Assembly (NCBI GenBank): GCA_022496185.1
Contig: WTXG01000063.1
Location: 1-64,000 of the forward strand
Reading direction: 5' to 3'
DNA: 64,000 bases
Source: Multifurca ochricompacta
Taxonomy: Eukaryota > Basidiomycota > Agaricomycetes > Russulales > Russulaceae
Below the pieces are notes generated by a model. It was not told where the DNA came from and made no database searches. It saw nothing but the letters and a program-made list of their open reading frames with translations. Below, piece by piece: positions 1 through 64,000 of this stretch (its first letter is position 1; every line of letters starts with the position of its first letter). The position numbers and the translations under genes were made by a program.

Positions 1-129
1 GGTATTGATTTTGGCACCCCAGGTGCCTGGGCAGGTACTTGTGGAATACCTGCACAGATATTATTATTTATTAAATTATTTTTGCCACACTTAATCCCAG
101 TTTTAATTATCCTCTATTTCTATTATAAC
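1..129. other. Left edge, no gene seen
   Basis: No open frame or known element is recognisable. The first half holds a short inverted repeat (ggcacc / ggtgcc); the second half is AT-rich. The last five bases (ataac, 125-129) are not repeated after element A, so this flank is not the original target of A. Confidence 0.5.
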
Positions 130-629
130 TGTTGAACACAGGAGATGTTCGGTGATGCTTCAGGCATCAGGTGATTAGATTAGCTACTTGTAGATTAGAT
201 TAGATACCGGAGTTTCGGACTTTTACATTATCATTATTACTTTCTTTCTCACATTCCGCAGTAGCTGACTGATACACCATGTAACATGTGATTTCTGTAG
301 TGGCCAATGGCCTTTAACCCTCATGTTTATTGTTTGGACTTTGTCCGGCACTTGTGGACTTATTCCCAGTGTGCACAGACCATCCCTTGGAGTATATAAG
401 GGTGTCTGTTTCGTCTTCTACACTTCAGAGTTCTTCTAACATCTGAAGTGTAAGTTCCTTTCATACTATCTACCTTACTATTAGACTGACGTTCTTTACA
501 TAGAACTTTCTTTGTCTAGGTCAGTAGTATAGTTAATAGAGTTCTTCTAACATCTGAAGTAACTTTCTTTGTCTAGCTTAACCCGCTAACACTCCACAGT
601 CAGTATGCTGCGCACATGCCTGTTTCACA
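130..629 (+). repeat. 5' LTR of copia A
   Basis: The LTR starts TGTTGAACAC and ends TTTCACA. A TATA box (tatataa, 393-399) lies 34 nt before the start of a duplicated unit (427-576). The inferred layout is U3 130-426, R from about 427, and U5 up to 629. The inverted repeat CACTTCAGA...TCTGAAGTG (421-450) spans the inferred transcription start and the splice donor. Confidence 0.93.
427..576 (+). promoter_or_regulatory. Unspliced plus spliced tandem unit in the A LTR
   Basis: Copy 1 is exon1 427-449, intron 450-503 (GTAAGT donor, CTGAC branch-like site at 485-489, ACATAG acceptor) and exon2 504-519. An 18-nt spacer (520-537) follows. Copy 2 is exon1 538-560 joined directly to exon2 561-576. 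Both exons are identical between the copies and the 54-nt intron is missing exactly at GT and AG; no other cut point reproduces copy 2. The same arrangement lies in the 3' LTR at 6925-7074. The function is unknown; see findings. Confidence 0.88.
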
Positions 630-641
630 GGTTATGGGCCC
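630..641 (+). promoter_or_regulatory. Primer-binding site of copia A
   Basis: GGTTATGGGCCC follows the LTR end directly. Its reverse complement, GGGCCCATAACC, has the CAT anticodon in the middle, as in the anticodon arm of initiator tRNA-Met. This is the half-tRNA priming known for Drosophila copia and yeast Ty5, rather than pairing to a tRNA 3' end. Confidence 0.8.
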
Positions 642-1565
642 TGAGCACACGTAACTGATCTGTTGTTTCTTTTTCTGATCAGTCCAACACTTTCTTCAAG
701 CTCACCAGCTTCAAGACTTTGTCATCCCAATCAGTCTTCTTTGTGAGCTTCGATTTTCTTTTCTCTTGCCCTTAACTGTCCACAAGGTGGTGCGCTTTAT
801 GTGCCCACCTTGATCTGTCTGGCTAGTCCCTCAGGGGATTCTTGCAAAAGGTGACGAGGGACCCTAAGCGGGTGAAACACCTTGAGTTCCTCATGTGCGC
901 TCTAAGTAAATAGTATTCATAGTTGTAGCTGGGTTTTCGTCCCATCCATAGTCTTAGTAGGCCCCTTGCCCAGAAGGCTTGGAGCTATAGGTTCAGTCAA
1001 TGCTTGGCTCGATCCGTAAGCCAGGTTTAGTGACCTGCTGGTAGAGTTTAGGGTCTAGAACAAGGCATGGGTAGTCACTCCCATGACGCTTGGGCTCGAT
1101 ACAAGTAGGCTTGAACTACTATAGTATTTACACAGTAGCTAGAGGGTTTTGTCTCTGGGCAGAAGTACCCGCTGCTTTTATTGGGGGTCCACCCCAACCA
1201 GAGGAAACCTAATAGTCTACTATAGTCATGGCCCCAATCATCTAGGGCTTAATCATGGACTCCACCACCAGCACTAGAGGAAGGGCTCTATACCCTTTGT
1301 CTCTAGTGGAACTTGCGGTTGGCTCCTCCATGACATGACTCCCCATCTATTTACACATAGTCCCCCTGATGTGGGCTTAGGACATGTTGTAGATGGCGCT
1401 AGACAGCTTACTATACTACTTAGAAGTCGCACATCAGAGGCAGGACTTTTTTAAGTTCTGAAGCATAGCGCCACAGAATGGACGGGCCCTCTTAAATGAG
1501 ACCTGGACAACTGGTTCTAACTGCTCCTTGGAACCAGGATCAAATCTTTTTTCAAATCATCTCAA
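642..1565 (+). other. Long untranslated leader of copia A
   Basis: No conserved reading frame lies between the primer-binding site and gag. The leader is nearly the same in D (from 21442) and G (from 47350), and recognisable in B. It holds at least two hairpins (ACTGATC/GATCAGT near 652-692, and 783-812) and is the likely place of packaging or dimerisation signals (inference). Confidence 0.6.
783..812 (+). ncRNA. Conserved leader hairpin (A type)
   Basis: Stem CAAGGTGG/CCACCTTG is followed by a one-base bulge, an inner stem GCGC/GTGC and a loop TTTAT. The same hairpin occurs in D (21580-21609) and G (47487-47516). B has different bases but the same fold (12674-12702, minus strand). This is an RNA element inside the genomic transcript, not a separate gene. 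Confidence 0.6.
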
Positions 1566-4500
1566 ATGTCTTCCATCGTCTTCCCCCCCACATTCAAATT
1601 TGACAAACTCGACGGCTCCAATTGGCAGCAGTGGTCGGTGTCTTTCACTGCCCTGCTGAGGATCAATGGGATGAAGAGGCACATCACGCATGATGCCCCT
1701 GAGTTCCTGAATGCTCCCAAGCCGGAGGATGGAGAGAAGGACGACGAGTATGCCAAGCGTTTTGCGCTTTGGTCTGAGCCTATGTACCAGGAATGGAATA
1801 GGGTGGAGGAAGTCCTCATGGGAGTTCTGGTGATGGTCACATCACCGGAAACATACTCCCAAATTGCCTCTGACAGAACTTACCCTTCTGTCAATGCCAA
1901 GTATGAGCGTTTGGAATCGCTCTATGGCTCAGTAGGTAGCATGGCCACCTACAACTTGTGGTGTTCTGTATCCTCCTTCCGCTTGGAAGAAGGAAAGCAA
2001 TTCAGACCCCAGTTGCAGCGTGTGTTGGATGTGAGGAGCACTCTTAAAGAGAATGGGATGGAGATCTCTGATCTCCAGATGAGCTTTATATTGCTCCAAT
2101 CCCTACCTCCATCCTACTCAGCCATTGCTGGCTCAATCCTGGCGTCAGGTCCTCCTGACCGCCTTTCCCCTCAGGACCTTGTACAAAGGTTCCTAAATGA
2201 GGAAAGCCGACTAGCCGGCCCCGCAGGAAGTGGTGTTGGGGCTGCCCTTAACAAGGCAGCCCATGTCAACAAAAACAAAAATAAAAAACAAGTATCTTTC
2301 ACACCACCTCCTGCAGGTGCATCATCGTCCAATGATGTCACCTGCTTCTATTGCCAGAAGCCGGGCCACAAGGCTAATGAATGTCGGCAAAGGAAACAGG
2401 ACAGAGCCAATGCTGATGCAGGCAAAAAGGGCAACAAGAGGAAGGGGCAAGGCCCCAGTGTACATAATAACTCCACACAAGTAGCTACCGTAGTTAATGG
2501 TAGTGGCAGAATACAGGAGGTGCATGAGACACCTCGTATTTCACTTTATATGATGACCGAACATACGCAAGAAGTCGATGATGGCAGCAATCCTTGGATG
2601 ATGGACAGTGGAGCCACCACTCATTTTACACCACACTTAAACGATTTTTCTGAGTATTACCCTCACAAGGGGCACTCGGTGACAATAGGTGATGGATCCG
2701 TAGTCCAAGTCGAAGGAACAGGCAAAGTCATACTCAAAACTCGAAATAATTATGAGTTAGAGTTAAATAATGTCTTCTACATGCCTGGCAGTGAAAGAAT
2801 ACTGTCGACAAGCTGCATCACAGACAAAGGCGGTTCAGTGGAGTTCTCTCCATCTGAGGTCAGAATAAAGTACAATAATACAATTATAGCGGAAGGTGTC
2901 AAGGCTATGGGACTCTATTGGGTCTTTGGGAAAACAATGCAGAATCTAAATACTGCTTCCCACAAATCTGCATCAACTAGCCTTGAAACCTGGCATTTGC
3001 GCATGGGTCATATGTCAAAAGAGGCCCTCAAAAGACATGCTCCTAAGGCTGTAAAAGGCCTTAGTATTGATAATAGCCAAGTGGAAGACAAGCCGTGTTA
3101 TGGCTGTGAAATGGGAAAATCACACCGTCTTCCATTCCCTCCCTCTCATAAAAGAGCTTCAGCACCCTTGGAAGTCATCCATAGTGACCTAGTTGGTCCT
3201 TTACAATGTACTTCAATTCAAGGGAACCTATACTTCGCCACTTTCATAGACGACTTTAGCAGGACAGCCCTAGTTGTTGCTATGAAAGCAAAAAGTGATT
3301 TTACCTCGACGTTCTGCAATGTTAAGGCATTCCTGGAAAATAAAACAGACAGGAAAATAAAGACCTTACATACAGACCGAGGTGGCGAATTTGTCAATAG
3401 GGAGCTGAAGTCTATACTTGAGCAGGCTGGCATAGAGCATAAATTGACAATGCCATATTCCCCACAACAGAACGGAAGGGCTGAAAGGTTCAACAGAACC
3501 ATTATGGAAAAGGCTACCAGTATGCTGCATCATGCTGGTCTTTCCCTTGGTTTCTGGGAATGTGCAGTGTGAACAGCCTGTCACATATACAATAGAACGC
3601 CTATCCGCTCTAACAAGTGGAGGACACCGCTTGAGCTTCTGGATGGGGACATTCCAGATGTCTCTTACTTTAAAATTTTTGGCTGCTTAGCCTATTACAC
3701 TGTCCCAGAGGATAAAAGATGTAAACTGGATCATAAAGCCAGGGAGACAGTCTTTGTCGGGTATGCACCCCACTCTAAGGGGTATCTTCTTTGGGATATG
3801 CATACTCGATCCTTCGTGTTGTCAAGAGATGTGACATTTGATGAAGGATCCTTCCCATCCAACCTGTTGAGACGGACCCAAAGCCACCGGATCAACCCGA
3901 GTGGCATTACCGCCATGCACGCTTGTGGCGTGCTTTGACTGATTGATAAAGGACAATCCACAAACGCTCTTTATTCTCTCTTGTGACTGTAGGACAATGG
4001 ACTTAGATAGTATTGTTCTACAAACTAGGATTACACTCTCTTTTAGTATTTAAGGACATCCCTTCGTGTAGTTGTCACTTCAGTTTTAACCAACTAAACT
4101 GAAGTGAGTATTACTTATCTTATCTCTTACCTTACTTAGTTAATGCGTTACATCACACAGTTATCGCTACTAAACTAGGTAAACATAATATTATTAGTTT
4201 TAACCAACTAAACTGAATTATCGCTACTAAACTAGGTAGCGCTTATCTAACTCGCTGCTGCTCAAATCGACACAACCTTGCTAAGGACAACAAGGGAAAG
4301 CAAAAGGAAAAAGTTACGCCTTTTGTACTAGAAGTTGAGAGGCCTGTCCAGCCTCAACCAGCAACAGCCACAGTTCCTCAGGCTCCTGAAGATAAGGACG
4401 CCGAGGTTGAGGAACAGGAGGAAGTGGAACCTCCTCAAGTAAATCCTGAGCCTACCACACCCGAAAATGAGCTTGACACACACGATCAAACTATCTATCA

Positions 4501-6340
4501 GACGCCACCGTCCCAGATAATGGAACCTTCTGAACTCCCCCAGAGAACCCGTGCCAAAAGACAATCTAAGAAGAATGTTGGCAAGATTTCCCAACCAGTT
4601 TTTACTAGGGAAAGTCCACGATCTCAACAACATGACAGGGCTGTGCAGGAAGATCTAGATCTTGATACTGCCCGTCCCAAACGTTCATGTCGCATGAACC
4701 CTCGTTTTTATAATGAGGATAATGCTGAGTTTGTGCAGGGTTCTTCCAGATTGGGACATATGGAATTGCTATATGCCGCAGGTGTCTCTTACAGAGATCC
4801 CCTGACTTTTCAGGAGGCAATGCAGTCTGACAATGCCAATGATTGGCTTGAGGCATGTAAATATGAAATTGACGCCTTAGATAAATTAAATGTGTGGTGC
4901 CTTGAAGATCTTCCAAAAGGAAGAAAGGCGGTAAAGTCAAAATGGGTTTTTAAGCTGAAACCAGATGGACGGTTTCGTGCTAGGCTCGTGGCAAAAGGGT
5001 TCACCCAAGTAGAAGGAGTGGACTTCGACGAAACATTCTCTCCAGTCGCCAGATTTGAATCACTTAGATTATTACTAGCGCTAGCTACGCTAGAGGATTG
5101 GGAAATCCACCAGATGGATGTCAAATCGGCATTCCTTCATGGCGATCTGGATGAAGAGATATATATGGAGCAACCAGTCGGTTTTGTCGTTGCTGGGAAA
5201 GAGTCCAAAGTTTGTAGGCTACAAAAAGCACTATATGGCCTCAAACAAGCATCCCGAGCATGGAATCTACAATTCCATGCAGTTCTTAATGAACTGGGCT
5301 TTACTTGGACGTACTCTGATGCAGGAGTATATGTGTTTCATCAAAAGGAGGGGGATGATTCACTCTATGTCATTCTTTATGTAGATGACATTACTATACT
5401 CGGATCCTCAAATGATAAGATAACGTGGCTGAAGTCATCTCTATCTAATCGATATGAAATGACTGACTTGGGAGAAATCCAGTCCTACCTTGGAGTTAAT
5501 ATCACCAGGGATCGTCCTAATAAGACGATGGAGATTGACCAAGCAGCCTACGTTTTATCTATTATTGAGAAATTTGGGATGAGGGATTCCAACCGAGTAT
5601 ATACTCCTCTTCCCTCTGGCGCTGATGTACATCTGGTCAAGTTTGATGGCCAGGCATCTACTTCTGAAATAAAGAAGTACCAACAGTTGATGGGGTCTCT
5701 GCTATGGGTGCAGATCGGAAGCAGACCTGACATCAGTTTTGCTGTGGCGCGCCTTAGTCAATATGCTTCCAATCCCTCTCAAGATCATATGCGACTTGCA
5801 AAATATGTCTTAAAGTATCTTAATAGTACAAAAGACTGCAAGTTGCAATATTCTGGAGGGAATGGGGAGAGTGGCCTTCATGGCTTTGCAGATTCCTCAT
5901 GGGGAGATCAAGAGGACTGCCACTCTACCTCAGGCTACGTGTTTTTCTTGGCAAATGGTGCCATTTCATGGTGTTCCAGAAAGCAGAAAACAGTAGCACA
6001 GTCCACCACTGAAGCTGAGTATATGAGCCTCTCTGAGGCTGCAAATCAGGCAGCGTGGTATAGGACTTTCATGGAGGAACTAGGGTATGAGGTATCCTCC
6101 CCTATACTACTCCACTGTGATAATAAGGGTGCCGTGGATTTGGCATTAAACCCAGTCACAGGAAGGCAGTCAAAGCATATACCTATCAAGTACCATGCCA
6201 TTAGGGGGTATATTGAATCGCACATAATTGAGTTAGTGCGTACCCCCACAGGTGAGATGCTGGCAGATGGCTTTACTAAGTCTCTACCAAGAGCATCGTT
6301 TGAAACCATGGTAAACGGACTTGGACTTATGCTGGAATGA
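1566..6340 (+). pseudogene. Copia A gag-pol polyprotein, one stop and one LTR insertion
   Basis: Without the insertion 3865-4277 the frame runs from ATG 1566 to TGA 6338 (about 1,450 codons). The order is: copia-type Gag with one zinc knuckle CFYCQKPGHKANEC (from residue 260); aspartic protease DSGATTHF (from residue 347); integrase with an H/H-C/C finger (WHLRMGH, CYGC) and D-D-E (HSDLVGP, HTDRGGEF, GRAERFNR); reverse transcriptase with YVDD; and RNase H (FADSSWGD, STTEAEYMS, HCDNKGA). The integrase-before-RT order defines copia. TGA at 3570 replaces a CGA codon kept in D and G. The solo LTR adds 413 nt and changes frame. No host gene is present. Confidence 0.93.
3865..4272 (+). repeat. Solo LTR M inside copia A
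   Basis: A 408-bp insertion begins TGTTGAGACGG and ends ATCGACA. It is flanked by a 5-bp duplication (caacc, 3860-3864 and 4273-4277) and removing it restores the pol frame. Its sequence is unlike the A LTR overall, but it has a TATA-like box (tatttaa, 4047-4053) and the same unspliced/spliced unit: exon1 4082-4103, intron 4104-4160 (GTGAGT...CACAG), exon2 4161-4178, spacer 4179-4195, fused copy 4196-4235. It belongs to a distant copia-like family not otherwise present here. Confidence 0.88.
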
Positions 6341-6626
6341 GAAGAGCTGGAATTTGGAGACTTTGAATACCAGTCTCACTTTCCCACCATGCCATATGAG
6401 CACGTTCTCGACCTTGAGAGTGACGCAAGTAGTGTGTACGAAGTAGATATGTCAAGTGTTCAGCTTGCATAAGCGAATCTACAACTCGTATGCAAAACTC
6501 ACAACCCGCACTTGAGAGTTAGAGAAGTTGGATCTCTGGCTGGCGATATGCTCATTCAATTGTGATGGCAGTGTGCTCATCCAACTCATTTCCCATCCAT
6601 GACCAGATGCCTTCAGCATGGAGGGA
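6341..6626 (+). other. 3' untranslated region and polypurine tract of A
   Basis: About 290 bp of non-coding sequence, conserved in D and I, end in the purine tract atggaggga (6618-6626), which primes plus-strand synthesis next to the 3' LTR. Confidence 0.75.
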
Positions 6627-7127
6627 TGTTGAACACAGGAGATGTTCGGTGATGCTTCAGGCATCAGGTGATTAGATTAGCTACTTTGTAGATTAGATTA
6701 GATACCGGAGTTTCGGACTTTTACATTATCATTATTACTTTCTTTCTCACATTCCGCAGTAGCTGACTGATACACCATGTAACATGTGATTTCTGTAGTG
6801 GCCAATGGCCTTTAACCCTCATGTTTATTGTTTGGACTTTGTCCGGCACTTGTGGACTTATTCCCAGTGTGCACAGACCATCCCTTGGAGTATATAAGGG
6901 TGTCTGTTTTGTCTTCTACACTTCAGAGTTCTTCTAACATCTGAAGTGTAAGTTCCTTTCATACTATCTACTTTACTATTAGACTGACGTTCTTTACATA
7001 GAACTTTCTTTGTCTAGGTCAGTAGTATAGTTAATAGAGTTCTTCTAACATCTGAAGTAACTTTCTTTGTCTAGCTTAACCCGCTAACACTCCACAGTCA
7101 GTATGCTGCGCACATGCCTGTTTCACA
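6627..7127 (+). repeat. 3' LTR of copia A
   Basis: 501 bp, nearly identical to 130-629, with the tandem unit at 6925-7074. It abuts the truncated LTR of B without a target duplication matching the left side. Confidence 0.93.
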
Positions 7128-7361
7128 GGAATAAGTCCACAAGTGCCGGACAATAAACAGAGAGGGATAAAGGCTATTGGCCAAAGAGATATCACATGCT
7201 TACTGCGCATTACTAAGTCCATCACTAATCAGCTGAGTAAGGTGAGAAAGAAATGTAATAAAGATAACATAAAAAGTCCGATACTCTGATATCTAATCTA
7301 ATCTACAGCTGAAGCGAACTTTAGATGCCTGAAGCATCTCCAGACACGTCCTGTGTCAACA
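7128..7361 (-). repeat. Partial 3' LTR of copia B
   Basis: Only the first 234 of about 502 bp remain. The segment matches 13130-13363 almost perfectly. The purine tract atggaggga (minus strand, 7362-7370) precedes it. The TATA box and R region are lost. Confidence 0.88.
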
Positions 7362-7608
7362 TCCCTCCATGGTGAAGGCATCGATCATTAGGTGGAAATG
7401 AGTTAAATGAGCACACTGCTTGTTCACAATTGAACGAACATATCACCAGCCAGAGATCCAACTTCTCTAACTCTTTGTGAGTTTTGCATACGAGTTGTAG
7501 ATTCGCTTATGCAAGTCTACACACCTCTTGCGTCACTCTCGAGGTTGAGAACGTGCTCATGTGGTGGGAAAGTGAAAATGGTGAACAAAGTCTCCAAATT
7601 CCAGCTCC

Positions 7609-10600
7609 TCATTCCAGCACTAGTCCAAATCCAGTTACCATAAGATCAAAAGATGATCTAGGCAGAGACTTTGTAAGGCCATCTGCCAGCATCTCTCCAG
7701 TGGGAGTTCGCACCAACTCTATCTGGTGTGATTCTACATACTCCCTAATGGCATGGTACTTTATTGGTATGTGCTTTGATTGCCTTCCTGTGACAGGGTT
7801 TAATGCAAGATCTACTGCACCCTTGTTGTCACAATGCAGTTGTATGGGTGAAGAAACTTCATACCCTAGTTCCTGCATAAACGTCCTATACCACACTGCC
7901 TGATTTGAAGCCTCAGCAAGGCTCATATACTCGGCTTCGGTGGTGGACTGTGCTACTGTCTTTTGCTTCCTGGAACACCAACTAATGGCTCCATTAGCAA
8001 GGAAAAAGACGTAGCCAGAGGTGGAGTGGCGGTCCTCTTGATCTCCCCATGAGGAATCCGCAAAGCCATGAAGGCCAACTTCACCATTCCCTCCAGAATA
8101 GCGCAACTTGTAGTCTTTTGTAGCATTTAAATAGGCTAAGACATACTTTGCTAGTCGCATGTGCTGCTGGGAAGGGTTGGAAGCAAATTGGCTAAGGCAT
8201 GCAACAGCAAAACTAATGTCGGGTCTGCTTCCAATCTGCACCCAAAGCAGAGACCCCATTAACTGCTGATACCTCTTAATTTCAGAGGTAGATGCCTGAT
8301 CTTCAAATTTGACCAAATGAACATCCACGCCAGAGGGTAGAGGAGTATATACTGGGTTGGAATCCCCCATTCCAAACCTCTCAACTATTGAGGATACATA
8401 GGCTGTCTGATCGATATCCAGTGTCTTGTTAGGACGATCCCTGGTGATGTTAACTCCAAGGTAGGACTGGATTTTGCCAAGATCGGTCATCTCATATCGG
8501 CTAGATAGAGAGTCCTTCAGCCATTGAATCTTCTTAGTGGAGGACCCAAGTATAGTGATGTCATCAACATATAAAATGACAAAAAGTGAACCATCCCCCT
8601 CTTGGTGATGATACACATATACTCCTGCATCAGAGTACATCCAAGTGAAGCTCAGTTCATTGAGAACTGCATGGAATTGCAAGTTCCATGCTCGGGAGGC
8701 TTGTTTGAGGCCATACAGAGCTTTCTGTAGCCTACAAACTTTGGACTCCTGTCCAGCAACAACAAAACCAACAGGTTGCTCCATGTAAATCTCCTCATCC
8801 AGATCGCCATGTAGGAATGCCGATTTGACATCCATCTGGTGGATTTCCCAATCCTCAAGTGCGGCCAACACTAATAACAGTCTAAGAGACTCAAATCTGG
8901 CGACTGGGGAGAAAGTTTCATCAAAGTCCACCCCCTCTATTTGGGTGAACCCTTTTGCTACAAGCCTAGCACGAAAGCGTCCATCTGCTTTCAATTTAAA
9001 GACCCATTTGGACTTTACAGCCTTTCTACCTTCAGGAAGGTCTTCAAGGCGCCACACTTTAAGTTTTTCTAAGGTGTCAATCTCATATTGACATGCCTCA
9101 AGCCAGTCACTGGCATTATCAGACTCCATTGCTTCTTTAAATGTAAGAGGATCCCTATAAGGCAATCCTGCAGCATTAAGCAGATCCATCTGACCAAGTC
9201 TGGAAGAACCTTGCACAAACTCTGCATTATCCTCGTTGTAGAAGCGAGGATTCAGATGACGATTCCGATTGGGACGTGCAGTATCCAAGTCTAAATCTTC
9301 TTGGATTGCCCTATCTCGTCGTTCAGAGCGTGGACTTGTCCTCTGAAAATTAGGTTGAGGAATTCTGTCTGCAATCCTTTGTGATTTTCTGATTGCTTTG
9401 GTTCTTTTGGGAGGGGAGGATGGTTCCATGATTTGAGATGGAGGGGTCTGATATATAGTCTGAGGGTGTGTGGTGTCCACATTACATGTGGGTGTGGTAG
9501 GCTGTGGTGCTAATTGAGGAGGTACGATGTCCTCCTGTTCCTCTTCCAGGTCTTCCTCATGCTGAGGAGCCTCAGGAACATGTGTAGCTGTTGCTGGTGG
9601 TGACTGGATATTGCCACCAGGTAAAGTAAATGAGCCACCTTGGCTAGGTTGCTCTATGGATTTCTCTGCTCTGTTGTCCTTATCAGAGCGGGATGGGAAG
9701 GATTTCTCATCAAATGTAACATCTTGTGAAGAGATGAGAGACCGGGTACGACTATCCCAAAGTGTATAGCCCTTAGAAGTGGGCTCATACCCGACAAAGA
9801 TGGCTTCCCTAGCTTTGGGATCTAATTTATGCCGCTTGCCCTCTGGAACATGATAGTAGGCTTTGCATCCAAAGACCTTAAAATACGAGACATCTGGTTT
9901 GTTCCCAACCAGAAGCTCAAGCGGAGTCTTCCACTTATTAGAACGAATGGGAGTTCTGTTATAAATATGACATGCTGTCTCGACAGCACACTCCCAGAAA
10001 CTGAGAGACAGGCCAGCATCGTGCAGCATGCTTGTGCCTTTTTCCATAATGGTTCTATTGAATCTCTCAGCCCTTCCATTCTGTTGTGGACTATACAGCA
10101 TTGTAAGTTTATGCTCTATGCCATAATCTTCAAGTGTTGCCTTCAGCACCTTGTTCACATACTCGCCACCACGATCTGTATGAAGACACTTGATTTTATG
10201 ATTAAATTTGTTTTCAAGTAGTGTCTTCAGTTTATTGAAAACTGGTGTGAACAGATCTTTAGATTTCATTGGAACGATTAAAGCGTATCTGCTAAAGTCA
10301 TCCAAGAAAGTGGCAAAGTACAGATTCCCTTGTATTGAACTGCACTGCAAGGGTCCTACAAGATCACTATGAAGGATCTCAAGGGGGGCTGATGCGCGCT
10401 TTGAAGATGGGGGAAATGGAAGACGATGGGACTTGCCCATTTCACAGCCATAACACGGCTTGTCTTCCACTTGGCTATTATTAATTTTGAGGCCTTTAAC
10501 TGCCTCAGGAGCATATCTCTTCAGGGCTTCTTTAGACATGTGGCCCATTCTTTGATGCCAGATTTCAAGTGAGGCAGATGCAGATGTATGGATACTACTT

Positions 10601-11169
10601 AGGACGTGTTTGCCTAGTACCCAATACAATTTGCCAAACTTCCATGCTTCTGCTATAATGTTATCGCCATATTTTATTGTTGCCTTCTTATTATCTAAGA
10701 ACACAGTTGCCCCTTTTTCTACTAGGGCACTGGCGGAGAGTATTTTATGTCCTCCAGGCATGTGGAGCACATTGCTCAATTCCAAGTCGAAACCTTGATC
10801 AGTCCTGATGATCACAGTCCCAACTCCACTTGTTTTGACTATGGAGTTGTCACCTAGTGATACTTCATGGGTACTGTTGACTTTATATGTATCGAAGTCT
10901 TCAAGGTTGGGACTGAAATGAGATGTTGCTCCACTATCAAGCATCCAATAATCTGAGTTGATATCCAGATTATAGGTGTGAACGTAAAGGCGAATTCGAG
11001 GTGCTTCTTGCACCTCCTCTATTTTGCCACTACCGTTAACTACAGTGGCTATAGTATGTACATTTTGGGCCTCAGCCCTCTTCTTGTTCCCTGCCTTGCC
11101 CTTCTTGGCATTCTCCAGGTCCTTCTTCTTCTTTGCGCAAGTGTTGGACTTGTGTCCAGGTTTTGGCAA
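7609..11169 (-). CDS. Copia B pol (zinc knuckle to RNase H), open frame
   Basis: An uninterrupted frame of 1,186 residues starts inside the Gag zinc knuckle (PGHKSNTC) and ends ...GFGLVLE. In order it has protease DSGATSHF; integrase finger (WHQRMGH, CYGC) with D-D-E residues (HSDLVGP, HTDRGGEY, GRAERFNR); reverse transcriptase with LYVDD; and RNase H (FADSSWGD, STTEAEYMS, HCDNKGA). The listed start is not a native start: in an intact element this frame would be fused to gag upstream, and one A appears lost in an A-run near 11160. This is the most intact pol in the window. Confidence 0.9.
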   Translation of the reverse strand: MPKPGHKSNTCAKKKKDLENAKKGKAGNKKRAEAQNVHTIATVVNGSGKIEEVQEAPRIRLYVHTYNLDINSDYWMLDSGATSHFSPNLEDFDTYKVNSTHEVSLGDNSIVKTSGVGTVIIRTDQGFDLELSNVLHMPGGHKILSASALVEKGATVFLDNKKATIKYGDNIIAEAWKFGKLYWVLGKHVLSSIHTSASASLEIWHQRMGHMSKEALKRYAPEAVKGLKINNSQVEDKPCYGCEMGKSHRLPFPPSSKRASAPLEILHSDLVGPLQCSSIQGNLYFATFLDDFSRYALIVPMKSKDLFTPVFNKLKTLLENKFNHKIKCLHTDRGGEYVNKVLKATLEDYGIEHKLTMLYSPQQNGRAERFNRTIMEKGTSMLHDAGLSLSFWECAVETACHIYNRTPIRSNKWKTPLELLVGNKPDVSYFKVFGCKAYYHVPEGKRHKLDPKAREAIFVGYEPTSKGYTLWDSRTRSLISSQDVTFDEKSFPSRSDKDNRAEKSIEQPSQGGSFTLPGGNIQSPPATATHVPEAPQHEEDLEEEQEDIVPPQLAPQPTTPTCNVDTTHPQTIYQTPPSQIMEPSSPPKRTKAIRKSQRIADRIPQPNFQRTSPRSERRDRAIQEDLDLDTARPNRNRHLNPRFYNEDNAEFVQGSSRLGQMDLLNAAGLPYRDPLTFKEAMESDNASDWLEACQYEIDTLEKLKVWRLEDLPEGRKAVKSKWVFKLKADGRFRARLVAKGFTQIEGVDFDETFSPVARFESLRLLLVLAALEDWEIHQMDVKSAFLHGDLDEEIYMEQPVGFVVAGQESKVCRLQKALYGLKQASRAWNLQFHAVLNELSFTWMYSDAGVYVYHHQEGDGSLFVILYVDDITILGSSTKKIQWLKDSLSSRYEMTDLGKIQSYLGVNITRDRPNKTLDIDQTAYVSSIVERFGMGDSNPVYTPLPSGVDVHLVKFEDQASTSEIKRYQQLMGSLLWVQIGSRPDISFAVACLSQFASNPSQQHMRLAKYVLAYLNATKDYKLRYSGGNGEVGLHGFADSSWGDQEDRHSTSGYVFFLANGAISWCSRKQKTVAQSTTEAEYMSLAEASNQAVWYRTFMQELGYEVSSPIQLHCDNKGAVDLALNPVTGRQSKHIPIKYHAIREYVESHQIELVRTPTGEMLADGLTKSLPRSSFDLMVTGFGLVLE

Positions 11170-11928
11170 TAGAAGCAGACCACCCCTTGTGAACTAGGGG
11201 CAGCAGTGGGAAGTGGTGATAAATTTTTTGGTTTGTTTGATTTGACAGGTGCTGCCTTAGACAGGACAGCACTACCACTTCCTGAGGGACCTGCCAGGCG
11301 ACTCTCCTCATTTAGGAACCTCTGCACAAGGTCCTGAGGAGAAAGTCACTCTGGGTCGCCAGAGGCCAGTATGGAACCGGCAATGGCACTGTAGGAGTCA
11401 GGGAGAGCTTTTAATAATATAAAGCTCATCTGGAGGTCGTTGACCTCCATCCCATTCTCCCTAAGGGTACTCCTGGCATCTAGAACCTTTTGTAATTGGG
11501 TTCTAAATGACTGTCCTTCATCAAGACAGAAGGACACCAGGGCAAGCCACAAATTATATGTGGCCATGCTACCTACAGAGCCATAAAGCCGCTCCAACTT
11601 ATTATACTTCTCACTAAGAGAAGGATAATTGGCATCAGAGGCTACTTGGGAGTAGACCTCTTGGGTAACGTTAGAAAGAGGAGCCCAATTAACATTTCCT
11701 CTTCTCCCATCCATTCCCTAAGGATGGGGTCAATTACTTCCTTCTGCATTTTCTCCTTCTCCTCCTTGTCCTCTGGGAGGAGGGGCATATCAGGGTAAGG
11801 TGTAAGAATGTGCCTTCTGAGCCCGTTCATCCTCAAAGGGCGTTGAAGTTGGCAGACCAAACCTGCCAGTTGGAGCCATCAAGGTGCTCCATCTTGGAGG
11901 AGGGAGGGAAGACAATTGAAGACGGCAT
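11049..11928 (-). pseudogene. Copia B gag, frameshifted
   Basis: The ATG at 11928 opens a Gag that begins like that of A (MPSSIVFPP). It is readable in pieces: 11860-11642, 11714-11346 and 11327-11049. The piece 11714-11346 matches the A Gag core (LYGSVGSMATYNLW, SYSAIAGSILASG). The third piece reaches the zinc knuckle CFYCQ and then leaves frame, whereas pol enters the same knuckle in frame. At least three disruptions separate start and pol, so no full Gag-Pol can be made. Confidence 0.85.
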
Positions 11929-12849
11929 TTGTGAGATGTTGTAAAAGTTCCTGGTTCCAAGGAGCAGTTAGAACCAGTGCCCAGGTCTCGCTTAAGAGTG
12001 CCACCCCATACTGTGGCGCTATGCTTCAGAACCTAGAAAGGTCCTGCCTCTGTTGTGTGACTTTCTAGGTATAGTAAAGCTGTCTAGCACAATCTTGTAA
12101 CTAGACATAAGCTCTGGTAGACTAGCCAGAGTGTCTAGTGTAACCAAGACTGGGAGTCATGTCATGGAGGAGCCAACCACAAGTTCCATTAGAGACAAAG
12201 GGGTATACCCTTCCTCTAATGCTGGTGGTGGAGTCCATGATTAAGCCCTAGATGATTGGGGCCATGACTTAGTAGATGACAAGTCTGTCTCTGGTAGGGC
12301 GTGGTTACCCTACAAAGGCAATGGATACTTATGCCCAGAGATGAAGACTATATCTACTATGTATAGACTATAGTAGTGCAGCCTACTTGTATCAGCCCAA
12401 GCGTCATGGGAGTGACTACCCATGCCTTGTTCTAGACCCTAAACTCCACATGCGGGTCGCTAAACCCAGCTTACAGACAGAGCCAAGCATTGACTGGACT
12501 TAAAGCCACAAGCTTCTGGCTATAGGCCTACTAAGACTACTATGGGACGAATACCCAGCTACAACTAAGAAATTACTAATACCTAGTGCGCACTCAAGGA
12601 GCTTAAGATGTTTCACCCGCTTAGGGTCCCTCATCATCTTTTGCAAGAACCCTGAAGGGCTAGCCAAACAGTTCAGGATGAGCAGTAAACTGCGTCATCC
12701 TGTGGGGTGTTAAGGTGCACAGACAGTAAATAAGAAAGCTCACAGGAAGAAGCTGGTGGGAAAGACTTTGAAGCTTTTGTGAGCTTGATGTGCGAGAGTG
12801 AGTTGGGCTGTAATGAACAAAAGGGAATTACAGATCAGTATGAGTGGCA
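11929..12849 (-). other. Leader of copia B with conserved hairpin
   Basis: There is no coding content. Diverged homology to the A leader is clear (for example the stretch around 12180-12260). The hairpin at 12674-12702 (CAGGATGA/TCATCCTG outer stem, GCAG/CTGC inner stem) pairs like the A hairpin with different bases. Confidence 0.6.
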
Positions 12850-12861
12850 GGGCCCATAACC
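12850..12861 (-). promoter_or_regulatory. Primer-binding site of copia B
   Basis: The minus strand reads GGTTATGGGCCC directly after the 5' LTR, the same initiator-tRNA anticodon-arm complement as in A, D and G. Confidence 0.8.
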
Positions 12862-13363
12862 TGTCAAACAATCATGCTGCTGGTTATACTGACTGTGGTT
12901 AGTAGCGGTTAGGCTAGAAAGACAAGTATACTTCAGAGGTTGAAGAAACTCTATACAACTATACTACTGACCTAGAAAGACAAGTATCTACAAGAGACGT
13001 TAGTCAAAGGAAAGTAAAGAGTATAGTAAGACTTACACTTCAGAGGTTGAAGAAACTCTGAAGTGGAAGAGACGAAACAGACACCCTTATATACCCATGA
13101 GGGCCAGGGGAAATGGTCTGTGTGCACTGGGAATAAGTCCACAAGTGCCGGACAATAAACAGAGAGGGATAAAGGCTATTGGCCAAAGAGATATCACATG
13201 CTTACTGCGCATTACTAAGTCCATCACTAATCAGCTGAGTAAGGTGAGAAAGAAATGTAATAAAGATAACATAAAAAGTCCAATACTCCGATATCTAATC
13301 TAATCTACAGCTGAAGCGAACTTTAGATGCCTGAAGCATCTCCAGACACGTCCTGTGTCAACA
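12862..13363 (-). repeat. 5' LTR of copia B with tandem unit
   Basis: 502 bp, TGTTGACACAGG...TTTGACA on the minus strand. The TATA box starts at 13093 (minus strand). Exon1 13059-13037, intron 13036-12988 (49 nt, GTAAGT, GACTAAC, TGTAG), exon2 12987-12972, spacer 12971-12953, then fused exon1 12952-12930 and exon2 12929-12914. The exons differ from those of A but are identical between the two copies here. Confidence 0.88.
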
Positions 13364-16300
13364 AGGATTGGGGACACAGTTACTTCCCCAGGAGAAAAAC
13401 ATTTGGAATATAGATGGGACAGCTAACAAAGCTGGGAAAATCATGCATTTCTGTGATTTGGAAGTACAGGTTGGAGAGTGGACTAAACAACTCTGTTTCC
13501 TCATCATGGACCTGGGAGACAAAGACATGCTCTTGGGATATCCATGGTTGGTGGCATTTGAACCAAAAAATAACTGGGCAGAAGCAACAATGAACAAGGA
13601 ATTCTATCTGGTCCTCATTATGTCTCTGGGATATGACTATGCTGCACAACACCCTTTGACCCATGCTATTGTCATGGGATTGGCTGTCACCTGGAGTGAT
13701 GTGGAACCTGTGGATCAGGTATACTGTTATGTTATGAAGGCATCAGAGCTGGCTCAGGCAGAGGCACAGAAGAACCCGGAAAAGACATTTGAGGAGGTGG
13801 TCCCTAAAGAATACCATCATCACTGGAAGGTGTTCTCAGAAGAAGAGTCACAATGTTTCCCTCCTTCCTGGCCCTGGGATCATGCCATCGATTTTGTTCC
13901 AGACACTCCATGATCTGTTGACTGTAAAATCTATCCACTGTCCCAACCAGAAAAAGAGGTGCTTTCCACCTTCTTAGAGGAACATTTGGTGAAAGGATAT
14001 ATACAACCCTCTAGTTCACCTTAAGCCTCACCCTTCTTCTTCATTAAGAAGAAGGACAGAAAGCTACGACTGGTACAGGATTACAGACGAATCAATGAAC
14101 TCATGGTGAAAAATAACTATCCACTCCCTCTGATTTTGGAAATCATTGATAAAATGCGCAACAAGGCCCTATTTTCAAAAATGGATGTCCGTTGGGGTTA
14201 CAACAATATCTGTATCCAGGAAGGCGACCAGCCCAAAGCTGCCTTTAAAACCAATCAAGGACTTTTTGAACCCAACATCATGTTCTTTGGCTTAACAAAC
14301 TCACCCACAACCTTTCAGTCAATGATGAACCACATTTTCTGAGATCTGATCCTTATGGAAGAAGTAGTCGTATACATGGACGACATCCTAGTGGCTACAA
14401 GAGACAACATTGATCACCACTGCACCCACGTCCATGAAGTACTTGACATCTTAGCAAAACACAACCTCTACTTGAAACCGGCCAAATGCTCCTTTGAACA
14501 GACCAGCATCGAATATTTAGGTGTCATCCTGGAAGGTGGTCAAGTACATATGGACCCTGTGAAGGTACAAGGCATTCGGGAATGGTCTACTCCTTGATGC
14601 ACCAAAGACGTCAGGTCATTCATTGGATTTTGCAATTTCTATCAACGATTCGTCAAAGGATTCTCTGCCATAGCTCAACCACTCAACGATCTACTGAAGA
14701 AAGACATGCCCTGGTGCTGGGATACATTGCAACAGAAGGCCTTCGACCAAATAAAAACGATCATTAGCTTGGAACCCATTCTTATCCAGCCAGACTTAGA
14801 AAAGCCATTTGAGCTTGAAGTCAATGCCCCTATGTATGCCAATGGGGCCATCCTTTCTCAACAAGACTACACTGGAATTCTCCATCCAGTGGCATTTTAT
14901 TCCGAGACCTTTTCTTCAGCAGAAAGAAATTACAACATATGGGATAGAGAACTATTGGCCATTGTGAAGGCACTGTGACATTGGTGACCCTATCTAGCTG
15001 GATCCCTGCATAAGACTATCATCTACACCAACCTCTCCAATCTCCTCTATTGGCGAGAACCCCATAAAATCAGCTGACGTGTTGCACAAGAAGTTCTGGA
15101 GCTTGAAGAGTACAATTTCACACTCAAACATCTCCCTGGGGCTCGCAATGCACAAGCAGACGCCTTGTCCAGACCAGCCAATAGTAATGAAGGGGAAGAC
15201 AACAATGACAACATTGTGGTATTGCCAGAAGACATCTTTGCAAAGTCGGCTGTTGTTAGTCTTCACAATATGGACCTGTGGGCCCAAGTAACACAAAACA
15301 TGAACCAGGAGCTATGCAAATCCTGGGTGGAACCACATAACATAAAAATGAAGAATGGGCTCTGGTGGAAGGACAACAATAGGCTGGTTGTCACTGGTGG
15401 CGACAACATTAAGAGGGGGGTGATTCATTTTCACCATGACCTTCCCTCTGCTGGACACCCTGGCATTGCCAATACTTATGCCCTTGCCAAATGAGACTAT
15501 TGGTGGCCAAATATGAAGAAGGATGTAGAAGCGTATGTCAAGGGATGCATGGAATGTCAGGCAAATAGAGTGAACACACACCCAAGACCACCAGCACTTT
15601 CACCCATTATGCCGATTGCAACTGCTTCTTTTCAGACCATTGCCATGGACTTCATTGTCAAACTACCACTGTCACAAGGATATGACTCCATACTCACTGT
15701 AACAGATCACGATTATTTGAAAGCTGCCCTCTTTATTCCCTGCAATGAGACGATATCAGCAGAAGGGGTTGCTAAACTGTACTTGGACCATGTATATCAG
15801 CACTATGGACTCCCACAGAAAATCATTTCTGACTGAGATCCACAATTCGCATCCATGTTTGCTCAAGCCCTTTGCAAATGCCTTGACATCCAGCAGAACA
15901 TTTCCACTGCATACCACCCTCAGATGGATGGACAGTTGGAACAAACAAATCAGTGGCTAGAACAATACCTTCGTTTCTGGTGCAATGAGAGGCAAGATGA
16001 CTGGGTGGAATGGCTGGCAACAGCTGAGTTTGCACACAACAGTTGGCCAAATGGGACAACCAAAACTTCCCCCTTCTCCCTTATTATGGGATGGAACCCC
16101 TGTACTACATGGACAGATAAGCCTACCAACGTACCATCAGTTACACAGCATATTGGCCAATGGGAAGAAGTACAAGAATCAGCCAATAGGAACCTATTGA
16201 AGGCACAAAAGACCCTGGCCGAGAAGCCCACAAGGTTTACGCCCTATCAGGTTGGAGATCAAGTCTGGTTAGAAGGATGTAACATTCATACTTCTCACCC

Positions 16301-16748
16301 AATGGCAAAACTCACTCCTAGATGCCATGGCCCATTCAAAATAGAACAGAAGCTGTCCAATGTGACGTACAAGCTGACATTGCTGCCCACGTGGAAAATC
16401 CATCCTGTCTTCCATGCCAACCTTCTAACACCGTACAAAGAAACTCCTATTCATGGACAGAACTTCCCAAGGCCTCCTCCAGAATTAGTTGACGGAGAAC
16501 TGGAATGGGAGGTAGAGCATATCGCTGATGCTAAATGGAAGGGACAAGGGCGCAACCAGAAGCTCCACTATCTAATCAAATGGAAGGGCTTCCCTGATGC
16601 CGATAATTTGTGGGAACCTGCTGAAGATGTCTTTGCACCCAGACTTATTGAAGACTTCTATAGACACCACCCTGAAGCAGGTAAAGAGCAGACCACGATA
16701 CGTTCACTTCGACATCCCCCTTCCCCAGCACAGCTTAGAACCAGCCCC
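13364..16748 (+). pseudogene. Gypsy C pol, nine stops and no frameshift
   Basis: One frame runs from the end of the protease (LPQEKNIWNIDG) through reverse transcriptase (FFIKKKD; VVYMDDILVAT at about 14367), RNase H (FELEVNA, WDRELLAIVKAL), integrase finger (HFHHDLPSAGHPG, CMECQ), the integrase core (AMDFIVKLP; the second D precedes a TGA at 15834) and a chromodomain (LEWEVEHI...LIKWKGFPDADNLWEP, near 16500-16625). Stops are TGA at 13911, 14340, 14595, 14976, 14985, 15075, 15492 and 15834, and TAA at 14022. Most TGAs replace codons that are CGA-like in H. The gene is dead by transitions, not indels. Confidence 0.9.
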
Positions 16749-16871
16749 ATGTCTCCCTCCAGCATCCACACTTCCGCTGCCATTGATGCCTTTCCTCTAC
16801 TTTCTCCTGCTCATCCTCCTTCTCGCCCATTATCTCCTATTGACTATGATGCAGCCGCCAAAGTGGCTGAA
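16749..16871 (+). pseudogene. Gypsy C ORF3, block 1
   Basis: ATG 16749 opens the ORF3 N-terminus (MSPSSIHTSAAIDAFPLL...SPIDYDAAAKVAE), which matches the same region of H (MSFVAANAAIDAF...SPIDYE). It is in the same frame as pol with no stop between them, unlike H. Gypsy E inserts after 16871; the block continues at 43157. Confidence 0.82.
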
Positions 16872-17445
16872 TGTTACATCCAGTGTGGGATGTTCCACAT
16901 GACTTGTGTGACAGCATATCATTCAGAATCGGATAAGAAACCAATGAGGCTTCTTGGAGTTATGAGGGACAAGTCAAAGTCAAAGGGGCTGTTCCCTAAG
17001 ACAATGTTGAGCAGAGAAGTGTCGAAAACACTGAGACGTTCGAGTCAGAGGTTCAAAGGAGGATGTCCAGAAGACAAGCACCAATGTATTCAATAAGTCA
17101 AGTCTGAGGTCTACAGTGTAGTTACAGCAGACTTATATATGTAATCTAGTGGGCATCTATAGATAAGGGTAACAGAGTCAGGTGGGCCTGAATATATGGA
17201 AGTGGAGGGCATAAAGCCTAGCTTCTGATAGGGAACTAAGTAAGTGTCTGGTTGTAAGATAAAGAGATAAGAAGATAAGTGTGATCATTGAGTCAATAAG
17301 TACAAAGTGAGTCACAGGGATGGGAGCAAGGCATGTGATGAGTCCCAGGATGGAGATGTAATCAAGAAGTGTAGCATAGGTGGTAAGGTGGGGTTATCAT
17401 TGGGAAGAGTGAAGAAAATGGGGTTGCTCAGCAGAGGTTGTAACA
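16872..17445 (-). repeat. 3' LTR of gypsy E
   Basis: 574 bp, minus strand, TGTTACAACC...TGTAACA, next to a purine tract (minus strand of 17446-17456). Compared with the 5' LTR the differences are largely C/T or G/A at old CpG sites. The R start contains AGACTTGACTT (rc of 17096-17106), which pairs with the element family's own primer-binding site. Confidence 0.9.
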
Positions 17446-17476
17446 TCACCCCCTCTTCTGGTTCTAGCAGACCCAG

Positions 17477-18648
17477 CTAGAAACGACTCGTACCATCATC
17501 ATCCTGCACCAGGTCCAAATAATTGTTGGCTACATTACAATCATCCATGGTGTAATTCTCCTTGTCCTCATCCTGGGGACATCTATGGGCATGGAGGAAC
17601 CTGTAAGGGCTGTGCTGACCACATGAGTGGCAGAGGTCATGGATGGGGCAATCGAGTTTGTGGTGTCCTGAATTGTGGCAGAGACATTTGCTGCACCACC
17701 CAGACAGATTGATAATGGTGGGAGCAATGCCTATACAGCGGAAGATACAGAATCAGCTCCAGTGTAAATTGCTGCGGCAATGGCAACACCACTTGCAATT
17801 GAGGGGACAGTTCCAGCTGATGTGGTACTTACTGTCACATCGCCAGCATGTCTCTCCGTGGGGGTTCTCATGCAACCGCAGCATCTCAAACCGATTTGGC
17901 AGCAACACTGGAGCGGCTCCCAAAGATTGTGGGGGGAGAGGTCGTGCATATGTGTCAGCATACCTCTCAGCAATGGTCTGATATGCATCCCCCTTCTCCA
18001 GCCTTTTCCAAATCTCCACCAATTCTTGCTCCACCTGGAACATCCCATTGGTCAGCCTCGTCATCATCTGTGCATGCTCTTTGTATTGTTTGTTGAGCAT
18101 CGTGCGCAGTGTCAGATTCTTCCGCAGTCTCATTACCTTGGCTTTGAGATGCAGAAGGTGCATGTCATTCAGCACTTCATCTATTGCGAAGGCTCAAGAG
18201 TTGTCAGCAGCTAAGTGTCCAAGCTGTTTGTCACTCATCATATGATGGAGGCGGCCTGTGTATCTCTCCTCCAAATAAACTGGTGCCCCATAAACGGGGC
18301 CATTCCCCCATTGGTGTAGAAAATGTACTTAGCTATGGCGACTTCTCCATCAGCCATGGTGATTTCAAGGGGGAAATACATGGAGGAGTTTGGGTTGTTG
18401 GCAAAGAATGGGAATTCTGGGACTTTGTTGTCCAACTCCATGCCCAATAAGTCATTTGGGTGGGGCTCTTCACAGTGGTCAAAGTCATCATTGGGATTGG
18501 GAGACTGGTTCTTGACTTGTGCTTCTGCAGCTTCATAGTCAATGGGGGAGGAGGGATGTGTGGAGGGATGAGTGGACAGGAAGTTCTCAATGACTACAAC
18601 TGAGGAGGTGAAGGTGTCGACAGTGGCATTGGCAGCAATGAAAGACAT
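17477..18648 (-). pseudogene. Gypsy E ORF3 (zinc-knuckle protein), broken
   Basis: ATG at 18648 gives MSFIAANATVDTF..., aligned to H ORF3. A deletion of more than 20 nt removes part of the GGMDVAGCMKKDG segment near 18300, and stops follow. Downstream pieces keep the helical part (AIDEVLNDMHL...) and the knuckle CWRCDSKYHISWNC followed by CCHCRSNLHWS. The end TTTCTAG (17477) matches that of H. The protein has no protease, RT or envelope features and probably binds nucleic acid (inference from knuckles). Confidence 0.82.
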
Positions 18649-18725
18649 AATCAAGTGTATGGTGTTAGAATGTTGCTGGGAAAGCATGTACTGGGGGTTC
18701 ATTTGGGATCTGGGAGTCGTTCCTT

Positions 18726-20925
18726 TTAATTGTCTCTGGGTGCTTGGGGATGTCGTAAATGGAACTCTTTGATGACAGCCAGAGTGAAGATATTTCCGAC
18801 TGGTTCCCACAAATTGTCAGAGTCTGGGAATCCCTTCCACTGAACTAGGTAGTGCAGTTTGCACCCTCAGCCTCTTTGCTCTGAGTCTAGAATGTGCTCC
18901 ACCTCCCACTCTGCTTCTCCATCGATAAGGTCAGGTGGGGGTCTTGGGAAGTTTTCCCCATGAATGGAGGTTTCCTTGTATGGGGTCAGAAGCTTGGCAT
19001 GGAAGACAGGATGGATCTTCCATTTCAGCGGCAGTTGCAGTTCATAGGATACATCTGACAGCTTCCTTTTGATCTGGAAGGGTCCGTGACATCGGGGCAC
19101 TAACTTGGCTGAGGGGTGTGATGTGTGAATGTTCCTTCCCTCAAGCCAGACCCAGTCATTGGCTTGATAAGGTGTGAACATGCTTGGCTGCACAGCTAGG
19201 AGTTGCTGTGCTTTTGCCAGGTTTTCATTGGCCAATTGTTGTAGGTCTTCCCATTGGTGTATTCATTGAGTTACCAAAGGGACATTAGTAGGCTTATCTG
19301 TCCATGTGGTGCATGGAGTCCAGCCCATGATAAGGGAAAAGGGGGTAGCTTTTGTCATCCCATTGGGCCATGAGTTGTGAGCAAACTCCGCGGTTGATAG
19401 CCACTCTGCCCAGTCATCTTGTCATCTGTTACACCAAAACCAAAGGTACTGTTCTAACCATTGGTTCATCCACTCAGACTGTCCATCCATCTGTGGGTGA
19501 TAAGCTGTGGAGATATTCTGTGTGATGTCTAATGTCTTGCATAGGGCTTTAGCAAATGCTGATGTGAATCAGGTATCTCAGTTGGATATAATTTTCTTGG
19601 GGAGTCTGTAGTGGCAGTATACATGGTTCAGGTATAGTCTTGCCACTCCTTCCACTGTGATAGTTTTGTTGCAGGGTATGAACAGGGCCACTTTGGAGCA
19701 ATCATGGTCCGTGATCGTGAGGATGGTGTCAAAGCCCTGTGACTCAGGAAGCTTGACAATGAAGTCCATGGTGATGGTCTGGAAAGGGGTTGATGCAATG
19801 GGAGTAATAGGGTGTATCGGTGGGATTTTTGGGTGTGTATTGACTTTGTTCACTTGACATGCTGTGCATCCTTGTACATAGTTTTTGACATCCTTCTTCA
19901 TATTGGGCCACCAATAGTCCTGTTTGGTGAGGGCATAAGTGTTGGCAATGCCAGGGTGGCCAGCAGAGGGGAGGTCATGGTGAAAATGGATCACCCCCCT
20001 CTTAATGTTGTCACCACTGGTGACAATGAGCCAATCTCCATCTTTCCACCAAAGGCCATTGACTTCTTTTAAGTTGTGTGCAGCGGCCCATGAACAACAT
20101 AATTTGTGATTCATGTTTTGTGAAACTTGTGCACATAGGTCCATGTCGTGGAGGCTGACTATGGCAGTCTTTGCAAACACTTCCTCTGGGAGGACAGTGA
20201 CGTTATTATTGTCGTCCTCTCCCATATGCATATCAGGTCTCCGTGACAGTGCATCCGCTCTGGCATTCTGGCTTCCTGCAATGTGTTTCAGGGTGAAGTT
20301 ATACTCTTCTAGCTCTAGGACTTCTTGTGCTATGCGTTGACTAATTTTGTGGGGCTCCTTCCAATATAATAGATTGGAATGATCAGTGTGAATGATGGTT
20401 TTATGGGGAGTCCCTGCTAGGTAGGGTCGCCAGTGCCGGAGTGCTTTAACTATGGCTAAGAGTTCCCTGTCCCAGATGTCATAGTTTTGTTCAGCCAGGG
20501 AGAAGGTTTCAGAGTAATATGCCACTGGATGGAGTATCTGTGCAACATCTCTTTGGTATAGTACCACTCCATTTGCAAAGTGAGAGGCATCCACTTCTAA
20601 TTCAAAGGGGTGACTCAGGTCTGGTTGAATGAGTACTGGCTCTGAGCCAATGAGGTCCCTAATCTGTTCGAAAGCCTGCTGCTGAGCTGTACTCCAATGC
20701 CACAGCACATCCTTTTTCAATAGATCATTCAATGGTCATGTGATGCCTGAGAATCCCCTGACAAAGCATCAGTAGAAGTTGCAAAATCCAATGAATGATT
20801 GGATGTCTTTGACACAAGTTGGTGTAGGCCATTCCTGGATTCCTTGTACCTTGACCGGATCCATATGCACTTGTCCTCCCTCTAGGATAACTCCTAGGTA
20901 TTCAACACTCTGTTGTTCAAAGGAG
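18726..20925 (-). pseudogene. Gypsy E pol, C-terminal block (RNase H, integrase, chromodomain)
   Basis: The longest open piece is 20732-19578 (384 residues): RNase H (FELEVDASHFANG, DRELLAIVKAL, HTDHSNLLYW), integrase finger (HFHHDLPSAGHPG, CTACQ) and core start (TMDFIVKLP). After stops, 19235-18867 continues the integrase C-terminus into the chromodomain (EAEWEVEHILDSE), ending with TAA at 18726. At 20925 copia D interrupts; the upstream part resumes at 27503. Confidence 0.85.
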
Positions 20926-21429
20926 TGTTGAACACAGAAGATGTTCAGTGATGCTTCAGGCATCAGGTGATTAGATTAGCTACTTTGTAGATTAGATTAG
21001 ATACCGGAGTTTCGGACTTTTACATTATCTTTATTACTTTCTTTCTCACATTCCGCAGTAGCTGACTGATACACCATGTAGCATGTGATTTCTGTAGTGG
21101 CCAATGGCCTTTCTCCCTCATGTTTGTTGTTTGGACTTTGTCCGGCACTTGTGGACTTATTCCCAGTGCACAGACCATCCCTTGGAAGTGTATATAAGGG
21201 TGTCTGTTTCGTCTCTTACACTTCAGAGTTTCTTCTACCTCTGAAGTGTAAGTCCCTTCTCTTACTTACTATCATACCTTGAGACTAACGCTCTTAGTAG
21301 TAAACTTTTCTCTGTCTAGGTCAGTAGTATAGTATAATAGAGTTTCTTCTACCTCTGAAGTTAAACTTTTCTCTGTCTAGCCTTACACGCTAACTACAGT
21401 CAGTATGCTGCGCACATGCCTGTTCTACA
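20926..21429 (+). repeat. 5' LTR of copia D with tandem unit
   Basis: TATA box starts at 21191. Exon1 21225-21247, intron 21248-21300 (53 nt, GTAAGT...GACTAAC...AGTAG), exon2 21301-21319, spacer 21320-21338, fused exon1 21339-21361 and exon2 21362-21380. The two copies match exactly, although both exons differ from those in A. CACTTCAGAG/CTCTGAAGTG (from 21219) spans the start of the unit. Confidence 0.9.
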
Positions 21430-22360
21430 GGTTATGGGCCCTGGGCACGCTTTACTGATCTGTCCTTTCTTTTGATCAGTCCAACAACTTTCTTCAAGCT
21501 CACTGCTTCAAGACTTTGCTCTTCCCAATCACCAGTCACAGTGAGCTTCGATTTCTCTTTTCTTGCCCTTAACTGTCCACAAGGTGGTGCGCTTTATGTG
21601 CCCACCTTGATCTGTCTGGCTAGTCCCTTAGGGGATTCTTGCAAGAGGTGATGAGGGACCCTAAGCGGGTGAAACACCTTGAGGTCCTCATGTGCGCTCT
21701 AAGTAAATAGTATTCATAGTTGTAGCTGGGTTTTCGTCCCATCCATAGTCTTAGTAGGCCCCTTGCCCAGAAGGCTTGGAGCTATAGGTTCAGTCAATGC
21801 TTGGCTCGATCCGTAAGCCAGGTTTAGCGACCTGCAGGTAGAGTTTAGGGTCTAGAACAAGGCATGGGTAGTCACTCCCATGACGCTTGGGCTCGATACA
21901 AGTAGGCTTGAACTACTATAGTATTTACACAGTAGCTAGAGGGTTTTGTCTCTGGGCAGAAGTACCCGCTGCTTTCATTGGGGGTTCGCCCCAACCAGAG
22001 GAAACTCAATAGTCTACTATAGTCATGGCCCCAATCATCTAGGGCTTAATCATGGACTCCACCACCAGCACTAGAGGAAGGGCTCTATACCCTTTGTCTC
22101 TAGTGGAACTTGCGGTTGGCTCCTCCATGACATGACTCCCCATCTATTTACACAACGTCCCCCTGATGTGGGCTTAGGACTTGTTGTAGATGGCGCTAGA
22201 CAGTCTACTATACTACTTAGAAGTCGCACATTAGAGGCAGGACTTTTTTAAGTTCTGAAGCATAGCGCCACAGAATGGACGGGCCCTCTTCAATGAGACC
22301 TGGACAACTGGTTCTAACTGCTCCTTGGAACCAGGATCAACCTTTCTATAAATCATCTCA
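21430..22360 (+). other. Primer-binding site and leader of copia D
   Basis: GGTTATGGGCCC occupies 21430-21441. The leader repeats that of A, including the hairpin at 21580-21609. No coding content. Confidence 0.7.
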
Positions 22361-25300
22361 ATGTCTTCCATCGTCTTCCCTCCCACCTTCAAGTTCGACA
22401 AGCTTGATGGCTCTAATTGGCAGCAGTGGTCGGTGTCCTTCACCGCCCTGCTGAGGATCAATGGGATGAAGAGGCACATCACGCATGATGCCCCTGAGTT
22501 CCTGAATCCGCCCAAGCCAGAGGATGGTGAAAAGGATGACGAGTACGCCAAACGCTTCGCACAATGGTCGGAGCCCATGTACCTAGAGTGGAACAGAGTG
22601 GAGGAAGTCCTCATGGGAGTTCTGGTGATGGTAACATTGCCAGAAACATACTCCCAAATTGCCTCTGACAGAACTTATCCTTCTGTCAATGCCAAGTATG
22701 AGCGTTTGGAATCGCTCTACGGCTCAGTGGGTAGCATGGCCACCTACAACTTGTGGTGTTCTGTATCCTCTTTCCGCTTGGAAGAAGGAAAGCAATTCAG
22801 ACCCCAGTTGCAGCGTGTGTTGGATGTGAGGAGTACCCTAAAGGAAAATGGGATGGAGATCTCTGATCTCCAGATGAGCTTTATTTTGCTCCAATCCCTA
22901 CCTTCATCCTACTCCGCCATTGCTGGCTCTATCCTGGCATCAGGTCCTCCTGACCGCCTTTCCCCTCAGGACCTTGTACAAAGGTTCCTAAATGAGGAAA
23001 GCCGACTTGCCGGCCCTGCAGGAAGTGGTGTTGGGGCTGCCCTTAACAAGGCAGCCCATGTCAACAAAAACAAAAAATGAGTATCTTTCACGCCACCTCC
23101 TGCAGGTGCATCATCATCCAATGATGTCACCTGCTTCTATTGCCAGAAGCCAGGCCACAAGGCAAATGAATGTCGGCAAAGGAAACAGGACAGAGCCAAT
23201 GCTGATGCAGGCAAAAAGGGCAACAAGAGGAAGGGGCAAGGCCCCAGTGTACATAATAACTCCACACAAGTAGCTACCATAGTTAATGGTAGTGGCAGAA
23301 TACAGGAGGTGCATGAGACACCTCGTATTTCACTTTATATGATGGCCAAACATACGCAAGAGATAGATGATGGCAGCAACCCTTGGATGATGGACAGCGG
23401 AGCCACCACTCATTTTACACCATACCTAGATGATTTCTCTGAGTATTACCCTCACAAGGGGCACTCGGTGACAATAGGTGATGGATCCGTAGTCCAAGTC
23501 GAAGGAACAGGCAAAGTCATACTCAAAACTCGAAATAATTATGAGTTAGAGTTAAATAATGTCTTTTACATGCCTGGCAGTGAAAGAATACTGTCGACTA
23601 GCTGCATCACAGACAAAGGCGGTTCAGTGGAGTTCTCTCCATCTGAGGTCAAAATAAAGTACAATAATACAATTATAGCAGAAGGTGTCAAGGCTATGGG
23701 ACTCTATTGGGTCTTTGGGAAAACTATGCAGAGTCTAAATACTGCTTCCCACAAATCTGCATCAAGTAGCCTTGATACCTGGCATTTGCGCATGGGTCAT
23801 ATGTCAAAAGAGGCCCTCAAAAGACATGCTCCTAAGGCTGTAAAAGGCCTTAGTATAGATAATAGCCAGATGGAAGACAAGCCGTGTTATGGCTGTGAAA
23901 TGGGAAAATCACACCATCTTCCATTCCCTCCCTCTCAAAAGAGAGCTTCAGCACCCTTGGAGGTCATTCATAGTGACTTAGTTGGTCCATTGCAATGTAC
24001 CTCAATTCAAGGGAACCTATACTTCGCCACTTTCATAGACGACTTTAGCAGGACAGCTCTAGTTGTTGCTATGAAAGCAAAAAGTGATTTTACATCGGTA
24101 TTCAGTAATATTAAGGCATTCTTGGAAAATAAAACAGACAAGAAAATAAAGACCTTACACACAGACCGAGGTGGCGAATTGTCAATAGGGAGCTGAAGTC
24201 CATACTTGAGCAGGCTGGCATAGAGCATAAATTGACAATGCCATACTCCCCACAACAGAATGGAAGGGCTGAAAGGTTCAACAGAACCATCATGGAAAAG
24301 GCTACCAGTATGCTTCATCATGCTGGTCTTTCCCTTGGTTTCTGGGAATGTGCAGTGCGAACAGCCTGTCACATATACAATAGAACGCCTATCCGTTCAA
24401 ATAAGTGGAGGACACTGCTTGAGCTTCTGGATGGGGACATTCCAGATGTCTCTTACTTTAAAATATTTGGCTGCTTAGCCTATTATACTGTCCCAGAGGA
24501 CAAAAGACATAAACTGGATCACAAAGCCAGAGAGACAGTCTTTGTCGGGTATGCACCCCACTCTAAAGGATATCTTCTTGGGATATGCATACTCGATCCT
24601 TCGTATTGTCAAGAGATGTGACATTTGATGAAGGGTCCTTCCCATCCAACCTTGCCAAGGACAGCAAGGGAAAACAAAAGGAAAAAGTTACGCCTTTTGT
24701 TCTAGAAGTCGAGAGGCCTGTCCAGCCTCAACCAGCAATAGCCACAGTTCCTCAGGCTCCTGAAGATAAGGATGCCGAGGTTGAGGAACAGGAGGTAGTG
24801 GAACCTCCTCAATTAAATCCTGAGCCTACCACACCCGAAAGAGAAGACACACATGATGTCACTATCTATCAGACGCCTCCATCCCAAGTCATGGAACCAT
24901 CAGAACTCCCCGAAAGAACCTGTGCCAAGAGACAATCTAAGAAAAAGATTGTTGGCAAAATTTCCCAGCCAGTATTTACTAGGGAAAGTCCACGCTCTCA
25001 GCAACGTGACAAGGCTGTGCAGGAAGATTTAGATCTTGATACTGCCTGTCCTAAACGTTCACGTCGCATGAATCCTCATTTTATAATGAGGATAATGCTG
25101 AGTTCGTGCAGGGTTCTTCCAGACTTGGACATATGGAATTGCTAAATGCCGCAGGAGTCTCTTATAGAGATCCCCTGACTTTTCAGGAGGCAATGCAGTC
25201 TGACAATGCCAGTGAATGGCTTGAGGCATGTAAATATGAGATTGATGCCTTAGATAAACTAAATGTGTGGCGCCTTGAGGATCTTCCAAAGGGAAGAAAG

Positions 25301-26713
25301 GCTGTCAAATCTAAATGGGTTTTTAAGTTGAAACCAGATGGACGGTTTCGTGCCAGGCTCGTGGCAAAAGGGTTCACCCAAGTAGAAGGAGTGGACTTCG
25401 ATGAAACATTTTCCCCAGTCGCCAGATTTGAGTCACTTAGACTATTACTAGCATTAGCTACACTAGAGGATTGGGAAATCCACCAGATGGATGTCAAATT
25501 GGCATTCCTACATGGTGATCTGGATGAGGAAATTTATATGGAGCAACCAGTTGGGTTCATCGTTGCTGGGCAAGAGTCCAAAGTTTGTAGGCTACAAAAA
25601 GCATTATACGGCCTCAAACAAGCTTCCCGAGCATGGAATCTTCAATTCCATGGAGTTCTTAATGAACTAGGCTTCACTCGGACGTACTCTGATGCAGGAG
25701 TATACGTGTTTCATCAAAAGGAGGGGGATGATTCACTTTATGTCATTCTTTATGTAGATGACATTACTATACTTGGATCTTCCAATGATAAGATAACGTG
25801 GCTGAAGTCAGCTCTATCTAATCGATATGAGATGACTGACTTGGGAGAAATCCAGTTGTACCTTGGAGTTAATATCACCAGGGATCGTCCTAATAAGACG
25901 ATGGAAATTGACCAAGCAGCCTACGTTTTATCTATTATTGAGAAGTTTGGGATGAGGGATTCCAACCGAGTATATACTCCTCTTCCCTCTGGCGCTGATG
26001 TACATCTGGTCAGGTTTGATGGCCAGGCATCTACTTCTGATATAAAGAAGTACCAACAGCTGATGGGGTCACTGCTATGGGTGCAGATTGGAAGCAGACC
26101 CGATATCAGTTTTGCTGTGGCGCGCCTTAGTCAATACGCTTCCAACCCCTCTCAAGATCATATGCGACTTGCAAAATATGTCCTAAAGTATCTTAATAGT
26201 ACAAAAGACTGCAAGTTGCAATATTCTGGAGGGAATGGGGAGAGTGGCCTTCATGGCTTTGCAGATTCCTCATGGGGAGATCAGGAGGACTGCCACTCAA
26301 CCTCAGGCTACGTGTTTTTCTTGGCAAATGGTGCCATATCCTGGTGTTCCAGAAAACAGAAAACAGTAGCACAGTCCACCACAGAAGCCGAGTATATGAG
26401 CCTCTCTGAGGCTGCAAATCAGGCAGCGTGGTATAGGACTTTTATGGAGGAATTAGGGTATGAGGTATCCTCCCCTATACTACTCCACTGTGACAACAAG
26501 GGTGCCGTGGATTTGGCATTAAACCCAGTCACAGGAAGGCAGTCAAAGCATATTCCGATCAAGTACCATGCCATTAGGGGGTATATTGAATCGCACATAA
26601 TTGAGTTAGTGCGTACCCCCACAGGTGAGATGCTGGCAGATGGCTTCACTAAGTCTCTACCAAGAGCATCGTTTGAAACCATGGTAAATGGACTTGGACT
26701 TATGCTGGAATGA
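22361..26713 (+). pseudogene. Copia D gag-pol, one stop and three single-base losses
   Basis: Gag starts at ATG 22361. TGA at 23078 falls in the Lys/Asn-rich linker before the zinc knuckle. Three further breaks each look like one missing T in a T-run when compared with A: near 24180 (HTDRGGE|F in integrase), 24572 and 25080. Otherwise protease, integrase D-D-E, RT (YVDD) and RNase H are all present, ending ...GLGLMLE at 26713. The element looks nearly functional apart from these four lesions, so sequence error should be excluded. Confidence 0.92.
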
Positions 26714-26998
26714 GAGAGCTGGAATCTGGAGACCTTGAATACCAGTCTCACTTTCCCACCATGCCATATGAGCACGTTCTCGACCTCGAGAGTGACGCAA
26801 GTAGTGTGTATGAAGTAGATATGTCAAGCATTCAGCTTGCATAAGCGAATCTACAACTCGTATGCAAAACTCACAAACCGCGCTCGAGAGTTAGAGAAGT
26901 TGGATCTCTGGCTGGCGATATGCTCATTCAATTGTGATGGCAGTGTGCTCATCCAACTCATTTCCCATCCATGACCAGATGCCTTCAGCATGGAGGGA

Positions 26999-27502
26999 TG
27001 TTGAACACAGAAGATGTTCGGTGATGCTTCAGGCATCAGGTGATTAGATTAGCTACTTTGTAGATTAGATTAGATACCGGAGTTTCGGACTTTTACATTA
27101 TCTTTATTACTTTCTTTCTCACATTCCGCAGTAGCTGACTGATACACCATGTAGCATGTGATTTCTGTAGTGGCCAATGGCCTTTCTCCCTCATGTTTGT
27201 TGTTTGGACTTTGTCCGGCACTTGTGGACTTATTCCCAGTGCACAGACCATCCCTTGGAAGTGTATATAAGGGTGTCTGTTTCGTCTCTTACACTTCAGA
27301 GTTTCTTCTACCTCTGAAGTGTAAGTCCCTTCTCTTACTTACTATCATACCTTGAGACTAATGCTCTTAGTAGTAAACTTTTCTCTGTCTAGGTCAGTAG
27401 TATAGTATAATAGAGTTTCTTCTACCTCTGAAGTTAAACTTTTCTCTGTCTAGCCTTACATGCTAACTACAGTCAGTATGCTGCGCACATGCCTGTTCTA
27501 CA
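26999..27502 (+). repeat. 3' LTR of copia D
   Basis: 504 bp with the tandem unit at 27298-27453 (intron 27321-27373). It differs from the 5' LTR by a few transitions. Confidence 0.93.
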
Positions 27503-27818
27503 AGGAGCACTTGGCTGGTTTGAGGTATAGGTCATGCTCTTGTAGTATATCCAGTACCTGATGCACTCATTCTCGATGATGGTTTAAGTTGTCTGAGGTG
27601 GCCACAAGAATGTCATCCATATAGACTACTACTTCACTGGTAAGGATGAGGTCACAGAAGATGTGGTTCATCATGGATTGGAATGTTGCTGGTGAGTTCA
27701 TAAGACTAAAGAACATGACATTTGGTTTGAACAATCCTTGGTTTGTTTTGAACACTGCTTTGCATTAGTCACCTTCTTTGATTCTAACATTGTTGTAACC
27801 CCACCATATGTCCATTTT
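27503..27818 (-). pseudogene. Gypsy E pol, central RT block
   Basis: The minus strand encodes the RT palm (TNQGLFKPNVMFFSLMNSPATFQSMMNHIF...VVYMDDILVAT). It joins 20925 after removing D and 28324 after removing the solo LTR. Confidence 0.85.
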
Positions 27819-28323
27819 TGTGACAGAATTCTCCCTGCAATGTTACTAACAACTTGATATTGTGTTTCACCAGTGTTTGCTTACTGAGGGCCTAACCCCT
27901 CCTTATTCTCCATAGTTCTAGCTTGATCCACTGCACAACCATTAGACATTATATCATAGTACTAGATGCTTCTACATAATATGACATAGCTAGCTCCACA
28001 TGTATTTAAAAGACCTACTAGAGTAGAGAGACAGACCAAGTCTGTTCTCTTGTGTTCAATCAAAGGTGCTTCGGACTTCATTGAATCCTCTCAGTTAGAG
28101 CCCCACTTGAACTCTCCAAGATGTGACTTGGAGAGCCTTCATCATCTTGAACTTGTTGCAGGACTTAGAGTCTCTGCTGTCAACTTGGAATCTCACACAT
28201 GTGCCCTCTGACTTTGTCATGGGCTTGACTAGATCTTGACTCTATTGTAACTTTGAACCTTGCCTTGACTTGGAAGACTTGCTCCCATCCAACCCCGACA
28301 CAGTTCCGCACCTAACTGTGACA
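27819..28323 (+). repeat. Solo LTR of the L family in gypsy E
   Basis: 505 bp, TGTGACAGAA...TGTGACA, flanked by atttt on both sides (27814-27818, 28324-28328). It is clearly related to the LTRs of L (37588-38104) but diverged, so it is older. TATA-like tatttaaa lies near 28012. The orientation is taken from similarity to L. Confidence 0.9.
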
Positions 28324-29303
28324 ATTTTTGAGAAGAGGGACTTGTCTCTCATGGTATCAATGAGCTTGGAGATGAGTGGCAGGGGGTAGGCACTTTTCAC
28401 AGTGTAAGTGTTAATTCATTGATAGTCCTGGACTAGTCATAGCTTGCCATCCTTCTTTTTGATAAAGAAGAAGGGCGAGGCATACTGTGACTTGGATGGG
28501 CGAATATATCCTTTTGCCAAATGTTCCTCGAGGAATTCTGTCAATGCTACTTGCTCAGATTGGGACAGTGGGTAGATTTTGCAATCTATTGCCACCAGTG
28601 TGTTGGGGAGCAGGTCTATAGCGTGATCCCATGGTCAGGCAGGTGGAAAGCGCTGTGACTCTTCTTCTGAGAACACTTTCCAATGCCAGTGATAGGTGCT
28701 TGGTACTATGTCACCATAAGTCTTCTCTGCCTGCCCTTGTACTGCTTTTTGGGCCAATTCAGATGCTTTGGTGACATAACAACAGCCAGGGTCCTCTTTG
28801 TCTGTGCTTGTGGCTTTTACTGTTGGGTGTCTGATGGCAAAGTCATAGCCCAGCAATGTAATGATGGTTGGATATGAATCTTTATCCATTGTCACATTGG
28901 CCCAGTTGATTTTTGGTTCAAAGGCGGCAAGCCACGGATATCCCAGAATGAGATCTTCATCCCCAAGGTCGGTGATCAGGAAGCGAATGACCTTTGTTGC
29001 TTCCCCAACTTGGACATTTAGATTGGTGTAATGTGTGATCTTCCCAGCATGGTTAGCTGTCCCATTGATGTTCCAAATATTCTTTTCTTGAGGAAGAGCC
29101 AGCATCCCCAAGCTTAAGGTTTTAATTAATCATGAACTAATGAAGTTATCTGTGGCTCCAGAGTCCACTAAGATATCTTGGTTGGCTGTCTTCTGTGTAG
29201 TCTCGAAATGAACTGGTATTTTCAATGATTTGAATCGACTAGTATACACAGAGGTGACATGGAGTGCTCATGCCCAGGCTGATGGGGTAGAGCTTAACAA
29301 AAA
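28324..29303 (-). pseudogene. Gypsy E pol, N-terminal block (protease, RT fingers)
   Basis: The minus strand reads from the gag/pol shift (T-run 29299-29303) through the protease (DSGATDNF-like, near 29160) and the piece 29111-28635 (LPQEKNIWNINGTANHAG...YPWLAAFEPKINW), then RT ([33 protein letters not shown]). Stops of the TGA type interrupt it. Confidence 0.84.
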
Positions 29304-29599
29304 TCCTTCTTTGCAAACACCTTCTCAATGAGAATAGTGCGCACTTCCTCGCTTTCCTTCATCATATTTGCCCATATATCCTGGGCCTTCTCTTCTTTGG
29401 TGCATTTATCTGCAGTGGGTGGGTTGTTGTGAATGGGGGCTACAGGTGCAGTAGTTGCTTCTGTGACTCATACTCCTTTCTTCAGGCAGTCTTGGGACAT
29501 GTGTCCTTGTGCTTTGCAGCGGAAGCACTGCCCTTCCTTCATCAGTGTCTGTCACTCGTCTTCTGTAAGCATAGCTCTTGCCTGTACTCTGTCTGCTGA
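29290..29599 (-). pseudogene. Gypsy E gag, C-terminal block
   Basis: It holds the Gag zinc knuckle CFRCKAQGHMSQDC and the conserved tail (KAQDIWANMMKESEEVRTILIEK). It ends at the GGATTTTTG site where pol is reached by a -1 shift. Gypsy H cuts it at 29599/37072 (gctga); the upstream part is at 37072. Confidence 0.84.
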
Positions 29600-30175
29600 T
29601 GTTACGAACCCCGTCTCTTCCCATTTTCTTCTTCCTGCCCAGCGACAAACCCTCCCAGCCACCTACACTTCACTATATGATCACGTCTCCATCATGGGAC
29701 CCGTCACATGCCCTCCGTCCATCCCCGTGACTTGTTTGCTCATGTTTACATACCCTTATCGCTGCTTATCGCTTATCACCTTATCATACGACCGGACACT
29801 TACTTAATTCCCTATCAGTAGAAGCCAGGCTTTACGCCCTCCACTTTCAGATATTTGGGCCCACTTGACTCCGTGATTCCTTATCGACAGACGCCCGCTT
29901 CCTTACGTATATAAGCCCACTGTAGCTTACACTGTAAAGCTCAGACTCGACTTATTGAATACATCGGTGCCTGTCTTCTGGACATCCCCTTTGATTGTTT
30001 AACTCCTTCGTCTCAGTGCTTTTGGCACTTTCCGTTCAACATCGTCTTAAGGAACAGCCCTTTTGACTTTGACTCATTTCACCCGAACTCCAAGAGACCT
30101 TATTGGTTTTTTACCTGACTTCATAAATCGAGCTGTCGCACAAGTTGTGCAGAACGTCCTGCACCGGACGTAACA
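29600..30175 (+). repeat. 5' LTR of gypsy H
   Basis: TGTTACGAACC...GACGTAACA with TATA box tatataag near 29903. It lacks the exon/intron tandem unit of the copia LTRs. Confidence 0.93.
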
Positions 30176-30191
30176 TCAAGTCAAGTCTCTC
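30176..30191 (+). promoter_or_regulatory. Self-priming primer-binding site of gypsy H
   Basis: TCAAGTCAAGTCTCTC follows the LTR directly. It does not resemble a tRNA 3' complement. It pairs with AGACTCGACTT downstream of the TATA box of the same LTR (one C-A mismatch), the arrangement known for Tf1/sushi elements that prime from their own RNA 5' end. Confidence 0.65.
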
Positions 30192-30194
30192 ATC

Positions 30195-31712
30195 ATGGCT
30201 TCCAGCCGCAGTCAGACCCTCTTTAAAGAAGAACTCATCGAACGCAGGGACGAGCCTGACCTTTCACAACAAGTACTTGGCTCTGCCACCTGGAAGGACT
30301 TTGAGTCCAAGTTTGGATACTACGTCTATCACGACGGAAGATACCAACCGGTAGAATACGACAACGAGAAAAGAATTTGGTATCGTATCCGATACTCGGA
30401 TAGCCGACATTCTTGGGTCACTACAGGACCCGCCCCACCTGAATTTGGATTAGGACCGTGGAGGGAGAATCCCCTGGCCATTATCACGGACTCTGAGCCA
30501 GAAGAGTACGTAGAAGAACATAGTGAAGAAGCACTGGTATTAGCGTCGACTACATCCCCAGTTGCACCCGCAGTTGTCACGTTCAGAGCCCCTGGTTTGA
30601 CAACTCCCCAGATCTCGATACAATCCTCCGACACCGTCACCCCGTTTTATCAGAACATGTCCACCATCGCCACCCAGCTTCCCGACCCGGCTCCTCCTCC
30701 TCCTCCCCCACCGCCTGCCATGCTACCACCCAACATTCCCCCACCCTCAGGATGACTGTCAGGTGTACTACCACAGACATTCACAGGAGACCGATCGCAA
30801 AGCAAGAAGTTCATGTTGGAGTTCACAACATTCAAGAACTTCAATCATGACGTTCCCCAAATCATCAACCCCTTCCAGTGTGCCAACCTCTTTCTATCAC
30901 TGATTAGAGGGGAAGCCGTGGACGACTGGACAATGGAACAGCTGGAATGGCTGAATGAACAGATTGAGAGTGGTCGTCGTACCACTAGTGAAGGCCTCTG
31001 GGAAACCATCGCCCAGAAATTCAAGGATGCATTCACAGATGGGCAGGCCAAGCAGAAGGCTGCTCGAGAATTGAAAGCCCTAAAGATGGAGAAGGGGGAA
31101 CTGGATGCCTATGTGGCAAAGTTCCGAAGCTTGGCCAACAGGGCCGGTTACGACACGGATGAGGAGGCAACACTGGACCTCTTCTCCCAGGGGTTACCCA
31201 ACCCGCTGGTAAAGAATATCATCCAGTTCCACCACCCCGATGACTGGGAAACCTGGGTCGATGCTGCTCGACGACAGCAGCAGGATTATCTTGACTTCCA
31301 AACGCGCTTTGGGGTCGACACGAAGAAGGGGAGGACTCGTGACCAGTGGAAAGCCGCCTTCGGGGTCAAACCCACACATACCTCTCAACGCGACCCAAAC
31401 GCTATGGATACCTCGGCCGATAGAACCCGAGCTAGAGCTATGCTCACTGAAGATGAGCGACAGACATTGATGAAAGAGGGCAGGTGCTTTCGATGCAAAG
31501 CACAAGGACATATGTCGAGGGAATGTCCGAAGAAGGGGTCACGAGCGGCTGAAGCTACAACCACCCCCATACATAATAACCCGCCGACTGTTGAAAAGAA
31601 AACACCGACAAAAGAAGACAAGGCACAGGAAATATGGGCCAATATGATGAAGGAAAGCGAGGAAGTGCGGGCCATTTTAGTAGAAAAGGCATTCGCCAAA
31701 AAGGATTTTTGA
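30195..31712 (+). pseudogene. Gypsy H gag, one in-frame TGA
   Basis: ATG 30195 lies just after the primer-binding site. The frame runs 505 codons to TGA 31710, broken only by TGA 30753 after a proline-rich stretch. The N-terminal part is a variable region (MASSRSQTLFKEEL...). From about 30813 it is a typical retrotransposon Gag (FMLEFTTFKNFNHD, VDDWTMEQLEWLNEQ, AYVAKFRSLANRAGYD). The C-terminus has a CCHC knuckle CFRCKAQGHMSREC. The protein would form the particle and bind genomic RNA. Confidence 0.9.
31706..31712 (+). promoter_or_regulatory. Candidate -1 frameshift site between gag and pol
   Basis: The gag end reads GAT TTT TGA; slipping back one base on TTT within the run T5 (31706-31710) enters the pol frame (TTT TTG ATT GGC). 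E keeps the same relation (GAT TTT TGT). K has one A fewer upstream. A classical simultaneous-slip heptamer is not evident, so the mechanism is inferred. Confidence 0.5.
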
Positions 31713-34700
31713 TTGGCTCAACCCCATTGGCCTGGGCACGAGCACTACATGTAACCTCTGTGTATACTAGTCGCTTCAAGTCTTTGAAAATACCAGTACA
31801 TTTCGAGACTACACAGAGGATGGCCGATCGTGACATCCTGGTTGACTCAGGAGCCACAGATAACTTTATTAGTCCACGGATGGCAAAGACCATGGGACTA
31901 GGGATGCTGGCACTCCCCCAGGAAAAGAATATCTGGAATATTGACGGGACTGCCAATCGAGCAGGAAAGATCACACATTACACCGATCTTAATGTCCAAG
32001 TAGGGGAGAGGACAAAAGTCATCCGCTTCCTAGTCACCAATCTAGGCGAAGAAGATTTGGTTTTGGGATATCCCTGGCTTGCTGCCTTTGAACCAAGGAT
32101 CAATTGGAGTGATGCGACTATGGATAAAGACTTCTATCCTGTCCTCATCACGTCAATAGGATATGACTACGCCATTCGACATTCAGCAGTACACAGGATG
32201 GAGGAAAAGAACGAAGACCCAGGTTATTGTTTCGCTACCAAGGCATCAGAACTCGCACAGAAGGCAGTGGAGGGACGTACAGAAAAGACATTTGAAGAGG
32301 TAGTGCCACGAGAATATCATCGACATTGGAAAGTCTTCTCTGAGGAGGAATCTCAACGTTTCCCGCCTGTACGACCATGGGATCACGCCATTGACTTCGT
32401 ACCTGACACCCCATTGGCGATTGACTGTAAAATCTATCCATTGTCACAGGCAGAACAAACGGCACTCACAGCATTCCTTGAGGAACATCTTGCAAAGGGG
32501 TACATTCGTCCATCGAAATCACCATACGCGTTGCCATTCTTCTTCATCAAGAAGAAAGACGGCAAACTTCGACCAGTTCAGGACTACCGACGGATAAACA
32601 CCTATACTGTAAAGAACGCCTACCCTTGCCACTCATCTCGGAACTCATTGACACTATGAGGGATAAATCCCTGTTCTCTAAAATGGACATCCGCTGGGTT
32701 ATAACAATATTCAGATTAAGGAAGGAGACCAGTGTAAAGCGGCTTTCAAAACCAATCAAGGGCTCTTTGAACCGAATGTTATGTTCTTCGGCCTCACCAA
32801 CTCACCCGCTACTTTCCAATCGATGATGAATCACATTTTCCGTGACCTCATCCTTACGGGCGAAGTAGTGGTTTATATGGATGATATACTGGTTGCCACA
32901 ACAAACGATCTGACCCACCATCGAGAACGAGTACATCAAGTGTTGGACATCCTGCATGAACATGACCTGTACCTTAAACCTGCCAAATGCTCATTCGAAC
33001 AGTCAAGTGTAGAATATCTAGGAGTCATCTTGGAGGGAGGACAGGTCCGGATGGACCCAGTAAAGGTACAAGGAATCTGGGAATGGCCAGTGCCCACATG
33101 TGTTAAGGACATGCGGTCCTTCATTGGGTTCTGCAATTTTTATCAACGATTCGTCCGGGGGTTCTCAGGGATCGCCCAACTGCTCAATGGACTACTGAAA
33201 AAAGAAGTCCCCTGGCATTGGACCAAAGAACAACAAAAGGCTTTTGAACAGATTCGTGACATCATTGCCGCAGAACCGGTCCTTCTACAACCGGATCTGC
33301 AGAGACCTTTTGAACTCAAAGTTGATGCATCTCACTTTGCGAATGGTGCCGTGCTAAATCAACGGGACACGGCGGGACTCCTTCACCCGGTCGCCTTTTA
33401 TTCGGAAATGTTTTCGCCAGCGGAACGGAATTATGACATTTGGGACAGAGAGCTATTGGCCATAGTAAAGGCATTGCGACACTGGCAACCATACCTAGCA
33501 GGAACCCCTCACAAAACCATCATTCATACCGATCACTCCAACTTGCTCTATTGGAAGGAACCCCATAAGATCAGCCGACGTGTCGCCCGTGAAGTTCTAG
33601 AGTTGGAAGAGTACAACTTTGTCCTGAAGCATATTGCAGGGAGCCGTAATGCACAAGCAGATGCCCTGTCACGACGGCCCGATCTGAATAATGGTGCAGA
33701 AGACAACAATGATGTTACAGTGCTCCCAGAAGAAGTTTTCGCAAGGATGGCCATCATCAGCCTTCACGACATGGATCTATGGGCCCAGGTGTCGCAAAAT
33801 ATGAATCAACGACTATGCGAAACATGGGCAGAAGCACATAACCTAAAGAAAATTGATGGCCTATGGTGGAAGGATGGGGATCGACTCGTTGTCACTGGTG
33901 GCGACAACATTAAGAGGGGGGTGATCCATTTTCACCATGACCTTCCCTCGGCGGGACACCCAGGCATCGCTAATACCTACGCTCTTGCCAAACAAGACTA
34001 CTGGTGGCCAAACATGAAGAAGGACGTAGAGGAATACGTGAAGGGATGCACAGATTGCCAGGCCAACAAAGTGAACACGCACCCACATCCACCGGCCCCA
34101 TTCCCAATTACACCAATGACCTCACAACCATTCCAGACTATCGCCATGGACTTCATCATCAAACTCCCCACTTCCAGAGGATTCGACTCAATCCTGACCA
34201 TCACTGACCACGACTATTCAAAAGCAGCGCTGTTCATACCCTGCAATGAGTCCATCACAGCAGAGGGGGTGGCCAAACTCTACCTAGATCATGTCTATAG
34301 ACACTACGGCCTCCCCGAGAAGATCATCTCAGACCGTGACCCACGTTTCACATCCACATTTGCTAGGGCACTTTGCAAAACACTGAACATTACCCAAAAC
34401 ATTTCAACGGCCTATCATCCACAAACAGATGGACAGTCAGAACGAACAAACCAGTGGCTTGAACAATATCTTCGGTTCTGGTGCAATGGACGACAGGACG
34501 ATTGGGCTGACTGGCTTGCAACAGCAGAATTCGCACACAACTCCTGGCCCAATGGTACCACAAAACACTCCCCATTCTCACTTATCATGGGATGGACGCC
34601 CCGAGCCACATGGACCGGAAAGCCGACGAATGTCCCTTCAGCCACACAGCGTATCAGCCAATGGGAAGAGATCCAGAAATCGGCCAATGAGAATCTGTTG

Positions 34701-35189
34701 AAGGCGCAAAGGACCCTGGCGGAAAGACCTTCAAGGTTCACACCTTATCAGACCAATGACCTGGTATGGTTGGAAGGAAAGAACATTCACACGTCACATC
34801 CCACGGCCAAATTAGCGCCCCGACGTCACGGACCCTTCAAGATAATGAGGAAGCTGTCGGATGTGTCATATGAACTCGAACTTCCTCCCACATGGTGCAT
34901 CCACCCAGTCTTCCATGCCAAGCTGTTAACACCTTACAAGGAAACACCCCTACACGGGGAGAACTTCCCAAGACCCCCACCTGACCTTATCGACGGAGAA
35001 GAGGAGTGGGAAGTAGAACACATTCTGGACTCGAAGCGACAAGGCCGAGGGCGCAAGCTGTATTACCTAGTCAAATGGAAAGGATTCCCAACCTCTGACA
35101 ATTCGTGGGAACCAGCCGGAGATATCTTTGCCCCAGTCCTTATTGCGGAGTTTCATACCCAGCATCCAGAAGCACCCAAAAACGGTTAA
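31709..35189 (+). pseudogene. Gypsy H pol, two single-base losses
   Basis: Protease DSGATDNF (D at 31844), RT (VVYMDDILVAT), RNase H (FELKVDASHFANGAV, DRELLAIVKAL, HTDHSNLLYW), integrase with HHCC finger (HFHHDLPSAGHPG, CTDCQ) and D-D-E (MDFIIKLP, SDRDPRFTS, QTDGQSERTNQ), then a chromodomain (EEWEVEHILDSKRQG...LVKWKGFPTSDNSWEP), ending TAA 35187. Near 32625 one C is missing from a C-run and near 32695 one G from a G-run; the remaining 802-residue frame from 32781 is intact. Chromodomains usually guide integration to heterochromatin (family knowledge). Confidence 0.92.
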
Positions 35190-35266
35190 AAGGGAGCAAC
35201 CCCAGACCCCATCGAATTCCCCAGTACATGCTCCCCCAGCAACGTTCTAACACTATCCAATCCATC

Positions 35267-36460
35267 ATGTCTTTTGTCGCTGCCAACGCCGCCATCGATG
35301 CTTTCACCACCTCCGTTGTAGTTGTCGAGAACTTCCCGTCCACCCATCCCTCTACTCGCCCCTCCTCCCCCATTGACTATGAAATTGTGGAAGCCCGTGT
35401 CAAGAATCAGTCTCCAAACCCAAACGACGACTTCACCCACTGTGAAGAGCCCCACCCCAACGACTTGCTCAATGGGGAAGTCGACGATGAAGCTCCTGAA
35501 TTCCCCTTCATCCCCAACAACCCCAATTCGTCGATGTACTACCCATTGGAGATCACCATGGCCGATGGCACTACAGCCATTGCGAAGTACATCTATTACA
35601 CTAACGGGGGAATGGATGTGGCAGGGTGCATGAAGAAAGATGGACCGGTTTATGGGGCTCCTGTCTACTTGGAGGAAAGGTACACCGGCCGGCTTCATCA
35701 CACACTGACCGATGAACAGCTGGGCCATCTCTCCGCGGAGGATTGTCGCGCCTTTGCAATCGACGAGGTAATGAACGATATGAGACTTCCGCGCCTGAAA
35801 GCAGAAGTCGTAAGGCTGCGGAAGAGCATTACCCTGCGGAGGACGCTGAATCAACAATATAAGGAACATGCGAAGATGATGGCAAGGCTGACCAACGGGA
35901 TGTTCCAGCTGGAACAGGAGATTGTGGAGATTAGGAAGAGATTAGAAGCGGGGGATGCGTATCAAACAATTGCTGAAAGGTATGCTGACACCTATGCGCG
36001 ACCTCTCCCCCCTTGAACCCTGGGTGCTGCCCCAACATTGCTGCCGAACCGACTTGAGATGCCACGGTTACACGAAAACCCCCGTGGAGAGACCTGCTGG
36101 CGTTGCAACAGCAAGTACCACATCAGCTGGAATTGCCCCCTCAACCGCAAATGGTGTTGACACTGCCGTAGCAATCTCCACTGGAGCCAACATTGCATCT
36201 TCCGACGCGTAGGAGTGGCCCCGACGATCAACAACCCCTCAGGCTGGTGTGGCAAGTGCCTTCGCCACAACGCTGGGCATCGAGAACTCGATTGCCCCAT
36301 CTACAATTTATGCCGCACAGGTGGTCAGCGCGGCCCGTATGGCTTCCTTCGCACCCACGCATGTCCACAGGAGTTGGAGTCGTATAAGGACAACGATTGT
36401 AATGTAGCTGATGACTACTTGGAGCTGGTGCAGGATGATGACGGTACGAGTTGTTTCTAG
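35267..36460 (+). pseudogene. Gypsy H ORF3: third ORF with zinc-knuckle cluster
   Basis: It starts at ATG 35267, 78 nt after pol; the start MSFVAANAAIDAF is shared with C, E and K. The frame stays open to TAG 36458 except for TGA at 36014 and 36116, both readable as CGN-to-TGA. The N-terminus is acidic and low in complexity, the middle (GPVYGAPVYLEERYTGRL) is strongly conserved, a probable coiled coil follows (about 35770-35970), and the C-terminus has four cysteine-rich knots: CWRCNSKYHISWNC, a CX2CX4HX4C knot, CGKCLRHNAGHRELDC, and a final C/H cluster. No signal peptide or membrane helix is seen, so it is not an envelope. Probably an extra nucleic-acid-binding protein. Confidence 0.85.
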
Positions 36461-36491
36461 CCGGGACTGCTAGAACCAGAAGAGGGGGTGA

Positions 36492-37071
36492 TGTTACGAA
36501 CCCCGTCTCTTCCCATTTTCTTCTTCCTGCCCAGCGACAAACCCTCCCAGCCACCTACACTTCACTATATGATCACGTCTCCATCATGGGACCCGTCACA
36601 TGCCCTCCGTCCATCCCCGTGACTTACTTGTTTGCTCATGTTTACGTACCCTTATCGCTGCTTATCACTTATCACCTTATCATACGACCGGACACTTACT
36701 TAATTCCCTATCAGTAGAAGCCAGGCTTTACGCCCTCTGCTTTCAGATATTTGGGCCCACTTGACTCCGTGATTCCTTATCGACAGACGCCCGCTTCCTT
36801 ACGTATATAAGCCCACTGTAGCTTACACTGTAAAGCTCAGACTCGACTTATTGAATACATCGGTGCCTGTCTTCTGGACATCCCCTTTGATTGTTTAACT
36901 CCTTCGTCTCAGTGCTTTTGGCACTTTCCGTTCAACATCGTCTTAAGGAACAGCCCTTTTGACTTTGACTCATTTCACCCGAACTCCAAGAGACCTTATT
37001 GGTTTCTTACCTGACTTCGTAAATCAAGCTGTCGCACAAGTCGTGCAGAACGTCCTGCACCAGACGTAACA
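36492..37071 (+). repeat. 3' LTR of gypsy H
   Basis: 580 bp, preceded by agagggggtga (36481-36491). Near-identical to the 5' LTR apart from a 4-bp insertion in gtgactTACTtg and scattered changes. Confidence 0.93.
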
Positions 37072-37587
37072 GCTGAGGTATCCATTGTGTTGGGATCCCT
37101 CTGGGTTGCATGCATTGGTTTGATGCTGAACGCTGCCTTCCACTGTTCTCAAGTCTTTCCTTTCTTTGTGTTGACTCCAAATTGCATTTGGAAATCAAGA
37201 TAGTCCTGCTGCTGTCACTGAGCAGCATCAACCCATTCATCCCAGTCATGAGGGTGGTGAAATTGGATGATGTTCTTGACAAGTGGGTTTGGTAGCCCCT
37301 GAGAGAAGAGATCTAGGGTTGCCTCCTTGTTGGTGTCATAGCCTGCTCGATTCGCCAGGCTTCTGAATTTTGCCACATAGGCATCAAGGTCCCCCTTCTC
37401 CATTCGCAGGGACTTCAATTCCCTGGCTGCCTTTTGCTTTGCCTGCCCATCAGTGAATGCATCTTTGAACCTCTGGGCAATGGTCTCCCATAGGCCTTCA
37501 CTTGTAGTGCGACACCCTCCTTCTACTTGTTCATTCAGCCACTCGAGTTGCTCCATTGTCCAATCGTCAACTGCATTGCCTCTAATA
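37072..37587 (-). pseudogene. Gypsy E gag, middle block
   Basis: The minus strand has the Gag core (WTMEQLEWLNEQVEGG, AYVAKFRSLANRAGYD, LPNPLVKNIIQFHHPHDW) and runs to ...MDTSA where H is inserted. The upstream part follows L at 41351. A frame break lies after 37217. Confidence 0.85.
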
Positions 37588-38104
37588 TGTGACAGAATTC
37601 TCCCTGCGACGTTACTAATGACTCGACATTGTGTTTCACTGGTGTTTTACTCACTGAGGGCCCAACCCCTCCTCATTCTCCTTAGTTCTAGCTCATTCTA
37701 CTGCACAACCATTTAGATATTATATCATAGAACTAGAACCTTCTATTTACTATGACATAGCTAGAACTACATGTATTTAAAGACCTACTAGAGTAGAGAG
37801 ACAGACTAAGTCTGTTCTCCTTGTATTCAATCAGAGGTGCTTCGGAATCCTTGAATCCTCTCAGTTAGAGCCCCACTTGAACTCTCCAAGATGTGACTTG
37901 GAGAGCCTTCATCATCTTGAACTTGCTGCAGGACTGAGCGTCTCTGCCATCGACTTCGAATCTCACGCGCGTGCCCTATCGACTTTGTTGTGGGCTTGAA
38001 CCGACTTGACTTTGCTGTGACCTAGAGCCTTGACTTATCTTGATGCGACTTGGGAGGCTAGCTCCCACACGATCCCCGACACAGTTCCGCACCTAACTGT
38101 GACA
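37588..38104 (+). repeat. 5' LTR of element L
   Basis: TGTGACAGAA...TGTGACA, TATA-like tatttaaa near 37777. Same family as the solo LTR 27819-28323. Confidence 0.93.
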
Positions 38105-38149
38105 TTAGAACAGACTTAACCGAAACCAACGAACGACTTACCGAACGCG

Positions 38150-38540
38150 CGAGGCGACGACGACGCGTCCCTCGCCCCGACAACCAAACCCCCACGATTT
38201 CAACCGCCAGCCCCAGAACCACAGAAGATTTACTTGAATCCAGACTTGGAGCATTCTTGCTTCACAGATAGACCATTGGTCGACACCCAGAAAGCCGCGA
38301 CGTCTTATTCCGCGCACGAATCCCGAAACCCAGAAAGCCGCGATATCTTATTCCGCGCAAGAATCCCGAAACCAGAAAGTCGCGACGACCGCGCAAGAAC
38401 CCCGAACCCCGACCTTGAAGGGATACGTCTCTTGAAGACCGACCTCGACATCGAAACCTGACAGAAGAGTCAGAACCTGAGAAAGAAACAACTCACTGAA
38501 CCTGCAAGGCGACGACGACGCGTCCCTTGCCTCGACACCA
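38150..38540 (+). repeat. Internal short repeats of element L
   Basis: The segment ggcgacgacgacgcgtccct occurs twice about 355 bp apart (near 38152 and 38507). Between them a motif of about 50 bp built on cagaaagccgcga...ttattccgcgc...gaatcccgaa is repeated about three times (38285-38405). No coding role is evident. Confidence 0.6.
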
Positions 38541-39410
38541 AACCCAAACCACGACCTTGGAGCCGACGATGTTCCAAATCGATTCCCATAATCGACGTGC
38601 CGTTCTTGTGATAGAGGACGCCCTGACATCAGACATCATCGAATCCGAACACCAACTCTGGAACCTGAAAAGTGCCTTTAACGGACGACGCGTTCCTTGA
38701 ATATCAATCACCGGATCAAAATCTAAAACAGAAACTGAAGACATACCACCTGAAAACCGAAACCGCCTTACATTGCTTGTCAGCAATCCCCGACCGACAG
38801 TGTCCAGAGTCACGGACCTGTGAACCCAGAATCCTTGAACCCCGACTTGAGGCAAGCTTGCTTCACGAAGAGACCATCGAATCCATCGAAAAGAAACTTG
38901 ACACCGCGACCCCGAAGTCCCGGTTTGACATCCCGAGCCCGCACCATCGATAACATCGCCGCACATCTAAAGAAGACAACTCGAAGCAATTAGAATTGCC
39001 CCAGAAAGGAACAGGATTAAACTCACCTGGAGATCCGATTCCACGACCCTATACAACTCCCCACTCGAATAGATCGATCACTGTTCGGAGTGCTTCCTGA
39101 ATGCGGCATGACAATGACCACCACAAACGACGCAGCCAACGCGAATCTGGCTGGCATCATTCGGGAACCACTTCGGACCACCACAGAACCCACCAGAAGG
39201 CCAAGGAAGACCGTAGCCTCCACCAGCACCAATCCTTGCGCAACAGCCACGAATAATGAGAGGAAGGAAGGAAGGCATTCCTCCTCTGTCCTTGAACGAG
39301 AATCGCAGCAATGCCGACCAATGGTGGACGCATGTGGAGCTTCACTGTTTCTTGAATAACCAGATCACGACTATCCAGAACAAAAGGTTTGAATTGCCCA
39401 CGTCCTTGCC

Positions 39411-39920
39411 TTGACGAGGGAAGGGAACATCAATGGCCCAGCCACACAACAGAGAACGAAACAAGCACTTCCGCAGAGCGACCCACCGCCGAAACCGACC
39501 GGAGTTTGCCGTGGGAAGACAGGTCTGGCTCGAAAGAAAACGCCTCAAACGCGTCTTCCTTCTTCCAAGCTGGCACCACGCCGAGTTGGACCATTCACAA
39601 TGAAAGATCAGATACATGCAATTGCCTGCCAATTAGACTTGCCAGCCCACATGAAGATACACAACAGGTATCATGTGGACCCCTTATCACCCTATCAAGA
39701 AACAGAAGCCCACTAAGTGAGCTACACACGCCCGCCACCTAACCTCGTCAATGACGAAGAAGAATACGAATCCCTGGTCCACTGGAAAGGCTACCCTTTT
39801 AGCGACGACTCCTGAGTAAGCCTGAAGGACTTGCACGCTGACGACCTCATCGCAACCTACTATGCCTCTATAACGCCTGCCGCTCCGACATCGATGCGTC
39901 GAGGACGCCGCAAGCCTTAG
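39411..39920 (+). pseudogene. Decayed gypsy integrase tail and chromodomain in L
   Basis: Readable pieces resemble the end of a gypsy Pol: KLAPRRVGPFTMKDQIHAIA, LPAHMKIHNRYHVDPLSPY, and a chromodomain-like LVHWKGYPFSDDS with TGA in place of the following Trp codon. A purine tract (aggaggggggtaa, ending about 39932) follows but no LTR comes after it. The interior of L therefore captured the 3' end of another gypsy. The family is not that of H. Confidence 0.65.
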
Positions 39921-39932
39921 GAGGGGGGTAAT

Positions 39933-40833
39933 TATTCCGTTTGTGTCTCAGCTTTTCCCCAGAAATTCGCTTCACCCTGGCACGCATCAAGAACCTTACT
40001 CGCCCTTCCGCTCAGAACATCTATCAGACCTGCCGAACACCTAGAATGTCGACTCCGAAGACTCTCGCCACCAACACCTCGACCGACAATGAAACCCGAA
40101 TCCGGCGCATCTCAGCAGCACCGACGCCGCCTCCCACACCAGCACTACCGAACGAAGACCCGATTGTTACAAGAAGTCGGAACGCGCTTGCCGACACATA
40201 CACACTACACAGTCCAATGACAACCCAAGAATCAAGTATCGACCTGACTCTCCAATTCTGCCGACCCCGCGGCCATGTCAGTCGACGACAGATCGTCATA
40301 GGTACACCCACCCTGGGCCGCCATTCGTTCGAAACCACGTCCACTCGATGCACTACCAGCACCGATGCATCAGGAGTAATGAAGGTTGCATCTTGCATGC
40401 CAGGTTCGTAAGCTTTGACTACCGACAGCGTAACCCCCAGGTCCCCGCCACGATGGGCGAGGGCCAGCCACCCCTTTTCTTTCGCGCTCCACGCTAGAAA
40501 CCACTCTCGAACCCCGCGACGCCCCAATCCTCCAATTTCGCGCTTCCAACAGCGACTCTTCAACACGAAGATGCTTTACACCGAACTGGATCAACACCGC
40601 GCTCGACGACTTGCGCGATCCCGGAGTTTGGGCCGAAGCGACAAGATTCACGCCGCACCCGGAACCGCGCGCCGTCTTGCAAGAAGACTTGACAACACAC
40701 GACGTCCCTCAAGCTGGAGGACTGGACGACACTCAACAACCACTCGACGACCGCGCGCGCGGCAACCACGAACCCTGCCGCCACCGACATTCAACGACGT
40801 TTGGGGGCAAACGTCAGCCTACAGAAGGGGTAA
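39933..40833 (+). other. Anonymous interior of element L
   Basis: Highly CpG-rich, with overlapping open frames on both strands that look compositional (Arg/Thr/Pro-rich). No domain or RNA motif is recognised. Confidence 0.5.
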
Positions 40834-41350
40834 TGTGACAGAATTCTCCCTGCGACGTTACTAATGACTCGACATTGTGTTTCACTGGTGTTTTACTCAC
40901 TGAGGGCCCAACCCCTCCTCATTCTCCTTAGTTCTAGCTCATTCTACTGCACAACCATTTAGATATTATATCATAGAACTAGAACCTTCTATTTACTATG
41001 ACATAGCTAGAACTACATGTATTTAAAGACCTACTAGAGTAGAGAGACAGACTAAGTCTGTTCTCCTTGTATTCAATCAGAGGTGCTTCGGAATCCTTGA
41101 ATCCTCTCAGTTAGAGCCCCACTTGAACTCTCCAAGATGTGACTTGGAGAGCCTTCATCATCTTGAACTTGCTGCAGGACTGAGCGTCTCTGCCATCGAC
41201 TTCGAATCTCACGCGCGTGCCCTATCGACTTTGTTGTGGGCTTGAACCGACTTGACTTTGCTGTGACCTAGAGCCTTGACTTATCTTGATGCGACTTGGG
41301 AGGCTAGCTCCCACACGATCCCCGACACAGTTCCGCACCTAACTGTGACA
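40834..41350 (+). repeat. 3' LTR of element L
   Basis: 517 bp, apparently identical to 37588-38104. Confidence 0.93.
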
Positions 41351-42055
41351 AATAAGTGAGAGGAAGAGGTTGGTGTGTTGAAAGGGGTTAACGATTTGGG
41401 CGATGTCATGGTTGAAGTTCTTGAAGGTGGTAAACTCCAACATGAACTTCTTACTTTGGGAGCGGTCTCCCATGAAGGTCTGGGGCAAGATTCCTGAGAG
41501 GCATCCTGATGGTGGAGGAATATTTGGGACAATGGGGGGAGGGGGAGGAGGAGGAACAGGATCAGGGAGTTGTGCAGCAATAGTCGACATGGTTTGATGG
41601 AATGGGGTGACAGTGTTGGCAGATTGTATTGATATCTGGGGAGTTGTCAAAGCAGGGGCTCTGATCATGACAACTGTAGGTGCAACCAGGGGTGTAGACA
41701 ATGCTAATACTGGTGTGTCTTCACTATTCTCTTCGACGTATTCTTCTGGTTCTGAGTTGGTGATGATTGCAGGTGGGTTTTCTCTCCATGGTCCAAGACC
41801 AAATTCTAGTGGAGCAGGGGCAGTAGTAACCCACAAATGTTTACTCTCTGAGTATCGGATACAATACCAGACTCTCTTTTCATCGTCATATTCTACCAGT
41901 TGGTATCTTCTGTTGTGATAGATGTAGTATCCAAACTCAGACTCAAAATCTTTCCAGATGGCAGAGCCAAGTGTCTGTTGTGAAAGATTATTCTCTTCTC
42001 TTTGGTTGATGAGCTCTTCTTTGAACAGGGTCTGACTGCGGCTGGATGAAGCCAC
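41351..42055 (-). pseudogene. Gypsy E gag, N-terminal block
   Basis: The minus-strand ATG at 42055 gives MASSSRSQTLFKEELINQRE..., the same N-terminus as H and K, up to FLSLI where L is inserted. The proline-rich linker (PVPPPPPPPIVPNIPPPSG) is intact here, with Cys where H has its TGA. Confidence 0.88.
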
Positions 42056-42059
42056 ATTG

Positions 42060-42077
42060 AAAGGAGACTCAACTTGA
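42060..42077 (-). promoter_or_regulatory. Self-priming primer-binding site of gypsy E
   Basis: The minus strand reads TCAAGTTGAGTCTCC right after the 5' LTR. It pairs with AGACTTGACTT in the R region of this element with two G-U pairs and no mismatch. Confidence 0.65.
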
Positions 42078-43156
42078 TGTTATGTCTGGTGCGGGACATT
42101 CCACATGACTTGTGTGACAGCATATCATTCAGAATCGGATAAGAAACCAATGAGGCTTCTTGGAGTTATGAGGGACAAGTCAAAGTCAAAGGGGCTGTTC
42201 CCTAAGACAATGTTGAGCGGAGAAGTGTCGAAAACACTGAGATGTTCAAGTCAGAGGTTCAAAGGAGGATGTCTGGAAGACAAGCACCAATGTATTCAAT
42301 AAGTCAAGTCTGAGGTCTACAGTGTAGTTACAGCAGACTTATATATGTAATCTAGTGGGCATCTATAGATAAGGGTAACGGAGTCAGGTGGGCCTGAATA
42401 TACGGAAGTGGAGGGCATAAAGCCTAGCTTCTGATAGGGAACTAAGTAAGTGTCTGGTCATAAGATAAAGAGATAAGAAGATAAGTGTGATCATTGAGTC
42501 AATAAGTACAAAGCAAGTCATGGGGATGGGAGCAAGGCATGAGATGGGTCCCAGGATGTGTGAAACAGGCATGTGCGCAGCATACTGACTGTGGAGTGTT
42601 AGCGGGTTAAGCTAGACAAAGAAAGTTACTTCAGATGTTAGAAGAACTCTATTAACTATACTACTGACCTAGACAAAGAAAGTTCTATGTAAAGAACGTC
42701 AGTCTAATAGTAAAGTAGATAGTATGAAAGGAACTTACACTTCAGATGTTAGAAGAACTCTGAAGTGTAGAAGACGAAACAGACACCCTTATATACTCCA
42801 AGGGATGGTCTGTGCACACTGGGAATAAGTCCACAAGTGCCGGACAAAGTCCAAACAATAAACATGAGGGTTAAAGGCCATTGGCCACTACAGAAATCAC
42901 ATGTTACATGGTGTATCAGTCAGCTACTGCGGAATGTGAGAAAGAAAGTAATAATGATAATGTAAAAGTCCGAAACTCCGGTATCTAATCTAATCTACAA
43001 AGTAGCTAATCTAATCACCTGATGCCTGAAGCATCACCGAACATCTCCTGTGTTCAACAGGATGGAGATGTAATCAAGAAGTGTAGCGTAGGTGGTAAGG
43101 CAGGGTTATCATTGGGAAGAGTGAAGAAAATGGGGTTGCTCGCAGAGGTTGTAACA
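42078..43156 (-). repeat. 5' LTR of gypsy E, split by a solo LTR
   Basis: Blocks 42078-42558 and 43065-43156 together make about 573 bp, the length of the 3' LTR. The interruption at 42559-43059 has its own ggatg duplication. Confidence 0.9.
42559..43059 (-). repeat. Solo copia LTR (A type) in gypsy E LTR
   Basis: 501 bp, nearly identical to the A LTR, minus strand, flanked by ggatg (42554-42558, 43060-43064). Contains the tandem unit (exon1 42761-42739, end of copy 2 at 42612). It formed by LTR-LTR recombination of a recent A-type insertion. Confidence 0.93.
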
Positions 43157-43497
43157 CTGAAGGGATCAGAGCTGCTGACATTAATGAAGATTTTAGTCTG
43201 CCCAAGCATCCCCACCCAAATGACCTGATCAATGTCAACTTCAGCAATGAAGCTCCTGAGTTCCCATTCTTCCCGAACAACCCTGAATCTCAGTTTTACT
43301 TCCCACTTATGATCCTGACATCCAGAAACGATGGCACAACTGAGGTAGCCAAGTACATTTATTACACAAATGAAGGTATGGACATAGCCAGGTGTTTGGA
43401 AAGAGGAGGACCAGTTTATGGGGCTCCAGTATACTTGGAGGAGAAGAAGGTCAATCAACTCCATTATGTCTTGGGGCCGGAACATTTGCAACACCTA
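43157..43497 (+). pseudogene. Gypsy C ORF3, block 2
   Basis: In frame with block 1 after removing E: ...SNEAPEFPFFPNNPESQFYFPL...GGPVYGAPVYLEEKKVNQLHY, aligned to the conserved middle of H ORF3. It ends at the TA target of the Tc1 derivative. Confidence 0.82.
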
Positions 43498-43859
43498 CAG
43501 TGCCTCACAAAACTGAGTCAATGTTTTGCACTTTTGCACTGTTTGTTGAATATCACATCAGCCAAAACAAATATAAACAAAGTCTTGGTAGACCATAAAA
43601 GGTACAAGATAAGGGTTATGTAATGCAACAATAGTTATGTAATTCTGATCAAAACCTGTGGAGCTATGCCCATTTCAAATTGGGGACTCATTGACTCAGT
43701 TTTGTGAGGGGGTATCAGAAATATCAGAATCTGATGCTCCACCAAATGTACAGCAACCAATCCTTAATATATGGTTACCATAGTTATCTTAATATTGATG
43801 GGACCTGGAATAGAGCTAGTTAACCATGGTTTACATTCCCAGAATATTATAATTTCCCA

Positions 43860-44099
43860 ATGCACCCCACCTCCTCTGCTCAGAAAGAAAACATGCTCTC
43901 TCTGGCCTCTGAAGGTCATTCCACTCACACTATTGCCTCCAGACTCAGCCTCAGCCAGTCCACAGTCTCTAGGACACTTAGAACCCTCCTTCACAACCAT
44001 CAGTCACCTCATTTTGGTCATCTTTCCAAGCTCTCTGCTACCTCTGAACATGCTATCATGATACAAATCACCACAGGAAAGGTTGGCAATGCTGTCTAG
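43860..44099 (+). pseudogene. Tc1 transposase N-terminus, left arm
   Basis: The frame encodes a helix-turn-helix of the Tc1 DNA-binding type (LSLASEGHSTHTIASRLSLS, QSTVSRTLRTLL). An identical copy lies at 44757-44518 on the minus strand. The reading is cut by a TAG shortly after, and the catalytic half is absent from this arm. Confidence 0.75.
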
Positions 44100-44178
44100 G
44101 CCACAAAGCACATCAATTCCATCATCCCCAACCATGTCTCTTCACAAACTGTGCACTGGGTTCTTAAACAACATTCAT

Positions 44179-44757
44179 TCAAGGCTGTAACAAAGAAGAA
44201 AAGGCTGCTACTCTCTGCAGTACATTGCAAGAAGCACTTAGCCTTTGCTTTGAAGTACCAAAACTGGACTGTGGAGGACTGGCATCTGACCCAAACCTGT
44301 TGATTTTGGTCTCATCTGACCAAATCACCCTCTTCCAGTCCTCCACAGTCCAGTTTTGGTACTTCAAAGCAAAGGCTAAGTGCTTCTTGCAATGTACTGC
44401 AGAGAGTAGCAGCCTTTTCTTCTTTGTTACAGCCTTGAATGAATGTTGTTTAAGAACCCAGTGCACAGTTTGTGAAGAGACATGGTTGGGGATGATGGAA
44501 TTGATGTGCTTTGTGGCCTAGACAGCATTGCCAACCTTTCCTGTGGTGATTTGTATCATGATAGCATGTTCAGAGGTAGCAGAGAGCTTGGAAAGATGAC
44601 CAAAATGAGGTGACTGATGGTTGTGAAGGAGGGTTCTAAGTGTCCTAGAGACTGTGGACTGGCTGAGGCTGAGTCTGGAGGCAATAGTGTGAGTGGAATG
44701 ACCTTCAGAGGCCAGAGAGAGCATGTTTTCTTTCTGAGCAGAGGAGGTGGGGTGCAT
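44179..44757 (-). pseudogene. Tc1 transposase fragment, right arm and centre
   Basis: After the N-terminal piece 44757-44518, the minus-strand frame 44466-44179 reads KYQNWTVEDWKRVIWSDE, the first catalytic Asp region of Tc1 transposases, across the 52-bp centre. It then runs into the mirrored arm and becomes nonsense. Later D and D/E blocks are absent. Confidence 0.75.
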
Positions 44758-45119
44758 TGGGAAATTATAATATTCTGGGAATGTAAACCATGGTTAACTA
44801 GCTCTATTCCAGGTCCCATCAATATTAAGATAACTATGGTAACCATATATTAAGGATTGGTTGCTGTACATTTGGTGGAGCATCAGATTCTGATATTTCT
44901 GATACCCCCTCACAAAACTGAGTCAATGAGTCCCCAATTTGAAATGGGCATAGCTCCACAGGTTTTGATCAGAATTACATAACTATTGTTGCATTACATA
45001 ACCCTTATCTTGTACCTTTTATGGTCTACCAAGACTTTGTTTATATTTGTTTTGGCTGATGTGATATTCAACAAACAGTGCAAAAGTGCAAAACATTGAC
45101 TCAGTTTTGTGAGGCACTG

Positions 45120-45336
45120 TATCAGCCAGTGACCCCTGCACCTTCGCTATCAATGAGATGCTCCGAGACTTGTGCATGCCACGACTGACTGCTGAGGTGG
45201 CACGATTGCACAAGTTCCAGGTGCTCAGAGACAACCTAGAAATGCAGCGCTGTGACTATGAAAGCAGATGGTGAGGATCAATTGGGGAGTCTTCGATATA
45301 GAGCAGCATTTGGTGGGCATTAGGACATGACTGGAG
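45120..45336 (+). pseudogene. Gypsy C ORF3, block 3
   Basis: CTFAINEMLRDLCMPRLTAEVARLH aligns to AIDEVMNDMRLPRLKAEVVRLR of H. After a frame break the coiled-coil part continues to the TRIM insertion (TSD tggag at 45332). Confidence 0.8.
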
Positions 45337-45415
45337 TGTTGACACAAGTGTAGTGCCGCACGATGCAACTCTCACATGACCTTGGTATATAAGGTTATGC
45401 TCCATGTAGAACCCA

Positions 45416-45490
45416 GGCCATGTAGCTCAGTGGTTAGAGCGCCGGACCCGGATTGTCCAGAGGTCTTGGGTTCAATCCCCAACGTGGCCA
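45416..45490 (+). other. tRNA-like sequence in TRIM LTR 1
   Basis: Acceptor GGCCATG/CGTGGCC, D arm GCTC/GAGC, T arm TTGGG/CCCAA with loop TTCAATC, so A and B boxes are present. The anticodon arm is GGAC/GTCC with loop CCGGATT; position 33 is C, not T, and the would-be anticodon GGA lacks the long serine variable arm. It is read as a tRNA-derived promoter module rather than a working tRNA. Confidence 0.75.
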
Positions 45491-45727
45491 TTCCTTTTCT
45501 AGAGCGTGGGTTAGGGTCTTGCTTAAGGTCCCTTTGCCAGAGTGCGTGTGGGCCAACATGGTAGCAGCACGTCGTCTACTCTGTGCCTTTGCCCCCTAGA
45601 AAGGAAATTGGGAGAGTTTGCATGCACGGTTGCATGTGTGTGGGGGTGTGTTGACACAAGTGTAGTGCTGCACGATGCAACTCTCACATGACCTTGGTAT
45701 ATAAGGTTATGCTCCATGTAGAACCCA

Positions 45728-45802
45728 GGCCGTGTAGCTCAGTGGTTAGAGCGCTGGACCCGGATTGTCCAGAGGTCTTGGGTTCAATCCCCAATGTGGC
45801 CA
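45728..45802 (+). other. tRNA-like sequence in TRIM LTR 2
   Basis: Same module with compensating or wobble changes (GGCCGTG/TGTGGCC); the anticodon stem CTGGAC/GTCCAG is fully paired here. Loop CCGGATT as in LTR 1. Confidence 0.75.
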
Positions 45803-45870
45803 TTCCTTTTCTAGAGCGTGGGTTAGGGTCTTGCTTAAGGTCCCTTTGCCGGAGTGCGTGTGGGCCAACA

Positions 45871-46391
45871 TGGAGTTGGGGGAAGCATATCAAACTATAT
45901 CAGAACAGTACACCAACATTTTTGCCTGACCCCTTCCCCATCATTGCCTCAACCTTGCACCTCAACTTAATCTGAGCTGCCTTGAAATGCCACACCTTCA
46001 TGAAAACCTGGATGGTAAGCTTTGCTGGTGCTGCAACAGCAAGTATCATCTCAGCTGGTGCTGCCCCACCGCCAAGAAACAATGCCAACACTGCCAGAGT
46101 ACTTTGCACTGGAGTCGCCAATGTTTATTCAGATGACTCACGCAGGCCCCCAATGTTGTCAACCCATCTGGGTGGTGTGGCAAGTGCCTCTCCCACAACA
46201 CTGGCCATCAAGAAATCGACTGTCACATTTATGATGGTTGCTTTCGATGTGGGAGGAGAGGGCCCTATGGTTTTCTACAAACACACGTTTGCCCTGAGGA
46301 TGAAGACAAGGAGAACTATGATGCTGACCACTATGCTGTAGTGGACGACTACCTCTCCTTGGTCCAGGATGATGATGGTATGCCAATCTAG
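45871..46391 (+). pseudogene. Gypsy C ORF3, block 4 with zinc knuckles
   Basis: LGEAYQTISEQY... continues the coiled coil. It is followed by CWCCNSKYHLSWCC, CQHCQSTLHWSRQC, CGKCLSHNTGHQEIDC and a last cluster starting CFRCGRRGPYGF. Stops are TGA near 45928 and in the linker after the second knuckle. It ends with TAG 46389, as in H (VQDDDG near the end). Confidence 0.82.
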
Positions 46392-46422
46392 CTGGCTCTG
46401 CTAGGACTTAGAGAGGGGGTAA

Positions 46423-46949
46423 TGTTATGAACCCCACTATGTTGTCTTGTTTCCCTTTTTTTTCATCCACATGACTCATTGCTTGGCTGTGTTTATCCTT
46501 TGTTGATCATGATTGCACCTTCCTTTGTACCTATCTGTTTCTTATCTCTGACTCATGCTGTGCTTATCTGTGACTCATACATTACACAAGAACTCTTACG
46601 TATTTTCCCACCAGAATCATGACTATACCAGATATGTCTTGGTATATTCTCATCTGACCCACTCTTACCCTGTCCCCCTTTCTAGTTATATTATGACTTT
46701 GTTGATACACCAGGTACAATACTCCAATTCAGACTCTGACTCCATTACATATATAAGGCCTGTCTAGATAGCCCTGTATGCCTTAGACTCGACTTCTTAA
46801 TTGACTTGGTGCATTACCTTCTGGGTGATCTCTAAGACCTGACTCCTGAATTGTCTCAGTGCTTCTGGCACTCTTCTGCTCACTGGCACTAAGGGATTAG
46901 CTCCTGTTGGCTAAACATGCACCCTGATCAAGGGACCTTAAACAGGACC
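46423..46949 (+). repeat. 3' LTR of gypsy C, truncated by copia G
   Basis: TGTTATGAACCCC follows gagagggggtaa. 527 bp are diverged from the H LTR but alignable (TATA tatataagg near 46750, cagtgcttctggcact). The last 50 or so bp are cut off by G at 46950. Confidence 0.85.
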
Positions 46950-47337
46950 TGTTGAACACAGAAGATGTTCAGTGATGCTTCAGGCATCAGGTGATTAGAT
47001 TAGCTACTTTGTAGATTAGATTAGATACCGGAGTTTCGGACTTTTACATTATCATTATTACTTTCTTTCTCACATTCCGCAGTAGCTGACTGATACACCA
47101 TGTAGCATGTGATTTCTGTAGTGGCCAATGGCCTTTCTCCCTCATGTTTATTATTTGGACTCTGTCTGGCACTTGTGGACTTATTCCCAGTGCACAGACC
47201 ATCCCTTGGATAGTATATAAGGGTGTCTGTTTTGTCTCATACACTTCAGAGTTTTCTTCACCTCTGAAGTATAACTTGTTTCTAGCTTAACCTGCTAACA
47301 TCCACAGTCAGTATGCTGCGCACATGCCTGTTCTACA
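46950..47337 (+). repeat. 5' LTR of copia G, spliced single-unit form
   Basis: 388 bp instead of about 500. TATA box starts at 47214; 34 nt later a single exon1 (47248-47270) is joined directly to exon2 (47271-47285). The intron, spacer and second copy are absent, while the flanking U3 and U5 (CTGCTAAC...CCACAG) are retained. Confidence 0.9.
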
Positions 47338-48268
47338 GGTTATGGGCCCTGGGCACGCTTTACTGATCTGTACCTTCTTTTGATCAGTCCAAACCTTTCT
47401 TCAAGCTCACTGCTTCAAGACTTCTTCTCTCCCAATCACAGTCACAGTGAGCTTTGATTTCAACTTATTTTGCCCTTAACTGTCCACAAGGTGGTGCGCT
47501 TTATGTGCCCACCTTGATCTGTCTGGCTAGTCCTTCAGGGGATTCTTGCAAGAGGTGATGAGGGACCCTAAGCAGGTGAAACACCTTGAGTTCCTCATGT
47601 GTGCTCTAAGTAAATAGTATTCATAGTTGTAGCTGGGTTTTCATCCCATCCATAGTCTTAGTAGGCCACTTGCCCAGAAGGCTTGGGGCTATAGGTTCAG
47701 TCAATGCTTGGCTCGATCCATAAGCCAGGTTTAGCGACCTGCAGGTAGAGTTTAGGGTCTAGAACAAGGCATGGGTAGTCACTCCCATGACACTTGGGCT
47801 CGATACAAGTAGGCTTGAACTACTATAGTAGATACACAGTAGCTAAAAGGTTTTGTCTCTGGGCAGAAGTATCCGCTGCTGTAATTGGGGGTTCGCCCCA
47901 ACCAGAGGAAACCTGATAGTCTACTATAGTCATGGCCCCAATCATCTAGGGCTTAATCATGGACTCCACCACCAGCACTAGAGGAAGGGCTCTACACCCT
48001 TTGTCTCTAGTGGAACTTGTGGTTGGCTCCTCCATGACATGACTCCCCATCTATTTACACAATTCCCCCTGATGTGGGCTTAGGACTTGTTGTAGATGGC
48101 GCTAGACAGTCTACTATACTACTTAGAAGTCGCACATCAGAGGCAGGACTTTTTTAAGTTCTGAAGCATAGCACCACAGAATGGACGGGCCCTCTTAAAT
48201 GAGACCTGGACAACTGGTTCTAACTGCTCCTTGGAACCAGGATCAACCCTTTTTTCAAATCATCTCAA
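47338..48268 (+). other. Primer-binding site and leader of copia G
   Basis: GGTTATGGGCCC at 47338-47349; leader as in A with hairpin 47487-47516. No coding content. Confidence 0.65.
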
Positions 48269-51200
48269 ATGTCTTCCATTGTCTTCCCTCCCACCTTCAA
48301 ATTCGATAAACTTGATGGCTCGAATTGGCAGCAATGGTCGGTGTCTTCACTGCCTTGCTGAGGATAAATGGAATAAGAGGCATATCACTCATGATGCCCC
48401 TGAATTCCTGAATCCGCCCAAGCCGAAGAGGTGAAAAGGATGAGAGTACCCAAACGCTTCGCACTTTGGTCAGAGCCAATGTACCTGAATGGAACAGAGT
48501 GGAGGAAGTTCTCATGGGAGTTCTGGTGATGGTAGTATCATCAGAAATATACTCCCAGATTGCCTCTGACAGAATGTATCCACTGTCAATGCCAAGTATG
48601 AGCATTTGGAATCACTCTACAGCTCAGTAGGTAGCATGGACCTACAACTTGTGGTGTTCTGTGTCCTCCTTCCACTTGGAAGAGGCAAACAATTCAGACC
48701 CCAGTTGCAGCGTGTGTTGGATGTGAGGAGTACTCTCAAAGAGAATGGGATGGAGATCTCAATCTCCAGATGAGCTTTATATTGCTCCAATCCCTGCCTC
48801 CATCCTACAGTACCATTGCTGGCTCAATCCTGGTGTCAGGTCCCCTGACCCCTTTCCCCTCAGGACCTTGTACAAAGGTTCCTAAATGAGGAAAGCGACT
48901 TGCTGGCCCGCTGGAAGTGGTGTTGGGGCTGCCCTTAACAAGGCAGCCCATGTCAACAAAAATAAAAATAAAAAACAAACAAATTTCACGCCACAACCAG
49001 CAGGTGCATCTTCGTCCAATGATGTCACCTGCTTCTATTGCCAGAAGCCAGGCCACAAGGCAAATGAATGTCAGCAAAGGAAACAGGCAGAGCCAATGCT
49101 GATGCAGGCAAAAAGGCAACAAGAGGAAGGGGCAAGGCCCCAGTGTACAAAAACTCCACACAAGTAGCTACCATAGTTAATGGTAGTGGCAGAATACAGG
49201 AGGTGCATGAGACACCTCACATTACACTTTATATGATGACCGAGCAAACACAAGAAGTCGATGATGGCAGCAATCCTTGGATGATGGACAGCAGAGCCAC
49301 CACTCACTTTACACCATACTTAGACAATTTCTCTGAGTATTTCCCACACAAGGGACATCAGGTGACAATAGGTGATGGATCCATAGTCCAAGTTGAAGGA
49401 ACAGGCAAAGTCATTCTCAAAACTCGTAATAATTATGAGTTAGAATTAAATAATGTCTTTTATATGCCTGGCAGTGAAAGAATACTGTCGACAAGCTGCA
49501 TCACAGACAAAGGCAGTTCAGTGGAGTTTACTCCATCTGAGGTCAAAATAAAGTACAATAATGCAATTATAGTGGAAGGTGTCAAGGCTATGGGAATCTA
49601 TTGGGTTTTTGGGAAAACAATGCAGAATCTTAATACTGCTTCCCACAAATCTGCATCAAGTAGCCTTGATACCTGGCATTTGTGAATGGGTCATATGTCA
49701 AAAGAGGCCCTCAAAAGACATGCTCCTAAGGCTGTAAAAGGCCTTAGTATTGATAATAGCCAAGTGGAAGACAAGCCGTGTTATGGCTGTGAAATGGGAA
49801 AATCACACCATCTTCCATTCCCTCCCTCTCAAAAGAGAGCTTCAGCACCCTTGGAAGTCATTCATAGTGACCTAGTTGGTCCTTTACAATGTACTTCAAT
49901 TCAAGGAAACCTATACTTCACCACCTTCATAGATGACTTTAGCAGGACAGCTCTAGTTGTTGCTATGAAGGCAAAAAGTGATTTTACATCGGTCTTCTGT
50001 AACATTAAGGCATTCTTGGAAAATAAAACAGACAAGAAAATAAAGACCTTACACACAGACCGAGGTGGTGAATTTGTCAATAGGGAGCTGAAGTCAATAC
50101 TTGAGAATGCTGGCATAGAGCATAAATTGACAATGCCATACTCCCCACAACAGAATGGAAGGGCTGAAAGGTTCAACAGAACTATCATGGAAAAAGCGAC
50201 CAGTATGCTACATCATGCTGGTCTTTCCCTTGGTTTCTGGGAATGTGCAGTGCGAACAGCCTGTCACATATACAATAGAACGCCTATCCGTTCCAATAAG
50301 TGGAGGACACCGCTTGAGCTTCTGGATGGGGACATTCCAGATGTCTCTTATTTTAAAATATTTGGCTGTTTAGCCTATTACACTGTCCCAGAGGACAAAA
50401 GGCGTAAACTGGATCACAAAGCCAGGGAAACAGTCTTTGTTGGGTATGCACCCCACTCTAAAGGATATCTTCTTTGGGATATGCATACTCGATCCTTCGT
50501 ATTGTCAAGAGATGTGACATTTGATGAAGGGTCCTTCCCATCCAACCTTGCTAAGGACAGCAAGGGAAAGCAAAAGGAAAAAGTTTCACCTTTTGTCTTA
50601 GAAACAGAGAGGCCTGTCCAACCTCAACCAGCAATAGCCATGGTTCCTCAGGCTCCTGAAGACAAGGATGCCAAGGTTGAGGAACAGGAGGTAGTGGAAC
50701 CTCAATTAAATCCTGAGCCTACCACACCCGAAAACGAGACACACGATGAAACTATCTATCAGACACCTCCGTCACAAATAATGGAACCATCTGAACTCCC
50801 CCAGAGAACCCGTGCCAAAAGACAATCTAAAAAGAATGTTGGCAGACTTCCCCAACCAGTCTTTACTAGGGAAAGTCCATGCTCTCAGCAACGTGACAGG
50901 GCAGTGCAGGAAGATTTAGATCTTGATACTGCGTGTCCCAAATGTTCATGACGCATGAATCCTCGATTCTATACTGAAAATAATGCTGAGTTCATGCAAG
51001 GTTCTTCCAGACTTGGGCATATGGAATTGCTAAATGCAGCAGGAGTCTTTTATAGAGATCCCCTGACATTTCAGGAGGCAATGCAGTCTGATAATGCCAA
51101 TGAATGGCTTGAGGCATGTAAATATGAAATTGATGCCTTAGATAAACTAGATGTGTGGTGCCTTGAGGATCTTCCAAAAGGAAGAAAGGTGGTCAAGTCA

Positions 51201-51309
51201 AAATGGGTTTTTAAGCTGAAACCAGATGGATGGTTTCGTGCTAGGCTTGTGGCAAAGGGTTTCACCCAAATAGAAGGGGTGGACTTTGATGAAACTTTCT
51301 CTCCAGTTG
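48269..51309 (+). pseudogene. Copia G gag-pol, heavily broken and truncated
   Basis: ATG 48269 starts as in A, but at least six single-base losses destroy gag between 48340 and 48900. The zinc knuckle CFYCQKPGHKANEC, protease (DSRATTHF: Gly of DSG changed to Arg), integrase finger and D-D-E core, and the start of RT are readable from 48886 on. Stops lie at 49683 (TGA) and 50949 (TGA). It ends at FSPV because K follows. Confidence 0.88.
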
Positions 51310-51897
51310 TGTTACGTCCGGTGTGGGACGTTCTGCATGACTTGTGCGACAGCATTGGTCAAGGGTTTCAGATAAGAGGTCAATAGGACCTCTTGGAGTT
51401 CTAGGGGACGAGTCAAAGTCGAAGGGGCTGTTCCCTAAGACGATGTTGAACAGAAAGTGCCAGAAGCACTGAGACAGATGAGTCAGAGATCACAGGGGGA
51501 AGTCCGAAAGACGAACACCGATGTATTCAATAAGTCGAGTCTAAGGTCTACAGCATAGCTAAGATGGACTTATATACATAAAGGGATGGGCGTCTATAGA
51601 TAAGGATATCGGAGTCAAGTGGGCCCAAAGATATGAAAGCGGATGGCGTAAAGCCTGGCTTCTGATAGGGGATTAAGTAAATGTCCGGTCGTAACGATAA
51701 GAAGATAAAAGATAAGGAAAGGTAAACATAGACAAACAGTAGGTACACATGTCCAGACAACAGTCATGGGGATGGAAGCAATGCATGTGAGGGGTCCCAG
51801 GAGGGAGACGTAATGAGGAAGTGAAGGGTTGGTGGACGAGTGGGGTCCTGGTTGGGAAGCGTGAAGAAAATAGGGCTACTGGGCCCTGTTCGTAACA
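51310..51897 (-). repeat. 3' LTR of gypsy K
   Basis: TGTTACG at the plus-strand left end, ending CGTAACA at 51897, next to the purine tract (minus strand of 51898-51912). Confidence 0.92.
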
Positions 51898-51928
51898 TCA
51901 CCCTCCCTTCTGGCTCGAGCTGACCCAG

Positions 51929-53121
51929 CTAGAAACGCGCACCGTCATCATCCTGCACCAAGTCCACATAATCATCTGCCAGATTTCGATCCTCCACGGT
52001 GTAGGTTTCATCTGCCGCGCATTGGTGTGTGCGCAGGAAGCCGTATGGGCCACGCCGTCCGCACTGGCGACACAGGTCGTATACTGGACAATCGAGCTCA
52101 CGATGTCCCGCATTATGTCGCAGACACTTCCCACACCATCCCGAGGGGTTGACAATGGTGGGAGCAACTCCCAGACGCCGGAAGATGCAGAATCTGCTCC
52201 AGTGGAGGTTGCTGCGGCAGTGGCGGCACCATTTGCGATTGAGGGGGCAATTCCAGCTAATATGATACTTGCTATCACATCGCCAGCACGTTTCTCCCCG
52301 GGGGTTCTCATGCATCCGTGGCATCTCGAATCGGTTAGGCAGCAGTTGTGGTGCCGCTCCTAGCGATCGTGGGGGAAGGGGTCAGGCGTATGTGTCAGCG
52401 TACCTCTCTGCAATGGTCTGGTATGTGTCCCCTATTTCCAACCTTTTCCGAATTTCCGTCAACTCCTGCTCGACTTGGAACATGCCCCATGTCAGCCTTG
52501 TCATTTGCTTCGCATACTCCTTGTACTGGGTATTGAGCGTGGTGCGAAGTGCGAGGGTCTTCCGCAGTCTCATTACTTTGGCTTTGAGACGTGGAAGTCG
52601 CATGTCGTTCATCACCTCATCGATCACAAAGGCTCGGGGGTCGTCAGCCACAAGGTGTCCCAGCTGTTCGTCACTCATGGCGTGGTGGAGACGACCTGTG
52701 TATCGCTCTTCCAAGTAGACCGGGGCCCCATAGACAGGCCCGTCCTTTTTCATACATCCCGCAACATCCATCCCTCCATTGGTGTAGAAGATGTACTTAG
52801 CTATTTCCTTCATTCCATCAGCCATGGTAATTTCGAGGGGAAGTACATTGAAGAGTTTGGGTTATTGGTGAAGAAGGGGAACTCGGGTACATTGTCATCT
52901 TGCTCCATGTCGAGGAGGTCATTCGGATGGGGTTCTTCAGAGTGGGTGAAGTCATTGTTCGGGTTGGGTGACTGGTTCTTAACACATTCCTCAGCAGCTT
53001 CATAGTCGATGGGAGAGGAAGGACGAGTAGAGGGGTGAGCGGAGGGAAAAGCTTCCACAACCACCGTAGTGGCAGCGAAGGCGTCAATGGCAGCAGAGGC
53101 AGCAATGGAGGAAGAGGACAT
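51929..53121 (-). pseudogene. Gypsy K ORF3 (zinc-knuckle protein)
   Basis: Starts MSSSSIAASAAIDAF at 53121. One C missing from a C-run near 52840 shifts frame; 52825-52382 continues (GGMDVAGCMKKDGPVYGAP, coiled coil) to TGA 52382. After this TGA (CGA in origin) 52324-51929 holds CWRCDSKYHISWNC, CRHCRSNLHWSRFC, CGKCLRHNAGHRELDC and a last C/H cluster, ending VQDDDGARF. The cleanest copy of the knuckle domain. Confidence 0.88.
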
Positions 53122-53193
53122 GTTGGTTTGTGGTTAGGACGTTGCTGGTGAAGCTTTGTTCTGGGGAAGAAAAGTCAGGGGTTTGCTCTCCTT

Positions 53194-56100
53194 TTAACTA
53201 CTCCTGGGCGCCTGAGGATGCCATAAGTGGAACTCCATGATCAAGTCCGGGGCAAAGATATTCCTGGCTGGTTCCCATGAATTGTCAGAGTCTGGGAATC
53301 CCTTCCACTTGATCAGGTAATGTAGTTTGCGCCCTCGGCCTCAATAAGCAGAGTTCATAATCTGCTCCACTTCCCACTCTGCTTCTCCATCGACTAGTTC
53401 CAGTGGAGGTCTTGGGAAGTTTTCCCCATGAATGGATGTTTCCTTGTATGGTGTTAGAAGCTTCGCATGGAAGACTGGGTGGATCTTCCATGTGGGGGAA
53501 GTTCAAGTTCATATGACACATCTGATAATTTCCTTGTGATTCTGAAGGGCCCGTGACATCGGGGTGCTGACTTAGCCGTGGGGTGTGATGTATGGATGTG
53601 CTTCCCTTCCAGCCAGACCTGTTCATCAACTCGATAAGGTGTGAATTTCGAGGGCTTATCTGATAAGGTCCGCTGTGCCTTTAACAGGTTTTCATTGGCC
53701 AATTTCCGGATCTCATCCCATTGGCTGAGTCACTGTGCGGTTGTGGGGACATTTGTTGGCTTATCAGTCCATGTGGTGCGTGGTACCCAGCCCATGATAA
53801 GGGAAAATGGGGGGGTTCTTGTTGTGCCGTTAGGCCAGGAGTTATGTGCAAACTCCGCTGTTGCAAGCCAGTCTGCCCAGTCGTCCTGTCGTCCATTGCA
53901 CCAGAATCAGAGGTACTGCTCCAGCCATTGATTGGTACGCTCTGACTGTCCGTCTGTCTGGGGGTGGTAGGCTGTCGAGATGTTTTGTTGTATGTCCAGA
54001 ACCTTGCATAATGCTCTGGCGAACGTCGAAGTAAAGCGTGGGTCTCGGTCGGATATGATCTTTTCTGGGAGACCATAGTGTCGGTAGACGTGGTCAAGAT
54101 AGAGTTTGGCCACTCCTTCCACTGTGATGGACTCCTTGCACAGTATGAAGAGCGCTGCCTTGGAGTAGTCATGGTCTGTGATGGTCAAAATGGAGTCAAA
54201 GCCCCTAGAGTTGGGTAGTTTGACTATGAAATCCATGGTGATTGTTTGGAATGGCAGGGACATGGTAGGAGTGATGGGGAGCATTGCCGGGGGTGCGGGT
54301 GTGTGTTCACTTTGTTAGCCTGGCAGTCCGCACAGCCCTTCATGTAGTCTTCAACATCTTTCTTCATGTTGGGCCACCAGTAGTCACGTTTGGCGAGGGC
54401 ATAAGTATTGGCAATGCCTGGGTGACCAGCAGAAGGGAGATCATGGTGAAAATGGATCACCCCCCTCTTAATGTTGTCGCCACCGGTGACAACGAGTCTA
54501 TCTCCGTCCTTCCACCAAAGACCATTGATTTCTTTCAGGTTGTGGGTGTCAGCCCACGAGCAGCATAGTCCTGGGTTCATATTTTGTGAGACTTGTGCCC
54601 ACAGGTCCATATCATGGAGGCTGACTATGGCTGTCTTCGCAAACACCTCTTCTGGTAGGACCGTTACATGGTCATTGTCATCTTCCCCTGTGTGCATATC
54701 TGGCCTTCGTGATAGTGCATCCGCTTGCGCATTCTGACTTCCTGCAATGTGTTTCAGGGTAAAGTCATATTCCTCAAGCTCTAAGACCTCTCGCGCTACG
54801 CATCGGCTGATCTTGTGGGGTTCTTTCCAGTATAACAGGTTAGAATGATCAGTATAGATGACTGTTTTGTGGGGATTCCCTGCAAGGTATGGCCGCCAAT
54901 GCCGTAGTGCCTTGACTATGGCTAGGAGCTCCCTATCCCAAATGTCATAATTTCGTTCAGCAGATGAAAAGGTTTCTGAGTAGTATGCCACTGGGTGAGG
55001 TACTTGCAGATTGTCCCTTTGATACAACACTGCTCCATTTGCGAAATGGGAGGCATCCACTTCTAGCTCGAAGGGGCGATTCAGGTCAGGTTGAATAAGC
55101 ACTGGTTCTGAGCCGACCAGGTCTCTAATCTGCTCGAATGCTCATTGTTGTTCAGTACTCCAATGCCATGGCACATCCTTCTTCAGGAGGTCATTTAGGG
55201 GTCGTGCTATGTCTGAGAATCCTTTAACGAAACACTGGTAGAAGTTGCAGAATCCAATAAAGGACCGGACATCCTTGACACAAGTTGGCGTTGGCCATTC
55301 CCGAATTCCTTGTACCTTGACGGGGTCCATACGCACTTGTCCTCCCTCCAGGATAACTCCCAAGTACTCAACACTCTGCTGTTCGAAGGAGCATTTTGCG
55401 GGTTTGAGGTACAGATCGTGCTCGTGCAATATGTCTAGCACCTGATGTACTCATTCTCGGTGGTGATTCAAATCGTTGGCGGTGGCAACCAAAATGTCAT
55501 CCATATAGACTACCACTTCGCCAGTGAGGATGAGATCTCGGAAGATGTGATTCATCATAGATTGGAACGTTGCCGGTGAATTTGTGAGCCCGAAGAACAT
55601 GACGTTCGGTTCAAACAATCCTTGGTTCATTTTGAACGCTGCTTTGCACTGGTTGCCTTCCTTGATTCTGACATTGTTGTAACCCCATCGTACATCCATC
55701 TTTGAAAAGAGGGATTTATCCCGCATGGTGTCGATGAGTTCGGAAATGAGGGGCAAGGGGTAGGCATTCTTTACAGTGTACATGTTAATCTTCCGATAGT
55801 CCTGGACTGGTCGCAGCTTGCCGTCCTTCTTTTTGATAAAGAAGAAGGGTGAGGCGTACTGCAACTTGGATGGGCAAATGTATCCCTTGGCTAAATGTTC
55901 CTCGAGAAACTCAGTAAGTGCCGCCTGTTCGGTTTGGGACAGTGGATAGACTTTACAGTCTATAGCAGCTGGTGTGTCTGGGAGGAGGTCAATGGCATGA
56001 TCCCATGGCCGTTCGGGGGGGAAGCAATGTGATTCTTCCTTGGAGAATACCCTCCAATGCCACTGATAAACACTTGGCACCACGTCATGGTAAGTTTTCT

Positions 56101-56680
56101 CAACTTGTCCCTGCACGGCCTTCTGGGCTAGTTCTGACGCTTTGGTGGCATAACACTGACCCGGTTCTTCCACTTCTTCTGTTCATGTAGTCTTGATTAC
56201 TGGATGTCTGATCGCGTAATCGTAACCCAGCAACATAATAATGGTTGGGTACGAGTCCTTATCCATGGTTGCATCAGCCCAGTTAATCTTTGGTTCAAAA
56301 GCCGCAAGCCATGGATATCCCAAGATGAGGTCCTCATCTCCCAGATCCGTAATTAAGAAGCGAATGACCTTCGTCGTCTCTCCCACTTGGACCCTTAGGT
56401 CTGTATAGTGGGTGATCTTTCCGGCATGATTGGCCGTCCCATCAATGTTCCAAATATTCTTTTCCTGGGGGAGTGCCAGCCTTCCCAAACCCATTGTTCG
56501 TATTAGTCATGGGTGAATGAAATTGTCTGTGGCTCCGGAGTCCACTAAGATGTCTCGGTCGGCCGTCCTCTGTGTAGTTTCAAAATGTACTGGTATTTTC
56601 AACGACTTGAATCGACTAGCATACACAGAGGTAACATGGAGTGCTCGTGCCCAGGCCGATGGGTTTGAGCCTAACAAAAA
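53194..56680 (-). pseudogene. Gypsy K pol, several stops and single-base losses
   Basis: Protease and linker (56494-56183, LPQEKNIWNIDG), RT (56173-55451, VVYMDDILVAT), RNase H (55102-54224), integrase core (54284-53907, MDFIVKLP, SDRDPRFTS, QTDGQSERTNQ), C-terminus and chromodomain near 53300-53400 (LIKWKGFPDSDNSWEP), ending TAA 53194. Stops between pieces are TGA; the frame breaks near 54290 and 53495 look like one C missing from C-runs. Confidence 0.88.
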
Positions 56681-58174
56681 TCCTTTTCACGAAAGCTTTT
56701 TCTACCAAAATAGCGCGTACTTCCTTGCTCTCCTTCATCATATTAGCCCATATATCTTGGGCCTTCTCCTCTTTTGATCTTTTATCTACGGTGGGCGGGT
56801 TATTCTGAGCGGGGCTTTCTGATGTGATGGTTGCCATGGTGGCACGTGCTCCCCTCTTGGGACAATCTCGAGACATGTGTCCCAGTGCTCTGCAGCGGAA
56901 GCATCGTCCTTCCTTCATTAATGCCTGCCGCTCATCTTCTGTGAGTGCTGCCCGAGCTCGGGCTCGATCCGCAGAGGTATCCATAGCATTTGGATCCCAC
57001 TGGGTATGATGGGCAGGTTTTACTCCGAAAGTGGCCTTCCACTGGTCCCAGGTTTTTCCCTTCTTGGTGTCAACTCCGAATCGTGTTTGGAAGTCTAGAT
57101 AATCCTGTTGCTGCCGTCGGGCAGCATCAACCCAAGTGTCCCAGTCGTGGGGATGATGGAACTGTATGATGTTTTTAACTAAAGGGTTGGGCAGTCCTTG
57201 CGAGAAGAGGTCTAGTGTGGCCTCCTCATCCGTGTCGTAGCCGGCTCTATTGGCCAGACTTCTGAACTTGGCGACGTATGCATCTAACTCGCCTTTCTCC
57301 ATTCTGAGGGATTTCAACTCTCAGGCTGCCTTCTGCTTGGCTTGCCCGTCTGTGAAGGCGTCTTTGAACCTTTCGGCGATGGTCTCCCAAAGACCCTCGC
57401 TTGTAGTACGACGCCCGCTTTCCACTTGCTCGTTTAACCATTCCAACTGCTCCATGGTCCAGTTGTCCACCGCGTCCCCTCTGATTAAGGAGAGGAACAG
57501 ATTGGCATGCTGGAACGGGTTGACAATCTGTGGGACGTCATGGTTGAAGTTCTTGAAAGTTGTGAACTCCAACATGAACTTCTTGCTCTGCGAGCAGTCT
57601 CCTGTGAATGTCTGGGGTAATACTCCCGACAGCTGTCCTGATGGGGAGGAATGTTTGGCAGAGGTGCCACAGGGGCTGGTGGGGCGGGGTCTGGAAGTTG
57701 GGCAGCGATGGTAGACATGGGTGGGTGAGATAAGGTGACGGTTTCTGTAGACTGTATCGATATCTGGGGAGTTGTCAAAGCAGGGGCTCTGATCGTGACA
57801 ACTGCGGGTGCAACCGGAAATGTAGTCGCTGCTAATGCTGGTGCTTCTTCTTCACTAGGGTACTCCTCTGGTTCGGAGTCTGTGACAATGGCCGGAGGGT
57901 TCTCTCTCCACGGGCCTAGTCCAAATTTGGGTGGGGCAGGTCTGGTTGTAACCCAAGAGTTTCGACTGTCTGAGTATCGGATACAATACCAAACTCTTTT
58001 CTCTTCGTCGTATTCTACCGGTTGGTATCTTCCGTCGTGATAGACGTAGTATCCAAACTCGGATTCAAAGTCTTTCCAGGCGGCAGAGCCAAGTACTTGC
58101 TGTGAAAGATTATTCTCGTCTCTGCGCTCGATGAGTTCTTCTCGGAAGAGGGTCTGACTGCGGCTGGAAGCCAC
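56616..58174 (-). pseudogene. Gypsy K gag
   Basis: ATG 58174 (MASSRSQTLFREELIERRD) runs to 57645, where one C is missing from a C-run. 57575-57321 continues the core to TGA 57321, and 57317 on carries AYVAKFRSLANRAGYD and the knuckle CFRCRALGHMSRDC. The gag end runs past the shift site in a different frame than in H because one A is missing. Confidence 0.88.
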
Positions 58175-58177
58175 TGT

Positions 58178-58193
58178 GAGAGACTCAACTTGA
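58178..58193 (-). promoter_or_regulatory. Self-priming primer-binding site of gypsy K
   Basis: The minus strand reads TCAAGTTGAGTCTCTC after the 5' LTR and pairs with AGACTCGACTT in its R region (one G-U pair, no mismatch). Confidence 0.65.
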
Positions 58194-58781
58194 TGTTACG
58201 TCCGGTGTGGGACATTCTGCATGACTTGTGCGACAGCATTGGTCAAGGGTTTCAGATAAGAGGTCAATAGGACCTCTTGGAGTTCTAGGGGACGAGTCAA
58301 AGTCGAAGGGGCTGTTCCCTAAGACGATGTTGAACGGAAAGTGCCGGAAGCACTGAGACAGACGAGTCAGAGATCACAGGGGGAAGTCCGAAAGACGAAC
58401 ACCGATGTATTCAATAAGTCGAGTCTAAGGTCTACAGCATAGCTAAGACGGACTTATATACATAAAGGGATGGGCGTCTATAGATAAGGATATTGGAGTC
58501 AAGTGGGCCCAAAGATACGAAAGCGGATGGCGTAAAGCCTGGCTTCTGATAGGGGATTAAGTAAATGTCCGGTCGTAACAATAAGAAGATAAAAGATAAG
58601 GAAAGGTAAACATAGACAAACAGTAGGTACACATGTCCAGACAACAGTCACGGGGATGGAAGCAACGCATGTGAGGGGTCCCAGGAGGGAGATGTAATGA
58701 GGAAGTGAAGGGTTGGTGGACAAGTGGGGTCCCGGTTGGGAAGCGTGAAGAAAATAGGGCTACTGGGCCCTGTTCATAACA
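58194..58781 (-). repeat. 5' LTR of gypsy K
   Basis: 588 bp; differs from 51310-51897 mainly by C/T and G/A changes. Confidence 0.92.
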
Positions 58782-61700
58782 CATGATGCCCTGAGTTCCT
58801 CAATCCTCCCAAGCCAGAGGATGGAGAAAAGGATGATGAGTACGCCAAACGCTTTGCACTTTGGTCGGAGCCTATGTACCTGGAATGGAACAGGGTGGAG
58901 GAAGTCCTCATGGGAGTTCTGGTGATGGTTACATCACCGGAGACATACTCCCAGATTGCCTCTGACAGAACGTATCCGTCTGTCAATGCCAAGTATGAGC
59001 GCTTGGAATCACTCTACGGCTCAGTAGGAAGCATGGCCACCTACAACTTGTGGTGTTCTGTATCCTCCTTCTGCTTGGAAGAAGGAAAGCAATTCAGACC
59101 CCAGTTGCAGCGTGTGTTGGATGTGAGGAGTACTCTCAAGGAAAATGGGATGGAGATCTCTGATCTCCAGTTGAGCTTTATTTTGCTCCAATCCCTACCT
59201 CCATCCTACTCAGCCATTGCAGGCTCAATCCTGGCGTCAGGACCTCCTGACCGCCTTTCCCCTCAGGACCTGGTTCAAAGGTTCCTAAATGAGGAAAGCC
59301 GACTAGCCGGCCCCGCAGGAAGTGGTGTTGGGGCTGCCCTTAACAAGGCAGCCCATGTCAATAAAAATAAAAATAAAAAACAAGTATCTTTCACGCCACC
59401 TCCTGCAGGTGCATCATCGTCCAATGATGTCACCTGCTTCTATTGCCAGAAGCCGGGCCACAAGGCTAATGAATGTCGGCAAAGGAAACAGGACAGAGCC
59501 AATGCTGATGCAGGCAAAAAGGGCAACAAGAGGAAGGGGCAAGGCCCCAGTGTACATAATAACTCCACACAAGTAGCTACCGTAGTTAATGGTAGTGGCA
59601 GAATACAGGAGGTGCATGAGACACCTCGCATTTCACTTTATATGTTGACCAAGCATACGCAAGAAGTTGATGATGGCAGCAACCCTTGGATGATGGACAG
59701 TGGAGCCACCACTCACTTTACACCATACTTAGATGATTTCTCTGAGTATTTCCCACACAAGGGACATCAAGTAACGATTGGTGATGGCTCCATAGTCCAA
59801 GTCGAAGGAACAGGCAAAGTCATACTCAGAACTCGAAACAATTATGAGTTAGAGTTAAATAATGTCTTTTACATGCCTGGCAGTGAAAGAATACTGTCGA
59901 CAAGCTGCATCACAGACAAAGGCGGTTCAGTGGAGTTCTCTCCATCTGAGGTCAAAATAAAGTACAATAATGCAATTATAGCGGAAGGTGTCAAGGCTAT
60001 GGGACTCTATTGGGTCTTTGGGAAAACTATGCAGAATCTAAATACTGCTTCCCACAAATCTGCATCAAGTAGCCTTGACACTTGGCATTTGCGCATGGGT
60101 CATATGTCAAAAGAGGCCCTCAAAAGATATGCTCCTAAGGCTGTAAAAGGCCTTAACATTGATAATAGCCAAGTGGAAGACAAGCCGTGTTATGGCTGTG
60201 AAATGGGAAAATCACACCGTCTTCCACTCCCTCCCTCTCAAAAGAGAGCTTCAGCGCCCTTGGAGGTCATTCATAGTGACTTAGTTGGTCCTTTGCAATG
60301 TACTTCAATTCAAGGAAACCTATACTTCGCCACTTTCATAGACGACTTTAGCAGGACAGCTCTAGTTGTTGCTATGAAAGCAAAAAGTGATTTTACATCA
60401 GTCTTCAGTAACATTAAGGCATTCTTGGAAAATAAAACAGACAAGAAAATAAAGACCTTACACACTGACCAAGGTGGCGAATATGTCAATAGGGAGCTGA
60501 AGTCAATACTTGAGAAGGCTGGCATAGAGCATAAATTGACAATGCCATATTCCCCACAACAGAACAGAAGGGCTGAAAGGTTCAATAGAACCATCATGGA
60601 AAAGGCCACCAGTATGCTGCATCATGCTGGTCTTTCCCTTGGTTTCTGGGAATGTGCAGTGTGAACAGCCTGTCACATATACAATAGAACGCCTATTCGC
60701 TCTAATAAGTGGAGGACACCGCTTGAGCTTCTGGATGGGGACATTCCAGATGTCTCATACTTTAAAATCTTTGGCTGCTTAGCCTACTATACTGTCCCAG
60801 AGGATAAAAGACGTAAACTGGATCATAAAGCCAGGGAAACAGTCTTTGTCAGGTATGCACCCCACTCTAAAGGATATCTTCTTTGGGATATGCATACTCG
60901 ATCCTTCATATTGTCAAGAGATGTGACATTTGATGAAGGATCCTTCCCATCCAACCTTGCCAAGGACAGCAAGGGAAAACAAAAGGAAAAGGTTACGCCT
61001 TTTGTCTTAGAAGTTGAGAGGCCTGTCCAACCTCAACCAGCAATAGCCACAGTTCCTCAGGCTCCTGAAGACAAGGATGCCGAGGTTGAGGAACAGGAGG
61101 TAGTGGAACCTCCTCAAGTAAATCCTGAGCCTACCACACCCGATAATGAACTTGATACACATGATCAAACTATCTATCAGACACCACCATCCCAAATAAT
61201 GGAACCCTCTGAACTCCCCCAGAGAACCCATGCCAAAAGACAATCTAAGAAGAAAGTCGGCAAAATTTCCCAACCAGTATTTACTAGGGAAAGTCCACGC
61301 TCTCAGCAACGTGACAGGGCTGTGCAGGAAGATGTAGATCTTGATACTGCCTGTCCCAAGCATTCATGTCGCATGAATCCTCAATTTTATAATGAGGATA
61401 ATGCTGAATTTGTGGAGGGTTCTTCCAGACTTGGGCACATGGAATTGCTTAATGCCGCAGGAGTCTCTTATAGAGATCCCCTGACTTTTCAGGAGGCAAT
61501 GCAGTCTGATAATGCCAGTGAATGGCTTGAGGCATGCAGATATGAAATTGATGCCTTAGATAAACTTAATGTGTGGCGCCTTGAGGATCTTCCAAAAGGA
61601 AGGAAGGCTGTCAAGTCAAAATGGGTATTTAAGCTGAAACCAGATGGACAGTTTCGTGCTAGGCTCGTGGCAAAAGGGTTCACCCAAGTAGGAGTGGACT

Positions 61701-63016
61701 TCGACGAAACATTTTCCCCAGTCGCCAGATTTGAATCACTTAGATTATTACTAGTGCTAGCTACGCTAGAGGATTGGGAAATCCACCAGATGGATGTCAA
61801 ATCGGCATTCCTACATGGCAATCTGGATGAGGAAATTTATATGGAGCAACCAGTTGGTTTCGTTGTTGCTGGTAAAGAGTCCAAAGTTTGTAGGCTACAA
61901 AAAGCACTATATGGCCTCAAACAAGCATCCCAAGCATGGAATCTACAATTCCATGCAGTTCTTAATGAACTGGGCTTTACTCAGACGTACTCTGATGCAG
62001 GAGTATATGTGTTTCATCAAAAGGAGGGGGATGATTCACTTTATGTCATTCTCTATGTAGATGACATTACTATACTCGGGTCTTCCAATGATAAGATAAC
62101 ATGGCTGAAGTCAGCTCTATCTAATTGATACGAGATGACTGACCTAGGAGAAATCCAGTCATACCTTGGAGTTAATATCACCAGGGATCGTCCTAACAAG
62201 ACACTGGAGATTGACCAGGCAGCCTACGTTTTATCTATTATTGAGAAGTTTGGGATGAGGGATTCCAACCAAGTATATACTCCTCTTCCCTCTGGCGCTG
62301 ATGTACATCTGGTCAAGTTTGATGGCCAGGCATCTACTTCTGAAATAAAGAAGTACCAACAGTTGATGGGGTCTCTGCTATGGGTGCAGATTGGAAGCAG
62401 ACCTGACATCAGTTTTGCTGTGGCGCGCCTTAGTCAATACGCTTCCAACCCCTCTCAAGATCACATGCGACTTGCAAAATATGTCTTAAAATATCTTAAT
62501 AGTACAAAAGACTGCAAGTTGCAGTACTCTGGAGGGAATGGGGAGAATGGCCTTCATGGCTTTGCAGATTCCTCATGGGGAGATCAAGAGGACTGCCACT
62601 CTACCTCAGGCTACGTGTTTTTCTTGGCAAATGGTGCCATTTCATGGTGTTCCAGAAAACAGAAGACAGTAGCACAGTCCACCACTGAGGCTGAATATAT
62701 GAGCCTCTCTGAGGCTTCAAATCAGGCAGCGTGGTATAGGACGTTTATGGAGGAATTAGGGTACAAGGTGTCCTCCCCTATATTACTCCATTGTGACAAT
62801 AAGGGTGCCGTAGACTTGGTGTTGAACCCAGTCACAGGAAGGCAGTCAAAGCATATACCTATCAAGTACCATGCCATTAGGGGGTACATTGAATCATGCA
62901 CAATTGAGTTAGTGCATACCCCCACAGGTGAGATGCTGGCAGATGGCTTCACTAAGTCTCTACCAAGAGCATCGTTTGAAACCATGGTCAATGGACTTGG
63001 ACTTATGCTGGAATGA
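58782..63016 (+). pseudogene. Copia I gag-pol, two TGA stops
   Basis: From HDA...PEFLNPP (one C missing near 58790) a single frame runs to ...GLGLMLE (63016), interrupted by TGA 60662 and TGA 62126, both CGA in D. Zinc knuckle CFYCQKPGHKANEC, protease DSGATTHF, integrase D-D-E (HTDQGGEY: Arg to Gln beside the Asp), RT YVDD, RNase H. One codon is deleted in FTQVGVDFDE. No indel frameshift lies inside. Confidence 0.92.
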
Positions 63017-63301
63017 GAGAGCTGGAATCTGGAGACTTTGTATACCAGTCTCACTTTCCCACCATGCCATATGAGCACATTCTCGACCTCAAGAGTGACG
63101 CAAGTGGTGTGTACGAAGTAGATATGCCAAGCATTCAGCTTGCATAAGCGAATCTACAACTTGTATGCAAAACTCACAACCCGCACTCGAGAGTTAGAGA
63201 AGTTGGATCTCTGGCTGGTGATATGCTCATTCAATTGTGATGGCAGTGTGCTCATCCAACTCATTTCCCATCTATGACCAGATGCCTTCAGCATGGAGGG
63301 A

Positions 63302-63800
63302 TGTTGAACACAGAAGATGTTCGGTGATGCTTCAGGCATCAGGTGATTAGATTAGCTACCTTGTAGATTAGATTAGATACCGGAGTCTCAGACTTTTTAC
63401 ATTATCATTATTACTTTCTTTCTCACATTCCGCAGTAGCTGACTGATGCACCATGTAACATGTGATTTCTGTAGTAGCCAATGGCCTTAGTCCCTCATGT
63501 TTGTTGTTTGGACATTGTCCGGCACTTGTGGACTTATTCCCAGTGCACAGACCATCCCTTGGAAGAGTATATAAGGGTGTCTGTTTCGTCTCTTACACTT
63601 CAGAGTTTCTTCTATCTCTGAAGTGTAAGTCCCCTCTCTTACTTACTACCATACTTTGAGACTAACGCTCTACATAGCACTTGTCTTTGTCTAGGTCAGT
63701 AGTATAGTATAATAGAGTTTCTTCTATCTCTGAAGTCACTTGTCTTTGTCTAGCTGACTAACCTTACAGTCAGTATGCTGCGCCTCATGCCTGTTTCACA
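63302..63800 (+). repeat. 3' LTR of copia I with tandem unit
   Basis: 499 bp. TATA starts at 63568; exon1 63602-63624, intron 63625-63677 (53 nt, GTAAGT...GACTAAC...ACATAG), exon2 63678-63694, spacer 63695-63713, fused exon1 63714-63736 and exon2 63737-63753. Exon2 here (CACTTGTCTTTGTCTAG) differs from that of A and D, yet both copies agree. Confidence 0.9.
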
Positions 63801-64000
63801 GGATGAAGGACAGCCATTCAGGACCCAATTACAAAAGGTCCTGGATGCCAGGAGTACCCTTAGGGAGAATGGGATGGAGGTTAATAACCTCCAGATGAGC
63901 TTCATTTTATTGAAAGCTCTCCCTGACTCCTACAGTGCCATTGCTGGCTCTATACTGGCCTCTGGCGACCCAGAGCATCTTTCTCCTCAGGACCTTGTGC
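63801..64000 (+). pseudogene. Copia N gag fragment (B family)
   Basis: The frame reads PFRTQLQKVLDARSTLREN...SYSAIAGSILASGDPEHLSPQDLV, matching the Gag of B rather than A. It runs off the window end; its 5' part is cut away by element I. Confidence 0.85.

Follow-up and report, generated by a model that had tools for sequence, protein, structure and literature searches.

The window analysed here, a 64,000-nucleotide stretch of the genome of the basidiomycete Multifurca ochricompacta (contig WTXG01000063.1, positions 1 to 64,000), opens with a retrotransposon, element A, whose 5' long terminal repeat (LTR) occupies positions 130..629 of the plus strand and extends over 500 nt from TG to CA. The U3 region of this LTR has a TATA box (TATATAAG, 393..400, plus strand) followed by the sequence CACTTC (421..426), which is complementary to a GAAGTG located at the border between the first exon and its intron. 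The first exon, e1 (427..449), begins at the putative transcription start and is separated from the second exon, e2 (504..519, ending in TAG), by a 54-nt intron i (450..503) of the form GTAAGT...CTGAC...TAG. Downstream of a spacer s (520-537) that starts with GTCAGT lie e1' (538-560) and e2' (561-576, ending TTTGTCTAG), which together form an exact fused copy of e1 and e2 (538..576) and would serve as the 3' copy of the terminal repeat R. The spacer and the fused copy jointly make up a candidate second intron (520..576), and the LTR is completed by U5 (577..629). The base just before e1' (537) occupies the place of a substitution hot spot in close relatives and is the putative point of strand transfer. 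All of these features lie on the plus strand.

Scanning the window on both strands reveals eight exact units of this layout, composed of e1, a GT-AG intron i, e2, s and the fused e1'e2', which start at positions 427, 6925, 63602, 4082, 21225 and 27298 on the plus strand and at 42761 and 13059 on the minus strand. The layout count is zero in three windows shuffled in blocks of 100 bases, of which one strand was scanned. Element A carries the unit in its 3' LTR as well (6627-7127, unit 6925..7074, plus strand), and element D has it in both its 5' LTR (21225..21380, plus strand, 53-nt intron) and its 3' LTR (27298..27453, plus strand). The other units are located in the B LTR (12914..13059, minus strand, 49-nt intron), the I 3' LTR (63602..63753, plus strand), a minus-strand A-like solo LTR (42612..42761) and the plus-strand solo LTR M (3865-4272, unit 4082..4235), which divides into e1 (4082-4103), i (4104-4160), e2 (4161-4178), s (4179-4195) and e1'e2' (4196-4235). 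A further A-type LTR (46950..47337, plus strand) is devoid of both segments and reads U3-e1 (47248-47270)-e2 (47271-47285)-U5. The original prediction had named five of the eight units with the right coordinates and as exact copies, and had described the cut at GT and AG as free of ambiguity; the GT...AG cut is indeed unique in the units of the window. That the ends of these jumping genes hold an intron-split leader together with its spliced copy suggests that the splicing machinery builds the terminal repeat which the elements need.

The A elements are Ty1/copia LTR retrotransposons, and M is a solo LTR of a second Ty1/copia family. The open reading frames of A match Retrotran_gag_2, gag_pre-integrs, rve and then RVT_2 (Pfam; RVT_2 E 8.4e-80). 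An M-family element ends in an RVT_2 protein (Pfam E 3.8e-55), the match by which M is placed in this class, and other M LTRs form pairs approximately 4.9 kb apart. M had been called unrelated-looking, and is the solo LTR of this second copia family. The LTRs have TG...CA ends, and target duplications of 5 bp flank D (AGGAG), the M solo LTR (CAACC) and the minus-strand solo LTR (CATCC). Element A (130-7127) has no matching target duplication (flanks ATAAC and GGAAT) although its LTRs are 99.4% identical to each other, and its flanks are therefore probably rearranged. The sequence GGTTATGGGCCCTG (630..643, plus strand), which directly follows the A LTR and is also present after the LTR at D, at the 46950 LTR and at several LTRs elsewhere in the genome, is taken by us to be the likely primer binding site, with a presumed match to an initiator tRNA half. 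The copia-type gag, an integrase preceding RVT_2, the TG...CA ends, the 5-bp duplications and a conserved motif after the LTR, where a primer site would be expected, are all shared with Ty1/copia elements (Pseudoviridae). Standard LTRs have a single R which is equal at both RNA ends without processing, whereas in the elements described here the 5' R would arise only after two splices.

A genome search for the same layout, as proposed along with the original prediction, found it widely in A-type and M-type samples. The exact A-type pattern of U3, e1 and 5' splice site is present at 1516 sites (772+744) and the exact M-type pattern at 392 sites (188+204) in the 53.8-Mb genome, with no matches for the reversed-pattern control of either search. 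When a single mismatch is allowed, the s motif has 1072 genome matches and none in the control. These site counts cover the search pattern only and count haplotypes and both LTRs of one element apart; the second copy was read in three samples. The first sample, the 30 places that head the list for the s motif, contains 29 full units, none of them with a mismatch, and in the remaining place (L024) the unit is cut by an insertion. A second sample consisted of those 40 of the 100 places listed for the U3-e1-5' splice site pattern that were absent from the s-motif list. It yielded 37 full units, 35 of which have 0 mismatches in the matched stretch, including one (L136) with a one-base indel further on in e2; the three places lacking a unit are L157 and L165, which are cut within intron i, and L164, which is without s-e1'-e2'. 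The M-type sample comprised 20 places chosen from 100 listed for their variety of e1, of which ten have the full unit (nine exactly) and six are truncated or decayed; in the other four (L169, L186, L188 and L182, the last of which breaks earlier) the copy is replaced by different sequence. By these samples, the full layout is present at most A sites and at half of the M sites. A first annotation gave 86 readings of 'no structure' which, among the matches listed, include the near-palindromic stem read on the opposite strand, LTRs without both segments and truncated copies.

Intron i begins with GT in 104/104 distinct units and ends with AG in 100 of them. Inspection of the AG exceptions by eye indicates that the cuts in L152 and L155 are misplaced beside small indels, that a G next to the 3' site may be missing from L141 and that L167 has GG for AG. 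The branch motif YTRAY is found in all 72 distinct sequences of intron i, but YTNAY occurs in 87% of shuffles.

The fused copy closely tracks the exons of its own unit. The two copies agree without mismatch in 78/80 A units and 17/24 M units; the A units that are not exact are L152 and L155, and of the inexact M units six have a single differing base, while L032 was read in a wrong register (it is exact in another annotation). There are 44 different fused sequences among the 78 A units without mismatch, with an average distance of 6.4 edits. Across the 80 A units the mean edit is 0.05 within a unit versus 6.28 between units, the within-unit value leaning low because e2 was taken to be whichever stretch matched best, so that the one-base indel of L136 is hidden. 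In pairs of close A units (at most 6 edits in 200 nt of U3; pairs drawn from 50 units, inexact ones included) e1e2 differs in 50 of 69 cases, always in both copies and never in one only. As so many sequences exist while the copies agree within the unit, the second copy appears to be renewed from the first by way of spliced RNA. This concerted change is best accounted for if the second copy receives its sequence from spliced RNA, and the earlier reading of the second copy as a reverse-transcribed spliced RNA end is supported.

Several kinds of discordance are seen in the M units. These are a C to T change at a CpG of e2 (L064, L065 and L068), an other-strand CpG change in e2' in one unit, one base in e2 (L015) and a T to A change in e1 that is seen twice (L053 and L055). 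The repeated e1 change was considered as a sign of inheritance against renewal and rejected, because L053 and L055 are 99.4% identical over 3.2 kb including their flanks and so represent one insertion on two haplotypes. L064, L065 and L068 have little in common beyond the LTR, and their C to T change is taken as a recurrent CpG change.

Splice borders are also present at the limits of a second segment. The e2|s border reads AG|GTNNGTAG in 80/80 A units and AG|GTA in 24/24 M units. In the 100 units whose borders are clean (misplaced borders led to the exclusion of one M and three A units, and the set was filtered for GT in A) the candidate intron s+e1'+e2' ends in YAG, has a length of 53-64 nt and starts with GTCAGT (52 units), GTGTGT (22), GTAAAC (22), GTATGT (2), GTTAGT (1) or GTAAAG (1). 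The commonest of these 5' sites, GTCAGT, is not a strong consensus. The branch motif YTNAY is not enriched in this second intron (39 of 63 distinct sequences versus 79% in shuffles), and branch-site enrichment was dropped as support for it. Removal of both introns leaves e1-e2-U5, which is letter for letter the e1'e2'U5 of the DNA, so that e1'e2' would be the 3' R and the spliced e1-e2 the 5' R. Ladders, in which e1 follows again after the fused copy, are found in 0/127 units; their absence and the AG|GT at e2|s are both explained by a second intron made of s+e1'+e2'.

Taken together, the sequences point to Ty1/copia LTR retrotransposons in which splicing quite probably completes the terminal repeat R. 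Transcription would begin at e1, about 34 nt past the TATA box; the distance from the start of the TATA box to the start of e1 is 34 nt in 76/80 A units and 35 nt in 22/24 M units. Two small back-to-back introns, i and then s+e1'+e2', would leave the 5' end of the RNA and give a leader of e1-e2-U5, both splices being deduced from the splice borders and from the existence of the fused copy. The 3' part of the RNA would run through U3, e1, i, e2 and s into e1'e2' with the introns retained. Intron i would be kept there because the U3 arm CACTTC hides its 5' splice site in a hairpin, and the second intron because an RNA that ended near e2' would offer it no exon further on. The same LTR could thus be spliced at the 5' end of the RNA and unspliced at the 3' end because the start site lies inside the hairpin arm. 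The minus-strand strong-stop cDNA of e1-e2-U5 would then anneal to e1'e2' and be extended through s, e2, i, e1 and U3, so that each new LTR would read U3-e1-i-e2-s-e1e2-U5, with its fused copy freshly written from the exons of the parent. Landing of the strong-stop cDNA on e1'e2' would rebuild the LTR without growing its length, and landing on e1 instead would produce U3-e1-e2-U5, a form which is also observed. We infer the RNA 3' end, the masking in the cell and the annealing to e1'e2', and the folding is computed. On balance, it is also likely that the 5' R is not encoded as such, that two spliceosomal splices assemble it, that the leader is rewritten in each round and that replication is gated by splicing.

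Other explanations of the layout have to be measured against the same observations. Splicing of intron i alone, followed by end-to-end transfer that joins the spliced RNA end after the unspliced R, would account for the fused copy, for the hot spot at s/e1' and for the GT-AG cut of i, but the strong-stop product e1e2-s-e1'e2'-U5 would add one s-e1e2 unit per cycle, where ladders number 0/127. A-type LTRs without only i are likewise missing from the genome (0 by exact pattern) and the AG|GT at e2|s in 80/80 A units is left unexplained, which makes this account unlikely. The arrangement U3-R-R'spliced-U5 of the original prediction, which placed the second copy as an extra spliced R after the real R, is not supported, in view of the missing ladders and of the unexplained AG|GT at the 3' limits of the repeat. 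About as unlikely, or slightly more so, is a copy that was made once by splicing and reverse transcription and has since been kept alike, either through rare conversion or because selection favours a matching R. The boundaries are alike across the families examined, as would be expected of a single origin, but among the close pairs with near-identical U3 it is again both copies of e1e2 that differ (50/69), and M LTRs that are otherwise near-identical have different bases at the transfer point. Of the discordant units, L053 and L055 are one insertion on two haplotypes and the change in L064, L065 and L068 is taken as recurrent at a CpG.

An origin without any splicing, through deletion or as a functional tandem repeat that provides, for example, protein binding sites, explains the repeat itself and nothing beyond it. 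Such an origin is highly improbable in view of the GT-AG borders found in differing sequences across the A and M families, the concerted change of the copies and the 0 layouts in shuffled windows. Completion of R by two splices is the preferred reading of the layout and is followed below.

A strong-stop cDNA that ends at e1 and is transferred there should leave stray end bases as a mark on the base before e1'. Across an alignment of 30 M LTR places, to which some insertions contribute both of their LTRs and more than one haplotype, this base is T in 13, C in 13, A in two and G in two, and its diversity of 0.616 is the highest of 389 columns (the mean of the others is 0.019 and the next highest 0.358). 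The corresponding base in A is T in 64, C in nine, G in two and A in two. The base before e1 is C in 30/30 (M) and 77/77 (A), which is no independent contrast because this base is part of the search pattern. C before e1' may reflect a start one base upstream and not an untemplated base, and the A and G found there fit neither U3 nor the commonest spacer base. The hot spot places the putative strand-transfer point at the base before e1', the start of the second copy, and fits the strand transfer suggested in the original prediction.

LTRs that are missing one or both segments have a bearing on where the cDNA lands. The pattern of U3 joined to fused e1e2 occurs at 30 places, all of which run straight into U5, as does the LTR at 46950 in the window. 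On a U3 tree of 108 LTRs, the bootstrap of which is not fully settled, the 31 LTRs without both segments require 22 changes, at least nine of them forced by well-supported branches, and shuffled labels need 27.2 changes on average. These U3-e1-e2-U5 LTRs would fit cDNA landing on e1; they were rejected as proof of double splicing because LTRs of this form would also result if the direct repeats e1 and e1' underwent deletion between them. Both members of one LTR pair, 6 kb apart, are intronless (L081 and L082). In a likely single element with the same U3, the 5' LTR is intronless and the 3' LTR is intron-bearing (L069 and L141), a mix which counts against the proposal in that it needs a later event. 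L164 has the structure U3-e1-i-e2-U5, without only s-e1'-e2', which fits either a transfer to e2 or a deletion between e2 and e2'. A search for further LTRs without only s-e1'-e2' gave 0 by a narrow pattern that misses L164 itself and is hence uninformative.

Folding predicts that the donor of intron i is accessible or masked depending on the presence of U3. Opening the nine donor bases of A takes on average 3.97 kcal/mol in RNA that begins at the e1 start versus 11.88 kcal/mol with U3; the value is higher with 60 nt of U3 in 63/63 contexts, and 0/1260 U3 shuffles reach the real value. For M the predicted values are 3.75 versus 14.35 kcal/mol with U3 (5/5 contexts; 0/100 shuffles) and, in nine more contexts, 2.2 versus 13.7 (1/180 shuffles), so that masking is predicted in 63/63 A and 14/14 M contexts. 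The U3 arm CACTTC is predicted to pair with GAAGTG and to hide the 5' splice site only if U3 is transcribed, in which case the 3' copy would keep intron i, as every full unit requires. In the s-motif sample CACTTC is exact in 29/29 units and GAAGTGTAAGT is present in 28/29; the presence of the stem is independent in this sample alone, because the search pattern of the other units (up to 3 substitutions) held both stem arms. The inner stem pairs differ between the families, AGAG/CTCT in A and AGTT/AACT in M, and both are paired. The A subtype to which the first LTR of the window belongs (e1 ending AACATCTGAAGT, 11 units) has a mismatch in the inner pairs.

Splice donors in or near R are familiar from retroviruses. 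The HTLV/BLV-type retroviruses resemble the present elements in having a splice donor in R; unlike the spliced RNA proposed here, their spliced RNAs are mRNAs and not a template that makes R. In a foamy virus study, which applied SHAPE to RNAs starting at +1 and -13, the donor is close to the start of R and four U1-binding bases are unpaired in the +1 RNA compared with two when upstream U3 is present, and donor masking controls polyadenylation (PMC3694450). The likeness lies in a donor that is open in the +1 RNA and less so with U3, here by folding prediction; the difference is that the part of the same report at hand describes no spliced copy written back into the LTR (PMC3694450). The foamy virus polymerase is furthermore of the RVT_1 type, whereas the A and M elements have RVT_2.

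In the usual view, LTR elements have a ready-made R at both RNA ends, and splicing is a side path which must spare the genome copy. If the proposed cycle is true, splicing would instead be part of replication and only RNA processed by the spliceosome would have a matching R. The LTRs would then be a record of spliced 5' ends, start sites and strand-transfer points, and many hundreds of genomic copies would make readable steps that are usually studied in vitro. An answer is also suggested to an old problem, namely how LTRs that are identical can behave in different ways at the 5' and 3' ends of a single RNA. As for a benefit to the element, it may be speculated that the AU-rich s, perhaps with a polyadenylation signal, is cut from the 5' leader, and that passage through the spliceosome acts as a check. 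The original prediction knew of no described LTR of this type, and among the matches listed for the open PMC literature, as far as their text was accessible, no paper was found on an LTR intron with its spliced copy or on an R made by splicing. The accessible text of a survey of choanoflagellates describes no LTR intron (PMC6875170).

A number of minor observations concern individual copies. An M-type family, to which L169, L186, L188, L189, L190, L192 and the earlier-breaking L182 belong, keeps U3-e1-i-TAAATAG-GTAAAGATACTA and then has a common unrelated stretch of about 280 nt where the fused copy would be; the homology of L192 begins just before CACTTC. L024 and L157, at different places, are both cut at the TA of the intron 3' splice site by an insert with the ends CAGTGCCTCACAAAACTGAGTCAATG, which we presume to be Tc1/mariner-like. 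L149 (C7:26215-26815) and L148 (C7:20217-20817) are the LTRs of one element with the target duplication CAATT; their U3 is identical, the intron, e2, e2' and U5 differ, and e2 equals e2' in each, so that the element looks like a mosaic formed by recombination between subfamilies. Within the window, a Gypsy-type pol with a chromodomain (32781-35189; Pfam Chromo E 7.1e-14) lies among the copia elements. An inverted repeat (43496-44282 and 44335-45121) has arms of 787 nt which are 100% complementary and 52 nt apart, and may represent either a palindromic element of recent origin or a fold-back of the assembly.
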